Shown here: piece by piece, positions 1 through 64,000 of the stretch
How the letters are laid out: every line of letters begins with the position of its first letter
Numbering within the stretch: the stretch's first letter is position 1
Assembly: GCA_903902745.1 (NCBI GenBank)
Contig: CAIUWA010000003.1
Location: 1 to 64,000, forward strand
From: an uncultured Opitutia bacterium
Lineage (GTDB): Bacteria > Verrucomicrobiota > Verrucomicrobiia > Opitutales > Opitutaceae
Direction of reading: 5' to 3'
DNA length: 64,000 bases
The notes under the pieces: model-generated
Told to the model about the DNA's origin: nothing
The model's input: the letters and a program-made list of their open reading frames with translations, nothing else
Database searches by the model: none
Translations under genes and position numbers: made by a program

Positions 1-542
1 ATCACCGCCGCTTAAACGCCGCCTGGCGTCACGCGGCGGAAGCCTGGCTTCGCTGCCAGGGTCTGATCACCGTCTCTATAAACCAAAAAGTGTTACCCAA
101 TTTACCGCTAAAATACGCCCGCCATTAGGTTGGTAGCACACTCCATGACAATCCCGGAAATCACATCGCCCGCGGTCCATTTTGAGCAATCCGCGCGCAA
201 ACGGGTTGGCAACGTCTTCAACGTCGCTTCAAGACCGGATGCCGGTCGCCAAACGGCAGGGGCTCGAAAATGATCCGAGGATTCGGCAGGGCGGGGGCGC
301 GGAAAATGGGCTGATCCCAATTGAGGTCGCGAGCCAGAACTCGCACGGCCGCGGTTTGGCTTCCGTTGGAATATGCCACCGGATTCGGGAGGTAGGGATG
401 CGGGTTCATTTTTCGGCAATTTTCACTCTCCTACATCGGAGCGGACGCCAGGGGCTTTAGGCGAAAGCGTCCGACCGGGTGCCTCCTTGCCGGTGCGTAG
501 GTCTGATTCCTCTGACTTCCAATGTGGAAAGAAAGTTGCGGC

Positions 543-564
543 GCCGAAGCCTTGGCGAAGGCGG
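543..564. repeat. Short dispersed palindromic repeat, GCCGAAGC..GCGAAGGC family
   Basis: An imperfect palindrome reads GCCGAAGC, a short centre, then GCGAAGGCGG. Clearly related copies occur at 15841-15865, 19743-19770, 25470-25495 and 53556-53581. It directly abuts a 14-base C run (565-578). Confidence 0.6.
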
Positions 565-578
565 CCCCCCCCCCCCCC
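565..578 (+). repeat. Homopolymer run of 14 C
   Basis: Fourteen consecutive C residues, by far the longest homopolymer in the window, directly follow the palindromic repeat. The run lies about 147 bases upstream of the cytochrome lipoprotein start. Such tracts are prone both to replication slippage and to sequencing error. Confidence 0.85.
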
Positions 579-724
579 ACGTTTACCTGTGTTGCGTTGT
601 CTTCCCCGGCTAAAAGCTTGATCGAAATTTCCCATCCTCCCACGTTTAGATCATGCAGCCGCGATCAGGAGACCAGGCCGGACACCGTCCGGAAAACGGA
701 AGCTTTTTCTTCCGGCCATGGACC

Positions 725-1162
725 ATGATTCCGCCTGGGCTGCTGGCGGTCAGCCTTGCCGCACTGCTGACAGCCTGCACGCATGGCAGCAGCCATGGCT
801 CTCCAGCGGTTCAAACCGCGCACGCTGCCGCCCAGCCGGCCGTGCCCGCTGCGCCCGAAGCGACGCTTCCGCCCGGCTCTTGGGTGGCATTCCAGCGTAA
901 CATCGAGCCGATTTTAGCCCGCTATTGCTTCCACTGTCATGGACCGGACCGGTCCGAGAATGGCATCCGGTTCGATCTCTTCACGGATGAGGAGTCCCTG
1001 CATACCCGGATCGACACCTTCAACAAGGCGATCGTGATGCTCTACGCCAGCAAGATGCCTCCGCCGTGTGAATATCAGCCCACGCAGACGGAGCTAAATG
1101 CGCTCGTGGGGTGGATTGCAGCCCGGCAGAAAATCGAAGCGACCGCAGCGGTGGCGCGGTAA
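725..1162 (+). CDS. Cytochrome c-type haem lipoprotein (CxxCH, PSCyt1-like)
   Basis: A 145-residue predicted lipoprotein. The N-terminus is a hydrophobic signal ending in the lipobox LTAC (Cys18), so it should be lipid-anchored and exported. A Pro/Ala-rich linker leads to one haem-binding motif, CFHCH at residues 68-72, inside the context ILARYCFHCHGPD that is typical of planctomycete/verrucomicrobial cytochrome c domains. KMPPP near residue 118 is a plausible Met axial-ligand region. The start at 725 was chosen because it places the signal peptide at the very N-terminus; an in-frame ATG at 653 would add a non-signal leader. Role: probably a periplasmic single-haem electron carrier; its partner is not evident from the neighbours. 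Confidence 0.82.
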   Translation: MIPPGLLAVSLAALLTACTHGSSHGSPAVQTAHAAAQPAVPAAPEATLPPGSWVAFQRNIEPILARYCFHCHGPDRSENGIRFDLFTDEESLHTRIDTFNKAIVMLYASKMPPPCEYQPTQTELNALVGWIAARQKIEATAAVAR

Positions 1163-1213
1163 CAAGGACCGCCCGAATCCCGGCCTGAATCCTTGGTTGC
1201 GAGCCTGAAGCCT

Positions 1214-1534
1214 TCAAACGCGGCGGAGCAGCAGCCGCAGCGTGCAGGCCATCCCGAATACGAGCCAGCTGCACGCCGCCAGACGCAGTCCAATCATGAC
1301 CTTGCGCGGCCATGAAAACCGGAACGCAAGGTGGTTCAGCAACAGCGCGACGAGGATGATGCTGATGACCTCATGACCCGCCGGCCAGCCATGCCGGGCC
1401 AGCCACTGCAGATGCCAACCGAGCAGCAGCAGGCAAAACAGGAGAAATCCGCGGCGCAGCCAGGGATCGACCGGCTTGGGCGGGTTGGTCAGCAGCGTGC
1501 GTAAATTCATGGGCGACGGCCGGTCATCCTTCAT
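1214..1534 (-). CDS. Small integral membrane protein
   Basis: A 106-residue protein (98 if started at the second Met, 1510). It has two or three hydrophobic segments: FLLFCLLLLGW, an EVISIILVALLLNHLAF stretch and RLAACSWLVFGMACTL, with Arg-rich ends. No family is recognised. The membrane-protein composition and the clear hydrophobic periodicity are the main arguments that it is real. It is convergent with the cytochrome gene. Confidence 0.5.
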   Translation of the reverse strand: MKDDRPSPMNLRTLLTNPPKPVDPWLRRGFLLFCLLLLGWHLQWLARHGWPAGHEVISIILVALLLNHLAFRFSWPRKVMIGLRLAACSWLVFGMACTLRLLLRRV

Positions 1535-1666
1535 GACGATATAGGAAGGACTTTCTTAGAGTCGGACTCCCGGCACTGATGCAGTCGAGGTGCGAGGCTG
1601 CGTTCGATCCGGGATCAGATCAGAGTTTTCACTTCGTCTGGCCTATGCATGCGTGCCGGCGGTGGA

Positions 1667-4600
1667 TCATCCGACGGTCAATTCGGCGACATGATCCCGC
1701 TTGTCATCCTGCAACGGCAGCTCGATGCCGGGCAGCAACTGTCCATCGAGCCGTAATTCATTTTGGTCGGATGGACTACCAGCCTTTCTAGTCACGTTAA
1801 TGTGGTAGGTCGTATTCCGATAGCGGTAGTGAATCTTGAACCCGGTCCAGCCGGCCGGAAGTCGGGGCTCCAGCCGCAGGTGCGTTCCCGCGAGGTTCAC
1901 GCCCAGCAGGGTTTCCACCAGCAGCCGGTACATCCAGCCGGCCGAGCCCGTGTACCAGGTCCAGCCGCCGCGACCCAGGTGCGGTTCGACGGCGTAAACG
2001 TCGGCCGCGACGACGTAGGGCTCAACCTTGTAGATCCCCATCCGTTGCGGGCTGTCCCCGTGATGCACGGGATTGAGCAGCGCAAACAGTTCCCAGGCCT
2101 CCGCCGTGTCACCCATGAGCGCAAAGGCCATCGCGGTCCAAATCGCCGCGTGCGTGTATTGTCCGCCATTCTCACGGACGCCGGGGATGTAGCCCTTGAT
2201 ATAGCCCGGGTTGAGGCCGGAGCAGTCAAAGGGCGGATCGAACAGCTGGACAATTCCCTGCTCGGGGCGGACGAGCCGCTTCCGCACCGCCGTCATGGCC
2301 TGCCGCGCGCGCTGCGGATCTCCCGCCCCGCTGATCACGGCCCAGCTTTGCGGCAGGGAATCGATCTGGCATTCCGGATTGGTTCGTGAGCCCAAGGGTT
2401 CGCCATTGTCGAAATAGGCGCGGCGGTACCATTCCCCGTCCCAGCCATGCTGCTCGAGGCTGGCCCGCAGCTGCTGCGCCTGCGCCTGGCACCGCTCGGC
2501 AAAGACGGTGTCACCCCGGCCCCGGGCCAGCACGGCAAATTTCATCAGCACATCGTGCAGGAAAAAGCCGAGCCAGACACTCTCGCCGCGGCCGCCCCGG
2601 CCCACGAGATTCATGCCGTCGTTCCAGTCACCGCAGCCAATCAAAGGGAGCCCATGCACGCCCACCTTCAAACCGTGTTCGATGGCCCGGACGCAATGCT
2701 CGTACAGGGTGCCGGATTCCGCACTGCAGGAAGGCAAATCGTAGGAGGACTCCTCCTCCAGCCGGAGCGGCTTGCCTTCCAGAAAGGGGACGCGCGCGTC
2801 GAGCACCCCGGTGTCGGCGACGCACGCAACGTAGCGGCAAGTGGCATACGGCAGCCAAAGATAGTCGTCGGAAAAATGGGTGCGCACCCCGCGCCCCGCG
2901 GGCGGATGCCACCAGTGCTGCACATCGCCCTCGCGAAACTGGCGGGCAGCCGCCCGCAGGAGGTGTTCGCGCACCAGGGCGGGCTCGGCATGGACCAGCG
3001 CCATCACATCCTGCAGCTGGTCGCGGAAGCCGAAGGCGCCGCCGGACTGATAAAACCCGGTGCGAGCCCACAGGCGGCACGCGAGGGTCTGATAAAGCAA
3101 CCAGCCATTCGCCATCACATTCACGGCCGGGTCGGGTGTCTCGACATGCACTGCGCTCAAAGCGCGCCCCCAGTAGCCCCAGACTTCCTCGAGGGCCAGC
3201 TGCGGCGCGGAGGGGCGGCGGAAGCGCTGGATCAGGCTCTGGACTTCCGCGAGATTGCGGCCTGCGCCCAGCTGAAAGACCACTTCCCGATGCTCCCCCG
3301 GGGCCAGTTCAAAAGCCACCTGCACGGCCCCGCAGGGATCGAGCCCAGTCCCCGTCCGTCCGGAAAGGCGCAGCCGTCGCAACGCGGCTGGCTGGGCCAG
3401 GCTGCCGTTGCGGCCGAGGAATTCCCGCCGGTCACCGGTGACGGTGCGTCGATGGTCGTTGACCTCCAGATAGACGATGCGCGTGGCGAATTCGGCGTTG
3501 AATTGGTTTCGGACCAGCAGGGCACCACTAGCGGGGTCAAGCTGGGTCTGCACATGCAGGAGATGCTTGGAGCGCAAGTCGCCGAGCACCCATTCCCAGT
3601 AGCCGGTCGCGGACAGGCGCAGGGTCCGGTCCGACACGTTGTGCAGCTTCAAGACCGCAAATTTAACCGGGGCGTCGGTGGCCACATAGATCCACAATTC
3701 GGAGGCGACGCCATTTTCCGTGTGCTCGAAGACCGTGTAGCCGAAGCCGTGGCGAATCACATAGGGGGTCGCCCCCCGCGCGGGCAGGGGAGTGGGCGAC
3801 CAAAACTGGCGCTCTCCTCGTCGCGGATGTAGAAGGCCTCGCCCGTGGGGTCGCTCACGGCGTCGTTGTGCCATGGGGTCAGCCGGAATTCATGGCAGTT
3901 CTCCGACCACGAGTAGGCGCTGCCACTTTCCGAGACGACGGTGCCAAAGGTCGGGTTAGCCAGGACGTTGACCCAGGGAGCCGGTGTGGTCTGGCCCGGC
4001 TGCAAGGTGATGACATATTCGCGGCCATCCGGAGTGAATCCCCCGAGCCCATTGCCCGCCACCAACTCGCGCGGCGGCAGCGGGGGTGGCGCGTCGAAGG
4101 GCAGGGTGCGAGCCGTCACGAGAGCGGGAATGATTGGGAGCGGGAGATCTCGCCGGCCCAGTTGCTCGGCCAGGGTTCCGTTTTGGTCGACCAGGACAAT
4201 CCGCGCCACTGCCTGCAACAACAGGCGGTCCTCGTCCGGCACCTGTTCAAGCCGCCGGACGAAAATCCCGCCGGCCTTGTCGAGCATCTGCGCCTCGATG
4301 CCGGAAGTGATCAGGGCGATGATCTGGTCATGCAGCGGCTGGTGGTAAACCGAGGTGTCCTCGTTCAGGATCACGAGCTCCACCGCGAGGCCCTTGAGGC
4401 GCCAGTAGGAATGGGCCTGCACGAGCTGGCGCACGATTTCAATTTTGCCGGGGTTGGCGATGCGCAAGAGCACGATCGGCACGTCCCCGGAGATGCCGTA
4501 GCTCCAGAGTCCGCTCTGTCCGCGCCGATTGCCCAGTAGCACGCCCGTCTCGGCCCGCCAGGAGGAATTCGCATAGATCAACGGCCCCGCGAGGCGGCCA

Positions 4601-7600
4601 TAAAGCTGGGCCTCGGCCTCCGTCGCGTTCAACTGGCGCAGGACCACCTGGCTGTGGGTCCAGGCCAGGTCAAAGGCCCGATCGACCATCCGCGCATTCC
4701 GGTATTTCTCGGCCAGAGCCACCGCTTCCTCGCGCTTTTCCGCCATGCCCAGGATGAAGGTCACGCCGACCGTTGCCCCCGCCGGCACCGTGACCGTGAT
4801 CCGGAGCGAGACGATGGGATCGAGCACGGAGCCGGTCGTGTTCGAAAGCGGGGAAATTTCCTCCAGCGCCACGGGGCGGTTGGGCGTCCGGCCACGTCCG
4901 ATAAAGCGGAGGCGATCCGTCTCGCAGGAGATGGCGGCCGGATCGGAGTCCGGTCCCGCCAGCACATGGACCAGCCAGGGGGCATGATCCTCATCCGACC
5001 GTGGACGGCGCCGGGCCAGGATCGCCTGATCGGGCCGCAGGCTTTCCGTCTGGACAAACAGGTTGCTGAAGGCCGGGTGCGCCGCATCGGCGGCCGCCGA
5101 GGCCAGCACCACCTCCGCGTAGCTCGTCAACTCGATGGTGCGGGGCAGTGGCCCTTGGTTGGCCACGCTGAGGCGCCGCAGCTCCACGTCATCCTCGGGC
5201 GAGACACAGATCTCCGTGTGGATTTCCAGCTCATCGTCCTTCTGCCGGAACTCGGCCCGGGCCTGCGTGAAAATCGCCTCGCACCGCTTTGTGACCCGCC
5301 GGACCGGCTGGTAGGCAGCCGACCAAAACTCACCCGTGTCCACGTCCCGCAGGTAGACAAAGGTGCCCCAGGCATCGCTGGTGGGATCCTCGCGCCAGCG
5401 CGTGACGGCCAGATCCCGCCACCGGCTGTAGCCGCCGCCGGTGCTGCTGACGACGACATGATAGCGCCCGTTGGACAGGAAATGGACCTGCGGCGCCTGG
5501 GCGGCGGGATTGGTGATGACGCGCATCAGGCCGTCGTCCTCCCGCTCGCCGGCCAGCTTGCGCGATTCACCCAGCTCAGGGTTCTCGTCCAGCTGGCGGG
5601 ACGCCACGGCGGGCACGCGTTCCTGCAGGAGGAGGTCGGCCGCCCGGAAAATCGGGCAGGCCAGGAAGCGTCTTTGCATTGGGCGATCGAGCAGGAGGCT
5701 GGCGAGCGCCAGCAGCCCCATGCCTTGATGGTGAACCATGAAGGAACGGACCGTGACGCTTGTCTGCCCGGGCGGCAGGCGGGACGGCGTATAATCCACC
5801 GCCTCGTAAAATCCATAAGCACCAGTGCGGCCCTCAGCGGCGAGACGCTCGAGGTTTTCGCAAGCCAGGCGCGGGCTGACCATCAGCGCCAGGAGTGAGG
5901 CATAGGGCGCAATCACGAGGTTTTCTCCCAGGCCCCGCTTCAGGCCCAGACCGGGCACCCCGAAGGCGCGGTACTGGTAATTGAGATGAACATCGGTCAG
6001 GTTGTAACCACTCTCCGACATGCCCCAGGGCACCTGGCGCATCCGGCCGTATTCGATCTGCTGGGCGACTGCACCCCGGCACGTTTCGTCCAACATGGTG
6101 TTAGCATAGGAAGGCATGACCAGCAGCGGCATGAGGTATTCGAACATCGAGCCGCTCCAGGAGACGAGGATCGGGCGGCCATGGGCGGTGACGAGGAGGC
6201 GGCCGAGCGAGAACCAATGCTCCTGGGGAACCTGGCCTTGGGCGATGGCGACGAAGCTGCAAAGCCGGGCCTCGGAGGCCAGCAGGTCATAGCAGGCGAC
6301 ATCGCGCCGGCGTTCGGTGACGCTGTAGCCCACGGCGAAAAGCTCCCGCGCCGAATCAAACAAGAAGCCGAAGTCCATCGTCGCGAACGCGGTCGCCTGC
6401 CGGCCCAACTCGGCCAGTTGCACGATGCGACCGGCGGCCCGTTCCGCCACAAGGCCGAGGGCAGCATGCAAGGCCGAGAGGCGCTCCCGCTCGGACTCCG
6501 AAACGCCGGCCCGCGCCGCTTCGACCATGGGGCAAAGCGACCGTCCCAGTCCGGCAATCTCCTGCAACGTGGCCTCACGGTCCAGCCGCGCCATCGCCTC
6601 CGCAATGGCGGGAGGAAATGCCACGGCGTTTTTCGTTGCTGGCAGTTCCAGCCAGGGCGCGAGCCAGAGGAGATCCTCCAATTGCGCCGCACAGTCGCGG
6701 GCCTGCGCCTGGCTACACCATTTCACCTCTTCATTCGCCGCCGCCGGCAGGCCCGCGACCATCTGCTGCGCCCGCGCGGCCGCGTGCTGCAAAAGGGCCC
6801 ATCCCTCCGCGAGGGTGGCGGGTTCCGCGGTCAATCCCGTCTCGGGGTTGCCGGCACCGGCATTTTCCCCTGTCAGTGAAAGCAGCACGGCCGACGTGTC
6901 GCGCAAGCCGGCGGCAAGCTGCGGCGGCAGAATCCTGCGACCCGGCAACTCGGCGAGGCCCTCCGTCAACGTGAGCAGGTGCCCGGCGAGGTTGCCGCTG
7001 TCCACACTCGAGACATAGAGCGGCAGCAGGGGCTTCAAGGTTCGGGTATCGTACCAGTTGTAGAAATGCCCGCGGTGTCGCTCCAGCCGTTCCATCGCGC
7101 CCAGGGTTTTTTGCGTGCGCTGAATCAGTCCGGCGACGGGCAGATAGCCGAAATCACAGGCGGCGAGGTTCGCCAGCAAGGCCAGCCCGATGTTGGTGGG
7201 TGAGGTCCGCGAAGCGACCACCGGCGCAGGTTGATCCTGGAAATTATCCGGCGGCAGCCAATTGTCCGCCTCGTTCACGAAGGTCTCGAAAAACCGCCAC
7301 GTGCGGCGCGCGGTGGTGCGCAGAAACATCGTCTGCCCGGGTTGCAGGCCCGTCGCCTCTGGCTCGATCGGCTGGCTGATCAGCCAGGCGATCCACGGGG
7401 CGATCAGCCATAGGGTGAAAACGACCGCCGCCGGGAACATCTCCCCGGGCGACAGACCCCGCAGGAATATCGCCCCGGCCAGCGCCAGCACCGGCGCGAT
7501 CCACATCGTGGCGTAATAGTCGGTGAGACCGGTGCGGGCCGTCCGTTGCGCCTCGCTCGCCGTCTGCCATTCCAACAACCCCCGGTGCGTGAACCACAGC

Positions 7601-10329
7601 CGGAGCAAGGTCCGTCCGATCGCGTCGAGGCTGACGAGCGTGTCATAGGGCAGGAAGGCGAGGGTCAGACAAGCCTGCCCCAACTGCCGGCCGCCGCTCC
7701 GGAGCAGGATGGCGGCGTGGATGAGCCAGGGTCGTTCCTCCGGCCGGCGGAGCAGATCCGTCGCCAAGCCCAGCAGGGGCGGAGCCAGGATGATCGCCAG
7801 CACCAGCAGTAGTCCGACCCCGGCCAGCGCGGGCAGCCAGATCCAGCCGGCCAGCAGGATGGCCAGCAGGGCCGCGGGCATCAGGCTGCGCCTCAGGTTG
7901 TCGAAGATTTTCCAGCGCGAAAGCCCCGAAAGGGGATTGTGGATGCTCCGCGCATCCGCCCCCGGCACCCGCGGCAGCAGCCATTGCGCGATTTGCCAGT
8001 CACCGCGGATCCAGCGGTGCCGCCGGCTGATGTCCGCATTGTAGCGCGAGGGATATTCCTCGTAGAGCTCGACGTCGCTGACCAGGGCGGACCGCGCATG
8101 GCAGGATTCGATCAAGTCATGGCTCAGGACGGCGTTTTCCGGAAAGCGTCCGGCCAGGGCCTGTTGAAAGGCATCAACGTCATAGATGCCCTTGCCGATG
8201 AACGAACCCTCCTGGAAGACATCCTGGTAGACGTCCGACACGGCGCGGGTGTAGGGATCGAGCCCGACATCCCCGGCAAAAATGCGCACAAACCAGGAGC
8301 GTCCCGCCGAAGGCAGGCTCACGCCGACGCGCGGCTGCAGGATGCCATAGCCCTCCGTGACAATACCCCGCGTCGCATCGAACTGCGGCCGGTTCAGGGG
8401 ATGGGCAATCGCCCCCACGAGCCGGCGGGCGGCATCGCGGGGCAGTTGGGTGTCCGTATCGAGCGTGATGACATATTTGATCTCCGGCAAAACCGACAAG
8501 TCGCCCACCATGGCTGAAAAGCGCGCGGGAGAGCCGCCGCGCAGGAGGGCATTGAATTCACCCAGCTTGCCCCGTTTGCGCTCGTAACCCATCCAGCGCC
8601 GTTCCCGGGCATTCCAGCGGCGGGGACGTTGGAAAAGGAAAAAAATGTTTGTCCGGACGGAGCCGTACTTCCGGTTCAATGCGGCGATGCCGGCCTTCGC
8701 CTGCTGGAGCCGTCCATCGTCGTCGGGCGTCACTTCTTGTGTCGCGTCGGGAAAATCCGTCAGCAACGCAAAGTGCAGATGGTCGTCGCGATTCGCGAGA
8801 TAGTGGATTTCCAGGGTTTCCAGCAGATGATCGATGCCGGCGGAATCGTTGAGCAGGGTCGGCACGACCACTATGGTGCGGCAGGCCGGGGCGATGCCCT
8901 CGGAAAAATCCAGCCGCGGCAGCAAGCGCGGCGGCACCAGCAGCAGCGACAGCCAGTTCATGCCCGCGACGGCCAGCTGGCTGGTGCAGAGCAGAAAGAG
9001 CAGGCCGAGGACGACCAGTTTCACGCCGTGAATTTCCAGCGCGTGGGCCTGCCCGACGAGGCCGAGGGTGACTCCCGTCGTGAGCAGCAGGATGCCGCCC
9101 GCGTAGAAAGACAGCGGGAAGCGCTGGATGGTCCGCTCCACCTTGGTCCGCCACGGCCACCGCCCGCCGGTCTTCCGTTCCAGCGTCGGCCGGCCCTTGT
9201 CGACCAGATAAAAGCCCACGTGAGCCTTCCGATCCCCGGGTTCCCCGGCACTGGCCGCGGCTGCCAATCGGATGGCCTGGTCCGCCACGTCCCGCTCCGA
9301 CAGCCGACTGTGCCGGGCCATCGCCTCGACGGAGTGCCGATAGTGGTCGCGTGTAGCGAAATCCATCGTGGCGTAGATTCCCGCCGGATCGCCGCGCAGG
9401 GAATGCTCTACCTGGCTCACCTGCTCCACGAACTGACGCCAATCCACCGCCCCCAAAAGACGCAAACTGGAGATGCTGTGGCTGATGGTGACCTGGTCGG
9501 CAGCCTGGTTATGGCCCTCGATCAGAATAAGCTGGTCGGCCATCAGCCCCTCCTCGGCGAGCCGTTGCTCGAGCCAGTTTCGCGCCAGCGCCATCGACGG
9601 ATTTTGCCGCGAGAGGCGCTGGTAGAACTCTGCGACAAACGAACTGCACAGCCGCGGCTCGGAGCGAGCCATGTCGGCCACGACCAGAATGAGGCGGGAA
9701 GGGTTTTGCTCCGCCACTTCCTCCAGGCGCTGCACCCATTGGTCCGCCAGGTCGCGCTGCCGGCGGGCGATGGTGAGACGGGAGGTGATGCGCCGCAGGT
9801 TCTCGATCAAGGCCAGCCGGAGCATGATGGGAATTGCCCAAAGTTCGCCCAACCGGAGGGGCACCACCGACTGGTAGGCCGTGATGAATGTGGTGAGGGA
9901 CTCCTCGTCGACCTGCGCGTCAACATGGGAAATGAGCTCGAGCACGAGGTCGTAAACCCGCGGCAGCCCGGCCGAGGCGCCATTGATCATGCGGGGAAGT
10001 TCGCGACTGTAGCCCCGGGGAAGATGCCGCCGGGCCATCTGGATCTGCTCCTCAATGAGGTAGAAATTATCGAGCAGCCATTCCGCCGCATGCGTGACCC
10101 GCCGGATCTGGTCCGCTGCGAGCGTGGCCCGGTTGTACGCGCGCAACAATTGCTCATTCTGGTTCAGGCGCGCGAGCAGGTGGTTGGCCGCCCGGGAGGG
10201 CGCCGTTTGATGGTCGTGCGCCACCTGCCTGGCATGGCCCGCCAGATGTTCGAGCGTGAACAATTCCGCCCGCAAAGGCTGTTCGCTCGCAAGATGATGG
10301 GACCGCATTCGCGACGACTGACCCATCAT
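1667..10329 (-). CDS. cgs: Cyclic beta-1,2-glucan synthase (GT84-GH189-GH94), apparent frameshift
   Basis: A giant inner-membrane enzyme that would polymerise glucose from UDP-glucose into beta-1,2-glucan, cyclise it, and trim the chain by phosphorolysis. It occupies two overlapping frames: 2190 codons from 10329 to 3757, then 735 codons from 3874 to 1667. Joined, they give about 2,887 residues, the usual NdvB/Cgs size. In order: an N-terminal domain; membrane segments near residue 400-460; the GT84 domain with DTDTQ (about 623) and the QxxRW-like RRHRW (about 768); further membrane helices; the (alpha/alpha)6 cyclisation domain with MPLLVMPSYANTMLDE and GLGENLVIAPYASL; and C-terminal GH94 with CGDWNDGMN (coded near 2610-2635). 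The shift is in GH94, where DEESASF should continue FWSPTPLP; one extra T in the T4 tract (plus-strand A at 3802-3805) restores this exactly. It is either a sequencing error or a genuine truncation removing the phosphorylase half. Confidence 0.9.
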
Positions 10330-10529
10330 TGGGCCTGTGGTGTCGCAGGCCCCGCTGCAACTGCGAGCCGGAGGCTTTTAAAGCCAAGGCGTCAGGTGCT
10401 GGCATCCCGCCCAGCCGGCCCGCTTGGCGGTAGTGGGAAATCGGCCGGGAGTGTCAGAGCGGCGAGAACCATCGCGGCAAAGTGCTGTCCGTTAAACCAT
10501 TCCCCATGCACCGCGCCGGGAGAACACCC
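10330..10529. other. Divergent intergenic region
   Basis: Two hundred bases separate the divergently transcribed cgs and ubiB genes, so promoters for both should lie here. No clear -35/-10 pair or operator can be read by eye. Confidence 0.4.
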
Positions 10530-12203
10530 ATGAAAATCTCCGCCAGCCACTTCAAGCGCTACAAGCAAATCGCCACGCTCCTATGGAAATACGGCCGCGC
10601 CGATTTGGTGCGGCAGATGGACGTGCCCGATGCCATCGATCCCGTGGAGGCGGACAAGAGCGCCGCGGAAAAGCCCGCGCCGGAACATCTGGCGGATGAC
10701 TTGGAGGCGATGGGCCCCACCTATGTGAAACTGGGCCAGGTGCTCGCCAGCCGTCCCGATCTCCTGCCGGAACCCTATTTGATCGCGCTGGCCCGGCTGC
10801 AGGACCGGGTGAAACCGTTTTCCTACGCCGAGGTCGAGCAGATCGTCACGGCGGAACTGGGCGTGCGGATGTCCAAGGCCTTTGCGCGCTTTGATCCCGA
10901 GCCGCTGGCCGCCGCCTCGCTGGGGCAGGTGCACCTGGCCGCCCTGCGGGATGGACGCGAGGTCGTGGTCAAGGTCCAGCGGCCCAATATCCGCCAGCAG
11001 ATCGCCGAGGACTTCGAGGTCTTGGAGGAGATTGCGGAGTTTCTCGATGCGCACACCGAGGTCGGCCACCGCTACCGGTTCACCGCCGTCCTCGAGGAGT
11101 TTCGCAACACGATCCAGGAGGAGCTCAACTACGAGCAGGAGGCGCAGAACCTCGTCACGGTGGGGAAGAACCTTGAGGAGTTTGAATTGATCCAGGTGCC
11201 GCAGCCGGTGAAGGACTACTCCACGCGCTCGGTGCTCACGATGGATTTTGTCCAGGGCCGGAAGATCACCAAGCTCGGCCCGCTGGCCCGGCTGGAGCTG
11301 AGCGGCGCGCCCCTGGTGGACGAGCTATTCAAGGCCTACCTGAAGCAGGTGCTGATCGACGGGATTTTCCACGCGGATCCGCATCCCGGCAACGTGTTCC
11401 TCACGGACGACGGCCGCATCGCCTTGCTCGACCTCGGCATGGTCGGCCATACCGCGCCCGGCATGCAGGACAACCTGCTGAAACTGCTCCTGATGATCAG
11501 CGAGGGGAAGAGCGAGGAGGCCGCCGACCTGGTCATCAGCATGAGCGAAAAACTGGAGGAATTCGATGCGCCCGCATTCCGCCGGCATATCCGCCAGCTC
11601 ATGATCCAGACCCAGGCCCGCGGCCTGCAGCATATCAACGTCGGGCGCTCCCTCATCACAGTCAGCCGCTCCGCCAGCCAGAGCGGGCTCGTCGTGCCAA
11701 GCGAGCTGACGCTCCTCGGGAAAACCCTCCTGCAGCTCGACGAGGTCGGCCGCACCCTCGAGCCCGAGTTTGATCCCAACGAGGCCATCCGCCGCCATGC
11801 CACCGACCTCATGACGCGCCGCTTGCACCACGATATGTCGAAGGGCAGCGTGATGAGCTCGGTCCTGGAGATGAAGGGCTTCATGACTCATCTGCCGTCG
11901 CGGCTCAACCGCATCATGGACGCGGTCACCAACTCCGAGCTGGAGGTGAAGGTGAAGGCGGTGGACGCCAAGATCGTGCTGGATGGCATGCAGAAAATCG
12001 CCAACCGCATCACGACCGGCATAATCCTCGCGGCCTTGATTATCGGTGCCTCGCTGCTGATGCGGGTGCAGACCAGTTTCCAGCTTTTCGGTTATCCGGG
12101 ACTGGCCATCCTCTGCTTCCTCGCCGCGGCGGCCGGGGGCTTCTGGTTGGTACTGAGTATTTTTTACCACGACGAAAAAGTCCGGCACAAGCCCACCCGC
12201 TGA
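10530..12203 (+). CDS. ubiB: ABC1/UbiB-family atypical kinase
   Basis: A 557-residue member of the ABC1/UbiB/ADCK atypical kinase family, in bacteria usually linked to ubiquinone or other isoprenoid quinone biosynthesis. Family landmarks are visible: the KxGQ segment YVKLGQVLASRPDLLP, the ATP-lysine region EVVVKVQRP, the catalytic/metal motif ADPHPGNVFL, and the DFG-like LLDLGMVG. Two hydrophobic helices at the C-terminus (GIILAALIIGASLLM and ILCFLAAAAGGFWLVL) anchor it in the membrane, as in UbiB. The start at 10530 (MKISASHFKRY) is preferred over upstream ATGs because those add residues unlike the family. No quinone genes lie next to it, so the pathway assignment is from family only. Confidence 0.9.
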   Translation: MKISASHFKRYKQIATLLWKYGRADLVRQMDVPDAIDPVEADKSAAEKPAPEHLADDLEAMGPTYVKLGQVLASRPDLLPEPYLIALARLQDRVKPFSYAEVEQIVTAELGVRMSKAFARFDPEPLAAASLGQVHLAALRDGREVVVKVQRPNIRQQIAEDFEVLEEIAEFLDAHTEVGHRYRFTAVLEEFRNTIQEELNYEQEAQNLVTVGKNLEEFELIQVPQPVKDYSTRSVLTMDFVQGRKITKLGPLARLELSGAPLVDELFKAYLKQVLIDGIFHADPHPGNVFLTDDGRIALLDLGMVGHTAPGMQDNLLKLLLMISEGKSEEAADLVISMSEKLEEFDAPAFRRHIRQLMIQTQARGLQHINVGRSLITVSRSASQSGLVVPSELTLLGKTLLQLDEVGRTLEPEFDPNEAIRRHATDLMTRRLHHDMSKGSVMSSVLEMKGFMTHLPSRLNRIMDAVTNSELEVKVKAVDAKIVLDGMQKIANRITTGIILAALIIGASLLMRVQTSFQLFGYPGLAILCFLAAAAGGFWLVLSIFYHDEKVRHKPTR

Positions 12204-12245
12204 ACTCCATCCGCCGGTTCCATTCCAATCCCATCCCGCATCCCC

Positions 12246-12566
12246 ATGTTCAATTCCGTAAAGAACTTCATGGCCGGCAAGGCCGCCCAGACTTACGTCA
12301 ACAACCTGATCTCGCGCTATGGGGTGTTGCAGGACTTGAAAATCGACGCCCAGAACAAGACCGTTGAGGTCCTATGCCTGCCCCATGGCGAGACGGATCC
12401 CATCCGCGTGCGGATCGACCAATATGCAGTGGTGCAGAAGGGCGAAAAACACTTTGTCCGGATCGTGAAATGCACGTGCTCCCGTCCTTGGCTGCAGAGC
12501 CTGGTCGAGGACTTCGTGCAGGGCCGCGAGGTCGAGGTTCCGTCCTGGGCCCTGACGGCCTTGTGA
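12246..12566 (+). CDS. Conserved-looking small hypothetical protein
   Basis: A 106-residue soluble protein that starts 42 bases after ubiB on the same strand and probably shares its transcript. It has a helical N-terminus (MFNSVKNFMAGKAAQTYVNNLISRY shortened to the first 60 bases), a beta-rich middle and a CTCSRPWLQSLVEDF segment. Composition and codon use match its neighbours. I do not recognise the family. The middle reads like a small beta-sheet lipid- or ligand-binding fold, but that is a guess. Confidence 0.7.
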   Translation: MFNSVKNFMAGKAAQTYVNNLISRYGVLQDLKIDAQNKTVEVLCLPHGETDPIRVRIDQYAVVQKGEKHFVRIVKCTCSRPWLQSLVEDFVQGREVEVPSWALTAL

Positions 12567-12597
12567 TGTGGCCCGGGGGTGGCTGCGGTGGCTGACG

Positions 12598-14124
12598 CTA
12601 CGAAACCACGGCAGCGGAAATTTTTTCGAGGGACTTCTCCGCCGGCCCGGAAATGACCTCGCCCGTGGGTTTGAAGCGCGAGCCGTGGCAGGGACAGTCC
12701 CAGGTTTGCTCGGCACCGTTCCATCCCACGATGCACTGCAAGTGGGTGCAGACGGCCGAGCAGAGCGTGACCTGGCCTTGCGCATCACGGTAGGCCGCGA
12801 CTTTTTCCCCCGCGAGGTTCAGAATCTTCCCCTCGCTGCATCCGAGCTCGCCGAGGGAGCCGGCCTCGGGGCCGGCGAGGCAGTCGCGAACCATGTAGTA
12901 GGGGTAGTCCTTATTCTCGCGGAGATAGTCCCACGCGCCGCCGAAAATCTTCCGGCGATGCACGTCAAACAGCTCCTGCCACGGATTCTTCCGCCGCAGC
13001 ATGGCGTCCACCGCCATCATGGCGCCGAGTGTGCCAAAGGTCATCCCATTGCCGGAGAAACCGGTGGCGATAAACTGCCGTTCCGCCGTTTCCCCGATGA
13101 ACGGGAGGCCGTCATTCGTCTCGATAACCTGGCCCGACCAGCGGTGATCGATGGCCACGTCCGGCAGGTGGCGCCGGAAGCGTTTTTCCAGCCGGGCATA
13201 GGCCGCGACCGTATCGGCCTCCTGCCCGGTCTTGTGATCCTCGCCGCCAAAAATCGCGTAGTCGCAGCCTTCGCGCCGCTCCACCCGCAAGTAGTCGTAG
13301 GGCGTGCCGGTGTCCCAGAACGCGGCCTCGGGCAGGAATCCCGACGGGATTGACGCGCCCAGGGCATAGGAGGTGTAGAGGGAAAGCTTGGTCTGGAACA
13401 TCGCCGCCGGTAGCACGCCGGTGTTTCCCATCAGCGGATTGTGCGTCGCGATGACCAGGTACTGGCCCTCAATCCGGCAGCGCCCGGATCTTACCGCCGG
13501 CGGGTTCTCCTCAATCTCCTCCACCGCGGTGGATTCAAAGACATGGCTGCCATTTCCGGGAATCCGGCGGAGCAGTTCCGCGAGATATTTGCGCGGATGG
13601 AAAATCGCCTGGTGGGGAAATTTCACGCCCGGGACCCCGAAAAATGGAATCGCCGGGGAATAGTCGGCCGCAATGCCCAGCTCCCGGGCGAGAGCGGCTT
13701 CGGCCGCCAGCTCCTGGGCGGCTCCGACGGAGGCGTGTTCCAGCGGGACGTGGAGATAGCCGGGGACCCATTTGAAATCACAGTCGATATTCTTGGTGCG
13801 GATCAGGGCGACGATCTTGTCCAGGGCCGCAGCCCCCGCATCCCATACTGCCTTGGTCGCGTCGCGGCCAAACATCCTCGCGCGCTGCTGCAATTGCTGG
13901 TCGGTCACGCAAGTGAGGTGCGCCGTGGTATGGCCGGTATCGATGCTCGCACACTGCGACCGCTCCACCAAGGCGACCGTTTTTCCCGCCTGCTTGAGCA
14001 AATAGGCGGCGGTGATGCCCGTGATGCCGCCGCCGATGACAATCGCGTCCACCTTGCAATCCCGCTCGAGCTTCGCGATCGGGGGGAGGGGAGCGGAATC
14101 CATCCAATAGGAGCGGGTGTTCAT
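12598..14124 (-). CDS. FAD-dependent amine-oxidase-like (DAO) protein with C-terminal Rieske domain
   Basis: A 508-residue two-domain redox protein. The N-terminal two thirds is a DAO-type FAD oxidoreductase: the dinucleotide-binding motif VIGGGITGITAAYLLKQAG follows the start closely, and FIGETAERQFIATGFSGNGMTFG near residue 360-380 is the C-terminal FAD contact. The last ~90 residues form a Rieske [2Fe-2S] domain with CTHLQC and CPCHGSRF supplying the Cys/His ligands. This fusion is a recurrent bacterial family of unknown substrate, often called FAD-dependent oxidoreductase/Rieske. The start at 14124 is chosen because a longer frame would run into the neighbouring lipoprotein gene, whose stop is at 14145, and because the Rossmann motif then sits at the usual distance. 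Confidence 0.9.
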   Translation of the reverse strand: MNTRSYWMDSAPLPPIAKLERDCKVDAIVIGGGITGITAAYLLKQAGKTVALVERSQCASIDTGHTTAHLTCVTDQQLQQRARMFGRDATKAVWDAGAAALDKIVALIRTKNIDCDFKWVPGYLHVPLEHASVGAAQELAAEAALARELGIAADYSPAIPFFGVPGVKFPHQAIFHPRKYLAELLRRIPGNGSHVFESTAVEEIEENPPAVRSGRCRIEGQYLVIATHNPLMGNTGVLPAAMFQTKLSLYTSYALGASIPSGFLPEAAFWDTGTPYDYLRVERREGCDYAIFGGEDHKTGQEADTVAAYARLEKRFRRHLPDVAIDHRWSGQVIETNDGLPFIGETAERQFIATGFSGNGMTFGTLGAMMAVDAMLRRKNPWQELFDVHRRKIFGGAWDYLRENKDYPYYMVRDCLAGPEAGSLGELGCSEGKILNLAGEKVAAYRDAQGQVTLCSAVCTHLQCIVGWNGAEQTWDCPCHGSRFKPTGEVISGPAEKSLEKISAAVVS

Positions 14125-14144
14125 GGCGGCAGTGCTCGGACGAT

Positions 14145-14672
14145 TCAAAGGGTCGTGCTGTGCCTGACCCGGTCGGAAGCGTCTTCCACCCGCTTCCATG
14201 ATCTGGTCGCATTATCCTTGGTCTGGCTCCACATTTCGGCGGTCGAAGCGTTGAGCGCGGTGATTTTAAACTGCAGGTCGGATCTGGCATCCGTCAGTTC
14301 CTTCATCGCCACGTCCCAGTCCTGAGCGGAAGTCCCGGGCAGGGTAGCCCGCCGGGTGTTCAACTGTTGGATTTGGGCATCAGCCGAGCCGGCCAGCCGG
14401 CTGAGTCCGGCCATGAACTCGGCCCGGCGTTCATACGTGTAATCCGCGATCAAGCCCAGGGACGCGAGAGGTGGCAGGGCCCCCATCATCGAAGCCGGAG
14501 ACGCCGGGTCGGGAGCAACAACCAGGCCGGGCGAAGCGGGGGCGGCCACGGGCAAGGGGAGATTTTCCCGGCGGACCACGGGCTTTACCGGATCACGGCA
14601 GGCACTGGACAGGAAAAGGAGGGAAACGGTCGCAAGCGGACGCAGCCAGAGTAAGGATGTTGCAGTGCTCAT
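14145..14672 (-). CDS. Predicted lipoprotein of unknown function
   Basis: A 175-residue protein with a hydrophobic N-terminus and lipobox LSSAC, so probably a membrane-anchored lipoprotein. A Pro/Ala-rich linker precedes a C-terminal half rich in polar helical sequence, plausibly a coiled coil (DAQIQQLNTRRATLP, DVAMKELTDARSDLQFK). It lies 20 bases upstream of the FAD/Rieske gene on the same strand, so the two may be co-transcribed. No family is recognised. Confidence 0.75.
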   Translation of the reverse strand: MSTATSLLWLRPLATVSLLFLSSACRDPVKPVVRRENLPLPVAAPASPGLVVAPDPASPASMMGALPPLASLGLIADYTYERRAEFMAGLSRLAGSADAQIQQLNTRRATLPGTSAQDWDVAMKELTDARSDLQFKITALNASTAEMWSQTKDNATRSWKRVEDASDRVRHSTTL

Positions 14673-14960
14673 GCGCCAGCTATCGACCGCGCGACCCAGT
14701 CCAGGTTCGCCCAGAGGTTGAAGAAAAGGGCCGCGGAGTCGGTGACCGGATCAAAATTGGATGCGGGGATTTATAAAAAAGATCCGCGAGCGCCTTGGGG
14801 CAGCCGGCTCGTGAACGGCGGCGATTACTCGACCGATGCCACGGTTTTCCTGACGCATAACACGAGCGACCGCTGGAATGTGGTGCTGTACGCGCTCAAG
14901 GGCTTTGATTCCGGCAGCCCGGATTACGGGTTTGACGGCCAGATCACCTACAAGTTCTAG
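14673..14960 (+). pseudogene. 3' remnant of an outer-membrane beta-barrel protein gene
   Basis: The plus strand encodes about 95 residues that look like the end of a porin-like barrel: alternating polar/hydrophobic strands (TDATVFLTHNTSDRWNVVLYAL) and a final ITYKF with C-terminal Phe, the usual outer-membrane signature. There is no signal peptide, no convincing start (only a TTG at 14718), and the upstream sequence belongs to the oppositely oriented lipoprotein gene. An intrinsic terminator follows at the expected distance. I read this as a truncated gene rather than a small functional protein. Confidence 0.5.
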
Positions 14961-14990
14961 CTGCTTCCCCCAACCATCCCTGCCGCGGTC

Positions 14991-15026
14991 AGGCGGAGCG
15001 GGCCATCCGCTCCGCCTTTTATTTTT
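14991..15026 (+). terminator. Rho-independent terminator
   Basis: An 11-12 bp GC-rich stem (AGGCGGAGCGG / CCGCTCCGCCT) with a short loop is followed by TTTTATTTTTT. It lies 30 bases after the barrel-protein remnant, so it probably belonged to the original gene. Confidence 0.85.
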
Positions 15027-15078
15027 TCCGGGGCGTACCGGGCCGAACCCCGGGGCGGGTGACGGGTCGATGGAGGCT

Positions 15079-15801
15079 ATGGCCCGCCTCCGACTTCTCT
15101 GCCTGCTGTCCGCCGTTGTATCTGTATTGGCTTCTTCCGCGCTCCGGGCCGAAACGCCCGCCCCGCTTCAAGCCGCCATCGGGAACTGGAGCGCGGGCAA
15201 GGATGACTGGGCCCTGACCCAACGGGTTCGCACCTTGTCCGATGACGGCCGGGTGACGGAGGAGCGGCTCGAGCGCTACGATCCATCCCTGCCGGACATC
15301 CAGCGGTGGCACCTCTTGGAAGTTGACGGCCATGAGCCGACCGAGGCGCAGCGGCAGTCGCTGGAGCGCCGAAAAAACCTGAAGCCGCACAAGCGCGGCA
15401 ACAAGCCGCTGGAGGAATTCCTGGATCTGCCGCAGGCCGTGGCGACGAGCGAGACGGCGCGCGCGGTCGTCTACACGATCGGGGTGAGGCCCGGGGTGAT
15501 TCCCCTGACCCAGACTGAGAAGCTCGTTTTATTGGTGACGGTGGGTCGCGAGAGCCACGCCATCGAGCGGGTCACGGCCGTCCTGCACGACTCCATGCGC
15601 GTGGCGCTCGGACTGGCCCGAATCACGGGCGTCGATTTCGACCTGAGCTTCGACCCGGCCTTGGCTCCCGACGAGCCCGCCGCCGAGGATAATCCAGCCA
15701 GCGGGACGGCGCGCGTGAGCATGTCGAAATTCGGCGTGCGCATGGAATACGAGTGGAGCGATTTCCGGCGGGTGACGGGCTACGCGGCACCGGCGAAGTA
15801 G
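15079..15801 (+). CDS. Secreted protein of unknown function
   Basis: A 240-residue protein (243 if ATG 15070 is used) with a clear signal peptide: Arg after the start, a hydrophobic core LLCLLSAVVSVLA, and cleavage near ALRAE. The mature part is acidic and mostly soluble. It resembles uncharacterised exported proteins with repeated beta-strands (TARAVVYTIGVRPGVIPLT, TEKLVLLVTVGRESHAIERVTAVL). No catalytic motif or domain is recognised. It stands alone between a terminator and a short repeat. Confidence 0.75.
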   Translation: MARLRLLCLLSAVVSVLASSALRAETPAPLQAAIGNWSAGKDDWALTQRVRTLSDDGRVTEERLERYDPSLPDIQRWHLLEVDGHEPTEAQRQSLERRKNLKPHKRGNKPLEEFLDLPQAVATSETARAVVYTIGVRPGVIPLTQTEKLVLLVTVGRESHAIERVTAVLHDSMRVALGLARITGVDFDLSFDPALAPDEPAAEDNPASGTARVSMSKFGVRMEYEWSDFRRVTGYAAPAK

Positions 15802-15840
15802 TTCCGGGACTGATGCCAAGGCGGAGCGCGTTGCAGTGCT

Positions 15841-15865
15841 CGCCGAAGCTTCGAGCGAAGGCTGA
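15841..15865. repeat. Short dispersed palindromic repeat
   Basis: CGCCGAAGCTTCGAGCGAAGG, the same family as 543-564. It lies 40 bases after the secreted-protein gene. Confidence 0.6.
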
Positions 15866-15931
15866 GTCCCTAACGTCCTAAAACGTCCCGCGCACACTTG
15901 GGGCGCGGGGCCAAACCGGCCAACGAGGTTT

Positions 15932-16126
15932 TCAATGGGCGCTCTCGCTGGTCTGCTTCTCGTGCATGGCATTGACGGTTTCAGCCTGGTGCCGGCTGAA
16001 CCACATGTAGGTGGCGGCACAGATGACGAAAAAAATCAGCACGCTGGCTATCATTCCCACATTCACCTGGGTGGTTTTCTTGTGGAGGTTAACGACGGGC
16101 AGGTTGCTATTCTGGTCAAAGGACAT
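15932..16126 (-). CDS. Small single-pass membrane protein
   Basis: A 64-residue protein with one strong transmembrane helix (VGMIASVLIFFVICAATYMWF) in the middle, a short polar N-terminus and a charged C-terminal tail. It is too small for domain assignment. The start at 16126 is the first Met that excludes a non-protein-like leader. Genes of this size with one helix are common accessory subunits of membrane complexes, but no partner is adjacent. Confidence 0.6.
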   Translation of the reverse strand: MSFDQNSNLPVVNLHKKTTQVNVGMIASVLIFFVICAATYMWFSRHQAETVNAMHEKQTSESAH

Positions 16127-16322
16127 GGGAGGGGAGGGGCTGAGGGCGGCGAGGCGGGTATTCGTTTCTTGTGATGCTTTACGCGACCGACTCCTTTGCG
16201 GGCTAAGCGTTCCATGGCCCTCCCCCCACTGCAGGCAGACGCCTTGCGGAGTGAGGCAGGTAAAATTATCGCTGGCCCGCTGCATCCAATCGGTCTAGTG
16301 ATGACCTCATCCCCCATTCCCC

Positions 16323-17039
16323 ATGAACCTCCGTCTCTCCCTTGCCGTCCTTTCCCTGACCGCTGCGACCATCGCTCCGCTGTCGCTTTCCGCCGCTGAC
16401 ACACCGGCCGGCGCGCCGTCGACCACGGTTCCCAGTGACTCCAACTATACCGGCCGCCACGCCGCCGACAACCAGGCCTGTGAGGCGCTGGTGGCCGCGA
16501 TGAAGGGCAAGCCCTGCGACCTCATCTTTATCGGCGATTCCATCACTCAAATGTGGATGACGCGCGGCAAGGCGGTCTGGGATAAACACTATGCCGGGCG
16601 CAACGCGCTCGACTTCGGCGTCGGTGCCGACGCCACCCAGCACACGCTCTGGCGCCTGGAGCACATGGACGTCGCCGCCTTCCGGCCCAAGGTGGCCGTC
16701 CTCCTGATCGGCACCAACAACACCCGCGACACGCCCGAGGACATCGCCGCCGGGGTCAAGGCCGTGATGACCAAAACCCGGGCGACCTTCCCCGGCGTCA
16801 AGGTGATCCTCCTGAGCATCCTCCCGAACGCGCGTGCCAATGAAAAGATGATGGCGGTCAACGCCCTGACCAAAAACTTCGCGGACAACCGCAGCGTGTT
16901 CTATCTCGATCTCACGGCGAAGATGACTCCCGAAGGCGACAGCTGGAAAGGCCTTGGCCCGGACAAGCTCCACCTCACGCCCGAAGGCTACGAGATGTGG
17001 GCGGCGGAACTGGACCCGCTGCTGGCGAAACTGCTGTAA
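16323..17039 (+). CDS. Secreted SGNH/GDSL hydrolase
   Basis: A 238-residue exported esterase/lipase-family protein. The signal peptide covers roughly residues 1-23 (LSLAVLSLTAATIAPLSLSAA). The SGNH blocks are visible: block I IFIGDSITQMW with the nucleophilic Ser, block II Gly in DFGVGADAT, block III Asn in LIGTNN, and block V DKLHLTPEGY with Asp and His of the triad. It resembles PAF-acetylhydrolase beta/gamma-subunit relatives, which in Verrucomicrobiota are often carbohydrate deacetylases. The substrate cannot be told from the sequence. Confidence 0.9.
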   Translation: MNLRLSLAVLSLTAATIAPLSLSAADTPAGAPSTTVPSDSNYTGRHAADNQACEALVAAMKGKPCDLIFIGDSITQMWMTRGKAVWDKHYAGRNALDFGVGADATQHTLWRLEHMDVAAFRPKVAVLLIGTNNTRDTPEDIAAGVKAVMTKTRATFPGVKVILLSILPNARANEKMMAVNALTKNFADNRSVFYLDLTAKMTPEGDSWKGLGPDKLHLTPEGYEMWAAELDPLLAKLL

Positions 17040-17074
17040 GCTCGAGGCTGGCTGTGGGGCCTCAGCAGGGCATC

Positions 17075-17173
17075 GGAGGTCTCACGCGAAGGCGCGAAGT
17101 GCGCGAAGTTTTCGGGGATCGAGCCGCAATCTTCATGCTTCGCGCTCTTCGCGGCTTCGCGTGAACCCTCTCC
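17075..17173. repeat. Intergenic inverted repeat (CACGCGAAGGCGCGAAG type)
   Basis: Two ~34-base imperfect arms, one reading CTCACGCGAAGGCGCGAAG and the other CTTCGCGGCTTCGCGTGA, flank ~30 bases. They can fold into a long hairpin between the convergent hydrolase and M50 genes. It belongs to the set of intergenic hairpins described in the findings. Confidence 0.75.
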
Positions 17174-17196
17174 GATCCGCCTGTCCGTATTTGCCG

Positions 17197-17973
17197 CTAG
17201 GAGGTGAGAATCGGCGGCTCTTGGGCCGGGGGAGTTGCGTAGGCCCGCAGCATCATTTCCCGCCAGTAGGCATCCTCGAGTTCGCGGCGCTTGACGGCGC
17301 GGTACTCAAGTTCGCCCACGACGAAGATGAATCCGAACAGCACCGCCGTCATCGTGTGGTGGAAAACCAGGCCGTAGATCACGCCCAGCCCGCACACAAA
17401 TTTACCCACTGTGGCGGCCCAGAAGGTCGCCCGGAGATAGTCGAACTTCATGGCCAGCAGCGCGCGCAGGATGCGGCCGCCATCCATGGGGAAGGAGGGT
17501 AGGAGATTGAAGCAGCCCATCCAGAGGTTCCAGTGTAGCAGCATCTGGGCAAAGCCGGTGCCGTTGGCCGGATAGTCCGCGAACGACCAGAAGGACCAGC
17601 CGTCGGGCAGTCCGACCGCAAGTCCTAGTATTGTCGCGATCACGAAATTCACCGCGGGGCCCGCGATGGTGATCATCAGCTCGTGCCGCGGCCGGCGAGG
17701 GATGGAGTCGAATTCCGCCATCCCGCCGATTGGCATCAGCAGGATGCGGCGCACGCCCACGCCATAGTGGATCGCGGTGAACGAATGTCCCAGCTCGTGC
17801 AGCACCACGCAGGTGAAGAAAGCCAGGATCGTGGCTACGCTCCAGAGCAGGCCGTTGAGCCCGTCCTCGGCCCAGCCCTCCTTCGCCACGTAGGCGAGGA
17901 GCAACACGAAGGTGAAATGAACCGCGAGCTGAATGCCGCGGATGCGGAATAATTTGAAGGACCAGCCAAGCAT
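17197..17973 (-). CDS. M50-family (site-2-protease-like) membrane metallopeptidase
   Basis: A 258-residue integral membrane zinc protease. The HExxH motif is in VVLHELGHSFTAIHYG, about 60 residues from the start, and the third ligand motif is in FNLLPSFPMDGGRILRALL, within a membrane segment. Four to six hydrophobic segments cover most of the protein. There is no PDZ domain and no CBS domain, so it is the compact form of S2P (SpoIVFB-like). It should cleave a transmembrane substrate within the bilayer; the substrate is unknown. An anti-sigma factor is coded elsewhere in the window (41118-41777), but no direct link can be shown. Confidence 0.9.
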   Translation of the reverse strand: MLGWSFKLFRIRGIQLAVHFTFVLLLAYVAKEGWAEDGLNGLLWSVATILAFFTCVVLHELGHSFTAIHYGVGVRRILLMPIGGMAEFDSIPRRPRHELMITIAGPAVNFVIATILGLAVGLPDGWSFWSFADYPANGTGFAQMLLHWNLWMGCFNLLPSFPMDGGRILRALLAMKFDYLRATFWAATVGKFVCGLGVIYGLVFHHTMTAVLFGFIFVVGELEYRAVKRRELEDAYWREMMLRAYATPPAQEPPILTS

Positions 17974-18038
17974 GCCGCGTAATCAAAGCGGGCCGGGAAA
18001 AATCGCCAGTCTTCTCTGCATTTTGAAAACTTGATCGA

Positions 18039-18119
18039 GCCACTAAGGCACGGAGACACGAAGGCAGATCGAAAATAGCCATCCCTGGATCGAGCTTCGT
18101 GGCTCCGTGCCTTTGTGGC
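18039..18119. repeat. Intergenic inverted repeat (CACGGAGACACGAAGGCA type)
   Basis: Left arm GGCACGGAGACACGAAGGCA, right arm TTCGTGGCTCCGTGCCTTTG, separated by about 25 bases. It shares its words with the repeat at 24471-24579. Confidence 0.75.
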
Positions 18120-18205
18120 TAATAATCATCGGTCCGAACGACGGCTCCTCGCCCCATACACACAAAACTGGACTCGGCGGCGCGCAGCGGTGAAGGTTGC
18201 CCGCC

Positions 18206-19675
<1,470 letters not shown>

Positions 19676-19683
19676 TCGGACAG

Positions 19684-19860
19684 ACTTAGCACAGAGAACG
19701 CAGAGAGCTCGGAGTGGGGGCAAGTTGTAGCGGCGGTCTACTTGTCCGCCATAGCTTCAGCGACGCTGGATGACCGCCGGTCCGAAAAGATCGGCGCCCA
19801 TAGAGCGCCGAAACAACAATCCGAACCCACTCCCGGCTTTCTCTGCGCCCTCTGTGTTAT
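19684..19860. repeat. Composite intergenic repeat (CAGAGAACGCAGAGAG arms)
   Basis: The outer arms read CACAGAGAACGCAGAGAG and CTTTCTCTGCGCCCTCTGTG. Inside lies a second unit, 19743-19770 with its flanks, containing CTTGTCCGCCATAGCTTCAG. A nearly identical copy of that unit is found inside a gene at 25468-25493. Confidence 0.75.
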
Positions 19861-19944
19861 AAAATCCGAATTTGAAATCCGCCGGCGCAGGAAGTCTTTG
19901 CGATGAAACCTCCCTGCCGTACGCACTTAGTTTCTTATTGCCCC

Positions 19945-21723
19945 ATGAAATCCACCCCGCGTTTCACCCTGTCCGTCCTCCTTGCCTTGGCCGCGCTCGC
20001 GGGGCCCTGTCTCACCGCTGCCGAGACCTATCCGCTCGGGCCTGATTCCAAGGTCCAGCCCGGTGTACCGCAGGGTGAGCAGATCACCTACACGTTCGCC
20101 AACTCGAAGATCTTTCCCGGCACCACGCGCACCGTGACCATCTACGTGCCGAGGCAATATGACCCGGCCAAGCCCGCCTGCGTGTTCGTCGACCAGGACG
20201 GCGTGCAGCTCAACGCCCCGACCGTCTTGGACAATCTCATCGCGCGGCACGAGCTGCCCGTGATCACCGGCGTCTTCGTCACGCCCGGGGTCGTGAAAGC
20301 CCTCAACCCCGCGACCGCGGAGGACCGCTACAACCGCAGCTTGGAATACGACGGGCTCGGCGATGCCTATGCGCGCTTCCTGCTCGAGGAACTACTGCCC
20401 GACGTGGAGAAGCACCGGACGGCGGACGGCCGTGCGATCCGTCTCTCACACTCCGGCAACGATCGCGCCATCGGCGGCACAAGCAGCGGCGCGATCGCGG
20501 CATTCACCGCGGCGTGGGAACGGCCCGAGGAGTTCAGCCGGGTCCTCAGCGGCATCGGCACATATGTCGGCCTGCGGGGCGGCAACGACTATCCGACGCT
20601 CATCCGCAAATTCGAACCCAAGCCGATCCGCGTGTTCCTGCAGGACGGCTCGGCCGACCAGAACATCTACGGCGGCGACTGGTGGATGGCTAACCAGGAG
20701 ATGGAGCGCGCACTCGTTTACGCCGGTTACGAGGTTAATCACGCTTGGGGCACCGATGGCCACAGCGGCGCCCAGCTCTCGTCTGTTTTTCCCGATGCCA
20801 TTCGCTGGCTCTGGAAGGACTGGCCGCAGGCGGTCAAGGCCGGCACCCTCAACACCGAGCGGCTCGGCGGCCAGATCCTCATTCCCGGCGAGAACTGGCA
20901 ACTGGTAGGGCAGGGCCTCGGCCAGCCCCAGGGACTCGCCGTCGGCAAGAAGGGCGAAGTTTTTTTCAGCGACCCCGCCAGCAGCAAAACCTATCGCACC
21001 GGTCCGGACGGCACCGCCGCTGTGTTCCTGTCTGACGCCGGCCGGGCCATCGGCCAGGCGGTGGGCCCGGATGGACGGCTCTACAGCGCCGCCGCGGGCA
21101 TGGAGAAGATCATCGCTTACGACGGAGCGAACAAGGCCTCGGTCCTCGCGGACGGCCTGCGCGGCCACGCCATCGTCGTCGCCCACAACGGCGACGTCTA
21201 CGTGACCAGTCCGCCCACCGCCGCCAGCAATGACCCAAGCACCGTGTGGCTGATCCGGCCCGGTGCCGCTAAGCAGCAGGTCGACACCGGCCTGCGCTTT
21301 GGCGGCGGCATCACCCTCTCGACGGACCAGTCGCTCCTGTATGTCGTGGATCACCGCTCCCACTGGGTTTACAGCTATCAGATCCAGCCGGACGGCAGGC
21401 TGCTCCACAAGCAGGCGTTCTATCACCTCATCGTGCCTGACACCTTGGACAAGAGTAACGCCTACAGCATGGCGGTCGACCGCGTAGGCAACCTTTACAT
21501 CGCCACCGGCATCGGCATCCAGATTTGCGACCAGGCCGGCCGCGTGAACGCTGTGCTTCCGGCGCCCGTTCCCGGCGGCCGCGCGATCAGCCTCTGCATC
21601 GGCGGGGAAAAATTCGACACCCTCTACGTCGCCACCGTCGACAAGGTCTACAAGCGCAAGCTCAACATCACCGGCGCCAACGCCTGGGACGCCCCGAACA
21701 AGCCGCCGAAGCCACGGCTCTGA
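19945..21723 (+). CDS. Secreted esterase (Fes/EstD-like) fused to SMP-30/gluconolactonase-type beta-propeller
   Basis: A 592-residue exported protein. A signal peptide (residues 1-24, LSVLLALAALAGPCLTAAE) precedes an alpha/beta-hydrolase domain of the enterochelin-esterase/EstD type. This has the nucleophile elbow GGTSSGA, an Asp in FLQDGSADQNIYGGDW and a His in WGTDGHSGAQLSS, a complete triad. From about residue 300 the protein changes to NHL/SMP-30-like repeats (GLGQPQGLAVGKKGEVFFSD, VVAHNGDVYVTSP, MAVDRVGNLYIATG), the fold of gluconolactonases. Such fusions occur in Planctomycetota and Verrucomicrobiota. The likely role is hydrolysis of an esterified sugar or lactone in the periplasm; the exact substrate is unknown. 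The start at 19945 is set by the signal peptide. Confidence 0.88.
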   Translation: MKSTPRFTLSVLLALAALAGPCLTAAETYPLGPDSKVQPGVPQGEQITYTFANSKIFPGTTRTVTIYVPRQYDPAKPACVFVDQDGVQLNAPTVLDNLIARHELPVITGVFVTPGVVKALNPATAEDRYNRSLEYDGLGDAYARFLLEELLPDVEKHRTADGRAIRLSHSGNDRAIGGTSSGAIAAFTAAWERPEEFSRVLSGIGTYVGLRGGNDYPTLIRKFEPKPIRVFLQDGSADQNIYGGDWWMANQEMERALVYAGYEVNHAWGTDGHSGAQLSSVFPDAIRWLWKDWPQAVKAGTLNTERLGGQILIPGENWQLVGQGLGQPQGLAVGKKGEVFFSDPASSKTYRTGPDGTAAVFLSDAGRAIGQAVGPDGRLYSAAAGMEKIIAYDGANKASVLADGLRGHAIVVAHNGDVYVTSPPTAASNDPSTVWLIRPGAAKQQVDTGLRFGGGITLSTDQSLLYVVDHRSHWVYSYQIQPDGRLLHKQAFYHLIVPDTLDKSNAYSMAVDRVGNLYIATGIGIQICDQAGRVNAVLPAPVPGGRAISLCIGGEKFDTLYVATVDKVYKRKLNITGANAWDAPNKPPKPRL

Positions 21724-21727
21724 GAAG

Positions 21728-21832
21728 TTTCGCGCAGAAGCGCAGAGACGCAAAGTAAGACACGCAAGTTGCAATCACTAGCAACTGAACCTGCTTTGAT
21801 CCGCTCTGCGTCACTGCGCCTCTGCGCGAAAT
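21728..21832. repeat. Intergenic inverted repeat (TTTCGCGCAGAAGCGCAGAG type)
   Basis: Left arm CGCGCAGAAGCGCAGAGACG, right arm CTGCGTCACTGCGCCTCTGC plus GCGAAA, separated by ~50 bases. It lies between convergent genes and shares arms with the repeat at 48379-48472. Confidence 0.8.
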
Positions 21833-21840
21833 CAAAATTC

Positions 21841-22833
21841 TTACCGGTCGTCGTAGCCCTTGGGATGCGCCGAATGCCAATTCCACGCCGTGGCGACGAT
21901 GGACTCGATGTCGGGGAACTTCACTTTCCAGCCGAGCTCGCGAATGGCTTTCGATGAATCGGCGTAGAGCGCGGGTGGGTCGCCGGGGCGGCGGGGGCTT
22001 TCGATGACCTTGATCTTTTTGCCCGTGATTTTTTCCACAGCGCGGAGCACCTCGCGATTGGAAGAAGGGCGGCCGGTGCCGAGGTTGTAGAAGAGCTGCG
22101 CGCCAGGTACGGCCAGCTTGTCGAACGCCGCGATGTGGGCGCGGCTCAGGTCGTCCACGTGCACGTAGTCGCGCTGGCAGGTGCCGTCGGGGGTGGGGTA
22201 GTCCGTGCCGAAGAGCTGGATGTCCGGCCGCCGGCCCGTGGCCGCGTCGATCGCGAGCGGAATCAGGTGGGTCTCCGGATGATGGTCCTCGCCGATCGCG
22301 CCATCCTCCGCGGCGCCGGCCGCGTTGAAGTAACGGAAGACTGCGAAGCTCAGGCCGTGCGCTGTGGTCAGAGCCTTGAGGACGTTTTCCACGTCGAGCT
22401 TCGTCTGGCCGTAGGGATTGATCGGCGCCTGCGGCAGCTCCTCGTGGATCGGCAGGGTCGCCGGCACGCCGAAGGTTGCGCAGGTGGAGGAAAAGACGAA
22501 TTTCTTCACCCCGGCATCGAGCATCGCATGCAGCAGGTGCAGCGTGGCCGAGACATTGTTGAAGTAGTATTTCAACGGGTCCGTCACCGACTCGCCCACG
22601 TAGCAGAAGGCGGCGAAGTGCATGACGAGGTCGATCTTCTCCGCCTTGAGGATCCGGCTGACCGCCGTCTCGTCACCGAGGTCCGCCTCATGGATGGTCA
22701 CGCCGGGCGCCACGGCTTTCCGGTGGCCGTAGGCGAAATTGTCGAGGACCACCGGGCGGTGGCCCGCCGCGGTGAGCTGGCGGACGCAGTGACTGCCGAT
22801 GTAACCGGCTCCCCCGACGACAAGAACGTTCAT
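21841..22833 (-). CDS. galE: UDP-glucose 4-epimerase
   Basis: A 330-residue SDR-family enzyme that interconverts UDP-glucose and UDP-galactose with bound NAD. The dinucleotide motif VVGGAGYIGSHC is at residues 4-15, the catalytic Ser/Thr region is FSSTCATFGVP, and the active-site Tyr and Lys are in PYGQTKLDVENVL. RDYVHVDDL and YNLGTGRPSSNREVL are typical GalE positions. The frame stays open far upstream of this Met, but that stretch is the antisense of the ketosynthase gene; 22833 is the correct start. It could feed UDP-sugars to surface polysaccharide. It is divergent from the lipid cluster with only 63 bases between. Confidence 0.93.
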   Translation of the reverse strand: MNVLVVGGAGYIGSHCVRQLTAAGHRPVVLDNFAYGHRKAVAPGVTIHEADLGDETAVSRILKAEKIDLVMHFAAFCYVGESVTDPLKYYFNNVSATLHLLHAMLDAGVKKFVFSSTCATFGVPATLPIHEELPQAPINPYGQTKLDVENVLKALTTAHGLSFAVFRYFNAAGAAEDGAIGEDHHPETHLIPLAIDAATGRRPDIQLFGTDYPTPDGTCQRDYVHVDDLSRAHIAAFDKLAVPGAQLFYNLGTGRPSSNREVLRAVEKITGKKIKVIESPRRPGDPPALYADSSKAIRELGWKVKFPDIESIVATAWNWHSAHPKGYDDR

Positions 22834-22896
22834 GCGAGCGAGGCTTGTATTGCTTTCAGCGGGGGGTTGGCTAGCGATTTCCGACTCAACTTTTGA

Positions 22897-24135
22897 ATGA
22901 AGCATGCGCGCATAGTGATCACGGGTGTCGGACTGACCGCACCCAACGGCAATAGTCTCACGGAATTCCGGAAAAACCTGCTCACTGGCGTGGCCGGGAT
23001 CGAGCGGCTGGACGTGCGCTACATGGGCTCGCTGCTGGCGGGGGTCTGCCATTACGACCCGCTGAAATACCAAAAGAAGAAGGATGTCCGCGTCGGCACC
23101 CGCGCCGGGTCGATCTCGGTCTATTGCGCGCGGGAGGCGCTGGCGGACAGCGGAATCGATTTCACCACGGTCCCCAAGGATCGCGTCGGCATCTACATCG
23201 GCTGCACGGAGCACGGCAACGTCGAGACCGAGAACGAGATCTTCAACATCTCGAAGTTCAACTACGACACGAAGTACTGGTCGCACTACCACAACCCCCG
23301 CACCGTCGCGAACAACCCCGCCGGCGAAACCTCCCTGCACCTCGGATCCACCGGCCCGGCCTACACGATCGGCGCCGCCTGCGCGGCCGGCAACATGGGC
23401 CTGATCCACGCCGCCCAGATGCTGCGGCTCGGCGAGGTCGATTTCGCCATCGGCGGCGGCGTGAGCGAGAGCATCCACACCTTCGGCATCTTTGCCGGCT
23501 TCAAGAGCCAGAACGCCCTTGCCACCCACGAGGACCCGAAAAGGGCGTCGCGCCCGTTCGACCTCGCCCGCAACGGCATCGTCGTCTCGGAGGGCGGCTG
23601 CCTTTACACCCTGGAGCGTCTGGAGGACGCGCAGGCGAGGGGAGCGAAGATCTACGCGGAGATCGCCGGCTATTGCGTGAACTCCGACGCCAGCGACTAC
23701 GTGCTGCCGAATCCGGCGCGCCAGGCCGAGTGCATCCGCAAGGCCCTGGCCCAGGCCGGCCTCAAGCCCGCTGACATCCATATCGTCAATACCCACGCCA
23801 CCGCCACGCCCCTCGGTGACATCCAGGAGTGCGAGGCCATCCGGGCCGTGTTTGGCGAGGGCTGCCCGGACACCCACATCAATAACACCAAGAGCTTCAT
23901 CGGCCACTGCATGGGCGCCGCCGGCGCGCTAGAGCTGGCGGGCAACCTCCCGTCCTTCAACGACCTGACCGTGCACCCGACCATCAACGTGGACAACCTC
24001 GACCCCCTGTGCGCCCTCCCGGGCCTCGTGCTGAACCAGCCGCGGCAGGTTGCGAAAGTGGACACCATCCTTAATAATTCATTCGGGATGCTCGGGATAA
24101 ATTCCACGTTGATTGTTAAACGGTTTGTCCCCTAA
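22897..24135 (+). CDS. Beta-ketoacyl-ACP synthase (KAS I/II, FabF-like), first gene of the lipid cluster
   Basis: A 412-residue elongating ketosynthase. It condenses an acyl chain held on Cys with malonyl-ACP. The C-H-H triad is complete: Cys162 in GAACAAGN, His300 in NTHATATPLGD, His337 in KSFIGHCMGAAG, with Lys332 just before it. The length is normal for FabF. It is followed 18 bases later by its own ACP and begins a plus-strand run of eight lipid-type genes. It therefore looks like a dedicated pathway enzyme rather than the housekeeping FabF, although that cannot be proven without seeing whether another fabF exists in the genome. The region of residues 105-150 (HGNVETENEIFNISKFNYD and following) has fewer of the usual FabF signatures, consistent with a divergent clade. 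Confidence 0.9.
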   Translation: MKHARIVITGVGLTAPNGNSLTEFRKNLLTGVAGIERLDVRYMGSLLAGVCHYDPLKYQKKKDVRVGTRAGSISVYCAREALADSGIDFTTVPKDRVGIYIGCTEHGNVETENEIFNISKFNYDTKYWSHYHNPRTVANNPAGETSLHLGSTGPAYTIGAACAAGNMGLIHAAQMLRLGEVDFAIGGGVSESIHTFGIFAGFKSQNALATHEDPKRASRPFDLARNGIVVSEGGCLYTLERLEDAQARGAKIYAEIAGYCVNSDASDYVLPNPARQAECIRKALAQAGLKPADIHIVNTHATATPLGDIQECEAIRAVFGEGCPDTHINNTKSFIGHCMGAAGALELAGNLPSFNDLTVHPTINVDNLDPLCALPGLVLNQPRQVAKVDTILNNSFGMLGINSTLIVKRFVP

Positions 24136-24153
24136 GTCCGCCCACCAGCCCAT

Positions 24154-24417
24154 ATGACCAAAGACGAATGCAAAAAGGTAGTCCTCGACATCATCGCGGA
24201 CATCGCGCCCGACGAGGACTTGAGCAACGTCAAGCCCGACGTGCGCCTCCGGGACCAACTCCAGCTGGATTCGATGGACTTCCTCGACATCGTCATGGAG
24301 CTCCGCAAGCGCCACGGCATCGAGGTGCCGGAGGCCGAGTACCAGCAGCTCGCCTCGCTCGACAGCAGCGCCGAATACCTGACCCCGAAGTTCAACGCGC
24401 TCGCGGCGAAGAGCTGA
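24154..24417 (+). CDS. Acyl carrier protein
   Basis: An 87-residue acidic, helical carrier protein. The phosphopantetheine site is Ser40 in QLDSMDFLDIV (usual DSL, here DSM). It would carry acyl intermediates on its prosthetic arm for the adjacent ketosynthase and the downstream dehydratase and reductase. It is slightly longer than AcpP and more basic at the C-terminus, as expected for a pathway-specific ACP. It starts 18 bases after the ketosynthase and is followed by a terminator. Confidence 0.92.
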   Translation: MTKDECKKVVLDIIADIAPDEDLSNVKPDVRLRDQLQLDSMDFLDIVMELRKRHGIEVPEAEYQQLASLDSSAEYLTPKFNALAAKS

Positions 24418-24441
24418 CGGCGGTCCTTCCCTGATTTTTCC

Positions 24442-24472
24442 AACCGGGCTTCCTGCCCGGTTTTTTTGTTTT
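24442..24472 (+). terminator. Rho-independent terminator after the ACP gene
   Basis: The stem AACCGGGC / GCCCGGTT with a TTCCT loop is followed by TTTTTTTGTTTT. Termination here would separate the KAS-ACP pair from the FAD enzymes downstream unless it is leaky. Confidence 0.85.
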
Positions 24473-24579
24473 AGCCACGGAGACACAAAGGCACGAAGAT
24501 CTGAAATGACCGGAGGGCGGATATTTCTAATGATTCTATTTTTCCGGACCTTTGTGCCTTCGTGTCTCCGTGGCTAAAA
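24471..24579. repeat. Intergenic inverted repeat (TTAGCCACGGAGACACAAAG type)
   Basis: Nearly perfect 29-30-base arms (GCCACGGAGACACAAAGGCA and CTTTGTGCCTTCGTGTCTCC) are separated by about 50 bases. It sits between the ACP terminator and the first FAD enzyme, ending 8 bases before its start codon, so the hairpin could affect translation of that gene. Same words as 18039-18119. Confidence 0.85.
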
Positions 24580-24586
24580 ATCCCGC

Positions 24587-26068
24587 ATGAATTCCGCCTC
24601 GCACTACGACGTCGCCATCATCGGCGCGGGCATGTCCGGCCTCGCCGCCGGCATCCGGCTGGCGCACTTCGGGAAGAAGGTCTGCATCTTCGAGCGGCAC
24701 AACACCGTCGGCGGACTCAACAGCTTCTACAGCATCGCCGGCCGCAAGTTCGACGTGGGCCTGCACGCCATGACCAACTACGTGCGGCCCGGCGTGAAGG
24801 GCACGCCCCTCGGCAAGCTCCTCCGCCAGCTTCGCATCGAACGGGACGAATTTGCCCTCTGCGAGCAGAAGCAGTCGCGCATTGCCTTCGGCCCGCGCGG
24901 GGAAACGTCGCTGCATTTCACCAATGACTTCGCCGTGCTGGAGGCGGAGGTCGCAGTGAAGTTTCCCGACCAGATCGACGGCTTCCGCCGGCTCACGGCG
25001 CTTGTGAAAACCTACGACGACGTCTCGCTCGACGCCCAGCCCGTCTCCGCGCGCCAGGTCGTGCGGAAACACCTTACCGATCCGCTGCTGGAGGATATGC
25101 TCTTTTGCCCGCTGATGTACTACGGCAGCGCCACTGAGCACGACATGGAGTTCGGGCAGTTCGTGATCATGTTCAAGGCGCTCTTCCTCGAAGGCTTTGC
25201 CCGCCCGCTGGAGGGCGTGCGCGTGGTCGTGCGCGTGCTGCTGGAAAAATACCGCCAGGCCGGCGGCGAGCGCCGCATGAAGTGCGGCGTCCAGCGCATT
25301 CTCGCCCGCGAGGGGCGCGCCGCTGCGCTCGTCCTCGACACCGGCGAGGAAATCACTGCCGACCAGGTCATCTCCTCCATCGGCGCCCCCGAGACCGCCG
25401 CGCTGTTCGCGGCCGATTCACAAATTCCAAATTCCGAATTCCAAATTACGCCAGGCCTCCCCGCCAGCTTGTCCGCCATAGCCTCAGCGACAGCGGGCCG
25501 TCTCTCCTTCGTCGAGACCATCACCATCCTCAACCGCCAGCCCGCCGAACTCGGGTGGGGGAGCGACACGATCATCTTCTTCAACGATTCCGCACGCTTC
25601 GACTATGCCCGACCGGACGCCCAGGTCGATCCGCGCAGCGGGGTCATCTGCATCCCGAACAATTTCGACTACGGCCCCGGACAGGCGCTGCCTGAGGGAA
25701 TTTTCCGCGTGACCTGCCTCGCGAACTACGACCGCTGGGCCCGGCTGCCGGAGGCGGCCTACCAGGCGGACAAACAACGCTGGTTTGTCGACGTGCAGCG
25801 CAGTGCCCGCCGGTTCCTGCCGGCTGTCGACGATGCAGTGCTCGCGGCGGCCGTGGTGACCACCGACATGTTCACGCCGCGGACGATCACGAAGTTCACC
25901 GGCCATCTCAACGGCGCCATCTACGGCTCGCCGGTGAAGCACCGCCAGGGCCGTACCGCCCTGGCCAACCTTTACCTCTGCGGCACCGACCAGGGATTCC
26001 TCGGCATCGTCGGCGCCATGCTTAGCGGCATCTCGATGGCGAATTATCATATTTTGCAGAAGGGGTAA
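24587..26068 (+). CDS. CrtI/phytoene-desaturase-like FAD oxidoreductase, with repeat captured in frame
   Basis: A 493-residue member of the CrtI / all-trans-retinol 13,14-reductase type of flavoenzyme. The N-terminal Rossmann motif is AIIGAGMSGLAAGIRLA, followed by FERHNTVGGLNSF. The C-terminal FAD-contact segment is NLYLCGTDQGFLGIVGAMLSG. In this lipid locus it may desaturate, isomerise or saturate an acyl or polyene chain; the reaction is not known. Residues ~276-304 (coded by 25413-25499) are odd: their DNA is made of two repeat words that also occur between genes in this window, read in frame. The insert keeps the frame open, and sits between the NAD/FAD region and the substrate region. 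The start at 24587 directly follows the hairpin repeat. Confidence 0.87.
   Translation: MNSASHYDVAIIGAGMSGLAAGIRLAHFGKKVCIFERHNTVGGLNSFYSIAGRKFDVGLHAMTNYVRPGVKGTPLGKLLRQLRIERDEFALCEQKQSRIAFGPRGETSLHFTNDFAVLEAEVAVKFPDQIDGFRRLTALVKTYDDVSLDAQPVSARQVVRKHLTDPLLEDMLFCPLMYYGSATEHDMEFGQFVIMFKALFLEGFARPLEGVRVVVRVLLEKYRQAGGERRMKCGVQRILAREGRAAALVLDTGEEITADQVISSIGAPETAALFAADSQIPNSEFQITPGLPASLSAIASATAGRLSFVETITILNRQPAELGWGSDTIIFFNDSARFDYARPDAQVDPRSGVICIPNNFDYGPGQALPEGIFRVTCLANYDRWARLPEAAYQADKQRWFVDVQRSARRFLPAVDDAVLAAAVVTTDMFTPRTITKFTGHLNGAIYGSPVKHRQGRTALANLYLCGTDQGFLGIVGAMLSGISMANYHILQKG
25413..25499. repeat. Dispersed repeat inside a coding region
   Basis: This stretch contains AATTCCAAATTCCGAATTCC, the word family of the intergenic repeat at 26092-26193. 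It is followed by CTTGTCCGCCATAGCCTCAG, which matches 19741-19764 with one difference. It is translated within the CrtI-like gene as ~29 residues without a stop. Confidence 0.8.
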
Positions 26069-26091
26069 GCCGGTCGGGAGCGACCGGGGGA

Positions 26092-26193
26092 ATTGGTAGT
26101 TTGGAATTGGGAATTGGTGGCGGAAGGCTGAACTGCGGCCCACGACTGCGGCTGGCTCGTAACCAATTCCAAATTCCCAACTCCCAATTCCTT
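26092..26193. repeat. Intergenic inverted repeat (AATTGGGAATTGG type)
   Basis: The left arm contains TTTGGAATTGGGAATTGG and the right arm CCAATTCCAAATTCCCAACT, with ~35 bases between. It separates the two CrtI-like genes. Confidence 0.8.
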
Positions 26194-26310
26194 CCCCCGC
26201 TTCGCCACCAGTAAAACCTCCCTCTAACCCTCCAGCTACCGAGGCGATCCAGATTATCGCTGCAAAACCAGTTGCGCTCCCGCGCACCGCCACCTCACCC
26301 TCAATCTTCC

Positions 26311-27771
26311 ATGGCTTATGACTGGCTCAAGGGTGTGGCCGACGAATACGACGTCATCGTCATTGGCAGCGGATTGGGCGGCCTGACCGGCGCCAACGTG
26401 CTCGCCAAGGCGGGACATCGCGTCCTGCTGCTGGAGCACCACTACCAGTTCGGCGGCCTCGCCACCTGGTTCACCCGCAAGGGCGGGCACATCTTCGACA
26501 TCTCCCTCCACGGCTTTCCCGTCGGCATGATCAAGTCCTGCCGCAAATACTGGACGAAGGAGATCTCCGACTCGATCGTGCCGCTGAAGGATATCCGCTT
26601 CATCAACCCGCAGATGGATGTCTGGACCACCTTCACGCGCGAGGATTACACCCGGGTGCTCGTGGAGAAATTCGGCCTCGACCGCGCCCGCGTCGAGCGG
26701 TTCTACGACTACCTCCGGGCGATGAATTTCTACGACAACAACCCTGAGACGACCGGCGAGATGCTGGAGCGGTTTTTCCCGGGCCGCGACGACGTGAAGC
26801 GCCTGCTGATGGAGCCCATCGCCTACGCCAACGGCTCCACGCTCGACGACCCGGCGATCACCTACGGCATCGTCTTCTCCAACTTCATGGGCTCGGGCGT
26901 CTACACCTTCCGCGGCGGCTCCGACCTGCTAATCGAAAAGATGACGGCCGAGCTGAGGAAGAACGGCGTGGAAATCCGCAAGAAGGTCCTCGTTGAGAAA
27001 ATTCTCGTTGAGGAGCGCGACGGACGAAAAGTGGCCTGCGGCATCGTCGCGAGCAGCGGCCGCGTCGTCCGCGCCAAGGCAGTGCTCTCCAACGCCAACA
27101 TCAAGAACACGATCTTCCGGCTGGCCGGGAAGGAAAATTTTCCCGCCGACTACATCGCCGCTGCCGAGGCGGTTCGCATCAACTCCAGCTCCTGCCAGGT
27201 CTATCTCGGGATCCGCAAGGGTGAGAGCATCCCGCACATCGGCGACCTCGTCTTCACCTCCGCCAACCCGCATTTCAGCAGCGAGGAGCTCACCGATTTC
27301 CACACGACGAGCCGGACCTTTTCCGTTTACTATCCCGACACCCGGCCTGGTTCGGACCGCTACACGGTGGTCGTCTCGATCAACGGCAAATACGCGGACT
27401 GGAACAGCCTGTCCGAGGAGGACTACAAGCTGCACAAGCAACGGCTTATCGACGAGTCGCTCGCCGCGCTGGAGAAATACATTCCCGGCGTCCGGGCGAA
27501 GATCGACTGGATGGAGGCTGCGACGCCGCGCACGGTCGAACGTTATACGACGCATTTCGGCGGCACCTCGTTCGGCACGAAGTTCGAGGGCCTGAAGGTT
27601 TCCATGGACCTTTCCGAAAAACTGCCCGGCCTGTACCATGCCGGCTCCGTCGGCATCATCATGTCGGGCTGGCTCGGCACCATCAATTACGGCGTCATCA
27701 CGGCCAACAAAATCGACAAGTTCCTTTTCGCCTCCAAGCATCCCGCCGCTCCGGCAACCGCCCTCATATGA
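26311..27771 (+). CDS. Second CrtI-like FAD oxidoreductase
   Basis: A 486-residue paralogue-type flavoenzyme of the phytoene desaturase/retinol saturase superfamily. It has the FAD motif [21 protein letters not shown], then [15 protein letters not shown], and the C-terminal [20 protein letters not shown]. The two FAD enzymes of the cluster share a fold but differ widely in sequence, so they probably act on different steps. The last four bases overlap the start of the next gene (ATGA at 27768-27771), showing translational coupling to the dehydratase. ATG 26311 is preferred because the upstream alternative adds a Pro-rich non-family leader. Confidence 0.88.
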
Positions 27772-28232
27772 CCGTTGACCCCCGCATCCTGCAGCTCATC
27801 CCGCACCGCCCGCCGTTCCTATTCGTGGACGAAATCGTCTCCGAGTCGGTCGACGGCCTGATCGCTCGCCGGACCTGGCGTGCCGAGGAGGACTTCTACA
27901 AGGGACATTATCCGAACGCCCCGATCACCCCTGGCGTGCTGTTGTGCGAGTCGGTTTTCCAAACGGCCGCCATTTTTATCGCCAAGCAAGCCATGGCCGC
28001 GGGCGGCAAGCCGGGGGAGGGCGTACCGCTCCTTGCGAAAATTAGCGACGTGCGCTTCCGCAATCCCGTCTATCCGGGCGACTGCGTCACCATTGAGGTG
28101 AAGAAAAAGGACTCACTCGCCGGTTTCGTCATGATGAGCGGAACGGTGAAGAACGGTGACAAGCGTATCCTCACGGTCGACTTCTCCGTCGCCTGGAAAA
28201 CCCCCGAAGGCCAGCAGACCACGCCGGCCTGA
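27768..28232 (+). CDS. FabZ-like 3-hydroxyacyl-ACP dehydratase
   Basis: A 154-residue hot-dog-fold enzyme that removes water from 3-hydroxyacyl-ACP to give the trans-2-enoyl form. His47 in YKGHYPNAP and Glu61 in [10 protein letters not shown] are the catalytic pair, with the same 14-residue spacing as in FabZ, and [10 protein letters not shown] near residue 13-22 is the usual N-terminal signature. It is coupled by a 4-base overlap to the preceding FAD enzyme, which links its substrate to that pathway. Confidence 0.92.
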
Positions 28233-28240
28233 AATCGGAA

Positions 28241-28395
28241 TGGCCGCGGATTATACAGATGAGCACGGATGAGACATGATCGTAAATTTCCTTCGCGTTT
28301 CTTCGTGCCCCTCCGTGGTTCAGCTGCTGGGTTCTGCTTTGTCCGGTCATTCTCCTCGGAATTTATCCGTGTTCATCCGTGCAATCCGCGGCCAA
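28241..28395. repeat. Intergenic inverted repeat (GGCCGCGGATTATACAGATG type)
   Basis: The left arm reads GGCCGCGGATTATACAGATG then AGCACGGATGA, and the right arm TATCCGTGTTCATCCGTGCA then ATCCGCGGCC. The middle contains TTTCTTCGTGCCCCTCCGTG, reminiscent of the other repeat families. It fills the gap between the dehydratase and reductase genes. Confidence 0.8.
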
Positions 28396-28422
28396 ACTGA
28401 TTTTTTCGGTTAGTAATTATCC

Positions 28423-29277
28423 ATGTCCGACTATCTTCAACTCTCCGGCAAGACCTTCCTGGTCTTCGGTGTCGCCAACCGCAAAAGCGTTGCCTGGCAC
28501 GTGGCCCAGTCCCTGGAGGGGCAGGGGGCCCGCGTGATTTACAGCGTCCGGTCGGATGAGCGCAAAAAATCGCTGGCGACACTCCTGGCCGGCAAGTCGG
28601 TTTTTCTGTGCGATGTCGAGGATGAGGGTGCGGCCCCGCGCCTGGCCGCTGCGGTCGCGGCCGCCGGCCACGCCCCGCTGCACGGCATCGTACATTCCAT
28701 CGCGTTCGCCAACTACAGCGAGGGCTTCAAGGGCTTCCACGAGACGAAGCGGAAGGACTTCCTCCAGGCCACGGCCATCTCGGCGTTTTCCCTCGTGGAG
28801 ATCGCCCGCGCCTTCAAGCCCCAGATCGCGAAGGACGCCTCGGTCGTTACCATTGGCATCTCGTCACTCCTCGTGACGCCCGACAACTACGGCTACATGG
28901 GCCCGATCAAGGCGGCGCTCGAGTCCTGCACGCGCTTTCTCGCCAAGTCCTTCAGCGCCGACACGGAGGTGCGCTTCAATGTCCTCGGCTCCGGCCCGCT
29001 CAAGACGAGCGCGTCGGCGGGCATCCCCGGCTACCTCGAAAGCTATCTCTACGCGGAAAAGCTCACGTTCCGTAAGCGCAACCTCGGCACCCAGGAAGTC
29101 GCCGATGCCGCGCTCTTCCTCCTCAGCCCGCGGAGCAGCGGCGTCAATGGCACGACCCTCGTGGTCGACGCCGGACTCGGGAGCAATTACTTCGACAAGG
29201 AAATCATCCGACTCGCAATGCGGCTGCCGGAGGCAGCCACACAAATCCCAAATCCCAAAGGGCCAAACGCCAAATGA
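28423..29277 (+). CDS. FabI-like enoyl-ACP reductase
   Basis: A 284-residue SDR-type enoyl reductase that would reduce the enoyl-ACP made by the dehydratase. It has the FabI-type cofactor segment GVANRKSVAWHVAQSLEGQG, residues 16-35. The catalytic Tyr156 and Lys163 in DNYGYMGPIKAALE have the Y-x6-K spacing and even the residue numbering of E. coli FabI. VNGTTLVVDAGLGSNYF is the usual C-terminal strand. The last ~12 residues (ATQIPNPKGPNAK) do not belong to the family: they and the stop codon are coded by the left arm of the repeat at 29239-29368. Confidence 0.9.
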   Translation: MSDYLQLSGKTFLVFGVANRKSVAWHVAQSLEGQGARVIYSVRSDERKKSLATLLAGKSVFLCDVEDEGAAPRLAAAVAAAGHAPLHGIVHSIAFANYSEGFKGFHETKRKDFLQATAISAFSLVEIARAFKPQIAKDASVVTIGISSLLVTPDNYGYMGPIKAALESCTRFLAKSFSADTEVRFNVLGSGPLKTSASAGIPGYLESYLYAEKLTFRKRNLGTQEVADAALFLLSPRSSGVNGTTLVVDAGLGSNYFDKEIIRLAMRLPEAATQIPNPKGPNAK

Positions 29278-29368
29278 ATCCACCGGCGATGACAGCAGGA
29301 CTCTTCTCCTCTTTGCTTGTTTGTGGTTTGGCACTTTGGCGTTTGGGATTTTGCCGTCCGGGATTTGC
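29239..29368. repeat. Inverted repeat overlapping the 3' end of the FabI-like gene
   Basis: The left arm contains AATCCCAAATCCCAAAGGGC and CCAAACGCCAAA. The right arm contains TTTGGCACTTTGGCGTTTGG and GATTTTG. The left arm is translated into the FabI-like C-terminus; the right arm ends a few bases before the oleA start. Confidence 0.75.
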
Positions 29369-29371
29369 CGA

Positions 29372-30406
29372 ATGAAATTCGGCGTTACATGCATTGAGTC
29401 CCTCGCCGTCGCGCTGCCGGAGGAAATCTGGACCTCCGCCGACATCGAGGAACGGCTGCGTCCGCTGTACGAGCGACTCAAGCTGCCCGCCGGCCGGCTG
29501 GAGTTGATGACGGGCATCCGCGAACGCCGCGTGTGGCCCGCCGGCACCCGGCCCTCCGAGGCCAGTGCCGCCGCCGGGCGCGCCGTGCTCGCCAAGTCCG
29601 GACTGCGGCCCGAGCAGGTCGAGCTGTTCATCCACGCCGCCGTCAGCCGCGACATGCTGGAGCCGGCCACGGCTTCCTTTGCGCACCGTTTGATCGGACT
29701 CCCGGCCACGGCGCAGATCTTCGACGTGTCGAATGCCTGCCTGGGATTTCTCAATTCGCTGACGATCGCCGCGGGCCTGATCGAGTCGGGGCAGATCCGC
29801 TGCGCGCTCGTCGCCGCTGGCGAGAACAGTCGACCGCTGGTTGAACAGACGCTGAAGACCCTGCTGGAGCGCCCGCTCAACCGGAACGAGATCAAGCCCT
29901 ACTTTGCCAACCTGACCATCGGTTCGGGGGCGGTCGCGGCTGTCGTTTGCCATCAGTCGCTCGTCAAGGGCCGCCCACACCGCCTCCTCGGAGGCGTGGC
30001 GCGCGCGGCAACCCAGCATAGCGAGCTCTGTCAGGGCGACACCCATGGCGCCGATTCCCTGGCGATGCAGACCGATTCCGAGCAATTGCTGCTGGCGGGC
30101 GTCCAGCTCGCCCGGGAGACCTGGGACGAATTCAGTGGCCCTGCCGGCTGGCCCGGAAATTCCTTCGACCGCTTCATCTGTCACCAGGTCGGGAGCGTCC
30201 ACCGGCGCAAGCTCTATGAGACCCTCGGCCTGGACGTGGCCAAGGATTTCTCGACCTTCGAAACCCTCGGCAACACCGGTTCGGTGGCGCTGCCCTCAAC
30301 CCTGGCCGCCGCCATCGACGCCGGCGCCGTGCGCGAGGGGAGCCGCATCGGTTTGCTCGGCATCGGCAGCGGACTCAACTGCCTGATGCTCGCGCTGGAA
30401 TGGTGA
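29372..30406 (+). CDS. oleA: OleA-like thiolase (KAS III superfamily)
   Basis: A 344-residue thiolase-fold enzyme. OleA joins two fatty acyl chains head-to-head by a non-decarboxylative Claisen condensation, giving a beta-ketoacid for olefin synthesis. The Cys-His-Asn triad is present: Cys123 in VSNACLGFLNSL, His271 in FICHQVGSVHRR, Asn301 in LGNTGSVALPST. Glu97 in DMLEPATASF is a candidate for OleA's catalytic Glu. The N-terminus (SADIEERLRPLYERLKLP) fits OleA better than FabH. The next gene is OleB-like, which strongly supports the OleA reading over an ordinary FabH. A FabH-like starter ketosynthase for the ACP upstream is the main alternative. Confidence 0.85.
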   Translation: MKFGVTCIESLAVALPEEIWTSADIEERLRPLYERLKLPAGRLELMTGIRERRVWPAGTRPSEASAAAGRAVLAKSGLRPEQVELFIHAAVSRDMLEPATASFAHRLIGLPATAQIFDVSNACLGFLNSLTIAAGLIESGQIRCALVAAGENSRPLVEQTLKTLLERPLNRNEIKPYFANLTIGSGAVAAVVCHQSLVKGRPHRLLGGVARAATQHSELCQGDTHGADSLAMQTDSEQLLLAGVQLARETWDEFSGPAGWPGNSFDRFICHQVGSVHRRKLYETLGLDVAKDFSTFETLGNTGSVALPSTLAAAIDAGAVREGSRIGLLGIGSGLNCLMLALEW

Positions 30407-30432
30407 AATGAAAATCCATGATTTTCATTTCA
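30404..30432. repeat. Perfect 13-bp inverted repeat between oleA and oleB
   Basis: TGAAATGAAAATC, CAT, GATTTTCATTTCA: 13-bp perfect arms with a 3-base loop, beginning on the oleA stop codon. There is no T-run after it, so it is not a standard terminator. It is followed by CCTGAGCCTGTCGAAGG, a further repeat-like word. Confidence 0.8.
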
Positions 30433-30463
30433 CCCTGAGCCTGTCGAAGGGTGCCCTCCACTG

Positions 30464-31369
30464 ATGGATTCCGCTCCTCATACCCCAATCCCCGCCTGGC
30501 TCGCCCGGCTTTACCCGTTCACCCCGCAGTCGTTCACGACCGCCGGCGGGGCAAAAATGAGCTACCTTGACGAGGGCCCGCGCTCCGATGAGGCCGTGCT
30601 CATGCTGCACGGCAATCCGACCTGGTCGTTCTACTACCGCAACCTCGTCCAGGCCGTCTCGCCGAAGCTGCGCTGCATCGTCCCCGACCACATCGGCATG
30701 GGCCTGTCGGAGAAGCCGCAGAACTACGACTACACCCTCGCCACGCGCATTGCCGACATCGAGGCGCTCGTCACCTCGCTGGGCCTGCGCCGCGTCCACC
30801 TGGTGGTGCACGACTGGGGTGGGGCGATCGGCTTCGGCTTTGCCACCCGCCACCGCGACCTGATCGGACGAATCGTGATCCTGAACACCGCGGCGTTCCT
30901 AGCTAAGCGCATCCCGCTCCGCATCCAGCTCTGCCGGATCCCGGGCCTCGGCCCGCTGATCGTGCGCGGACTCAACGGCTTCGCCGGTCCGGCCACCTGG
31001 ATGGCGATGCATTTGCGTTCGCTCACCCGGCACGAAAAGCGCGGCTATCTCTTTCCCTACGATTCCTGGGACCATCGTGTCGCCGTGGACGCCTTCGTGC
31101 GCGATATTCCGCTCCGTCGATCCCATCCGAGTTGGGCCACCTTGGACGAGATCGGCAATGACCTGGATGAATTGGCGAAACAACCCATCATGATCGTGTG
31201 GGGCGGCCGTGACTTCTGCTTCAATTACGATTTCCTCAACCGTTGGGTCAAAATTTTCCCCAACGCCGACCTGCGGCCCATGGCGCAGGCCGGGCACTAT
31301 GTGCTCGAGGATGCGGGGCCAAAGGCCATCACACCCATCGAGCAGTTTTTAATCAGTGAAATAAAATAG
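30464..31369 (+). CDS. oleB: OleB-like alpha/beta hydrolase
   Basis: A 301-residue alpha/beta-hydrolase of the haloalkane-dehalogenase-like branch. In the ole pathway OleB decarboxylates the cis-beta-lactone made by OleC to a cis-olefin. Seen here: the oxyanion segment LHGNPTWSFYYRN (49-60), nucleophile Asp117 in VVHDWGGAIG, and His278 in QAGHYVLEDAG. An Asp nucleophile rather than Ser fits OleB and dehalogenases. Directly following an OleA homologue makes OleB the better call. OleC (AMP-ligase fold) and OleD (SDR) are not found in the window; the next gene, on the opposite strand, begins 3 bases after the stop. Confidence 0.85.
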   Translation: MDSAPHTPIPAWLARLYPFTPQSFTTAGGAKMSYLDEGPRSDEAVLMLHGNPTWSFYYRNLVQAVSPKLRCIVPDHIGMGLSEKPQNYDYTLATRIADIEALVTSLGLRRVHLVVHDWGGAIGFGFATRHRDLIGRIVILNTAAFLAKRIPLRIQLCRIPGLGPLIVRGLNGFAGPATWMAMHLRSLTRHEKRGYLFPYDSWDHRVAVDAFVRDIPLRRSHPSWATLDEIGNDLDELAKQPIMIVWGGRDFCFNYDFLNRWVKIFPNADLRPMAQAGHYVLEDAGPKAITPIEQFLISEIK

Positions 31370-31371
31370 GG

Positions 31372-32340
31372 CTACATGTCCCGCACACAGCGGAAGCCGG
31401 TGTTGCCCGTGGAGCTGTCGGCGGTGTTTACCGTGCGGGCGCCGACGCGGTAGCGGTTGCAGTAAGACGCGTGGCAGAGATAGCTGCCGCCGCGAATGAC
31501 TTTGCGGTCGCCGGTGGGTGGGCCGACCGGGTCGAGGCGCGGGCCCGTAATGTGGAAATCCCGGCTGAACCAGTCGTGGCACCATTCCCAGACATTGCCG
31601 GCAATATTGAACAGCCCATAGCCGTTTGGCTTGAAGCTTTTCGACGGAGCGGTGCCGACGTGGCCATCCTCAGCGGTGTTGTGCGTGGGGAAGGTCCCTT
31701 GCCAGATGTTGCACATGTACCGGCCGCCGGGTGTGAGTTCGTCGCCCCAGGCATAGCGTTTTTGCACGAGGCCGCCGCGCGCAGCGCATTCCCATTCGGC
31801 CTCCGTCGGCAGGCGCTTGCCGGCCCAGGCCGCGTAGGCATTCGCATCGTGCCACGAGACATGGACGACGGGGTGGTCCCAGCGCTTTTTGATATTCGAG
31901 CCGGCGCCCTCGGGATGCCGCCAGGACGCGCCGTCGATTTGGCACCACCATTCGCTGCCAACCACACGCTGCGTGACTCGAGCGAGCTGCTTAGGGGTGA
32001 GGAAGAGATGAAATACGAACGACCAGCCGAATCGCTCGGCCTCGGTCTTGTAGCCTGTGGCGTTCACGAAGGCATTGAACTGCTCATTCGTCACGCAACA
32101 GGCGTCGATGTGGAAGGGCTGTAGCGTGACTGCACGCACAGGGCCTTCGCCATCTGCCGGCCAGCCGTCGGGATCATCCGCACCCATCAGGAATTCACCG
32201 CCCGGAATATGGCGCATCCCATTTAGCGAACCCGTGCGCACCCGCGCAAAAGCTGCAGCAGACGCCGCAGGGGCTGAGCCCGGACCTTCGCCGTGGCTCA
32301 CCGTATCTCGAGCCGGGGTGCAGCAGGAATCACCATGCAT
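31372..32340 (-). CDS. Formylglycine-generating enzyme (FGE/sulfatase-modifying factor) family protein with N-terminal CTPAR
   Basis: A 322-residue SUMF1/FGE-fold protein. FGEs oxidise the Cys of a CxPxR motif in sulfatases to formylglycine. Family landmarks: IPGGEFLMGADDPDGWPADG near the N-terminus; PVVHVSWHDANAYAAWAGKRLPTEAEWE (in two parts across 170-200); NGYGLFNIAGNVWEW; and the C-terminal RYRVGARTVNTADSSTGNTGFRC. The active-site region reads ASYCNRYRV: the first catalytic Cys of human FGE is kept, but the second (in CYRYRC) is Val here. Residues 1-11 end in CTPAR (Cys7-Arg11), a match to the FGE target motif within the enzyme itself. The start at 32340 is chosen because the whole 5' unit is duplicated with this ATG (32591). 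No sulfatase gene lies in the window. Confidence 0.85.
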   Translation of the reverse strand: MHGDSCCTPARDTVSHGEGPGSAPAASAAAFARVRTGSLNGMRHIPGGEFLMGADDPDGWPADGEGPVRAVTLQPFHIDACCVTNEQFNAFVNATGYKTEAERFGWSFVFHLFLTPKQLARVTQRVVGSEWWCQIDGASWRHPEGAGSNIKKRWDHPVVHVSWHDANAYAAWAGKRLPTEAEWECAARGGLVQKRYAWGDELTPGGRYMCNIWQGTFPTHNTAEDGHVGTAPSKSFKPNGYGLFNIAGNVWEWCHDWFSRDFHITGPRLDPVGPPTGDRKVIRGGSYLCHASYCNRYRVGARTVNTADSSTGNTGFRCVRDM

Positions 32341-32591
32341 CGGAGGTACGTCGATCCAATGAGCTTTAACTAATAAGGGACAGGCTAGAAACGCACCCTC
32401 ACCATCGGCAGGCCAGCCATCGGGATCGTCCGCGCCCATCAAAAACTCTCCACCCGGAATAGGGCGCATGCCTTCGAGCGAACCCGTGCGCACCCGCAAA
32501 AAAGTCTGCGCCGTCGCACCGGGGGATGACCCCGCTTTTTTCCCTGGTTCAGAGGATCACGTGCCGGGGTGCAGCAGGAATCGCCATGCAT
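32341..32591 (-). pseudogene. Tandem duplicate of the FGE 5' region, 1-nt frameshift
   Basis: A diverged direct duplicate of the FGE leader and first ~75 codons, period 251 bases. It begins with the same SCCTPAR motif (start at 32591) and later repeats RVRTGSLEGMRPIPGGEFLM. The frame breaks at an A6 tract (plus-strand T at 32536-32541). With seven A the unit would be 252 bases (84 codons) and would read through in frame into the downstream FGE, giving a 406-residue protein with two N-terminal CTPAR units. Upstream sequence (GGCCTGTCCCTTAT and GCCTGTCCCTTAT) is also duplicated. Confidence 0.75.
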
Positions 32592-32692
32592 CGGAAGTTA
32601 AGACGCGCCAACGCGGTTTCAGGTGATAAGGGACAGGCCAGAATCAGGCAGTACTTTACTTAACATAATAAACATTGTGCGTTGTAGACAGG

Positions 32693-34042
32693 TCAGTCTG
32701 CTGGTCCCCAGCGTCTTGTGAATGGATAATAAATGACCAATGGACGACCCATGACATCCTTGGCCGGAACGTAGCCCCAGTAGCGACCGTCTTTGCTGTC
32801 GGCGGAATTGTCGCCCAGCGCGAGAAAATGGCTGTCCGGAACGCTCATCGAACGGCCCTCGGATAGGTCTCCGAGATTTTGATAACCCGGATAGTTACCT
32901 TCACGATGCGCATTCTTGCCGAAGGCCGAGGAGCCGGTGATCGGCTGGCCGTTGCGATACAGCCCGTAGGACTTGATTTCCAGTCTGTCGCCCGGCAAGC
33001 CAACGAGGCGTTTGATGTAATACTGCTGAAGCTGGCCACCATTGTCGCTAATTCCGGGAATATTGTCGGTGCGGAAGACAAACCCCTGCCCGACTGACGG
33101 CCGGACAAAATGATAGCTGACACGGTCGACGAGGAGCTGGTCACCGGTCAAAAGGTCGAAGGACAGCAACGCATCCCCGCGCTGAACGGTCTTCCCGAGC
33201 CGCAGCCGATAAACCCGGTATGGCGCCGTTCCGGGCTTCACGTTGAACATGTGCGACTCGGCCAGTCCGCGCCCGGCTTCCCGCGTAAGCTGCGCCAGCA
33301 TTTCGTCGTGGCTGCCGAAAAAAGCCCCCTGGACAACCTTATCAAAACGGAAGTCCTCCGGGACCCTGATCTTCACCGGCGCGCCATTCACAAAAAGCGT
33401 GTATTCATGCAAGATCGTCGGCAACACGAGCCAGCGCCGGCCCGGCACCTCAACATACGCCAGGAAGCCGTTGTCGAAAAAATCTGCTGAAACCTCCCCT
33501 GAGTCGGGCGCGGACACCGCATAATTTCTGGCTCCAAAGGCGACGAGGCGAAAAGCCCGCGCCACGGCACCAGGCCGTTCCGCCGGCGTCCGGTAAATCT
33601 CCGAGGTCATGCCGTAATAGCTCGGCCACATCGAATTCGTCGGGATCTTGAACGGCTGCACGAAATACGCGCGGACGCCGAGGATGACGATCGCCGCCAC
33701 GAGGAAGAATTCCACATACTCGACCAGCACGTTCTTCGGGTAAACCCGGCCGCCGACCCGCCGCAGCGTGTCTTCCAGTTCCTCGATGAGCAGCTTCAGC
33801 TTGCCGGCCTCCGCCTGCTCCCGGTGGCTCTGCCGCAGCGCATCCGAGCGCGCCCGCAGCTCATTCCGCTCACCTTCCGTCAACTGGTCGCGCCGGTAAT
33901 GCCAGACGTTGTCCGCGAGCTCGAGCCAGTTGGCGGCGTTCCCCCGCATGCGGTAGTCCGCGCCACCCAGCCCGACCCAGTCCAGGGATCTTTTGGCCAC
34001 CCGGACGAACAGGTTGATCTCCGGCAAAACGGTTCTCGCCAT
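32693..34042 (-). CDS. lepB: Signal peptidase I
   Basis: A 449-residue type I signal peptidase (S26A), which removes signal peptides at the outer face of the inner membrane. The catalytic Ser137 is in FKIPTNSMWPSYY right after the transmembrane helix (FFLVAAIVILGVRAYFV, ~112-128). The general-base Lys344 is in YYIKRLVGLPGD, and the box-E motif is ALGDNSADSKDGRYWG. The protein is much longer than E. coli LepB: it has a ~110-residue charged N-terminal extension and a long insert between the Ser and Lys boxes. It starts 6 bases after the lepA stop and clearly belongs to the fabD-lepA-lepB operon. Confidence 0.95.
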   Translation of the reverse strand: MARTVLPEINLFVRVAKRSLDWVGLGGADYRMRGNAANWLELADNVWHYRRDQLTEGERNELRARSDALRQSHREQAEAGKLKLLIEELEDTLRRVGGRVYPKNVLVEYVEFFLVAAIVILGVRAYFVQPFKIPTNSMWPSYYGMTSEIYRTPAERPGAVARAFRLVAFGARNYAVSAPDSGEVSADFFDNGFLAYVEVPGRRWLVLPTILHEYTLFVNGAPVKIRVPEDFRFDKVVQGAFFGSHDEMLAQLTREAGRGLAESHMFNVKPGTAPYRVYRLRLGKTVQRGDALLSFDLLTGDQLLVDRVSYHFVRPSVGQGFVFRTDNIPGISDNGGQLQQYYIKRLVGLPGDRLEIKSYGLYRNGQPITGSSAFGKNAHREGNYPGYQNLGDLSEGRSMSVPDSHFLALGDNSADSKDGRYWGYVPAKDVMGRPLVIYYPFTRRWGPAD

Positions 34043-34048
34043 GGGCGC

Positions 34049-35845
34049 TCAGTCGTTCTGCAGCACCTTGATGAAGGCGTCCGGCGGGATGGAGACCTTG
34101 CCGATCAGCTTCATCTTCTTTTTGCCCTCCTTCTGCTTGTCGAGGAGCTTCCGCTTCCGGCTGATGTCACCGCCATAGCACTTCGCCGTGACGTCCTTGC
34201 GCATCTCGCGGACGTTGTCGCGCGCGATGACCTTGCCGCCGATGGCGGCCTGGATGGCGACCTTGAACATCTGCGGCGGAATGATGTCCGCGAGCTTCTC
34301 GCAGAGCTGGCGGCCCTTGCCCTCGGCCTTCTCGCGGTGCACGATGCAGGCGAAAGCATCGACCGGGTCTCCGTTGATCATGATGTCCATCTTCACGAGA
34401 TCCGACGTCAGGTAGTCGCCGAGTTCGTAGTCCATGGAGCCGTAACCGTGCGTGATGCTTTTCAGCCGGTCGTTGAAATCCACGAGGATTTCGTTGAGCG
34501 GAAGGATGGCGCGCAGCATCACGCGGTTCATGTCGAGCGTGTCCGTGTGATCAACCACCCCGCGCTTTTCCATGATGAGGGCGAGGATGTCGCCCATCGA
34601 GTCGTTGGGCAGGATGATCGAGGCCCGGATCGTCGGCTCCCTGATTTCCAGGATCGTGCCCGGGTCCGGCATGTTGACGGGATTATCCACGTCCAGCTCC
34701 TCGCCACCCTGTTTCACGACATGGTAAATGACGCTCGGGTAAGTCGAGATGATGTCCACGCCGTGTTCGCGGCGGATGCGCTCCTGGATGATCTCCATGT
34801 GGAGCAGCCCGAGGAAGCCGCAGCGGAAACCGAAACCGAGCGCGAGGGAACTTTCCGAGGCGTAGACAAACGCCGCGTCATTCAGCCGCAGCCGGCCGAG
34901 CGCGGCCTTGAGCTTCTCGTAGTCGTCGCTCTCGAGCGGATAGAGCCCGCAGAAGACGAGCGGCCGCACCTCCTTGTAGCCGGGCAGCATCTCGGTGGCG
35001 GGCCGCGCCGCGAGCGTGATGGTGTCACCGGTCTTGACGTCCGCGGTGTTCTTGATGCTGGAGACAATGTAGCCCACGTCGCCGGCGCCAAGGGAGCCGA
35101 TCTTCGTCATCTTGGGCATGAACACCCCGACCTCCTTCACCTCGGCCTTCTGGCCGTTGCTCATGAGCATCATCATGTCGTGGGCCTTGATGGTGCCCGA
35201 AAACACGCGCACGTAGGCGATGCAGCCGCGGTAGGAATCGTAGAGCGAGTCGAACACGAGGCAGCGCGTCTGAGGATAATCGGTCCAGCGAGGAGACGGC
35301 ACGCGGGCCACCACGGCCTCAAGGATGTCCTCGATGCCAATGCCTGACTTGCCGCTGGCGAGAATGGCCTCCTCGGCCGGAATCGACAGGATGTCCTCCA
35401 GCTGGCGGATGCAAAGCTCGAGGTTGGCGCTGGGCAGGTCGATCTTGTTGATGACGGGGATGACCTTGAGTTTCTGGGCAAACGCCAGGTGCGCGTTGGC
35501 GACCGTCTGCGCCTCGACGCCCTGCGCTGCGTCAATCAGGAGCACGGCGCCCTCGCAGGCGGCCAGGCTGCGCGAGACTTCATAGGAAAAGTCCACGTGG
35601 CCGGGCGTGTCCATCAGGTTGAGCTTGTAGTCCTGCCCATTCTTCGCGCGGTACGTCATCGTCACCGGATGCGACTTGATCGTGATGCCGCGCTCCTTCT
35701 CGAGATCCATCGAGTCGAGGTGCTGATCGGTCATCACCCGCTGCTCGATCGTGTTGGTGTGCTCGAGCAGCCGGTCGGAGAGCGTGGTTTTGCCGTGGTC
35801 GACGTGCGCGATGATGCAGAAATTGCGGGTGTTCTTGGCGGGCAT
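34049..35845 (-). CDS. lepA: Elongation factor 4 (LepA)
   Basis: A 598-residue ribosomal translocase-like GTPase that acts on stalled or mistranslocated ribosomes. The G1 motif AHVDHGKTTL is at residues 13-22, G2 GITIKS, G3 DTPGHVDF, G4 NKIDLPSA. The LepA-specific C-terminus (KRKLLDKQKEGKKKMK, followed by PPDAFIKVL) replaces domain IV of EF-G. The frame remains open upstream to 35989, but the true start is 35845, two bases after the fabD stop. Gene order lepA-lepB is conserved in many bacteria. Confidence 0.97.
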   Translation of the reverse strand: MPAKNTRNFCIIAHVDHGKTTLSDRLLEHTNTIEQRVMTDQHLDSMDLEKERGITIKSHPVTMTYRAKNGQDYKLNLMDTPGHVDFSYEVSRSLAACEGAVLLIDAAQGVEAQTVANAHLAFAQKLKVIPVINKIDLPSANLELCIRQLEDILSIPAEEAILASGKSGIGIEDILEAVVARVPSPRWTDYPQTRCLVFDSLYDSYRGCIAYVRVFSGTIKAHDMMMLMSNGQKAEVKEVGVFMPKMTKIGSLGAGDVGYIVSSIKNTADVKTGDTITLAARPATEMLPGYKEVRPLVFCGLYPLESDDYEKLKAALGRLRLNDAAFVYASESSLALGFGFRCGFLGLLHMEIIQERIRREHGVDIISTYPSVIYHVVKQGGEELDVDNPVNMPDPGTILEIREPTIRASIILPNDSMGDILALIMEKRGVVDHTDTLDMNRVMLRAILPLNEILVDFNDRLKSITHGYGSMDYELGDYLTSDLVKMDIMINGDPVDAFACIVHREKAEGKGRQLCEKLADIIPPQMFKVAIQAAIGGKVIARDNVREMRKDVTAKCYGGDISRKRKLLDKQKEGKKKMKLIGKVSIPPDAFIKVLQND

Positions 35846-35847
35846 CG

Positions 35848-36759
35848 TCAGGCGGTCACATCCGTAAACTCCGAAAAACTCTTCACCACCCAGGCCTTGT
35901 CGGTGCGGCGGGCCAGCCCGGCGAGCACCGCTCCCGGCCCCAACTCCCAGAATTCGGTCGCACCCGCCGCGGCGGCGGCCCGCATGCAATCCTCCCAGAG
36001 CACCGGCGACACCACCTGCCTCACGAGCGCAGCCTTGATCGCGGCCGGGTCACTGACGGCCTGTCCCGTGGTGTTGGTAAACACGGCGAAGCGCGGGGCG
36101 GCAAACGGCACGGTCGCCAGATAAGCCGCGAAGGCCATGCGCGCCGGCTCCATCAGCCGGCTGTGGTAGGCGCCCGCGACATTCAGCGGGATCACCTTCT
36201 TCATCCCGCGCGCCTTGGCGGCTGACACGGCATTGTCCACCAGCACCTTTTCCCCGGAAACGATGATCTGACCGGGTGCGTTGAAATTGGCCGCCTCGAT
36301 GTTGAACTCGCGGCACAGGTCCTGGACCTTCGCCCGGTCCTCGCCGACGACGGCGGCCATCGTGCCGGTCGATTGCTCGCAGGCCTGCTGCATCAGCCGG
36401 CCGCGTTCCGCCACAATGCGGAGGCCGGTGGCAAAATCGAACACTCCCGCCGCACAGTAGGCGGTGACCTCGCCGAGGCTCAGCCCGAGGGCGAACCGGG
36501 GTCCGTCCACCGGCAGCTTCGACCGCTCCTGGAGGGCGGCGAGCAAGGCCAGCCCGTGCACAAACAGCGCCGGCTGGCAGACCTTCGTCTGCGTGAGTTC
36601 TGCCTCCGGCCCTTCAAAGCTCACGGCCGCCAGGTTCCAGCCCAGGACCTGTCCCGCCTCGTCATAGAGGGCGCGGGCGGCCGGCGAGGCCTCATGGAGC
36701 GACTTTCCCATGCCCACTTTTTGGGCTCCCTGTCCTGCGAATAAAAGTGCCAGTGCCAT
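35848..36759 (-). CDS. fabD: Malonyl-CoA:ACP transacylase
   Basis: A 303-residue enzyme that moves malonyl from CoA to ACP, supplying extender units for fatty-acid synthesis. FAGQGAQKVGMGKSL is at the N-terminus, the nucleophile elbow is LGLSLGEVTAY, and the catalytic His is in AGAYHSRLMEPA. It forms the head of the fabD-lepA-lepB group; the gene before it (36805-37695) is 45 bases upstream. It is not part of the 22897-31369 lipid cluster but supplies the same precursor. The start at 36759 (MALALLFAGQGAQ) places the GQGAQ motif at the usual position. Confidence 0.95.
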   Translation of the reverse strand: MALALLFAGQGAQKVGMGKSLHEASPAARALYDEAGQVLGWNLAAVSFEGPEAELTQTKVCQPALFVHGLALLAALQERSKLPVDGPRFALGLSLGEVTAYCAAGVFDFATGLRIVAERGRLMQQACEQSTGTMAAVVGEDRAKVQDLCREFNIEAANFNAPGQIIVSGEKVLVDNAVSAAKARGMKKVIPLNVAGAYHSRLMEPARMAFAAYLATVPFAAPRFAVFTNTTGQAVSDPAAIKAALVRQVVSPVLWEDCMRAAAAAGATEFWELGPGAVLAGLARRTDKAWVVKSFSEFTDVTA

Positions 36760-36804
36760 GTTCAAACCGTCCAGAGAATCGCCCGGCACCGCGAAATCCA
36801 AGCC

Positions 36805-37695
36805 CTAAAAACGTTTCAGCTGGGGAAAGTACTTCGCGTCATCGTCGCGCTTCTGGACTTCCGGCCGGAAGGGCGCGGGTTTCTCCTGCACCGGCGGCGG
36901 TAAAAAGCCGGCGGGGTTCGGACCGGGGAGTGGCAGCGGGGTCTTCAATTCTGGCAGCAGGCTCTGCGGCGAAGGGAGCGTCATGGCCTGGACATACGGA
37001 TTTTCCACGGGACCAGCTGGTCCGGCCCGGCGGGCTAAATCCGCCGTCGCGGCAAAACCGGAGGCATCGGGCAGCGCGAGAGCCTGACCCAACCTGTCGG
37101 GTGAATTCAATGGCGACGGGCCCGGGCTCGTTTCCATCGTGGTCTTCAGCAGGTTGAAATCATGCGGGGTCATCCACGCCTCCATGAAGCCCGTCAGCGG
37201 GTTCGGCGCATCCTTCACCGCGGCCACGGCTTCCGCCTCATCCCGCACCAACTCACGGCGATCCATCTGCACAGTCATATCCTTCTCCTCCCCGAAGGCG
37301 GCCGCCGGTGAGTTGAGCCCGGCGCCGGACTTGTCCGCCCGTTCCCGATTTCGCGGATCGGACGAATGCGCGGATTTTTTTTCCATCGCGTCGATCAGCC
37401 ACGCCCCGGACTTGGCCGTCTTGGCGCTCTCCGTGGCCGTGGTGGGCGGGCGCGGCAGCGGCAGGGACGAAGGCATCGACAACTCGGGCGCGCCCATGCC
37501 GGGTAGCGTCAGGCGGGGATCGAGCGGCATCACGTGATCGGCCTTCAGCGCCTCCAGATCACCCTTGGTCGCGGTGATGGTGTCGTTGACCGCCTTTTTC
37601 GCCGGCTCCTCGGCCGCCCGGACCGGCACCGCCGCCGCCGCCGCCGAGACCAGCAGCAGGCGGAGGGCGAAGCCGATGACGTGCGACCGGTCCAT
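36805..37695 (-). CDS. Exported Pro-rich protein of unknown function
   Basis: A 296-residue protein with a signal peptide (VIGFALRLLLVSAAAAAVPV, cleavage near VRAAE). The mature protein is low-complexity, rich in Pro, Ala and Leu, with LPLPGPNPAGFLPPP and similar stretches, and little secondary structure. No domain is recognised. It lies 6 bases after the pilT-like gene and 45 before fabD in the same direction, so it may be a periplasmic or envelope linker protein in the operon. Its only supported property is export. Confidence 0.7.
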   Translation of the reverse strand: MDRSHVIGFALRLLLVSAAAAAVPVRAAEEPAKKAVNDTITATKGDLEALKADHVMPLDPRLTLPGMGAPELSMPSSLPLPRPPTTATESAKTAKSGAWLIDAMEKKSAHSSDPRNRERADKSGAGLNSPAAAFGEEKDMTVQMDRRELVRDEAEAVAAVKDAPNPLTGFMEAWMTPHDFNLLKTTMETSPGPSPLNSPDRLGQALALPDASGFAATADLARRAGPAGPVENPYVQAMTLPSPQSLLPELKTPLPLPGPNPAGFLPPPVQEKPAPFRPEVQKRDDDAKYFPQLKRF

Positions 37696-37701
37696 GGCCG
37701 A

Positions 37702-38799
37702 TCAACCGGTCTTCATGAAGATGCCCTTCAGGTTCATCTCCAGCGCCTGGGGGTTGGGCGAGAACTTGAGGCCATCGCTCTTGCTGATCTTGCCCGCCTT
37801 GATCAGGCGGTAGATGTCCTTGTTGAAGGAGAAGCTCGTCGAGTCGGCGCCGCTTTCGAGCATGCCCTGGAGCTTTTCGTTCTGGCCCTCGAGGATGAGG
37901 TTCTTGACGACCGCATCCGCGCTCAGGATTTCATTCGCCGGCACGCGGGCGTTGCCCTCGATCGTCGGGATGAGCTTTTGGCAGATGAAGCCGCGGAGGG
38001 ATCCGGCGATCTGGCGGCGAGCCTGCGCGATCTGCTCGGGCGGAAAAAATTCAAACAGGCGGGTCAGTGACTGCGCCACGGTGGCCGCGTGCATGGTCGA
38101 GAACACCAGATGGCCCGTCTCGGCCGCGCTGATCGCGGTCTCGAAGGTCTCCTTGTCGCGCATTTCACCGATCAGGATGATGTCGGGGTTCTGGCGCAGC
38201 ACGGACTTGATCGCCAGTTCGAAGCTCGGCACATCGAGGCCGATCTCGCGCTGCTGGAAAAGCGATTTCTCGTCCTGGAAGGTGTATTCGATCGGGTCCT
38301 CGATGGTGACGATGTGCTTGTCGAGGTTCACGTTGATCCAGTTCAGCATCGCGGCCATCGTGGAGCTCTTGCCGGAGCCGGTGGCGCCGCACACGAGCAG
38401 GATGCCGTCCTTGGCCTGCGAGAGCTTAATCAGCGCCTCCGCAGTCTGCCCGAGACCCAGGTCCTCGAAGCTTGGCACGCGGCTCTTGATATGACGCATG
38501 ACGATGCTCACGAGCCCGCGCTGGTGAAAGGCGTTCACGCGGAAACGGCCCACGCCTTCGGCGGCGTAGGCGAAGTCGACCTGCCCGTCGTCGTCCCACT
38601 TCGCCTTGAAAACGCGCGGCACGTTCTCGTCCACAAACGCCTGCGCCTCGGGGCACGTGATGGGGTCCATGTCCACCGGCTTCAACCGGCCGGCCAGGCG
38701 GACGTAACCCGGCTTGTTGGATTTGACCACGATGTCGCTCGCGCCGCTGTCGACGGCAAGCTTCAGGAGGTCGTTGAACATTTCAGTGTGTGGCGTCAT
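37702..38799 (-). CDS. pilT: PilT/PilU-family type IV pilus ATPase
   Basis: A 365-residue hexameric retraction ATPase. Walker A is GATGSGKSST (138-147). The Asp box EDPIEY, Walker B-like ILIGEMRD, and the His box STMHAATVAQSL follow at the usual spacing. The N-terminus (LLKLAVDSGASDIVVKSN) is the PilT/U start. PilT or PilU drives retraction of type IV pili and twitching. The C-terminus (SKSDGLKFSPNP and following) lacks the PilT AIRNLIRE hallmark, so PilU or a divergent PilT are both possible. It heads the operon with fabD, lepA and lepB. Confidence 0.9.
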   Translation of the reverse strand: MTPHTEMFNDLLKLAVDSGASDIVVKSNKPGYVRLAGRLKPVDMDPITCPEAQAFVDENVPRVFKAKWDDDGQVDFAYAAEGVGRFRVNAFHQRGLVSIVMRHIKSRVPSFEDLGLGQTAEALIKLSQAKDGILLVCGATGSGKSSTMAAMLNWINVNLDKHIVTIEDPIEYTFQDEKSLFQQREIGLDVPSFELAIKSVLRQNPDIILIGEMRDKETFETAISAAETGHLVFSTMHAATVAQSLTRLFEFFPPEQIAQARRQIAGSLRGFICQKLIPTIEGNARVPANEILSADAVVKNLILEGQNEKLQGMLESGADSTSFSFNKDIYRLIKAGKISKSDGLKFSPNPQALEMNLKGIFMKTG

Positions 38800-38891
38800 G
38801 GGGGAATACAGGGCAAAAAAACGTTGCGGATTCCTTAAATCGCCCTGCTCTGTTCAGCAAGGCTTCATTGCCTGTCCGCTTCGCCCTCTCC

Positions 38892-39779
38892 ATGCATCCT
38901 TCCCGCTTCACCGGCACCATCACCGCGCTTGTCACGCCCTTCCGGCGGGGACAGGTCGCCTATGAAGATCTCGCCAAACTGGTGGCGCACCAGATCAAGG
39001 GCGGCATCAACGGCCTCGTTCCCGTGGGCACCACGGGCGAGTCGCCGACTCTTTCGCATGAGGAGCATATGGACGTCATCCGGGCCGTCATTGCGGCCGC
39101 CCGCGGGCGCGTGCCCGTGATCGCGGGGACCGGTTCCAATTCCACGCAGGAGGCGGTGGAGCTCACCACGCTTTCCGACGAGGCCGGGGCCGATGCCATG
39201 CTCGTCGTGGCGCCCTACTACAACAAGCCGAGCCAGGAAGGTCTTTACCGGCACTTTGCCACGCTGGCCGAGGCCACCGACAAGCCGATCATCCTCTATT
39301 CCATCCCGGGACGCTGCGGCATCGAAATCAGCGTGGCCGTCGTTGAACGTCTCCGGGCGAAGTATTCCCATGTGAGCACGATCAAGGAGGCCGGCGGCAG
39401 CGTGGATCGCGTCGACCAGCTCAAGCAGGCGATGGGCCGCGACATCACCGTGCTCAGCGGCGACGACTCCCTCACCCTGCCCTTCATGTCCGTTGGCGCC
39501 GAGGGCGTGATCAGCGTCGCATCCAATCTTTACGCGCGCGAAGTCGGCCGGATGGTGCAGCTGGCCCTCGCCCACGATTTCGCGAAGGCTGGTGTCCTCC
39601 ATCGCCGGCTTTATCCCATGTTCAAGGCGATCTTCATCGAGCCCAATCCGGTGCCGATCAAGGCCGCGCTGGTGCGCGCGGGAATCATTGCCTCGGGCGA
39701 AGTCCGCGCCCCGCTCTGCGAAATGACCGCGGCGAACGCCCGCGTACTCGCCGCGACGCTGGCCATGCTCGACCGCTGA
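38892..39779 (+). CDS. dapA: 4-hydroxy-tetrahydrodipicolinate synthase
   Basis: A 295-residue TIM-barrel aldolase that condenses pyruvate with aspartate semialdehyde, the first step of the lysine/meso-DAP branch. GTTGESPTLSHEE is the conserved N-terminal loop, NSTQEAVELT the following, YYNKPSQEGLYRH contains the catalytic Tyr, and the Schiff-base Lys is in VSTIKEAGGS. It is followed after 10 bases by dapB. The true start is 38892, not the longer upstream frame, because GxITALVTPF normally begins ~10 residues in. Confidence 0.96.
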   Translation: MHPSRFTGTITALVTPFRRGQVAYEDLAKLVAHQIKGGINGLVPVGTTGESPTLSHEEHMDVIRAVIAAARGRVPVIAGTGSNSTQEAVELTTLSDEAGADAMLVVAPYYNKPSQEGLYRHFATLAEATDKPIILYSIPGRCGIEISVAVVERLRAKYSHVSTIKEAGGSVDRVDQLKQAMGRDITVLSGDDSLTLPFMSVGAEGVISVASNLYAREVGRMVQLALAHDFAKAGVLHRRLYPMFKAIFIEPNPVPIKAALVRAGIIASGEVRAPLCEMTAANARVLAATLAMLDR

Positions 39780-39789
39780 ACGTCCCGCC

Positions 39790-40521
39790 ATGGCCCTCCG
39801 CATTCTTCTCAATGGCGCCAAGGGCCGCATGGGCCTCGCGATCGCCGCCGCCGCCCGGGACCTGAAGCTCACGCTGAGTGGCGCCGTGGACGCCGGCGAT
39901 GATCTGGCCGCATCGATCGCGGACTGCGATGTGATCGTTGACTTCAGCTCCCACCAGGCGACCGAGTCACTGCTCAAACAGGCCGTGGCCCGGTGCAAGC
40001 CGGTCGTCATTGGGACCACCGGCCATTCGGCGGCCGACCGGAAGAAGCTGCTCGGCCTCGCCGGCAAGATCCCGTGCGTCTGGGCTGGAAATTTCTCCGT
40101 CGGCGTCAACCTGCTTTTCGCCCTCACCCGCCGCGCCGCCAGCGTGCTCGGGGCCGACTACGACATCGAGGTCGTGGAGATGCACCATCGTTTCAAGAAG
40201 GACGCGCCCAGCGGCACCGCTGCTCGCTTGCTCGAGATTATCCTCGAGGAAAGAAAGCTTTCCGCCAAGGCGCTGCGCCACGGCCGCGAGGGCATCACCG
40301 GCGAACGCCAGCCCACCGAGGTGGGCGTCCACGCCCTGCGCGGCGGGGATGTCGTGGGCGACCACACCGTGATGTTTGCCGGGCTGGGCGAGCGGATCGA
40401 ACTCACGCACAAGGCGGGCGACCGTGCCATTTTCGCCCGCGGTGCGCTCCGTGCCGCGCAGTGGGTCGTGACGCAAAAGCCCGGGGTCTATGACATGCAG
40501 GACGTGCTGGGACTGCGTTAG
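39790..40521 (+). CDS. dapB: 4-hydroxy-tetrahydrodipicolinate reductase
   Basis: A 243-residue NAD(P)H-dependent enzyme for the second step of the DAP pathway. The N-terminal nucleotide-binding loop is LLNGAKGRMG. The signature is VVEMHHRFKKDAPSGTA, which carries the substrate-binding Lys and the SGT loop, and the C-terminus GDHTVMFAGLGERIELTHKA is the substrate domain. It lies between dapA and ruvA; its stop codon directly touches the ruvA start. Confidence 0.96.
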   Translation: MALRILLNGAKGRMGLAIAAAARDLKLTLSGAVDAGDDLAASIADCDVIVDFSSHQATESLLKQAVARCKPVVIGTTGHSAADRKKLLGLAGKIPCVWAGNFSVGVNLLFALTRRAASVLGADYDIEVVEMHHRFKKDAPSGTAARLLEIILEERKLSAKALRHGREGITGERQPTEVGVHALRGGDVVGDHTVMFAGLGERIELTHKAGDRAIFARGALRAAQWVVTQKPGVYDMQDVLGLR

Positions 40522-41121
40522 ATGATCACCTCCATCCACGGCACGCTCGTCGCGGCCACCCCGCTCCACGCCATTGTCGAGCTCAACGGCCTCGGCTACG
40601 AGGTGAACATCCCGGTGACGACGGCGGAAAAACTTCCCGCCCCCGGCGCCGCCGTGCGGCTGCACACCCATGTCGTCTATCGCGAGGACGCCCAGACGCT
40701 CTATGGCTTTGCCACGGGCGAGGAGCGCGACTTTTTCCGCCTCATGATCGAGCACGTCACCGGGGTCGGCCCGAAGGTCGCGCTCACGATCATGAGCAAG
40801 TTGTCCCTGCCCCTGCTCCAAAGCGCGATCCGTCTCGGCGACATCGGCACGCTCGCGCAATGCCCGGGCATCGGCAAGAAGACCGCCGAGCGGCTCGTGG
40901 TGGAATTGAAGTCCAAGGTCGGCCCGGGCAGTTGGGCCGCTCCCTCGAGCGAGGCAGGCGCGATCGCAGCCAGCGGCTCGAGTGCGCATCGTGATGCGGT
41001 GGCGACCCTGGTCGCGCTCGGCTATAAGCCGGCGGAGGCCGACCAAGCCGTGCGGGCGGCGGCCTTGGCGCTCGGGGCGAAGGCCACGACCGAGGCGCTG
41101 GTCAAGAAGGCGCTGAATTAG
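40522..41121 (+). CDS. ruvA: Holliday junction DNA helicase subunit RuvA
   Basis: A 199-residue tetrameric protein that holds Holliday junctions for the RuvB motor. It starts MITSIHGTLV, has the OB-fold N-terminal domain to ~residue 65, two helix-hairpin-helix motifs (HVTGVGPKVALTIMS and CPGIGKKTAERLVVELKSK), and domain III that contacts RuvB (residues ~150-199). It abuts dapB with no gap, so is probably translated from the same message. ruvB is not in the window. Confidence 0.97.
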   Translation: MITSIHGTLVAATPLHAIVELNGLGYEVNIPVTTAEKLPAPGAAVRLHTHVVYREDAQTLYGFATGEERDFFRLMIEHVTGVGPKVALTIMSKLSLPLLQSAIRLGDIGTLAQCPGIGKKTAERLVVELKSKVGPGSWAAPSSEAGAIAASGSSAHRDAVATLVALGYKPAEADQAVRAAALALGAKATTEALVKKALN

Positions 41122-41777
41122 CGCTCAAACTGCCACGCGGCTTTTTCCTCGGGGTTCACCGGCGCCAGCTTCATGGAAGCGGGCGTGGTCTGCACGGGCA
41201 GGCTGCGGTGAAAAACGAGATCTTCCGCGGGGACAGTTCCGATGGGCGTGAACTGCACCTGCTGCATCCAATCGAGGGATGGCTCGGCGGTCGCGGGCGT
41301 CACCCGGCGGAGGCTGCGCGGCGACTGCCCGGCCGTCAGATAATTCACGGGCGTCGCGACGAGCCCCACGGGCTTGGCGGCGCTGGACGCCGGCGTGATC
41401 TGCACGATTTGCTCACGCGGCGCCGGCACCGGGCCCTCCACGGGCCGATGGACAAAAATGAACGCGACACAGGCGGCCGCGGCGAGTCCCACGCCATAAC
41501 CCACCCAGGCAAAACGCGGACGGGAATCCGGAAACGCCAGGACCTTCTCCTCGGCGGCGGCGGCGGCCATGGCGAGCTTTCCACCTGCGCTGGCGGCGGA
41601 AGGGCGCGCCTGCTCGAACATCACCGTACACGCGCGGTGCATGCGGCAATATTGCTGGTAGGTGGCCCGACGGGCCGGATTGCGGGCAATCTCCGTCTCA
41701 AGCAGGGCGGCATCGGCCGGCTCGATCTGCTGGTCAAGGTAGAGGTTGAGCAGTTCGATGAACTTGGTGTCTTTCAT
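41118..41777 (-). CDS. Predicted anti-sigma factor, single-pass membrane
   Basis: A 219-residue protein translated from ATG 41777, inside the stop of the sigma gene (4-base ATGA overlap), so the two are coupled. The N-terminal cytoplasmic part (residues 1-60) has a leucine-rich helical domain and YCRMHRAC with Cys/His residues reminiscent of a zinc-binding anti-sigma fold. One transmembrane helix follows (~YGVGLAAAACVAFIFVH, ~93-110), then a Pro-rich periplasmic region. Gene order and topology are those of ECF anti-sigma factors; the exact class cannot be assigned. Confidence 0.8.
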   Translation of the reverse strand: MKDTKFIELLNLYLDQQIEPADAALLETEIARNPARRATYQQYCRMHRACTVMFEQARPSAASAGGKLAMAAAAAEEKVLAFPDSRPRFAWVGYGVGLAAAACVAFIFVHRPVEGPVPAPREQIVQITPASSAAKPVGLVATPVNYLTAGQSPRSLRRVTPATAEPSLDWMQQVQFTPIGTVPAEDLVFHRSLPVQTTPASMKLAPVNPEEKAAWQFER

Positions 41778-42376
41778 TTGAAATCATCTCCCATTTTTGC
41801 CCGCAGGCTCTCCCGGGCGCGCGCGATGCGGCTTTTGACCGTACCGACGGAAATCGCGAGAATCTCCGCGATCTCCTCGTAGGACAGGTTCTTGACGTTC
41901 CGCAGAATCAGAATCTCCCGGTGCTTGGCACTGAGCTTTTCCATGCCTGCGGCGATGCGCGTGACAAATTCCTGCGTGACGGTGGCGTCCTCGGGCGTCT
42001 CCAGCTCGGCCGGGATGACATCGGCCAGCGTGGTGTCGTTGTCCGCGCTGAGGGGGGCGTCAAAGGAGACCGACTTGTCCCGCTTGCGGCGCCACCAGTA
42101 CCAGTAGCGGTTGCGCGCGAGATTGGTGGCAATCTGGTAGAGCCAGGTGGAAAAAGCCGAGTCGCCGCGGAAATTGGCGAGGCCGCGGTGGGCCCGGATG
42201 AAGGCGTCCTGGGTCACTTCCTCGGCGTCCTGCTGGTTGCGCAGGAGCTGGTTAACCATGGCGTAAATGCGGTCCCAATAGCGGGAAACCATCTCATTGA
42301 ACGCCGACTGGTCGCCGTTTTTGAAACGGTCCACGAGCAGGCGGTCGAAGGCTACTTCCTGAGCTTTGGTTGACAT
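41774..42376 (-). CDS. ECF RNA polymerase sigma factor (RpoE-like)
   Basis: A 200-residue sigma-70-family factor of the extracytoplasmic type. Region 2 contains DAEEVTQDAFIRAHRGLANFRGDSAFSTWLY (in two parts), and region 4 contains LSAKHREILILRNVKNLSYEEIAEI and SVGTVKSRIARARESL. No region 1.1. The start at 42376 is the Met before the family homology; a longer frame adds an unrelated leader. It presumably directs transcription of an envelope-stress or differentiation regulon controlled by the anti-sigma partner. Confidence 0.93.
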   Translation of the reverse strand: MSTKAQEVAFDRLLVDRFKNGDQSAFNEMVSRYWDRIYAMVNQLLRNQQDAEEVTQDAFIRAHRGLANFRGDSAFSTWLYQIATNLARNRYWYWWRRKRDKSVSFDAPLSADNDTTLADVIPAELETPEDATVTQEFVTRIAAGMEKLSAKHREILILRNVKNLSYEEIAEILAISVGTVKSRIARARESLRAKMGDDFK

Positions 42377-42545
42377 GCGATCAACTTCGCTCTGACGGGC
42401 GTATTTTTGAATTGTTCCCAATGTTTTAGAGGGAATTGCCTAGACCGCGTCCGTCTCCCGGTCAACTGTGCCAGCTGGTTTCAGGGGAGAAATTTCTTGC
42501 CAAGGCTCGAACCCAAAACCTATTTCGCACGTTCCTTTGGACTGG

Positions 42546-42620
42546 GGGTTGGTAGCTCAATGGTAGAGCAGTTGCCTTTTAAGCAATTGGTTCTGGGTTC
42601 GAATCCCAGCCAGCCCACCA
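42546..42620 (+). tRNA. tRNA-Lys (anticodon TTT)
   Basis: A 75-base cloverleaf with encoded CCA. The acceptor stem GGGTTGG pairs with CCAGCCC, the D-arm contains AGCTCAATGGTAGAGC, the anticodon stem GTTGC/GCAAT encloses CTTTTAA with anticodon TTT, and the T-arm is CTGGG-TTCGAAT-CCCAG. The discriminator is A. All four stems pair. Confidence 0.97.
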
Positions 42621-42712
42621 TCCTTCGCTCCTCTGGAGCTACGGATGGCATGCCATCTTCCGATCACCGGGCTGCATGAAGCCAATTTTGCCGGGCGCAG
42701 CCAGCGGTCCGG

Positions 42713-43228
42713 TCATTTTGCCGGGTCGGCTCCCTTCCCCTCCGGGTCTCGGGCGAGGCTGGCGTAAACCACTCCGAGCAGATTCTGGGGTGTGACCAGC
42801 TCGGCGTCGGGCTCCGTGTTGTTGAGTCCGCGCGCCCGCCAGCCCTTCGCCTCCTGGCGCCAGAGTCGGTGCGCCACCCGGCGGCCCTCGCGATTGAGAT
42901 ACACCACGGTCATTCCGGCCCGCAGCTGTTCGTAAGGCACCGGCCGGATCACCAGCACGGAGCCGTCTCCATAGACGGGTGCCATCGATTCACCCGCACC
43001 GACCAGCACATCCCGACCGGATTCACGGGCGGCCAGCAATTCCGCGTCATGCCAGATTTCCCGCTGCGACGCGCCCGCCGTGGGTGCCGGCGATTGCTGC
43101 GTGGCAGGAGCGGAGCAGCCGACCAGGCCGGGCAGCAGGATCAAGCCGGCGACGGCGACGCGCTGCCCTGAAACTACCAACCGGCAAAGGCTTCGAACCG
43201 GAAGTGTCAAAATGTAGTCAAATTCCAT
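42713..43228 (-). CDS. Lipoprotein with S24/S26 (SipW/Sec11-like) signal-peptidase fold
   Basis: A 171-residue exported protein with an N-terminal hydrophobic signal ending in a lipobox-like LVGC (Cys38). The rest is a short S24/S26-fold peptidase-like domain: Ser81 in GAGESMAPVYGDG and His120 in RRVAHRL, 39 residues apart, as in Ser-His (SipW/Sec11-type) members; the usual Lys is absent. A very similar, non-lipidated paralogue with the same spacing is at 46189-46653. It may be a periplasmic protease or a non-catalytic relative. A start at 43228 is preferred over 43297 since the extra N-terminus is not signal-like. Confidence 0.75.
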   Translation of the reverse strand: MEFDYILTLPVRSLCRLVVSGQRVAVAGLILLPGLVGCSAPATQQSPAPTAGASQREIWHDAELLAARESGRDVLVGAGESMAPVYGDGSVLVIRPVPYEQLRAGMTVVYLNREGRRVAHRLWRQEAKGWRARGLNNTEPDAELVTPQNLLGVVYASLARDPEGKGADPAK

Positions 43229-43311
43229 TTTGCGGCCAAAGCTCGAAAATTGTGTTTTCAATCTCAGTTTGGATGTAAACACTTGGCTAAAATCCACAAC
43301 CCCGCTGTTTA

Positions 43312-43959
43312 ATGAAACGCCTTGTCATTGTCGAAGACCAGACCGCCATTCGCGAAATGCTCGCCGAAATCCTGCGCCTGGACCCTAATTACAAGCTCGT
43401 TGGTGAGAGTGGAGACGGCCAAAGCGCCCAAAATTTGTGCCTGGAGGTGGCGCCGGATGTACTCGTGCTTGATGCCAAACTGCCCGGGCTCAATGGGGTC
43501 GATCTCCTCCGCCGCATCAGCAAGAAGCTCCCGGCGATGCGGGTGCTGGTTTTTTCCGGCCATGAAAATCCGGTGCTCGTTCGGGAGATGCTGGAGGCCG
43601 GGGCGCACGGCTTCGTCGAGAAGACCGCCGGCCTGTTCGAATTTAAGAAAGGTCTCGAGACGGTCGCCAACGGCGGCACGTATTTCGGCCCGGCCGTCGC
43701 GGCGCTCCTGCGCAACGTCGTCGCCAACCCGAGTGCGAGTAGCGCGCCGGATTTCCTGACCGACCGCGAGCGCGAGATCCTCCAACTCGTGGCGGAGAGC
43801 AACAGCACGAAGGAAATCGCCGCCAAGCTCGGCATCAGCGTGAAGACGGTCGACAACCACCGCACGAACCTGATGCGCAAATTGAATCTGCATGATGTCG
43901 CCAGCCTCACGCGCTACGCGCTGGAGATCGGCCTGATCGAGCCCAAGAAAACGCAGTAA
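43312..43959 (+). CDS. NarL/LuxR-type response regulator
   Basis: A 215-residue two-domain regulator. The receiver has IVEDQ at the N-terminus, the phospho-Asp in [13 protein letters not shown], a Ser/Thr position in LVFSGHE, and the Lys in GFVEKTAG. The LuxR-type HTH is residues ~147-205 ([34 protein letters not shown]). No kinase gene is adjacent. It is divergent from the lipoprotein at 43228 with ~80 bases between, and followed by the Pal-like gene; it may regulate that. Confidence 0.93.
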
Positions 43960-44030
43960 AAGCCTTGCGGCGGGAAAAAACTGCCCCAATAGATGCAGTG
44001 CGTTTTTCTTTTTCCTTTCACGTCCTTCAC

Positions 44031-44591
44031 ATGAACCTTGTCGCTCCGAAGTTTTCCCTCTTGCTCGCCGGAACCGCCTTGCTGCTCGCGGGCTGCGCTC
44101 ACAAGCCGACGCGCCCCACGCCCGACCAGACCATGATGGGCCCCCAAAACGGCGGCGCGAACATCAACCCGAGCAATGTGCCGACAGGGTTCGACCCCAA
44201 TTCCGGGCTCCAGGCGCGTGGCGCTGGCGACGATTTCGGGCCCGATGGCCAGCTGCGCGGGAAGCTCGAGGCGGTTTATTTCGAATTCAACGAGTCGAGC
44301 ATCAAGCCCAGTGAGCGCGCCAAGCTGCAGGCCGCCGCCCAGTATCTCAAGGAGCATGCCGACCAGCGTCTGCTGCTGGAAGGTCGTTGCGACTGGCGTG
44401 GCACGGCCGAATACAACCTCGGCCTCGGTGATCGCCGCGCCAATGCCGCCAAGAAATATCTCGGCACCATCGGCGTGCCGGCGGAAAAAATCGAGACCGT
44501 CTCCAAGGGCAGCCTCGAGGCCGCCAAGGAAGCCGACGAGGCAACCATGCAGAAGGATCGCCGCGTTGAGCTGATCATCCTCAAGAAATAA
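44031..44591 (+). CDS. Pal/OmpA-domain peptidoglycan-associated lipoprotein
   Basis: A 186-residue lipoprotein. The signal ends in lipobox LLAGC. A Pro/Asn-rich linker leads to an OmpA-like domain: VYFEFNESSIKPSERAKLQAAA, then AEYNLGLGDRRANAAKKYL and KDRRVELIIL. This domain binds peptidoglycan (DAP), tethering the outer membrane to the cell wall. The length fits Pal. Other Tol-Pal genes are not nearby. A terminator follows directly. Confidence 0.92.
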   Translation: MNLVAPKFSLLLAGTALLLAGCAHKPTRPTPDQTMMGPQNGGANINPSNVPTGFDPNSGLQARGAGDDFGPDGQLRGKLEAVYFEFNESSIKPSERAKLQAAAQYLKEHADQRLLLEGRCDWRGTAEYNLGLGDRRANAAKKYLGTIGVPAEKIETVSKGSLEAAKEADEATMQKDRRVELIILKK

Positions 44592-44607
44592 TTTTCCTCT
44601 TTCCCTC

Positions 44608-44637
44608 AAAGCCCCGGACTTGTCCGGGGCTTTTTTG
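44608..44637 (+). terminator. Rho-independent terminator after the Pal-like gene
   Basis: The stem AAAGCCCCGGA / TCCGGGGCTTT with a CTTG loop is followed by TTTTTT. A strong canonical terminator. Confidence 0.93.
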
Positions 44638-44663
44638 TGCAGGGATGAGTTGGCCTCCGTCAG

Positions 44664-44737
44664 CTGTAGGAGCGGCTTTACGCCGCGAGGGTTCGCTTAA
44701 TCGAGTCTCTCATCGCGGCGTAAAGCCGCTCCTACAA
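44664..44737. repeat. REP-like hairpin, copy 1 (TGTAGGAGCGGCTTTACGCC)
   Basis: A ~24-base arm (TGTAGGAGCGGCTTTACGCC then GCGA) repeats inverted at 44713-44736. Sequence-matching copy at 60870-60943. Located in the gap between the Pal-like gene and the M20 peptidase. Confidence 0.85.
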
Positions 44738-44756
44738 TTACAAACCCGGTGCTACC

Positions 44757-46130
44757 CTACCCCCGCGCCACGCGCTCCAGCACGTCTTCCGACACCCGGC
44801 TGCCCATTTCCATGAGGCCGAGGTCAAAGCTCTCGTTCGGCGCATGCAAATTATCCTCGGGCAGGAACAGGCCCATCATGATGGCATCAAGGCCGAGTTC
44901 CTTCTTGAGGTCGGCGATCAGGCCCACGCTCCCACCCTCGCGCAGGTAGAGCGGCGCCCGACCCCACACCTTCGTCACCGCTGCCTCGGTCGCGCGAAAT
45001 GCGCGCGCCAGCACCGGGGACTGGTCCTTCGGCGTATTGGGCCGGCCGGGCGGCACCACGACGTACGGCGTCGCTTCGTGCTGTTCGGTGAGCTTCAGCT
45101 TCAATCCGGCCGGAGCCCTCTCTCGCACCGCCTTAAAGATCAGGGCCTGCATTTTCTCCGGCTCCTGGTTCGAGACCAGCCGGCAGCTAATCTTCACGCG
45201 CGCCTTGCTCGGTATGACGGTTTTCGATCCCTCGCCCTGGTAGCCGCCGCCAAAACCGTTGAATTCCAGCGTCGGCAGAAACCGGATCGCCTCGAAGGGC
45301 GTGTAGCCCGGCGGCGTGTGGAACCGCTCGATGCCGAGAAATTCCGCATATTCTTTTTCCTTCAACCCCAACTGGACCAGCTGCTCGCGCTCCCACGGCT
45401 CGACATCCCGCACGTCGTCATAGAAGCCCGGGATGTTTACGCGGCCATCCGGGGTGTGCAGCGAGGCACAGAGTTCCGCCAAGGCCTGGATAGGATTCAA
45501 CAGCACTCCGCCATGCAGTCCCGAGTGCAGGTCCGTGCGCGCGTTGGTGAGTTCGATCTCGAAGCAGACCAGTCCGCGCAATCCTGTCGTGATGACCATC
45601 TGCTCGCGGTTCGGCAGGGCGGTGTCCGAGAGAAAAATAAAATCCGCCCCGGCCAGCTTCGCCCGGTGCTCGCGCAGGAACGTCTTGAAGTTCTGGCTGC
45701 CAATCTCCTCCTCCCCCTCGATCACAAAGGTGATGCGCAGCGGGAGTCCCGGGTCGCGCTCCAGCAGGCGGCCCACCGCGGCCAGGTGCGCCATCAGCGG
45801 GCCCTTGTTGTCCGCCGTGCCGCGACCATGCATGCGGCCGTTGCGCACCACCGGGTCGAACGGCTTGGTGTCCCAGAGCTCCAACGGATCGGGCGGCTGC
45901 ACGTCATAGTGGCCGTAGATGATCACGTGCGGCCATTTCGGATCCGTCCCGCGCTTTGCGACGATCACCGGATGCAATGCGGTCGGCACGATCTCGACGG
46001 CAAAACCGATCGAGCCGAGCAGTCCGGCCACAAAGTCGCGTGCCCCGCGCATCCCCTCGGCGTAGGCCGGATCCGCGGACACACTGGCCTGCCGCACATA
46101 CTCCTTCAGTTTTTCAACGGGATCGAACAT
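44757..46130 (-). CDS. M20-family metallopeptidase (dipeptidase)
   Basis: A 457-residue cytosolic zinc aminoacylase/dipeptidase of the M20 (PepV/CNDP-like) group. Metal-ligand motifs are present: YGHYDVQPPDP, GRGTADNKGPLM and EGEEEIGSQN, with a lid/dimerisation domain in between (ELTNARTDLHSGLHGG) and a C-terminal GGSVGLIADL..LPEDNLHAPNES segment carrying the last His. It probably cleaves dipeptides or N-acyl amino acids. The start at 46130 (MFDPVEKLKEYV) is used because the longer frame has no family match and runs into the preceding gene. Confidence 0.92.
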   Translation of the reverse strand: MFDPVEKLKEYVRQASVSADPAYAEGMRGARDFVAGLLGSIGFAVEIVPTALHPVIVAKRGTDPKWPHVIIYGHYDVQPPDPLELWDTKPFDPVVRNGRMHGRGTADNKGPLMAHLAAVGRLLERDPGLPLRITFVIEGEEEIGSQNFKTFLREHRAKLAGADFIFLSDTALPNREQMVITTGLRGLVCFEIELTNARTDLHSGLHGGVLLNPIQALAELCASLHTPDGRVNIPGFYDDVRDVEPWEREQLVQLGLKEKEYAEFLGIERFHTPPGYTPFEAIRFLPTLEFNGFGGGYQGEGSKTVIPSKARVKISCRLVSNQEPEKMQALIFKAVRERAPAGLKLKLTEQHEATPYVVVPPGRPNTPKDQSPVLARAFRATEAAVTKVWGRAPLYLREGGSVGLIADLKKELGLDAIMMGLFLPEDNLHAPNESFDLGLMEMGSRVSEDVLERVARG

Positions 46131-46188
46131 CTGCCCACCGTGGGCAAAAAGCCCGCCGCGGGCTAGTCCGAAAACGGCCCCGCCGCGT

Positions 46189-46653
46189 TCAGCGTGCGGG
46201 TGCCGCGAGGACAACTTCCACGGCCTTCAGCGCCGGGGTCGACACCGGGGCGGCGCTGAACGTCGCGTAAACCACCCCGATGAGATTCCCGGCGGTCACG
46301 AGCGTGCTGTCCGCGCGGCTATTGGCCTGGCCTTTCACCCGCCATCCTCCTCCGGGCACCACCGCCACCACCCGGTGCGCAATCAGCTCCCCGAATCGGT
46401 TGCGGTAGACCACGAGAGAGCCGGACTGCAGCCGCGCAAAAGGAATGGCCTTCACCACCACGAGCGCGCCATCGCCGAAAAACGGCTCCATCGATTCGCC
46501 CTTCACGTGCATGACGCGCAGACCGGGCCGGGTCGACACCAGCGCGCAGGCATCGGCCAGTGGATCAGTCCCCATCCCGGCTTCGGCCCGCGCACCCGAT
46601 CCGAGGACCAGCGCCATCATCAGGCTGAGACCATATGCGCAACCGAGCTTCAT
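46189..46653 (-). CDS. Exported S24/S26-like (Ser-His) protein
   Basis: A 154-residue exported protein with a signal peptide (YGLSLMMALVLGSGARAEA) and a S26-like domain: Ser54 in VKGESMEPFFGDG and His93 in ELIAHRVVAV, 39 residues apart, and VVYRNRFG between. No lipobox. It is a clear paralogue of 42713-43228. Both lack the catalytic Lys of LepB and look like compact Sec11/SipW relatives facing the periplasm. Substrate unknown. It is 58 bases upstream of the M20 gene in the same direction. Confidence 0.75.
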   Translation of the reverse strand: MKLGCAYGLSLMMALVLGSGARAEAGMGTDPLADACALVSTRPGLRVMHVKGESMEPFFGDGALVVVKAIPFARLQSGSLVVYRNRFGELIAHRVVAVVPGGGWRVKGQANSRADSTLVTAGNLIGVVYATFSAAPVSTPALKAVEVVLAAPAR

Positions 46654-46778
46654 CTGGTGTCAATCAGCCTAAACCATGCCGCCATCTCAACCCGCAATTT
46701 GTAACACGTCCGTTACGCCAATCCGAATGATGCAGCAGGCCCGAGCCCGTCCTCGTAGCAGCCCACGGCCTTCTTCTC

Positions 46779-48329
46779 TCAATGTTTGAAGTGCCGGATC
46801 CCGGTGAAGACCATCGCCATCGCGCGATCGTCCGCGGCCTTGATGACTTCCTCATCGCGGATCGCGCCACCGGGCTGGATGGCCGCGGTGGCACCGGCAT
46901 CGGCCGCGGCGATCAGGCCGTCGGCAAAGGGGAACAGCGCCTCGCTCGCCACCACCGAACCCTTGAGGCTCAGCTTGGCCTCACCCGCCTTCCACACGGC
47001 AATGCGCGAGCTGTCCACCCGCGCCATCTGGCCCGCGCCCACGCCCAGGGTCTGCTCGCCGCGGCAGTAAACGATGGAATTCGATTTCACGTGCTTGCCG
47101 ACTTTCCAGCCAAACATCATGGCCGCCCATTCCTCGCCCGTAGGCTGACGCTTGGTCACGACACGGAATTCGCTCACCTTGCCCAGCGTCCGGTCGCGGT
47201 CCTGCACGAGGACGCCACCGACCACGGACCTGATTTCCTGGAGGGCGTCGGCCCCGAGGCCTTCCTTGGCGATCATCAGCCGCAGGTTTTTCTTTTTGCC
47301 GAAGATCGCCAGCGCCTCGTCGCTGAAACGCGGTGCGATGATCACCTCGGTGAAAATTTCCGCGATGACCTTCGCGAGATCCCCGTCAAGCGTGTGGTTC
47401 ACCACGATGATGCCGCCGAAAGGCGCCTGGCGGTCCGTCGCGTAGGCCTTTTCCCACGCCTCGAGCAAGGTGTCGGCACTCGCCACCCCGCAGGGGTTCG
47501 TGTGCTTGAGGATGGCGACCGTCGGACGCTCGAACTCGCCGATGAGGTAGGTGGCGGCCGTGATATCGAGGATGTTGTTATAGCTGAGTTCCTTCCCCTG
47601 CAGCTGCCCGAAATGCTCGTGAAACGTGCCGTAGAGTGCCGCCTGCTGGTGCGGATTTTCGCCGTAACGCAGCGTCTGCGCCTTCTTCCACGAAAACGAA
47701 AGCTGATCCGGAAACCCGCTCAGCGCCGCGAGATCGGGCTCGTCGGCCTGCCCCGCCAGATAGCTGGCGATCGCGGTGTCATAGGCTCCGGTGCGCTGGA
47801 AAACCTTCAGAGCCAGCTTGCGTCGCAGGGCCGTCAGGTCCGCCGGTGCACCCGCCATGGCCGTCAGGACCGCGAGGTAATCCGCCGGGTCGCACACCAC
47901 CGTCACGCTCTCATGGTTCTTCGCCGCGCTGCGCAGCATCGAGGGCCCGCCGATGTCGATGTTTTCGATCGCCTCCTCAAAATGCACGCCGGGCTTCGCC
48001 ACCGTCTCTTCAAAGGGATAGAGGTTCACGACCACGAGGTCGATGAGCTCGATGCCATTGGCCTGCGCCTGCGCGAGGTGTCCCGGCTTGTCGCGCCGGC
48101 AGAGCAATCCGCCATGAATCTTGGGGTGCAGCGTCTTCACCCGCCCCTCCATGATCTCGGGGAAACCGGTGTGCTGGCTCACCTCGGTGACCGGCAGGCC
48201 TTTTTCCGCGAGGAGCTTGGCGGTGCCGCCCGTTGAGAGCAGTTGATAGCCGTGCTGTTTGACTAGGGCCGTGGCGAACTCGACCAGGCCTTGTTTGTCG
48301 CTGACGGAGAGGAGAGCCAGTTTAGCCAT
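46779..48329 (-). CDS. purH: Bifunctional AICAR transformylase/IMP cyclohydrolase
   Basis: A 516-residue enzyme for the last two steps of IMP synthesis. N-terminal MGS-like cyclohydrolase domain: [26 protein letters not shown], then [21 protein letters not shown] (the family hallmark). C-terminal transformylase domain: [34 protein letters not shown], and the active-site [19 protein letters not shown]. Length and domain order are as expected. The start at 48329 matches the family start; the longer open frame upstream includes the repeat at 48379. Confidence 0.97.
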
Positions 48330-48378
48330 GAAGCCCGAGTTTTTGCGGTGCCGCACGGCGCGCAGCAAGTCCGGAATA

Positions 48379-48472
48379 TTTCGCGCAGAGGCGCGGAGGC
48401 GCAGAGCAATCCAAATTCCCGTGAAATCTGAATATATGCCCCGCTCTGCGCCTCTGTGCCTCTGCGCGAAAT
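48379..48472. repeat. Intergenic inverted repeat (TTTCGCGCAGAGGCGCGGAG type)
   Basis: Left arm TCGCGCAGAGGCGCGGAGGC, right arm TGCGCCTCTGTGCCTCTGCG then CGAAA, spacing ~35. Same family as 21728-21832. It lies in the divergent gap between purH and apaG. Confidence 0.85.
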
Positions 48473-48540
48473 TCCTCTGGACCTCTTTCCCTTCCCGCGA
48501 AGCCGCTTGCCGCCACGGGCATACCGCGTCACTTAGCGTC

Positions 48541-48930
48541 GTGGCTTGCTCCTCCCAGGAACTGCCCGGTCTCACGGCCCGGCTCGATAAACTCTGCTAT
48601 CACCATGGCGGCGCCAGCCTTCCCGCGGACAAACCCCACGCCTTCGTCTACTTTATCACGATCCACAACGCCTCCCCGCACACCGTCACCCTGCTCGGCC
48701 GCAAATGGGTCATCCTGCACGCCGATGGCAGCCGGCTCGTGATCGAGGGCGACCGGATCGTCGGCGAAACCCCGCGACTCGCGCCCGGCGAACAATTTTC
48801 CTACAACAGCTATCACGTCAGCGGCTGCGACGCGCGCGCGGACGGCAGCTACCATGGCGTCGACGAGCTGGGCCGGAAGATTCACGTGCTCCTGCCGCCG
48901 TTCGAGATGGTGGTGCCACCGGGTAAATAA
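48541..48930 (+). CDS. apaG: ApaG/DUF525 domain protein
   Basis: A 129-residue beta-sandwich protein of the ApaG (Co2+/Mg2+ efflux-associated, DUF525) family. [35 protein letters not shown] and [15 protein letters not shown] are typical segments. The longer frame starts upstream, but its first part is the repeat at 48379-48472 read as protein, so GTG 48541 is the most likely start. The molecular role of ApaG is not settled; in some bacteria it is linked to ion resistance. It stands alone, divergent from purH. Confidence 0.82.
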
Positions 48931-48978
48931 ACGTAGGGGCATTACTAGACGACGCCCGATGGATAAAAGCTCGAACCC

Positions 48979-49092
48979 GGTAGGGCGCGGACTCCGCTCC
49001 GCGCCGGGAATAAGGACAGATTTTTCGGAGCCAGTGGCTTCGGGTTGGGCTCCAAGGACGTTCCCGGCGGCGAGCGGAGTCACCGCCCTACC
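48979..49092. repeat. Intergenic inverted repeat (GGTAGGGCGCGGACTCCGCT type)
   Basis: Left arm GGTAGGGCGCGGACTCCGCT then CCGCGCCGGGA; right arm TCCCGGCGGCGAGCGGAGTC then ACCGCCCTACC. About 50 bases lie between. Confidence 0.75.
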
Positions 49093-49179
49093 GATGCTGA
49101 TCCACTCGGTGGGGCAATCCCCACCGTTCCACTCTTCGCTTGCCCGCACCCCCGCCCTCGCTCTAGCTGCGGACAACTC

Positions 49180-50538
49180 ATGAAGTTAACTGACCTGAAC
49201 CGCGATGGCGGCATTGGCGCCAATTCGCTGTTCCTCCAGCTCGGCGACATCAACATCCTCGTCGACTGCGGCCTGAACCCGAAAAAGGTGGGCCGCGCCG
49301 CCATTCCCGATCTCTCCCTCATCCGGGGCAAGTCGCTCGATCTCATCATCATCACGCACTGCCATCTCGACCACATCGGCAGCCTGCCCGTCGTGATGCG
49401 CGAGTTTCCGAACACGCCGGTCATCATGACGACGTCCAGCCGCATGCTCGTCGAGCGCATGCTGCACAACTCCGCCAATGTGATGATGCGCCAGAAGGAG
49501 GAGGAGGACATCCCCGACTATCCGCTGTTCACGCACGACGAGATCGACCGCTGCGGCAAGCGCCTGACCGGCCTGCCCTTCAACCACGCCAAGAAGTTCC
49601 ACGGCGCCAAGGATGAGATCGAGGTCACCTTCCATCACGCCGGACATGTCGCCGGCGCCGCCGCGGTCGAGCTCCGCCACAAGCACCGGGCGATCTTCAT
49701 CACCGGCGACGTGCTCTTCACCGACCAGCGCACGCTCAAGGGCGCGAAGTTCCCCGCCGGGCACTTCGACACGCTCATCACCGAGACCACGCGCGGCACC
49801 ACCGAGCGCGCGGCCGACAAGGGCCGCACCGCCGAGATGACCCGCCTGATTGCGAGCATCAACGACACCATCCAGCGCGGCGGCTCGTTCCTCATCCCCG
49901 TTTTCGCCCTCGGCCGCATGCAGGAGGTCCTCACCATCATCCACGACGCGCGGAAGTTCGGCAAACTGGTCGAGTGCCCCATCTTCGCCTCCGGGCTCGG
50001 GATGGATCTCGCGGACTACTTCGACGAAATCAGTCGCAAGACCCGCCACCTCCAGTTCAACCGCGGCATCATCAAGGACCTCAAGATCAAGCCCACCCCG
50101 CGCAAGCTGAACGCGGGCGAGGACCCGCAGCAGAATGCACTCTACATCGTGAGCTCCGGCATGCTGGTCGAGCGCACGCCGAGCTACACGCTCGCCTCCG
50201 GCTTCCTGGGCCATGCGCGCAACACCATCGGCTTTGTCGGCTATTGCGATCCCGACACCCCCGGCGGCAAGCTGCTCGCGGCCAAGAACGGCGAGACCTT
50301 CGTCTTTGAGACCGCGCACGTGAAGGCCAAGATCAAGGCGCGCGTCGAACGCTTCGAACTGAGCGGCCACGCCGACCGCGAGGAACTCCTCGAGTTCGCC
50401 GTGCAAACGGGCGCCCGCAGCATCGTCCTCACCCACGGCGATCCGCCCGCCCGCGCCTGGTTCGCCGCCCAGCTCGCCGAGCAGGCCCCGCAGAGCAAGG
50501 TGCTCGATCCCATCCCGCTCAAGACCTACCAGGTCTGA
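49180..50538 (+). CDS. Beta-CASP metallo-beta-lactamase-fold hydrolase (predicted RNase)
   Basis: A 452-residue zinc hydrolase. The metal motif HCHLDHIGSLP is near residue 60, and GAGHVAGAAAVEL-like (HHAGHVAGAAAVEL) and FITGDVLFTDQ motifs follow. The beta-CASP insertion lies between residues ~200 and 390, then the C-terminal VERFELSGHADREELLEF and IVLTHGDPPARAW are typical. Members process RNA (RNase J, CPSF-like, YSH1-like). This is the YSH1/CPSF73-type short form; the RNA substrate is not known. The start at 49180 (MKLTDLNRDGG) gives the MBL start; an upstream Met adds repeat-derived sequence. Confidence 0.92.
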   Translation: MKLTDLNRDGGIGANSLFLQLGDINILVDCGLNPKKVGRAAIPDLSLIRGKSLDLIIITHCHLDHIGSLPVVMREFPNTPVIMTTSSRMLVERMLHNSANVMMRQKEEEDIPDYPLFTHDEIDRCGKRLTGLPFNHAKKFHGAKDEIEVTFHHAGHVAGAAAVELRHKHRAIFITGDVLFTDQRTLKGAKFPAGHFDTLITETTRGTTERAADKGRTAEMTRLIASINDTIQRGGSFLIPVFALGRMQEVLTIIHDARKFGKLVECPIFASGLGMDLADYFDEISRKTRHLQFNRGIIKDLKIKPTPRKLNAGEDPQQNALYIVSSGMLVERTPSYTLASGFLGHARNTIGFVGYCDPDTPGGKLLAAKNGETFVFETAHVKAKIKARVERFELSGHADREELLEFAVQTGARSIVLTHGDPPARAWFAAQLAEQAPQSKVLDPIPLKTYQV

Positions 50539-50682
50539 TTGCAGCGGAAAGTTTCCGAAGCCGTAGCCAACCGGACGCGTACGAGGCGCAGGAGCGCACA
50601 CGCTTGCCGCAGGAAGCAACCCAAGGCCAGTGCGCCACAGGGAGGCCAAGTCACGGCGGCGCCGGGCTGAACCGCCCGGTAC

Positions 50683-51795
50683 TCAGCGCAGCGCCGCCCT
50701 CACCTGCTGGAGATCCGCCACGATATCGAGACGGTTGGAGGCCGTCGCCTGCGTCAACGGCTCCGCGGCGTCCGGCACCACCGGCCGGTAATCCAGCCCT
50801 TGCAGCGCCGCGAGCCGCCAGAAGCATCCGTGCAGATAGGATCGATTGAAAATCTCCACCGCTCGCGTGCCCGGCCGGCAAAAGACCAGATTGGCCAGCC
50901 CCGCGCCGTGCGGCGCCACCACGACTTTCGCGTGGCGAAAGGCGTTGATCTGCTCCGGCCAGGTCAGCTCCTCCAGCCGCACCTTGGCAAAGCCCGCGGC
51001 TTGCAGTTCGCCCCAAAGCTCAGCCTCGTTGCTGATTTTTCGGCGGCGCGCCTGTTCACGCGTGACGTAAATGCGTTCGCCAAACGCGGACGTGCCGGAG
51101 TGAAACGCAGCCGTGAACTCGGTGATGAGACCCAGCCCGTGCGGTGTCGGATGGCCCAACGTGCTGCTGAAACCGGGGACAACCAGCTGCTCGCATTGAA
51201 AATGAGTCCGGCGATCCATCGGCAATACCGTTCCTGTCCAGCCCAGCTGCCCGAGGGCGGCGCCGGTGAAGGGCTGTGACGCGTGGGCAATCAGGGTGTC
51301 GGCCTCGCTGCGGCGAAGCACCAGCAGCCGGGGAAGTTCGTCGAGCAGCCAGTGGCCGTAGCCGGTGCCCAGGTTGGTCGCGATCACCGCGGTGGAACCG
51401 CCGACCCATTGCGGCGGCACGAGCTTATCGGAAGTGAGCAGCCAGTGCTCCTCAAACGGCTTGCCGAAATCCAGCGACACATCGCGGGCGATGCTTTTCC
51501 CGTCGGGCGCGAGCACGATGCCGGCGCCAAACACCTTCCCTCCCGGCAACCGTGCGACGATTCCGGGTGCGATTTCAATCTGCGACTCCCCGCGCCAGTA
51601 CTCGCGGATTTCCGCGGTCGCATGCGGGGGCAGATCATACTCAACCCGCGCCGCCGCGGAGCGGATTTCCACCGATCCGCCGAAGCGCGTCACCAGGCTG
51701 GCCAGCGGTTCACAGCATTCCGGCGGAGGGAGCAGGCGGTTTGTTGCCACGGTGGTCACTCCGGTGTGGGCAACGTGGAGTATTTTTTCAAACAC
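50683..51795 (-). CDS. Glycosyltransferase family 61 protein
   Basis: A 370-residue protein with the GT61 (DUF563) C-terminal signature: IYVTREQARRRKISNEAEL, VVVAPHGAGLANLVFCRPGT, and VEIFNRSYLHGCFWRLAALQGLDY (in two parts). It has no signal or membrane helix. The enzyme probably adds a sugar to a cell-surface polysaccharide or O-glycan; donor and acceptor are unknown. It is an isolated gene rather than part of a polysaccharide cluster. Confidence 0.85.
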   Translation of the reverse strand: MFEKILHVAHTGVTTVATNRLLPPPECCEPLASLVTRFGGSVEIRSAAARVEYDLPPHATAEIREYWRGESQIEIAPGIVARLPGGKVFGAGIVLAPDGKSIARDVSLDFGKPFEEHWLLTSDKLVPPQWVGGSTAVIATNLGTGYGHWLLDELPRLLVLRRSEADTLIAHASQPFTGAALGQLGWTGTVLPMDRRTHFQCEQLVVPGFSSTLGHPTPHGLGLITEFTAAFHSGTSAFGERIYVTREQARRRKISNEAELWGELQAAGFAKVRLEELTWPEQINAFRHAKVVVAPHGAGLANLVFCRPGTRAVEIFNRSYLHGCFWRLAALQGLDYRPVVPDAAEPLTQATASNRLDIVADLQQVRAALR

Positions 51796-51909
51796 CGTTC
51801 AGCGCTGGAGCAAAAGGGACCGGCCGCTGATTGACCGCCTTCGGTCCTGACGACGAGCCAGACGGGGTCAGGGTGCGAATCGATTAATTCGATGAAGTGA
51901 TCGGCTCCC

Positions 51910-52707
51910 CTACGTCTTCATCAGCTCCCGCAGCCGGGCACACATTACCGGGCTGCCGGCGAGGTAGATGATGCCTTTCATCTTCAGGTCGAACTGGCGG
52001 ATCGGCAGTTGTTCGCCGTTCAGGAAGTGCACTTCTCCGCCCGCCGCCCGGCAGAGCGGAATCGCCGCGGCCAGGTCCCAGATCTTGACGTTGAAGTCCA
52101 CGCAGCCGTCGAGCAGGCCCGCGGCCACATAGGCCAGATGCAGGGTCGCGCTGCCGAGGCCGCGGATCTTGAACTGCGACATCACTCCGCTCGCCATCGG
52201 CAGCAGTGTCTTGTCGGTCGGGCTATGCAGCCCCACGATGGAATCCTTGTGCGGCGCGGTGGTGTTCACTCGGACCGCGCGCTCGCCATCCCACACGCCA
52301 AAGCCCGGTCCACCGTGCATCAAGGTGCGCCGGCTCAGGTCGTAGATGACGCCATACACAGGCTCGCCCTGAAAACAGAGGCCCAGGGAGATGGCGCAGT
52401 GCGGGATGCCCAGGGCAAAATTATTGGTGCCGTCGATCGGATCCAGCACCCAGGAAAACGCCGCCGTCACCGGAATGGGCGTCTTGGTCTCTGTCAGTTC
52501 CTCGCTGAGGAACTGGTCGTCGGGAAACTGGGCCTGCAGTTCCCGGAAAATGTTTTCCGAAATCGCGATGTCGATGGCCGTCACCCGCGTGCCGTCCGCC
52601 TTCCACCGGCTCTCGGCGCGGCCGAATTCCCGGTGCAGCAGATCGGTCTGGGCGAGCACGGCGGACTTGGCGGCGGCGATACGCGTGAGGAGATCGGAAG
52701 AAGGCAT
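51910..52707 (-). CDS. Inositol-monophosphatase-family phosphatase
   Basis: A 265-residue Mg2+-dependent sugar phosphatase. The metal-binding motif DPIDGTNNFALG is near residue 88, with LSEELTE earlier (Glu ligand) and the second motif VKIWDLAAAIPLCRAAGG near 211. The substrate is unresolved: inositol-1-phosphate, histidinol phosphate (HisN) or a sugar bisphosphate all fit this family. Confidence 0.93.
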   Translation of the reverse strand: MPSSDLLTRIAAAKSAVLAQTDLLHREFGRAESRWKADGTRVTAIDIAISENIFRELQAQFPDDQFLSEELTETKTPIPVTAAFSWVLDPIDGTNNFALGIPHCAISLGLCFQGEPVYGVIYDLSRRTLMHGGPGFGVWDGERAVRVNTTAPHKDSIVGLHSPTDKTLLPMASGVMSQFKIRGLGSATLHLAYVAAGLLDGCVDFNVKIWDLAAAIPLCRAAGGEVHFLNGEQLPIRQFDLKMKGIIYLAGSPVMCARLRELMKT

Positions 52708-52765
52708 CGGCCTCAGCTAGAGCCGAATCCCGACGAATGACCAAGCGAATCTACAGGGTTCGACG

Positions 52766-52858
52766 GGTGGAACGCGTTGACCCCAACGCGTTGCCAGGCT
52801 GCGTCGACGGTAAACGCGGACGGAGGTTCCCAGCGCGTTGGGAACAACGCGCTCCACC
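52766..52858. repeat. Intergenic inverted repeat (GGTGGAACGCGTTGACCCC type)
   Basis: Left arm GGTGGAACGCGTTGACCCCA ends in ACGCGTTGCC; right arm GTTCCCAGCGCGTTGGGAAC then AACGCGCTCCACC. It contains several nested 8-10 bp palindromes around ACGCGT. Confidence 0.7.
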
Positions 52859-52870
52859 TTCCGGATGGAA

Positions 52871-53422
52871 TCACGGATAATCGTAAAGTTTCGGATCACG
52901 TGCGGGCGCGGCGTTCCGGGCGCGGAATCGGTGCCGGCCCTCCTTGGCATCACCGACCGCGGCGCCCGGGCCGGCCGGATCATCCATCTGGCACGGGGCT
53001 TCGCCTCCGAGCTGCTCCTCCAACGCGTCGGGATCGGCGCCTTCCTCGAGCTTGCGCACGACTTCCTCCATCTCGCCATCGATCTTCTCCCCGCTCAATT
53101 CCGCCATCCGCCGCATCATGCGCCCCATGGCGCGCGGGTCGCTTTCATCCACGTTTGAAAATTCCCTTTCCATCGCCCCCATCGCCGCCTCCATCCGCGC
53201 ATCCTCCGCCCTGTCACCCGTCCCCGGTCCACTGTCTTCCGTCCTCGGTCTTCCGTCTTCCGCCTTCCCTCCCCCCGTCACCGCGAACGACGACAGGATC
53301 TTCTCCATTCGGAAGCGCGGGTTATCCGGGCATTTCGGCACCGTGCGCCCCTGCGCTAGCGTCTTCGCGTAGAACTGGTAGATCGTATGGTTGTCCGGAC
53401 AGTAATACTCGTAGATCGGCAT
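52871..53422 (-). CDS. FmdB-like zinc-ribbon protein with captured repeat
   Basis: A 183-residue protein starting MPIYEYYCPDNH, the FmdB regulatory-protein type. Half of the usual CxxC pairs are missing: residues 8-12 read CPDNH and 31-34 read CPDN, so the zinc site is degenerate. Residues ~50-76 (coded by 53195-53275) are a run of repeated GRPRTED, SGPGTGD and RAEDARME-like words; the DNA is built from CGGAAGACGGAAGACCGAGG, a low-complexity repeat typical of non-coding DNA. The C-terminal half is acidic, helical and ends in APARDPKLYDYP. Function unknown. Confidence 0.75.
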   Translation of the reverse strand: MPIYEYYCPDNHTIYQFYAKTLAQGRTVPKCPDNPRFRMEKILSSFAVTGGGKAEDGRPRTEDSGPGTGDRAEDARMEAAMGAMEREFSNVDESDPRAMGRMMRRMAELSGEKIDGEMEEVVRKLEEGADPDALEEQLGGEAPCQMDDPAGPGAAVGDAKEGRHRFRARNAAPARDPKLYDYP

Positions 53423-53442
53423 GGGGATTCGGAGCGGAAACT

Positions 53443-53651
53443 TTCAACGCAGAGGGCGCGGAGGCAAGCCGGAGGACGGGAAACCCGGCAGAAGTTAACC
53501 ACAGATTACACACGTGGGCACAGATAGTCGCATGCGTTATCTGCGCCCACGTGTCCCGGCGTAGCATTGGCGAAGTCGGATCTGTGTAATCTGTGGCCAA
53601 AAAATGCCGGTGGATTCTCAACGCATCCCTTTCTGTGAACTCTGCGTTCCC
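53443..53651. repeat. Composite intergenic inverted repeat, overlaps the dinB 3' end
   Basis: Nested arms: outer ACGCAGAGGGCGCGGAG (left) and CTGTGAACTCTGCGTTCCC (right), inner ACCACAGATTACACACGTGG (53500-) and GATCTGTGTAATCTGTGGCC (53579-53598). A central CCGGCGTAGCATTGGCGAAG is a further copy of the 543-564 palindrome. The right outer arm codes the dinB C-terminus. Confidence 0.75.
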
Positions 53652-54833
53652 AATTGGTGGCCATGCTGCACGACACTTTCCCGCCCCTTGTTGTTCAGTT
53701 TGTCGATCACTCCGGCCAGGCGGCGGCGCTTTTCATCGGTCTGGGCAAACATCTCCAGCTGGGCGGGGCCGTCCTCGACGCTGGAGAAGCGCACGCTGAC
53801 CAGTCGCAGGGGCTGCCGTTTTTTCCAGGCCTCGCGCAGCAGCGGCGCCACCAGCGGATAAAATGGCGCCTCCAGGTCGGTCGCCGTCTCCAGGCTGCGC
53901 CCATGGGATTCCTGCGAGAAATCCGGATATCGGATCTTCACCGTCATCGTGCGCACCCGCTTCCCGTCCCCGCGAATCTTGGGCAGAAGTTCGTCCACCA
54001 TGCCTTTTGCCACCCGCTCGATCTCGGAGAAATCCCCGATGTCCTCCGCAAAGGTTTCCTGCTGCGAATAGCTCTTCGCATCCTCTTCCTCGGTCTCCAC
54101 TGGCCGTTCGTCCTTCCCCCGCGCCATGGCGAGCATCTCCCGCCAGCCCGAGCCAAAGATCGCCACCAGTTCATCCTCCGAACGGGCGCAGAGGTCGCGG
54201 ATGAGGCGGATGCCGTGCTTTTCTGTCAGGATGGCCTCCGTCTTTGTCCCCACGCCGGGCAGCTTGCCGACGGGCAACGGAGCGAGGAACTCCGCCTCGG
54301 TGCCCGGCGGCACGACGACAAATCCCCGCGGCTTGCGCAACTTCGAGGCGATTTGGGCGACGAGCTTGTTTCCGGCGATCCCAAACGAAACCGGCAGCTG
54401 CAACTCGTCCCAGATCCGTTGCTGCAGCCGGCGCACGGCCGCCTCGATGTCTGCCGTGGATTTGAAAGCGCACGGGCCCACATCGAGATAGCCTTCGTCG
54501 ACCGAATTGCGCTGCACCACCGGCGTGAGCGTTTCGCACAGCTCAAACATCTGGCGGGAGAATTTTCCGTAGAGCCCCGAACTGTGCGAAATCAGGATCA
54601 GGTCCGGGCAGACCTTGAGCGCCCGGGTCGTGGGCATCGGCGTGTAGACGCCGCAGGCCCGCGCCTCATAGCTCGCTGAGGAGATGATGCCGCGCTCCTT
54701 GCCGCCGACCGCCACCTTTTTGCCTCTCAGCTCCGGCCGGAGCGTTAGCTCGACCGACACGAAAAACGCGTCGGCATCGAGATGGATGATGGTCGGCAAC
54801 GGCACGGGGAGAGTTTCGCGCAATGACGCCATG
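53618..54833 (-). CDS. dinB: DNA polymerase IV (Y-family)
   Basis: A 404-residue translesion polymerase. HLDADAFFVSVEL is the first metal motif and RNSVDEGYLDVG the second (usual SIDEAYLD), with VSFGIAGNKLVAQIASKLRKP between. A HhH segment (VGKLPGVGTKTEA) and the little finger domain follow. It copies past damaged bases with low fidelity. The last residues (GTQSSQKGMR) are coded by the outer arm of the repeat at 53443-53651, so the natural C-terminus has been replaced. The start at 54833 matches the family N-terminus (ATIIHLDADAFF). Confidence 0.93.
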
Positions 54834-55006
54834 ACGCAAAGGGAGAAAAGCGTTTGGCGCAGATCGAGAACCGATCGGGCGTGGACGAGCCACGCTCCTA
54901 CCCAGTTCGTGCCTTGTGCGCGCCCTGTTTGGCAACGGCTACGTAATTTGAAATAGCGCTGTTGAGAGCCCGGCGGACAGCAACGATTGGGTAAAATTGC
55001 CCGGCG

Positions 55007-55228
55007 ATGAAACAATCCCCGCTGTTACGCGTCAAAGCCCGCATGGATTACCTTGCCCCCTCGCGCCGCGAAATGCTCGACCAGGACCTGCAGATCGTTC
55101 GCGTCACCTTGGCGACCATCTCAGACGATGTCCGCGGCTTCTCCGGCAGTGCCGCCGACGCCATCCAGGAGGCACTGGAAAAGCTCGATTGCGCGCAGGA
55201 GGAGTTTGGGCGCGGACGGGAGGGATGA
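55007..55228 (+). CDS. Small acidic helical protein of unknown function
   Basis: A 73-residue soluble protein, divergent from dinB (174 bases between starts). Its sequence is helical, acidic and without low complexity (IVRVTLATISDDVRGFSG, SAADAIQEALEKLDCAQEEFG). No domain recognised. It may be a small regulatory or structural protein, but a spurious frame cannot be excluded. Confidence 0.45.
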   Translation: MKQSPLLRVKARMDYLAPSRREMLDQDLQIVRVTLATISDDVRGFSGSAADAIQEALEKLDCAQEEFGRGREG

Positions 55229-55231
55229 GGG

Positions 55232-55310
55232 GCGGCAGTTGGGAGTTAGCAGTTGGCAGTTGGTTTTTTCGACCGACTCCAAATACAAACTGCCAACTGC
55301 GAACTACCTC
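55232..55310. repeat. Intergenic inverted repeat (GGCAGTTGGGAGTTAGCAGT type)
   Basis: Left arm CAGTTGGGAGTTAGCAGTTG, right arm CAAACTGCCAACTGCGAACT. It lies between the small protein gene and the esterase stop codon (55312-55314). Confidence 0.75.
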
Positions 55311-55311
55311 A

Positions 55312-56247
55312 TTAGCCATCAGTAATCTTCGGCAGCCAGCCGTTGAATCGCATCCAGGACTCGCAGTGCTTGGGCCACTCCGAGATGGGGCCGAGGGAGG
55401 TCGCCATGCCCGAGCCGTGGGGCCCGTTCGGGTAGAGGTGCATTTCAATCGGGGCCTTGGCATTCCGCATGGCCTGGAAAAACATCAGGCTGTTCTCCAC
55501 CGGCACCGTGGTGTCCGCCGTGGAATGAACCAGAAAGGCCGGGGACGTGTCCTTCGTCACCTGCAGCTCCATGGACAGGTGCTTCTTCAACTCCTCCGAG
55601 GGAGTGGCGCCCAGCAGGGCGGTGCGCGATGCCTTGTGCACGTAGGGTTCCTCCATCGAGAGTACGGGGAAGATCAGGACCATGAAATCCGGCCGGGCGT
55701 TGACCTTGTCGATTTCGGCCCCAGTCCGGCCCTCGGGCGCGTCATAGAGCGTGCCGGCGCTGGCTGAGAGGTGGCCGCCGGCCGAGCCGCCCATGACCCC
55801 GATGTGATCCGGCCGGATGCCAAATTCCGCGGCGCGCGACCGCACAATCCGGATGGAGCGCAGGACGTCGCGGAGCGGAGCCGGGTGGCCGTATTCCACG
55901 CTGCGGTACTTGAGGACAAACACCGTGACCCCGATGGAATTGAGCCACTTCGTGACATCGCCGCCGTCCACTCCCACCGCGACATGGATGTAGCCGCCGC
56001 CGGCGCAGAAGACCACCGCCGTGTCGTTCCTCGCCTTGCCGGCGGGTGGCGCATAAACCACCAGCGTGGGATGGTGGATGTTGCTGAACGTGCCAGGCCT
56101 TTCCTCCTTGTCCGGCGTGGCGTTGGGTTTCAGATCCGGCACACCTTCCGGCCAGATGTCGATGACTTGGGGAGCTGCGGACAACGAACCCGACAAGAAC
56201 GCCGGGATGAGCAGAAATGCCGAAAGGAGGAGCGGACGGAGTTTCAT
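55312..56247 (-). CDS. Secreted esterase, BD-FAE/acetyl-xylan-esterase-like (paralogue 1)
   Basis: A 311-residue exported alpha/beta hydrolase. Signal peptide at 1-24 (LLLSAFLLIPAFLSGSLSAA). Oxyanion segment VVFCAGGGYIHV, nucleophile elbow in VMGGSAGGHLSAS, Asp in HSTADTTVPV, His in GPHGSGMATS. It shares the whole layout, including DVLRSIRIVRSRAAEFGIRP and PEGRTGAEIDKVNARPDF (in parts), with the gene at 58896-59840. It probably removes acetyl or other acyl groups from plant or algal polysaccharides. Gene 1 of the secreted set. Confidence 0.9.
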   Translation of the reverse strand: MKLRPLLLSAFLLIPAFLSGSLSAAPQVIDIWPEGVPDLKPNATPDKEERPGTFSNIHHPTLVVYAPPAGKARNDTAVVFCAGGGYIHVAVGVDGGDVTKWLNSIGVTVFVLKYRSVEYGHPAPLRDVLRSIRIVRSRAAEFGIRPDHIGVMGGSAGGHLSASAGTLYDAPEGRTGAEIDKVNARPDFMVLIFPVLSMEEPYVHKASRTALLGATPSEELKKHLSMELQVTKDTSPAFLVHSTADTTVPVENSLMFFQAMRNAKAPIEMHLYPNGPHGSGMATSLGPISEWPKHCESWMRFNGWLPKITDG

Positions 56248-56293
56248 GGGAGAGTGGGATGGATTGAGATTATTCGCCGGAAGGCCGCGACCA

Positions 56294-56362
56294 AGGTCGG
56301 GCCCTACGAGGAGAATTCATCAGGCTCGAGCAATGTAGGGCCCGAGCTTGCTCGGGCCCTCT
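56294..56362. repeat. REP-like hairpin (AGGGCCCGAGC / GCTCGGGCCCT)
   Basis: A perfect 11-bp hairpin, AGGGCCCGAGC TT GCTCGGGCCCT (56337-56360), preceded by GGTCGGGCCCTACGAGG as a half copy. It lies between the first esterase and the (alpha/alpha)6 protein. A similar design is seen in bacterial REP elements. Confidence 0.8.
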
Positions 56363-56388
56363 GATCGATTGATGCACCTCACCCTGCT

Positions 56389-58197
56389 TCACCCGTTGCG
56401 ATCCCAGGGGAAGTTGATGGTCGGTGCATTGGCAAAACGGTGCATCTTGAGCTTGATGGTGCCACCGGCGCCGGGCTTCAACTGGACGGTGAAGGTGCGG
56501 CCGTTGAGCGGCATGCTCCGGCCATTTACCTCCATGGATTCAATCTGGTGCTCGCCATAGGCGCCGGCCTGGACGACCACGGTGCGCATCTCCGTTTTGC
56601 TCAAGTTCACGAGCGTGACAGTGGTACCCGTGTCGGTGAGCTCCGAAACCAGTGCGCCCACATCCTCGGGCACGCCGGCCCGCTTGCCCACGGGATCAAA
56701 GTAGCGGAGCCGGGCATTCAGCAGGCCGCCGTCCACACTTGGCGGGAGACCGCCGAGCATCAGCTGCACGAGCGAGCCCATGGTTGCCGGGTTGTAGTTG
56801 AGCTGGTTGTCGGCCAGCCGTTTTTCCGGCGCCGTCTGGTCGGCCCGAATCATCGCCACCCGGCGTGGAATGTTTTCCAAATCACGCTTCAATGCCGCCT
56901 CAGGATATGTGTCGTCCTTGCCCTGCAGATAGCCCAGCCACCCGCCCTGCCCGCCGGCCCGCGCAAGGTCGGACGGCTTCATTGACCAATACCAGACCTC
57001 GAGGGCGCCAACGTTCCACGGCTGGCTCTGCCAGCCATACCAGCCATCCGCACCGTACATCGTCGGATATTCCTTCTTGCCGTCGACCGTGCGGGCGTTG
57101 GCGTTGACGGCGTCCATCATGGTGCGCCAGGCGTCGACATATTTTTGATCGCCCGTCACGAGGAGAGCGTTGTTGAAGCCGACCAGGGCGCGCGGGATGC
57201 GGTTGCGATTTTCGCGGCGGTTGCTGACCGGATTGACCGGGCTGAAACCCCAGCCGTAGGCACCGCCCCACCACTTGCCGTCGGTGCTGCCGATCTTGCC
57301 GTCAAGGCCGACGTTGCTGGGGATGATGCCGTGGTTCTCCTTCATGCGCTCGAGCCAGGCGTCCATATAGCCGACAATCCACTGTTTGTACTTCGGCTCG
57401 TTCTTGAGGAGGTAGGCATCCGTCGGCAGCGTCGTGGCGACAAGATTGAGGAAATGGTCGCCGACAACATCGCCATATTCCTCATAATGCTGGAGGAACT
57501 GAGCGTAAGTGTGCTCACCGTGGACGAGGCCGTACCCCTCGGGATCGAACGGGTCGCCCACCCAGTCGAGCGCCGTCGCCTTGCGCAACAGCGGCCCGCG
57601 GCTGCCGTTGATCATCGAGCGGATGAGCTTCAGCTTCGGGTCATAGTTGGCCGCCTCGGCATCCTCCCCCATGTAGAAGCTGGCAAAGCGCTTTGCCCGC
57701 TCCTGGTAGATGGGCAGCGTGGGGACGTTGAGGCCCATGCGGTTGAAATTCTGCATGCCTTCGCCGTGGTGCATCCAGTCGGACTGCGCGCTGAAATCCC
57801 GGTAATACATTCCGCCGCGACCGGCGGGCACGTCGACGGTCTTCGCCTCGTTGTACTGCTTGATCATGCCCTCCCAAGCCTTGAGGTACATCTGCAGGAT
57901 CTCGTCCTTGGCGCCCAGCGCAGACAGCTCGGGCCAGTGGTTGAAATTTTCGAAGGCGTCATCCGGGCCGTCGTTCGCGCCCCAGCGCACAAAGCACTTC
58001 AGGTAGCCGCGATCGTCATAATATTTCTGGAAGAACTCGCGGCAGGCGGGAACGTTATCCGCCAGCAGCTGGCGCTCCAGCACCGCCCAGGCCGGGGGTG
58101 CCATGGGCGTGTCGAGGGCAACGCGAGTTTCGGCCGAAAACGCCGCGGCCGGGAGCAGTCCGGCGAACAGGGCAAGGCAAAGGAGGGGGCGTGTCAT
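56389..58197 (-). CDS. Secreted putative (alpha/alpha)6-barrel enzyme of unknown activity
   Basis: A 602-residue exported protein. Signal peptide ~1-22 (LLCLALFAGLLPAAAFSAE). The body is rich in helices with aromatic-lined segments (FENFNHWPELSAL, RDFSAQSDWMHHGEGMQNFN, FSPVNPVSNRRENRNRIPRALVG), a pattern of (alpha/alpha)6 glycosidases or lyases. The C-terminal ~130 residues are beta-rich (VSELTDTGTTVTLVNLSKTE). I cannot name a family. It lies between esterase 1 and DUF1080, so a carbohydrate-active function is probable. Start 58197 because the upstream frame lacks a signal peptide. Confidence 0.75.
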   Translation of the reverse strand: MTRPLLCLALFAGLLPAAAFSAETRVALDTPMAPPAWAVLERQLLADNVPACREFFQKYYDDRGYLKCFVRWGANDGPDDAFENFNHWPELSALGAKDEILQMYLKAWEGMIKQYNEAKTVDVPAGRGGMYYRDFSAQSDWMHHGEGMQNFNRMGLNVPTLPIYQERAKRFASFYMGEDAEAANYDPKLKLIRSMINGSRGPLLRKATALDWVGDPFDPEGYGLVHGEHTYAQFLQHYEEYGDVVGDHFLNLVATTLPTDAYLLKNEPKYKQWIVGYMDAWLERMKENHGIIPSNVGLDGKIGSTDGKWWGGAYGWGFSPVNPVSNRRENRNRIPRALVGFNNALLVTGDQKYVDAWRTMMDAVNANARTVDGKKEYPTMYGADGWYGWQSQPWNVGALEVWYWSMKPSDLARAGGQGGWLGYLQGKDDTYPEAALKRDLENIPRRVAMIRADQTAPEKRLADNQLNYNPATMGSLVQLMLGGLPPSVDGGLLNARLRYFDPVGKRAGVPEDVGALVSELTDTGTTVTLVNLSKTEMRTVVVQAGAYGEHQIESMEVNGRSMPLNGRTFTVQLKPGAGGTIKLKMHRFANAPTINFPWDRNG

Positions 58198-58253
58198 GGG
58201 ATTTGGGGTATGGGATGGGTTGAAAAGAGCTGGACGGACTGAGCGCCGCGGAG

Positions 58254-58829
58254 TTACGGCAATTCCTTCAGTTGGATGTGGCGGTACTCCATCTGGCCCC
58301 GGTCGCCCTCCAGGCCGATTCCGCCCGTGGCGGGAACCGCGAGCGCGGCCTCGAGGACCTCGCCGTTGCAGGTGCACACCGCCACGCCGCCCTTCACGGT
58401 GACGATGATTTCATTCCAGTCCTGCGCCTTGTATTTCTTGAGCGTCTTGTAGGCGTCCGGGCCGGCCACGAGGTAGTCGCGGCACTGCAGCTGGGGCTTG
58501 CGGATGAAAATGCCGCTGTCGGCGTTCACCTCGGCGCGGAACTCGAGCTTGAGGATAAAATCCTTCGGAAACTCACGGACGGTCCACAACTGCGAGATCT
58601 GCCGGGGCGTGTGCGGATGCACCGTGAGGATGCCGTCCGCCGCCGAGTAGCGCGCGTCCGAGCTCTGGGCTTTGCCGTCGAACGCCTCGCCTCCGACATA
58701 TTTCCAGCCAGTGAGATCCTTGCCATTGAACAGACTGATGAATCCCGGCTCGGGCTTGAAATCGGCGGCCAGCACCGTGAGGGCCGCGGCGAGGAACAAT
58801 GCGGGGAGGCGAAAACGCAGGAGGGACAT
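58254..58829 (-). CDS. DUF1080 (3-keto-disaccharide hydrolase domain) protein
   Basis: A 191-residue exported protein with an N-terminal signal (LPALFLAAALTVLAAD) and the DUF1080 lectin-like fold: GFISLFNGKDLTGWKYVGG near the start, DFILKLEFRAEVNADSGIFIR in the middle, and MEYRHIQLKELP at the end. DUF1080 domains are abundant in Planctomycetota and Verrucomicrobiota and bind or hydrolyse (3-keto)sugars. It belongs to the secreted set. Confidence 0.92.
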   Translation of the reverse strand: MSLLRFRLPALFLAAALTVLAADFKPEPGFISLFNGKDLTGWKYVGGEAFDGKAQSSDARYSAADGILTVHPHTPRQISQLWTVREFPKDFILKLEFRAEVNADSGIFIRKPQLQCRDYLVAGPDAYKTLKKYKAQDWNEIIVTVKGGVAVCTCNGEVLEAALAVPATGGIGLEGDRGQMEYRHIQLKELP

Positions 58830-58895
58830 GATGAGGTAGGGGTTGGGTTGAGGGGAATGAGAAGCCAGGAAGCGAGCCGCACCGGGAAGACCCGG

Positions 58896-59840
58896 TCAGC
58901 CGTCGAACTCGGGCAGCCAGCCGTGAGACCGCATCCATTCCTCGGCGCGCTTGGGCCATTCCGAGGTCTGCCCGAGATCCTTGCGCATCCCGAAGCCATG
59001 ACCGCCCTTCTCATATAAATGCATTTCGACGGGGACGCGGGCTTGGTGGAGCGCCTTGTAGAATTCGATGCTGTTGAAATCGGTCACCGCCCGGTCCTCC
59101 TCCGTGTGCACGATGAAGGTCGGGGAGGAATCCTTGGTCACTTGCAATTCGGGCGACAAATGGTCGAGCAACTCCGGCGCGGGATTCGCCCCGAGCAGCG
59201 AACGTCGCGAACCGGTGTGGACGTTGGGCTCCTTCATGCTGACGACGGCGTAGAGCAACATGATGAAATCCGGCCGGGCACTGACCTTGTCGAGTTCGAC
59301 GCCGGTGCGACCCTCCGGAGCATCGAAGAGCGTACCGGCGCAGGCGGCGAGATGCCCGCCGGCCGAGGCGCCGATCACGCCGATGCGCGCGGGATTAATG
59401 CCGAATTCCGCCGCGTGCGAGCGGAGGAGCCGCACCGCGCGGAGCACGTCGCGCAACGGCGCGGGATGGCCGTATTCGATCAAACGGTAGCGGAGGACAA
59501 AGGCAGTGACCCCAAGCGGATTCAGCCAACGCGCGATCGCGGTGCCCTCGTTCTCGAGCGAGAGATGGTCATAGCCGCCGCCGGGGCAAATAATCACCGC
59601 GGTACCGCCCGGCCGGACCGTGGCAGGGGAAAACATCGTAAGGGTCGGCTTGTTGACGCTGTAGGCCCGGCCGTTGTCGATGCGCTCGGCGGGGATCCCG
59701 GTCTTCAGGTCGGGAATGCCCTCGGGCCAGAGCTCGATGACCTTTTGAGGAACGGCAACGGACTCAGCGGCCGTGCGCACTGACGACCATAACGACACGG
59801 CGATGAGGATCAGGGAAAGACGGCGAAGAGTTGGATTCAT
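58896..59840 (-). CDS. Secreted esterase (paralogue 2)
   Basis: A 314-residue exported hydrolase closely parallel to 55312-56247: VIICPGGGYDHLSLEN oxyanion region, GASAGGHLAAC elbow, HTEEDRAVTD for the Asp, GGHGFGM for the His. Both start with a [I/V]xIWPEG[I/V]PDLK-type segment. Two such copies flanking the (alpha/alpha)6 and DUF1080 genes suggest local duplication. The start at 59840 places the signal peptide (LILIAVSLWSSVRTAAES) at the N-terminus. Confidence 0.9.
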   Translation of the reverse strand: MNPTLRRLSLILIAVSLWSSVRTAAESVAVPQKVIELWPEGIPDLKTGIPAERIDNGRAYSVNKPTLTMFSPATVRPGGTAVIICPGGGYDHLSLENEGTAIARWLNPLGVTAFVLRYRLIEYGHPAPLRDVLRAVRLLRSHAAEFGINPARIGVIGASAGGHLAACAGTLFDAPEGRTGVELDKVSARPDFIMLLYAVVSMKEPNVHTGSRRSLLGANPAPELLDHLSPELQVTKDSSPTFIVHTEEDRAVTDFNSIEFYKALHQARVPVEMHLYEKGGHGFGMRKDLGQTSEWPKRAEEWMRSHGWLPEFDG

Positions 59841-59880
59841 AGGCAAGAAGGGTGGCCGAGGTCGATGGACTGGAAAGTTA

Positions 59881-60783
59881 TCAGCGGAGGATTTCGCCCT
59901 TCGCCGGATCTCCCGGCACGTCGAGCACCTGGATCTGGTTAATGGTCTTGAAATGCTCGTGGTCGGCGAACTGCCAGACGATTTTTTTGTCCGGCGTGAT
60001 CTCAAAGAAGTGCGGCTGCCCGGCCACCTGCTCGTGGCCGAGATAATTGCAGAAAATCGTGTTGCCGTTCGGCAGGCGCTGGAAACCGGTCATGAGCTGG
60101 AGCGGGTTGCCAGGCAGGTCGTTTTGGTTGAGCTCCCAGACCACCTTCAGGCCGGCGTCGAGTTCCTCGACCTTGTGCCCCTCGCCGAGAGCGATGAGCA
60201 GGTGGCCGTTCGGCAACAGCAGCGCCTCGTGCACATCGCCGGGCACCGGGATGGTGCGCAGGGTTTTGCCGTTGCCGTCGAGTTCCTCGATCAGGTGCTC
60301 CCCCTTGCGGCAAAGAATGTAGTGGCCGTCCTTCGTCTTGCGGGTGCCGCGGAACTGGTCGTGCAGCTTGATCGCCGCCGGAGGCGTCCGGAGCTTGATT
60401 TCCTTTGCGATCTTGCCAGCCCGGTCGACCTCGATGATCCGGCACGGTCCGTTCTCGACGAGCAGCACCCGGCCATCGGGCAGCGGCTGGCAGGCGTGAA
60501 CCTGGGTGTCCGGGCCCGCCTTGTATTCCCACACCACTTTCTTGTCCCGCGTCATCTCAAGGGCCCCACCCTCGTGGCAGAAAAGAAAATTACCATTGGC
60601 CAGCACCCAGCAGTCCTGCGGATGCCGGCACTCATATTCCCATTCGATTTTCCCCTCGGCAGAAACCAGGGCCACCTTGTTGCCTGAGGCATCCGTGCAG
60701 AGAAAAGGATGGGCGGCGCGGACGGCCGTCACCAAGGCGAAAGACACGGCCACCGCACGCAACACAAGGGGGAGGGACAACAT
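59881..60783 (-). CDS. Secreted beta-propeller (PQQ/NHL-like) protein
   Basis: A 300-residue exported protein, signal ~1-23 (VLRAVAVSFALVTAVRAA). It consists of 6-7 repeats of ~40 residues built on WxYxA/G and LPNGNxLxx (DCWVLANGNFLFCHEGG, EALLLPNGHLLIALGEG, RLPNGNTIFCNYLGHEQ), the pattern of a beta-propeller. A lectin-like, binding or quinoprotein-like role is possible; catalytic residues are not seen. Last upstream member of the minus-strand secreted set. Confidence 0.82.
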   Translation of the reverse strand: MLSLPLVLRAVAVSFALVTAVRAAHPFLCTDASGNKVALVSAEGKIEWEYECRHPQDCWVLANGNFLFCHEGGALEMTRDKKVVWEYKAGPDTQVHACQPLPDGRVLLVENGPCRIIEVDRAGKIAKEIKLRTPPAAIKLHDQFRGTRKTKDGHYILCRKGEHLIEELDGNGKTLRTIPVPGDVHEALLLPNGHLLIALGEGHKVEELDAGLKVVWELNQNDLPGNPLQLMTGFQRLPNGNTIFCNYLGHEQVAGQPHFFEITPDKKIVWQFADHEHFKTINQIQVLDVPGDPAKGEILR

Positions 60784-60869
60784 GGGGTCGAACGGGGTTC
60801 GCTCCGAACTCTGCGCCAACCGGCCGCACCACCGCAATCCCCGAAAATCCCCGGCTTGCCGAGGATCGA

Positions 60870-60943
60870 CTGTAGGAGCGGCTTTACGCCGCGATGCTTG
60901 AGACCGCAGAGCGAACCATCGCGGCATAAAGCCGCTCCTACAA
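60870..60943. repeat. REP-like hairpin, copy 2 (TGTAGGAGCGGCTTTACGCC)
   Basis: Same 24-base arms as 44664-44737, with one change in the right arm (GCGGCATAAAGCCGCTCC). It lies before the secreted set and the molybdenum hydroxylase genes. Confidence 0.85.
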
Positions 60944-61078
60944 TCTCAGGCCGAATGCGATCATCCGTCCATCAGACCATCCGATCCTCTGACCTTCACC
61001 GGTCCAGCCGCATGCTCCGCCGTTGACAAATCCTACCGATGGGAAAGCTTGAAAATAAGCGCCGCGCCCTCCCCCACC

Positions 61079-61555
61079 ATGAGCAACCTCAATTTGAATG
61101 TGAATGGCACGGTCCATTCGGTCGATGTCACCGACGACACGCCGCTGCTCTGGGTTTTGCGGGATACGCTCGGGTTGATCGGAACCAAATATGGCTGCGG
61201 CATCGGTGAGTGCGGGGCCTGCACCGTCCTCCGCAACGGCGTGGCCGTTAAATCCTGCCGCCTACCACTCAAGAGCGTCGGGACTGCGAAGATCACGACC
61301 ATCGAAGGCCTTGCCACCAGCGGCAAACTCACCGCGGTGCAGCAGGCCTGGTGCAAACTGGACGTCGCGCAGTGCGGCTATTGTCAGGGCGGGCAGATCC
61401 TTTGCGCCACCGCGCTGCTGACCGCCACGCCGAAGCCCACCGACCAGGACATCGATGAGGCCATGTCGGGCAATTTCTGCCGCTGCGCCACTTACACCCG
61501 CGTCCGCCAGGCCATTCACGCCGCAGCCGGTTCAACGCCCGCCATTTCGCCATGA
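61079..61555 (+). CDS. Molybdenum hydroxylase small subunit ([2Fe-2S], IorA-like)
   Basis: A 158-residue ferredoxin-type subunit. The plant-type cluster motif is GTKYGCGIGECGACTVL; the second cluster in the helical domain has QCGYCQGGQIL and CRCATYTRVRQAI. This is the architecture of IorA, CoxS and the XdhC type small subunits. It overlaps the large-subunit start by four bases (ATGA, 61552-61555), so the two are translationally coupled and should form a heterodimer. It has no signal of its own, so it is probably carried across the membrane by the large subunit's Tat signal. Confidence 0.95.
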   Translation: MSNLNLNVNGTVHSVDVTDDTPLLWVLRDTLGLIGTKYGCGIGECGACTVLRNGVAVKSCRLPLKSVGTAKITTIEGLATSGKLTAVQQAWCKLDVAQCGYCQGGQILCATALLTATPKPTDQDIDEAMSGNFCRCATYTRVRQAIHAAAGSTPAISP

Positions 61556-63738
61556 GCAGCGCTTCTCCCTCGCCCGCACCGACGCTGGATCGCCGGAGCT
61601 TCCTCAAGGTCAGCGCCCTCGCCGGCGGCGGACTGTTGGTCGGCACTTATTTTCGTTTTGGAAGTTCGACCGCCATGGCCCAGACGCTGCCTGCGGCATC
61701 AGGGACTTTTAACCCGAATGTTTTCATCAGCATCGCCCCCAGCGGAGCGGTGACGCTGATCGCCCCGAACTCGGAGATGGGTCAGGGCGCCAAGACCGCA
61801 CTCCCGATGATCATCGCCGAGGAACTCGATGTGTCGTGGGACAAGGTAACAATCACGCAGGGTGATTTGAATCCCGCGTATGGCCGACAGTCGGCCGTCG
61901 GCAGCGGATCCACGCCGGGAAACTACGGCCCGCTGCGCCAGGCGGGCGCGACTGCCCGCGCGATGCTGATCGAAGCCGCGGCCCAGACTTGGAATGTACC
62001 CGCGCGCGATTGTACGACCGAGAATGGCACGGTCATTCACCAAGCCTCCGGCCGCCGTCTGACTTATGGCGAACTCGCGGCCAAGGCCGCGACCTTGCCG
62101 GTGCCAACCGATGTCGCGCTCAAGGACCCGAAGGATTTCAAGCTGCTCGGCACCCGTGTTCCCGGCGTGGACAACGAGAAGATCGTCACCGGCCAGGCGC
62201 TCTACGGCATCGACCAAAGACTGCCCGGCATGGTTTACGCCGCCTACGTCAAGTGTCCCGTCTTCGGCGGCAAGGCTGGCGACGCCAATCTCGATGAAGT
62301 GAAAAAACTTCCCGGCGTGCTCGACGCCTTCGTGCTCAACGGCATCACCGGACTCACTTCCGGCGTGGCCGTCGTGGCCGACTCGACATGGCACGCCTTC
62401 AAGGCGGCGGAAAAACTCAAGGTCCAGTGGGATCAAGGCCCTGGGGTCACGCAGAGCAGCGTCGACATGGCGAAGCAGGCCGAGTCACTCGGCAAGGCCG
62501 CACCCGCTCCCGCATTGCCTTCCGGGGTGAAGGCTGTCGAGGCGGCTTACCATTATCCCTTTCTCGCCCACGCCACGCTCGAGCCGCAAAACTGCACCGC
62601 GCTGTTTAAGGGCGGCGTCATGGAGATGTGGTGCCCGTCGCAGGTTCCCGGGAGCGGCCAGCGCCTCGTCACCCAAGGGCTGGGACTCGCGGCCCATGAT
62701 GTGGTTGTTCACGTCACGCGGCTTGGCGGCGGCTTTGGCCGGCGTGGCAGCAACGAGTTTTCGCTCGAGGTCGCCACCATCGCCAAAAAAATGGAAGGCA
62801 CGCCCGTCAAGCTCACCTGGTCGCGCGAGCACGATTTCGCCCACGACAACTACCGCTCCAACGGCTGGCATTTCCTCCAAGGCGGCGTGGATGGCGCGGG
62901 CCAGCTGGTCGCGCTGCATGATTCCTTTGTAAAAATGACGGGCGGCCCCGGCGACATGGCCGGCGGCGGGTTCCCTTTCAACGCGGTGCCCGGCTCCCAA
63001 GTCCAGTCCAGCAAGCTCACGGGCAGCGTGCCCACGGGCTACTGGCGGGCGCCCGGTGACAACGGCAACACCTGGGCCACGCAGTCGTTCGTGGACGAGC
63101 TGGCGCACGCCGCCGGGCGCGATCCGCTCGATTTCACCCTTGGTTTGCTCGCGGCCGTCCCCGGTGCCGACAGTCCCGGTGGACCTGCCGGCGGACGCGG
63201 AGGACGCGGCGGCGGATTTGCCCCACCGAAGATGGTGACAGTGTTGAAGCTCGCCACGGAAAAGGCGGGTTGGGGCAAAAAACTGCCGCGCGGCCAGGGC
63301 CAGGGTCTGGCCGTCACCCACACCAATAACGCGTATGTCGCCATCGTCGCCGATGTGACCGTCAGCCCGCAGGGCGTGCTGAAAATCCAGAAGCTCACCG
63401 CGGCCGTGGACGCAGGGCAGATCATCAACCTTAGCTCGGCGGAAGCCCAGGTCCAGGGCGCGATGCTCGACGGCCTCAGCGCCGCCTGGTTCCAGAAGAT
63501 CACCATCGAGGGCGGGGCCGCTGCACAGGCCAATTTCAACGACTACCCGGTGCTGCGCATGGAAAATTCCCCGCCGGCCGTGGAAGTGCATTTCATCAAG
63601 TCCCTCGCGCCACCCACCGGACTGGGCGAACCCGGACTGCCCGCCGCCGCACCCGCGGTCTGCAACGCCATCTTCGCCGCGACCGGCAAACGCATCCGCA
63701 CCCTGCCCTTCACCGATACCGATTTGAAGTGGGCGTGA
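61552..63738 (+). CDS. Molybdenum hydroxylase large subunit (IorB-like), Tat-exported
   Basis: A 728-residue aldehyde/isoquinoline oxidoreductase catalytic subunit carrying the molybdopterin cofactor. The N-terminus has a Tat motif RRSFLKVSALAGGG (Arg14-Arg15), so it is exported folded with its cofactor. GGFGRRGSNEFSLEV is the Moco-binding loop, and GLGEPGLPAAAPAV contains the conserved Glu of the catalytic site. A Gly-rich stretch (PGGPAGGRGGRGGGFAPP), residues ~540-558, interrupts the molybdopterin domain. Single small and large subunits and the Tat signal match the isoquinoline 1-oxidoreductase type; the substrate is unknown. Confidence 0.94.
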   Translation: MSSASPSPAPTLDRRSFLKVSALAGGGLLVGTYFRFGSSTAMAQTLPAASGTFNPNVFISIAPSGAVTLIAPNSEMGQGAKTALPMIIAEELDVSWDKVTITQGDLNPAYGRQSAVGSGSTPGNYGPLRQAGATARAMLIEAAAQTWNVPARDCTTENGTVIHQASGRRLTYGELAAKAATLPVPTDVALKDPKDFKLLGTRVPGVDNEKIVTGQALYGIDQRLPGMVYAAYVKCPVFGGKAGDANLDEVKKLPGVLDAFVLNGITGLTSGVAVVADSTWHAFKAAEKLKVQWDQGPGVTQSSVDMAKQAESLGKAAPAPALPSGVKAVEAAYHYPFLAHATLEPQNCTALFKGGVMEMWCPSQVPGSGQRLVTQGLGLAAHDVVVHVTRLGGGFGRRGSNEFSLEVATIAKKMEGTPVKLTWSREHDFAHDNYRSNGWHFLQGGVDGAGQLVALHDSFVKMTGGPGDMAGGGFPFNAVPGSQVQSSKLTGSVPTGYWRAPGDNGNTWATQSFVDELAHAAGRDPLDFTLGLLAAVPGADSPGGPAGGRGGRGGGFAPPKMVTVLKLATEKAGWGKKLPRGQGQGLAVTHTNNAYVAIVADVTVSPQGVLKIQKLTAAVDAGQIINLSSAEAQVQGAMLDGLSAAWFQKITIEGGAAAQANFNDYPVLRMENSPPAVEVHFIKSLAPPTGLGEPGLPAAAPAVCNAIFAATGKRIRTLPFTDTDLKWA

Positions 63739-63780
63739 GGATTTGAGAGACCCGCCTGAATTACGGGTGGCTAATTAAAA

Positions 63781-64000
63781 TCAAGAACCCGCCGCGGCCC
63801 AGCGCTTGAGGGTCGTTCCCGTAAGTGAGCGCGACTCCTTTTCGATTTCGGTCCGCGGCCCCGCGAAGATCAGTTCCCCGCCGTCGCGACCTCCGCCGGG
63901 GCCGAGGTCAATGAGCCAGTCGGCGAGGTTGATCACGTCGAGGTTGTGCTCGATCACGATCACGGTGTTGCCCTGGTCGCGCAGCTTGAACAGCAGGTCC
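63781..64000 (-). CDS. uvrA: UvrABC excinuclease subunit A, C-terminal end (partial)
   Basis: The minus-strand frame reaches the window edge. The visible 72 residues carry the Walker-B/D-loop segment NTVIVIEHNLDVINLADWLIDLGPGGG, the UvrA C-terminal ABC signature, and end in AAAGS. UvrA recognises bulky DNA damage for nucleotide-excision repair. Most of the gene lies beyond 64000. The C-terminus is slightly shorter than in E. coli (no GHTG...Cys tail). Confidence 0.9.
   Translation of the reverse strand, partial: DLLFKLRDQGNTVIVIEHNLDVINLADWLIDLGPGGGRDGGELIFAGPRTEIEKESRSLTGTTLKRWAAAGS

Follow-up and report, generated by a model that had tools for sequence, protein, structure and literature searches.

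A leader carrying two adjacent cysteines ahead of the catalytic core is a conserved part of prokaryotic SUMF1-type FGEs, and is restricted to the clade that also holds the human and the laboratory FGEs. Cys-Cys was found upstream of the core in 222 of the 230 FGE frames examined, the gene described here included. This gene lies in a window of 64,000 nucleotides (the whole stretch of DNA that was analysed) from an uncultured Opitutia bacterium. No description of the Cys-pair leader of prokaryotic FGEs was found in the open-licence literature, as covered by titles, the starts of abstracts and best matches.

The gene occupies 31372..32340 on the minus strand and encodes 322 amino acids followed by a stop codon. 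Translation of 32340..31372 gave a protein beginning with MHGDSCCTPARD, and the SCCTPAR that a sequence-only reading had pointed out at residues 5-11 as a perfect CxPxR was present. The leader, S5-C6-C7-T8-P9-A10-R11 (32308..32328, minus strand), is followed by a linker of residues 12-40 (32221..32307, minus strand), which was variable according to column entropies and of low confidence according to pLDDT, and by the catalytic core of residues 41-322 (31375..32220, minus strand). PF03781 matched residues 41-320 with 284.5 bits against a cut-off of 23.3, and the scores for NCBIfam EgtB, GldK and PvdO were far under their cut-offs. C289 and C294 (SYLCHASYC; 31459..31476, minus strand) aligned with the Cu(I)-binding Cys pairs of the Streptomyces coelicolor, Thermomonospora curvata and human FGEs in the PDB, which were also the closest solved relatives by sequence. 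An AF2 model built from 80 rows had a mean pLDDT of 91.6; its best Foldseek matches were FGEs, with query-normalised TM values of 0.86 (S. coelicolor FGE) and about 0.80 (human FGE). The protein also grouped with the characterised FGEs (clade SH-aLRT 99) in a tree that contains no EgtB, PvdO or GldK. It is an aerobic, copper-type FGE of the SUMF1 clade and is predicted to convert the Cys of sulfatases. The block means of pLDDT for residues 1-30 were 49, 53 and 57, so the leader appears floppy or unplaced in the model, and docking of the leader is not supported by it.

The first relatives were collected with six seeds, one of which was the leader; the best 80 of 475 were kept, and these aligned mostly from residues 1-6. 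Because the leader was among these seeds, a core-only query (residues 41-322) was used for the phylum surveys, which covered 288 genomes of Verrucomicrobiota, 296 of Actinomycetota, 299 of Bacillota, 199 of Acidobacteriota and 301 of Chloroflexota. A core match at E 1e-40 was present in 46, 29, 4, 28 and 47 of these genomes, respectively. Among the complete FGEs with the copper pair and at least 50% identity in the best 30 loci per search, the leader was present in 23/23 from Verrucomicrobiota, 12/13 from Actinomycetota, 29/29 from Chloroflexota and 14/17 from Acidobacteriota, the other three being exported-looking; by the same criteria it was present in 4/4 from the loci returned for Bacillota. 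The sample was not random: each survey search covers at most its 30 strongest matches, and weaker ones lie outside, for example at another six places in Chloroflexota with 50-62% identity. In four surveys, moreover, the centre genome had first come from the seed search that included the leader. The similar leaders in other bacterial FGE-like proteins that the sequence-only reading had mentioned were borne out by the 222 frames, and the absence from close orthologues that it had considered is not what was found.

A core query against a plasmid collection gave 190 records, of which 40 were listed and 10 fetched. The leader was present in 9/9 of the first fetched loci, four from Halobacteria and five from Alphaproteobacteria, and also in the tenth, on a Streptomyces plasmid. 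Sampling around the laboratory enzymes gave the leader in 29/29 distinct complete frames among relatives of the T. curvata enzyme and in 26/27 among those of the S. coelicolor enzyme, the 27th (L320) being frameshifted.

The 230 frames are those with a core identity of at least 50%, the copper pair and a complete 5' side; incomplete cores, cores lacking the copper pair or below 50% identity, and 5' ends cut by a contig end (e.g., L242) were excluded. The search stretch was widened after five Chloroflexota rows showed the pair further upstream, and the controls were rerun with the wide stretch; the narrow-stretch counts of 163/175 and 220/230 were too low because these five rows were missed. 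In the wide stretch, other-frame readings of the same DNA had Cys-Cys in only 18/460 cases against 222/230 in the FGE frame, and the leader is therefore not due to chance. The earlier narrow-stretch other-frame controls gave 5/175 and 4/175, so a chance Cys-Cys in an open frame was ruled out by both sets. Shuffling the same protein stretches by composition gave Cys-Cys on average in 20.4/175.

Eight of the 230 frames were without Cys-Cys. Two of them have CxC (L014, L015), L320 has the leader in a shifted frame, three are exported-looking (L210, L212, L213) and two are without it (L156, L174); "exported" here is a guess from hydrophobicity and not a signal-peptide prediction. More distant copper-pair FGEs (below 50% identity), many of them exported and others belonging to an actinobacterial group, had the leader in 0/35 cases. 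Among 23 FGE-domain frames lacking a complete copper pair, CC was present in two, the stop-broken L196 and L021, where it lies inside a hydrophobic segment. In a 141-row tree, which was a quick one, dereplicated at 80%, midpoint-rooted and with many weak inner forks, a clade of 109 contained all 100 CC rows together with the human, S. coelicolor and T. curvata FGEs, and the other 32 rows had no CC leader; leader labels were taken from the narrow stretch, and that of the human enzyme from the literature. The exported-looking L210 and L212 fell in a leaderless clade, and L156 and L174 sit inside the leader clade yet are without the leader. A group of 13 actinobacterial copper-pair FGEs was leaderless, 12 of them without an obvious export segment.

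Within the leader, CCxP was found in 197/222 cases, CCxPxR in 103/222 and the full sulfatase signature in 3/222. In 100 dereplicated leaders, which had been chosen for CC, Pro was present in 84, Arg in 56 and either Arg or Lys in 67, far above the 8.9% Pro and 9.8% Arg of the linker background. All four surveyed Bacillota leaders were without the Pro. The rows of two alignments (A1 and A2) were chosen for CC and the copper pair, and the invariance of C6, C7, C289 and C294 in them follows from this choice. The nearest start codon was 2-13 codons ahead of the Cys pair in 145/163 frames. The distance from the pair to the core is 23-65 residues in 216/222 and up to 143 residues in the other six. 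Five of these six are from Chloroflexota (L231, L235, L238, L244 and L252) and contain in-frame repeats or other long insertions, and CC was kept in all five despite the stretched linkers. Several of these linkers have swollen by in-frame repeats (APSPLVGEGWGEG and similar), with the pair at the far end. The codons of CC vary synonymously among the relatives of T. curvata. What the leaders have in common is a tethered Cys pair, of which the perfect FGE target is a local form.

These frequencies bear on two roles that start from the likeness to a target. In the first, the FGE would turn its own Cys7 into formylglycine. The window protein does contain CxPxR (C7-T-P-A-R11), which even fits the sulfatase signature quoted in a passage of PMC7279497, as do three of the 222 leaders. 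However, CCxPxR is present in fewer than half of the leaders, Arg and sometimes Pro not being kept, and both cysteines are kept where one would suffice. Ten members were at first counted as having no CC, of which two later proved to have it further upstream; a lone-Cys CxPxR leader occurred in none of the ten. Self-modification, which the sequence-only reading had put forward, is therefore unlikely as a general role and was rejected as such because of the unkept Arg and the kept Cys pair; it may still occur in this one protein, but overall its probability seems minimal. In the second, the leader would lie in its own or a neighbour's groove as a pseudo-substrate and contribute a third thiolate to Cu(I), shielding it until a sulfatase displaces the leader. 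The resemblance of the consensus CC-x-P-x-R to the target and the enrichment of Pro and Arg over the linkers would fit such a cap, but the full motif is confined to the 103 leaders given above, the Pro is absent from the Bacillota leaders, the first Cys would be superfluous, and the AF2 confidence is low. We consider such a cap quite unlikely.

The leader appears to have been overlooked in the bacterial model enzymes. The core of T. curvata FGE (PDB 5NXL, 6S07) is about 64% identical to that of the window protein. In a 5.6-Mb genome with a core 100% identical to T. curvata FGE, the frame continues above the crystallised part as TTG-ADGAQERPACCAPSLTTGAPGRAVPSFDFD, with PACCAPS upstream of the core. 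The TTG, which is upstream of the pair, was kept in 5/5 of the closest T. curvata relatives, with TGGAGC ahead of it. Ahead of the match of Met42 the crystallised chains have only 16 residues (5NXL) and 20 residues (6S07), and the pair lies 33 residues before it. The S. coelicolor FGE (PDB 2Q17, 6MUJ) is 63-64% identical and has the copper Cys pair, and (M/V)T..HRPCC or a motif much like it is present in 9/9 orthologues with 86-97% identity. The 6MUJ chain has 11 residues before the aligned start, too few for a Cys pair positioned as in these nine; the pair would lie 13-14 residues before it if placed as in L296. These comparisons strongly suggest that the crystallised forms of both bacterial model enzymes are missing the leader because the gene starts were annotated too late; for S. 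coelicolor the start is deduced from the nine orthologues and not from its own genome. Among the plasmid loci, 2/10 public annotations (those of L256 and L324) start the FGE after the Cys pair.

The human enzyme also has two cysteines ahead of its core, in an extension that is likewise absent from the human FGE structures. According to passages of PMC7279497, the core comprises residues 73-374, the N-terminal extension is unique to higher eukaryotes, changing C50 and C52 to Ala abolishes sulfatase activation in cells, and the need for these two residues is usually explained by ERp44 binding. Passages of PMC4505483 report that in vitro the human core equalled the extended form in activity, and also mention an earlier report that the extension is needed in vitro. 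In the same source, S. coelicolor FGE produced in E. coli contained about 0.01 Cu per enzyme and gained activity more than tenfold after addition of Cu, the human core without the extension, made in insect cells, was purified with 0.34 Cu, and full-length human FGE was prone to aggregation when concentrated. The Kd of FGE for Cu(I) is about 1e-17 M; the metal sits in a bis-thiolate site, where the substrate Cys becomes the third thiolate on Cu; in the apo-enzyme the active-site pair forms a disulfide under oxidising conditions and has to be reduced for Cu(I) binding (passages of PMC12123546).

We infer from these facts that the leader may bind Cu(I), dock and transfer the metal. It would be a conserved working part of the SUMF1-type FGE, a tethered thiol arm that loads Cu(I), and we hold this to be about as probable as its opposite. 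The leader Cys pair would take Cu(I) as a bis-thiolate from the scarce cytosolic pool, and the loaded pair would swing on the linker to the substrate groove of the core, where docking could be helped in many lineages by the substrate-like P-x-R. Cu(I) might then pass to Cys289 and Cys294 by way of a three-thiolate step like the known enzyme-Cu-substrate complex. Such a transfer through the geometry of substrate binding would explain the substrate-like Pro and Arg in the leader. An arm that loads Cu in the cell and is dispensable with added Cu in the tube would fit the human mutant, the activity of the human core in vitro, and the low Cu content of S. coelicolor FGE and its gain in activity with Cu. 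In the genome of the window, the loaded FGE would then convert two Cys-type sulfatases. A metal-binding role for Cys-Cys was already among the options of the sequence-only reading, and would be in line with this arm.

The main facts against the copper arm are the leaderless actinobacterial FGEs and the 0.34 Cu of the human core. Since 12 leaderless copper-pair enzymes show no obvious segment for export, the leader cannot be required for copper loading in the cytosol in every case. Once copper is added, enzymes without a leader are active in vitro. The CxC spacing of the human enzyme, the ERp44 explanation of Cys50/Cys52, the earlier report of a need for the human extension in vitro and the leaderless L156 and L174 inside the clade also speak against such an arm.

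Alternatively, the pair may act as a thiol relay or docking site. Its partner, a thioredoxin-like protein or the sulfatase, would be engaged through mixed disulfides or electron exchange, and the active-site pair would so be kept reduced for the binding of copper. A vicinal Cys pair suits redox exchange. Against such a relay, most leader-bearing enzymes have no export segment, ERp44 is not known from bacteria, and the relay would leave unexplained why Pro and Arg are favoured behind the pair. The contact of ERp44 with Cys50/Cys52 of the human enzyme (passages of PMC7279497), which PDI contacts as well, and the active-site disulfide that must be reduced before Cu(I) can bind (passages of PMC12123546) argue for it; overall we regard the relay as unlikely. 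The two soft thiols on a floppy arm might also join FGE molecules into dimers or oligomers by sharing a metal ion or a disulfide between two leaders, and the aggregation of the full-length human enzyme (passages of PMC4505483) is consistent with such a bridge, but the linker length varies freely. We regard the bridge as very improbable.

Returning to the copper arm, its widest form would be that the CC or CxC leader is a built-in Cu(I) delivery arm from archaea to human that docks by substrate mimicry, that the need for Cys50/Cys52 is one of copper loading, and that this was missed because the starts of the laboratory bacterial FGEs lie after the leader. We offer this wide form tentatively, as a possibility that we doubt more than we believe.

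The sequence-only reading had also described the unit as duplicated, with a diverged second start region 251 bases upstream that again carries SCCTPAR. The second start is real, with an ATG at 32591, MHGDSCCTPAR and its SCCTPAR at 32559..32579 (minus strand), but a working duplicated unit was rejected in favour of a frameshifted 5' relic. By comparison with the gene, the copy (32395..32591, minus strand) consists of no more than leader, linker and the first part of the core. Leader and core start are in different frames, and the leader frame stops after 50 codons; the core start, RVRTGSLEGMRPIPGGEFLMGADDPDGWPADGEG, is the match of residues 33-66, where the copy ends. The GCCTGTCCCTTAT ahead of the FGE gene (32373..32385, minus strand) is repeated ahead of the relic at 32626-32638 (13/13 identical by BLASTN). 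The 11 leader codons of relic and gene differ at three bases, each of them a synonymous change. In the 34 codons that correspond to residues 33-66 there are 18 base changes, of which 15 are synonymous and the remaining three fall in two amino-acid-changing codons. These mostly synonymous differences indicate that selection at the protein level acted on both copies as they diverged, until one of them was lost. The upstream copy is thus the 5' remnant of a second FGE gene that was formerly functional, and the two SCCTPAR are the leaders of two genes, one of them dead. The core start of the relic is in frame with the live gene, and a 375-codon open frame with a TTG start (32499-31372, minus strand) spans both. 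No second FGE copy was found in L007/L036, which seem to be a single genome, or in L037 and L038, these being the nearest relatives. In Bacillota, L163, L164 and L196 are additional FGE copies that are fragmentary or interrupted by stops, and L196 has a CC leader. Second copies of FGE may often decay.

That no sulfatase is nearby, as had been remarked from the sequence, agrees with the finding that none of the four PF00884 matches of the genome is on the contig of the window. Two Cys-type sulfatases (CAPSR and CNPSR) are encoded elsewhere in the genome, and sulfatases were present at 34/60 FGE loci of at least 8 kb. Next to the FGE gene, 28979-31369 (plus strand) encodes first a FabH-like protein (438.9 bits with NCBIfam NF006720, against 285) and then a hydrolase similar to haloalkane dehalogenases that scored below cut-offs, an order that resembles the OleA-OleB olefin pathway. 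Other FGE-domain proteins are encoded on contigs C15 and C47 of the genome (L002-L005), of which L002 has neither the copper Cys pair nor the leader.

FGE is a copper enzyme behind human multiple sulfatase deficiency and, through the aldehyde tag, a tool of biotechnology. If a matching leader is general in bacteria and archaea, two questions that the literature passages cited here do not answer would become testable in simple hosts: how FGE acquires its copper inside the cell, and what makes the N-terminal cysteines of the human enzyme necessary there when the core is active in vitro. The usual preparations of S. coelicolor and T. curvata FGE would then be truncated forms, and the statement in a passage of PMC7279497 that the extension exists only in higher eukaryotes would need correction.

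Compared with known systems, the leader of the window protein fits C-x-P-x-R as the CxPxR sulfatases that are substrates of FGE do, but its Cys is doubled and its Arg and Pro are not kept across the family. The metal site of copper metallochaperones is a CxxC motif, and the leader has CC, or CxC in two rows. Its enzyme belongs to the same clade as human FGE, and like the human extension it places two cysteines before the core on an arm outside the catalytic part, here C6 and C7 on a linker of low pLDDT reaching to residue 40. The human enzyme differs in having CxC, in being an ER enzyme and in contacting ERp44, whereas the window FGE has CC, and CxC without CC was present only in L014 and L015. 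No paper that prints the human peptide, in the form searched for, was found in the open-licence literature. The prokaryotic leader is not filed as a member of the human type, but it may be the counterpart of the Cys50/Cys52 extension.
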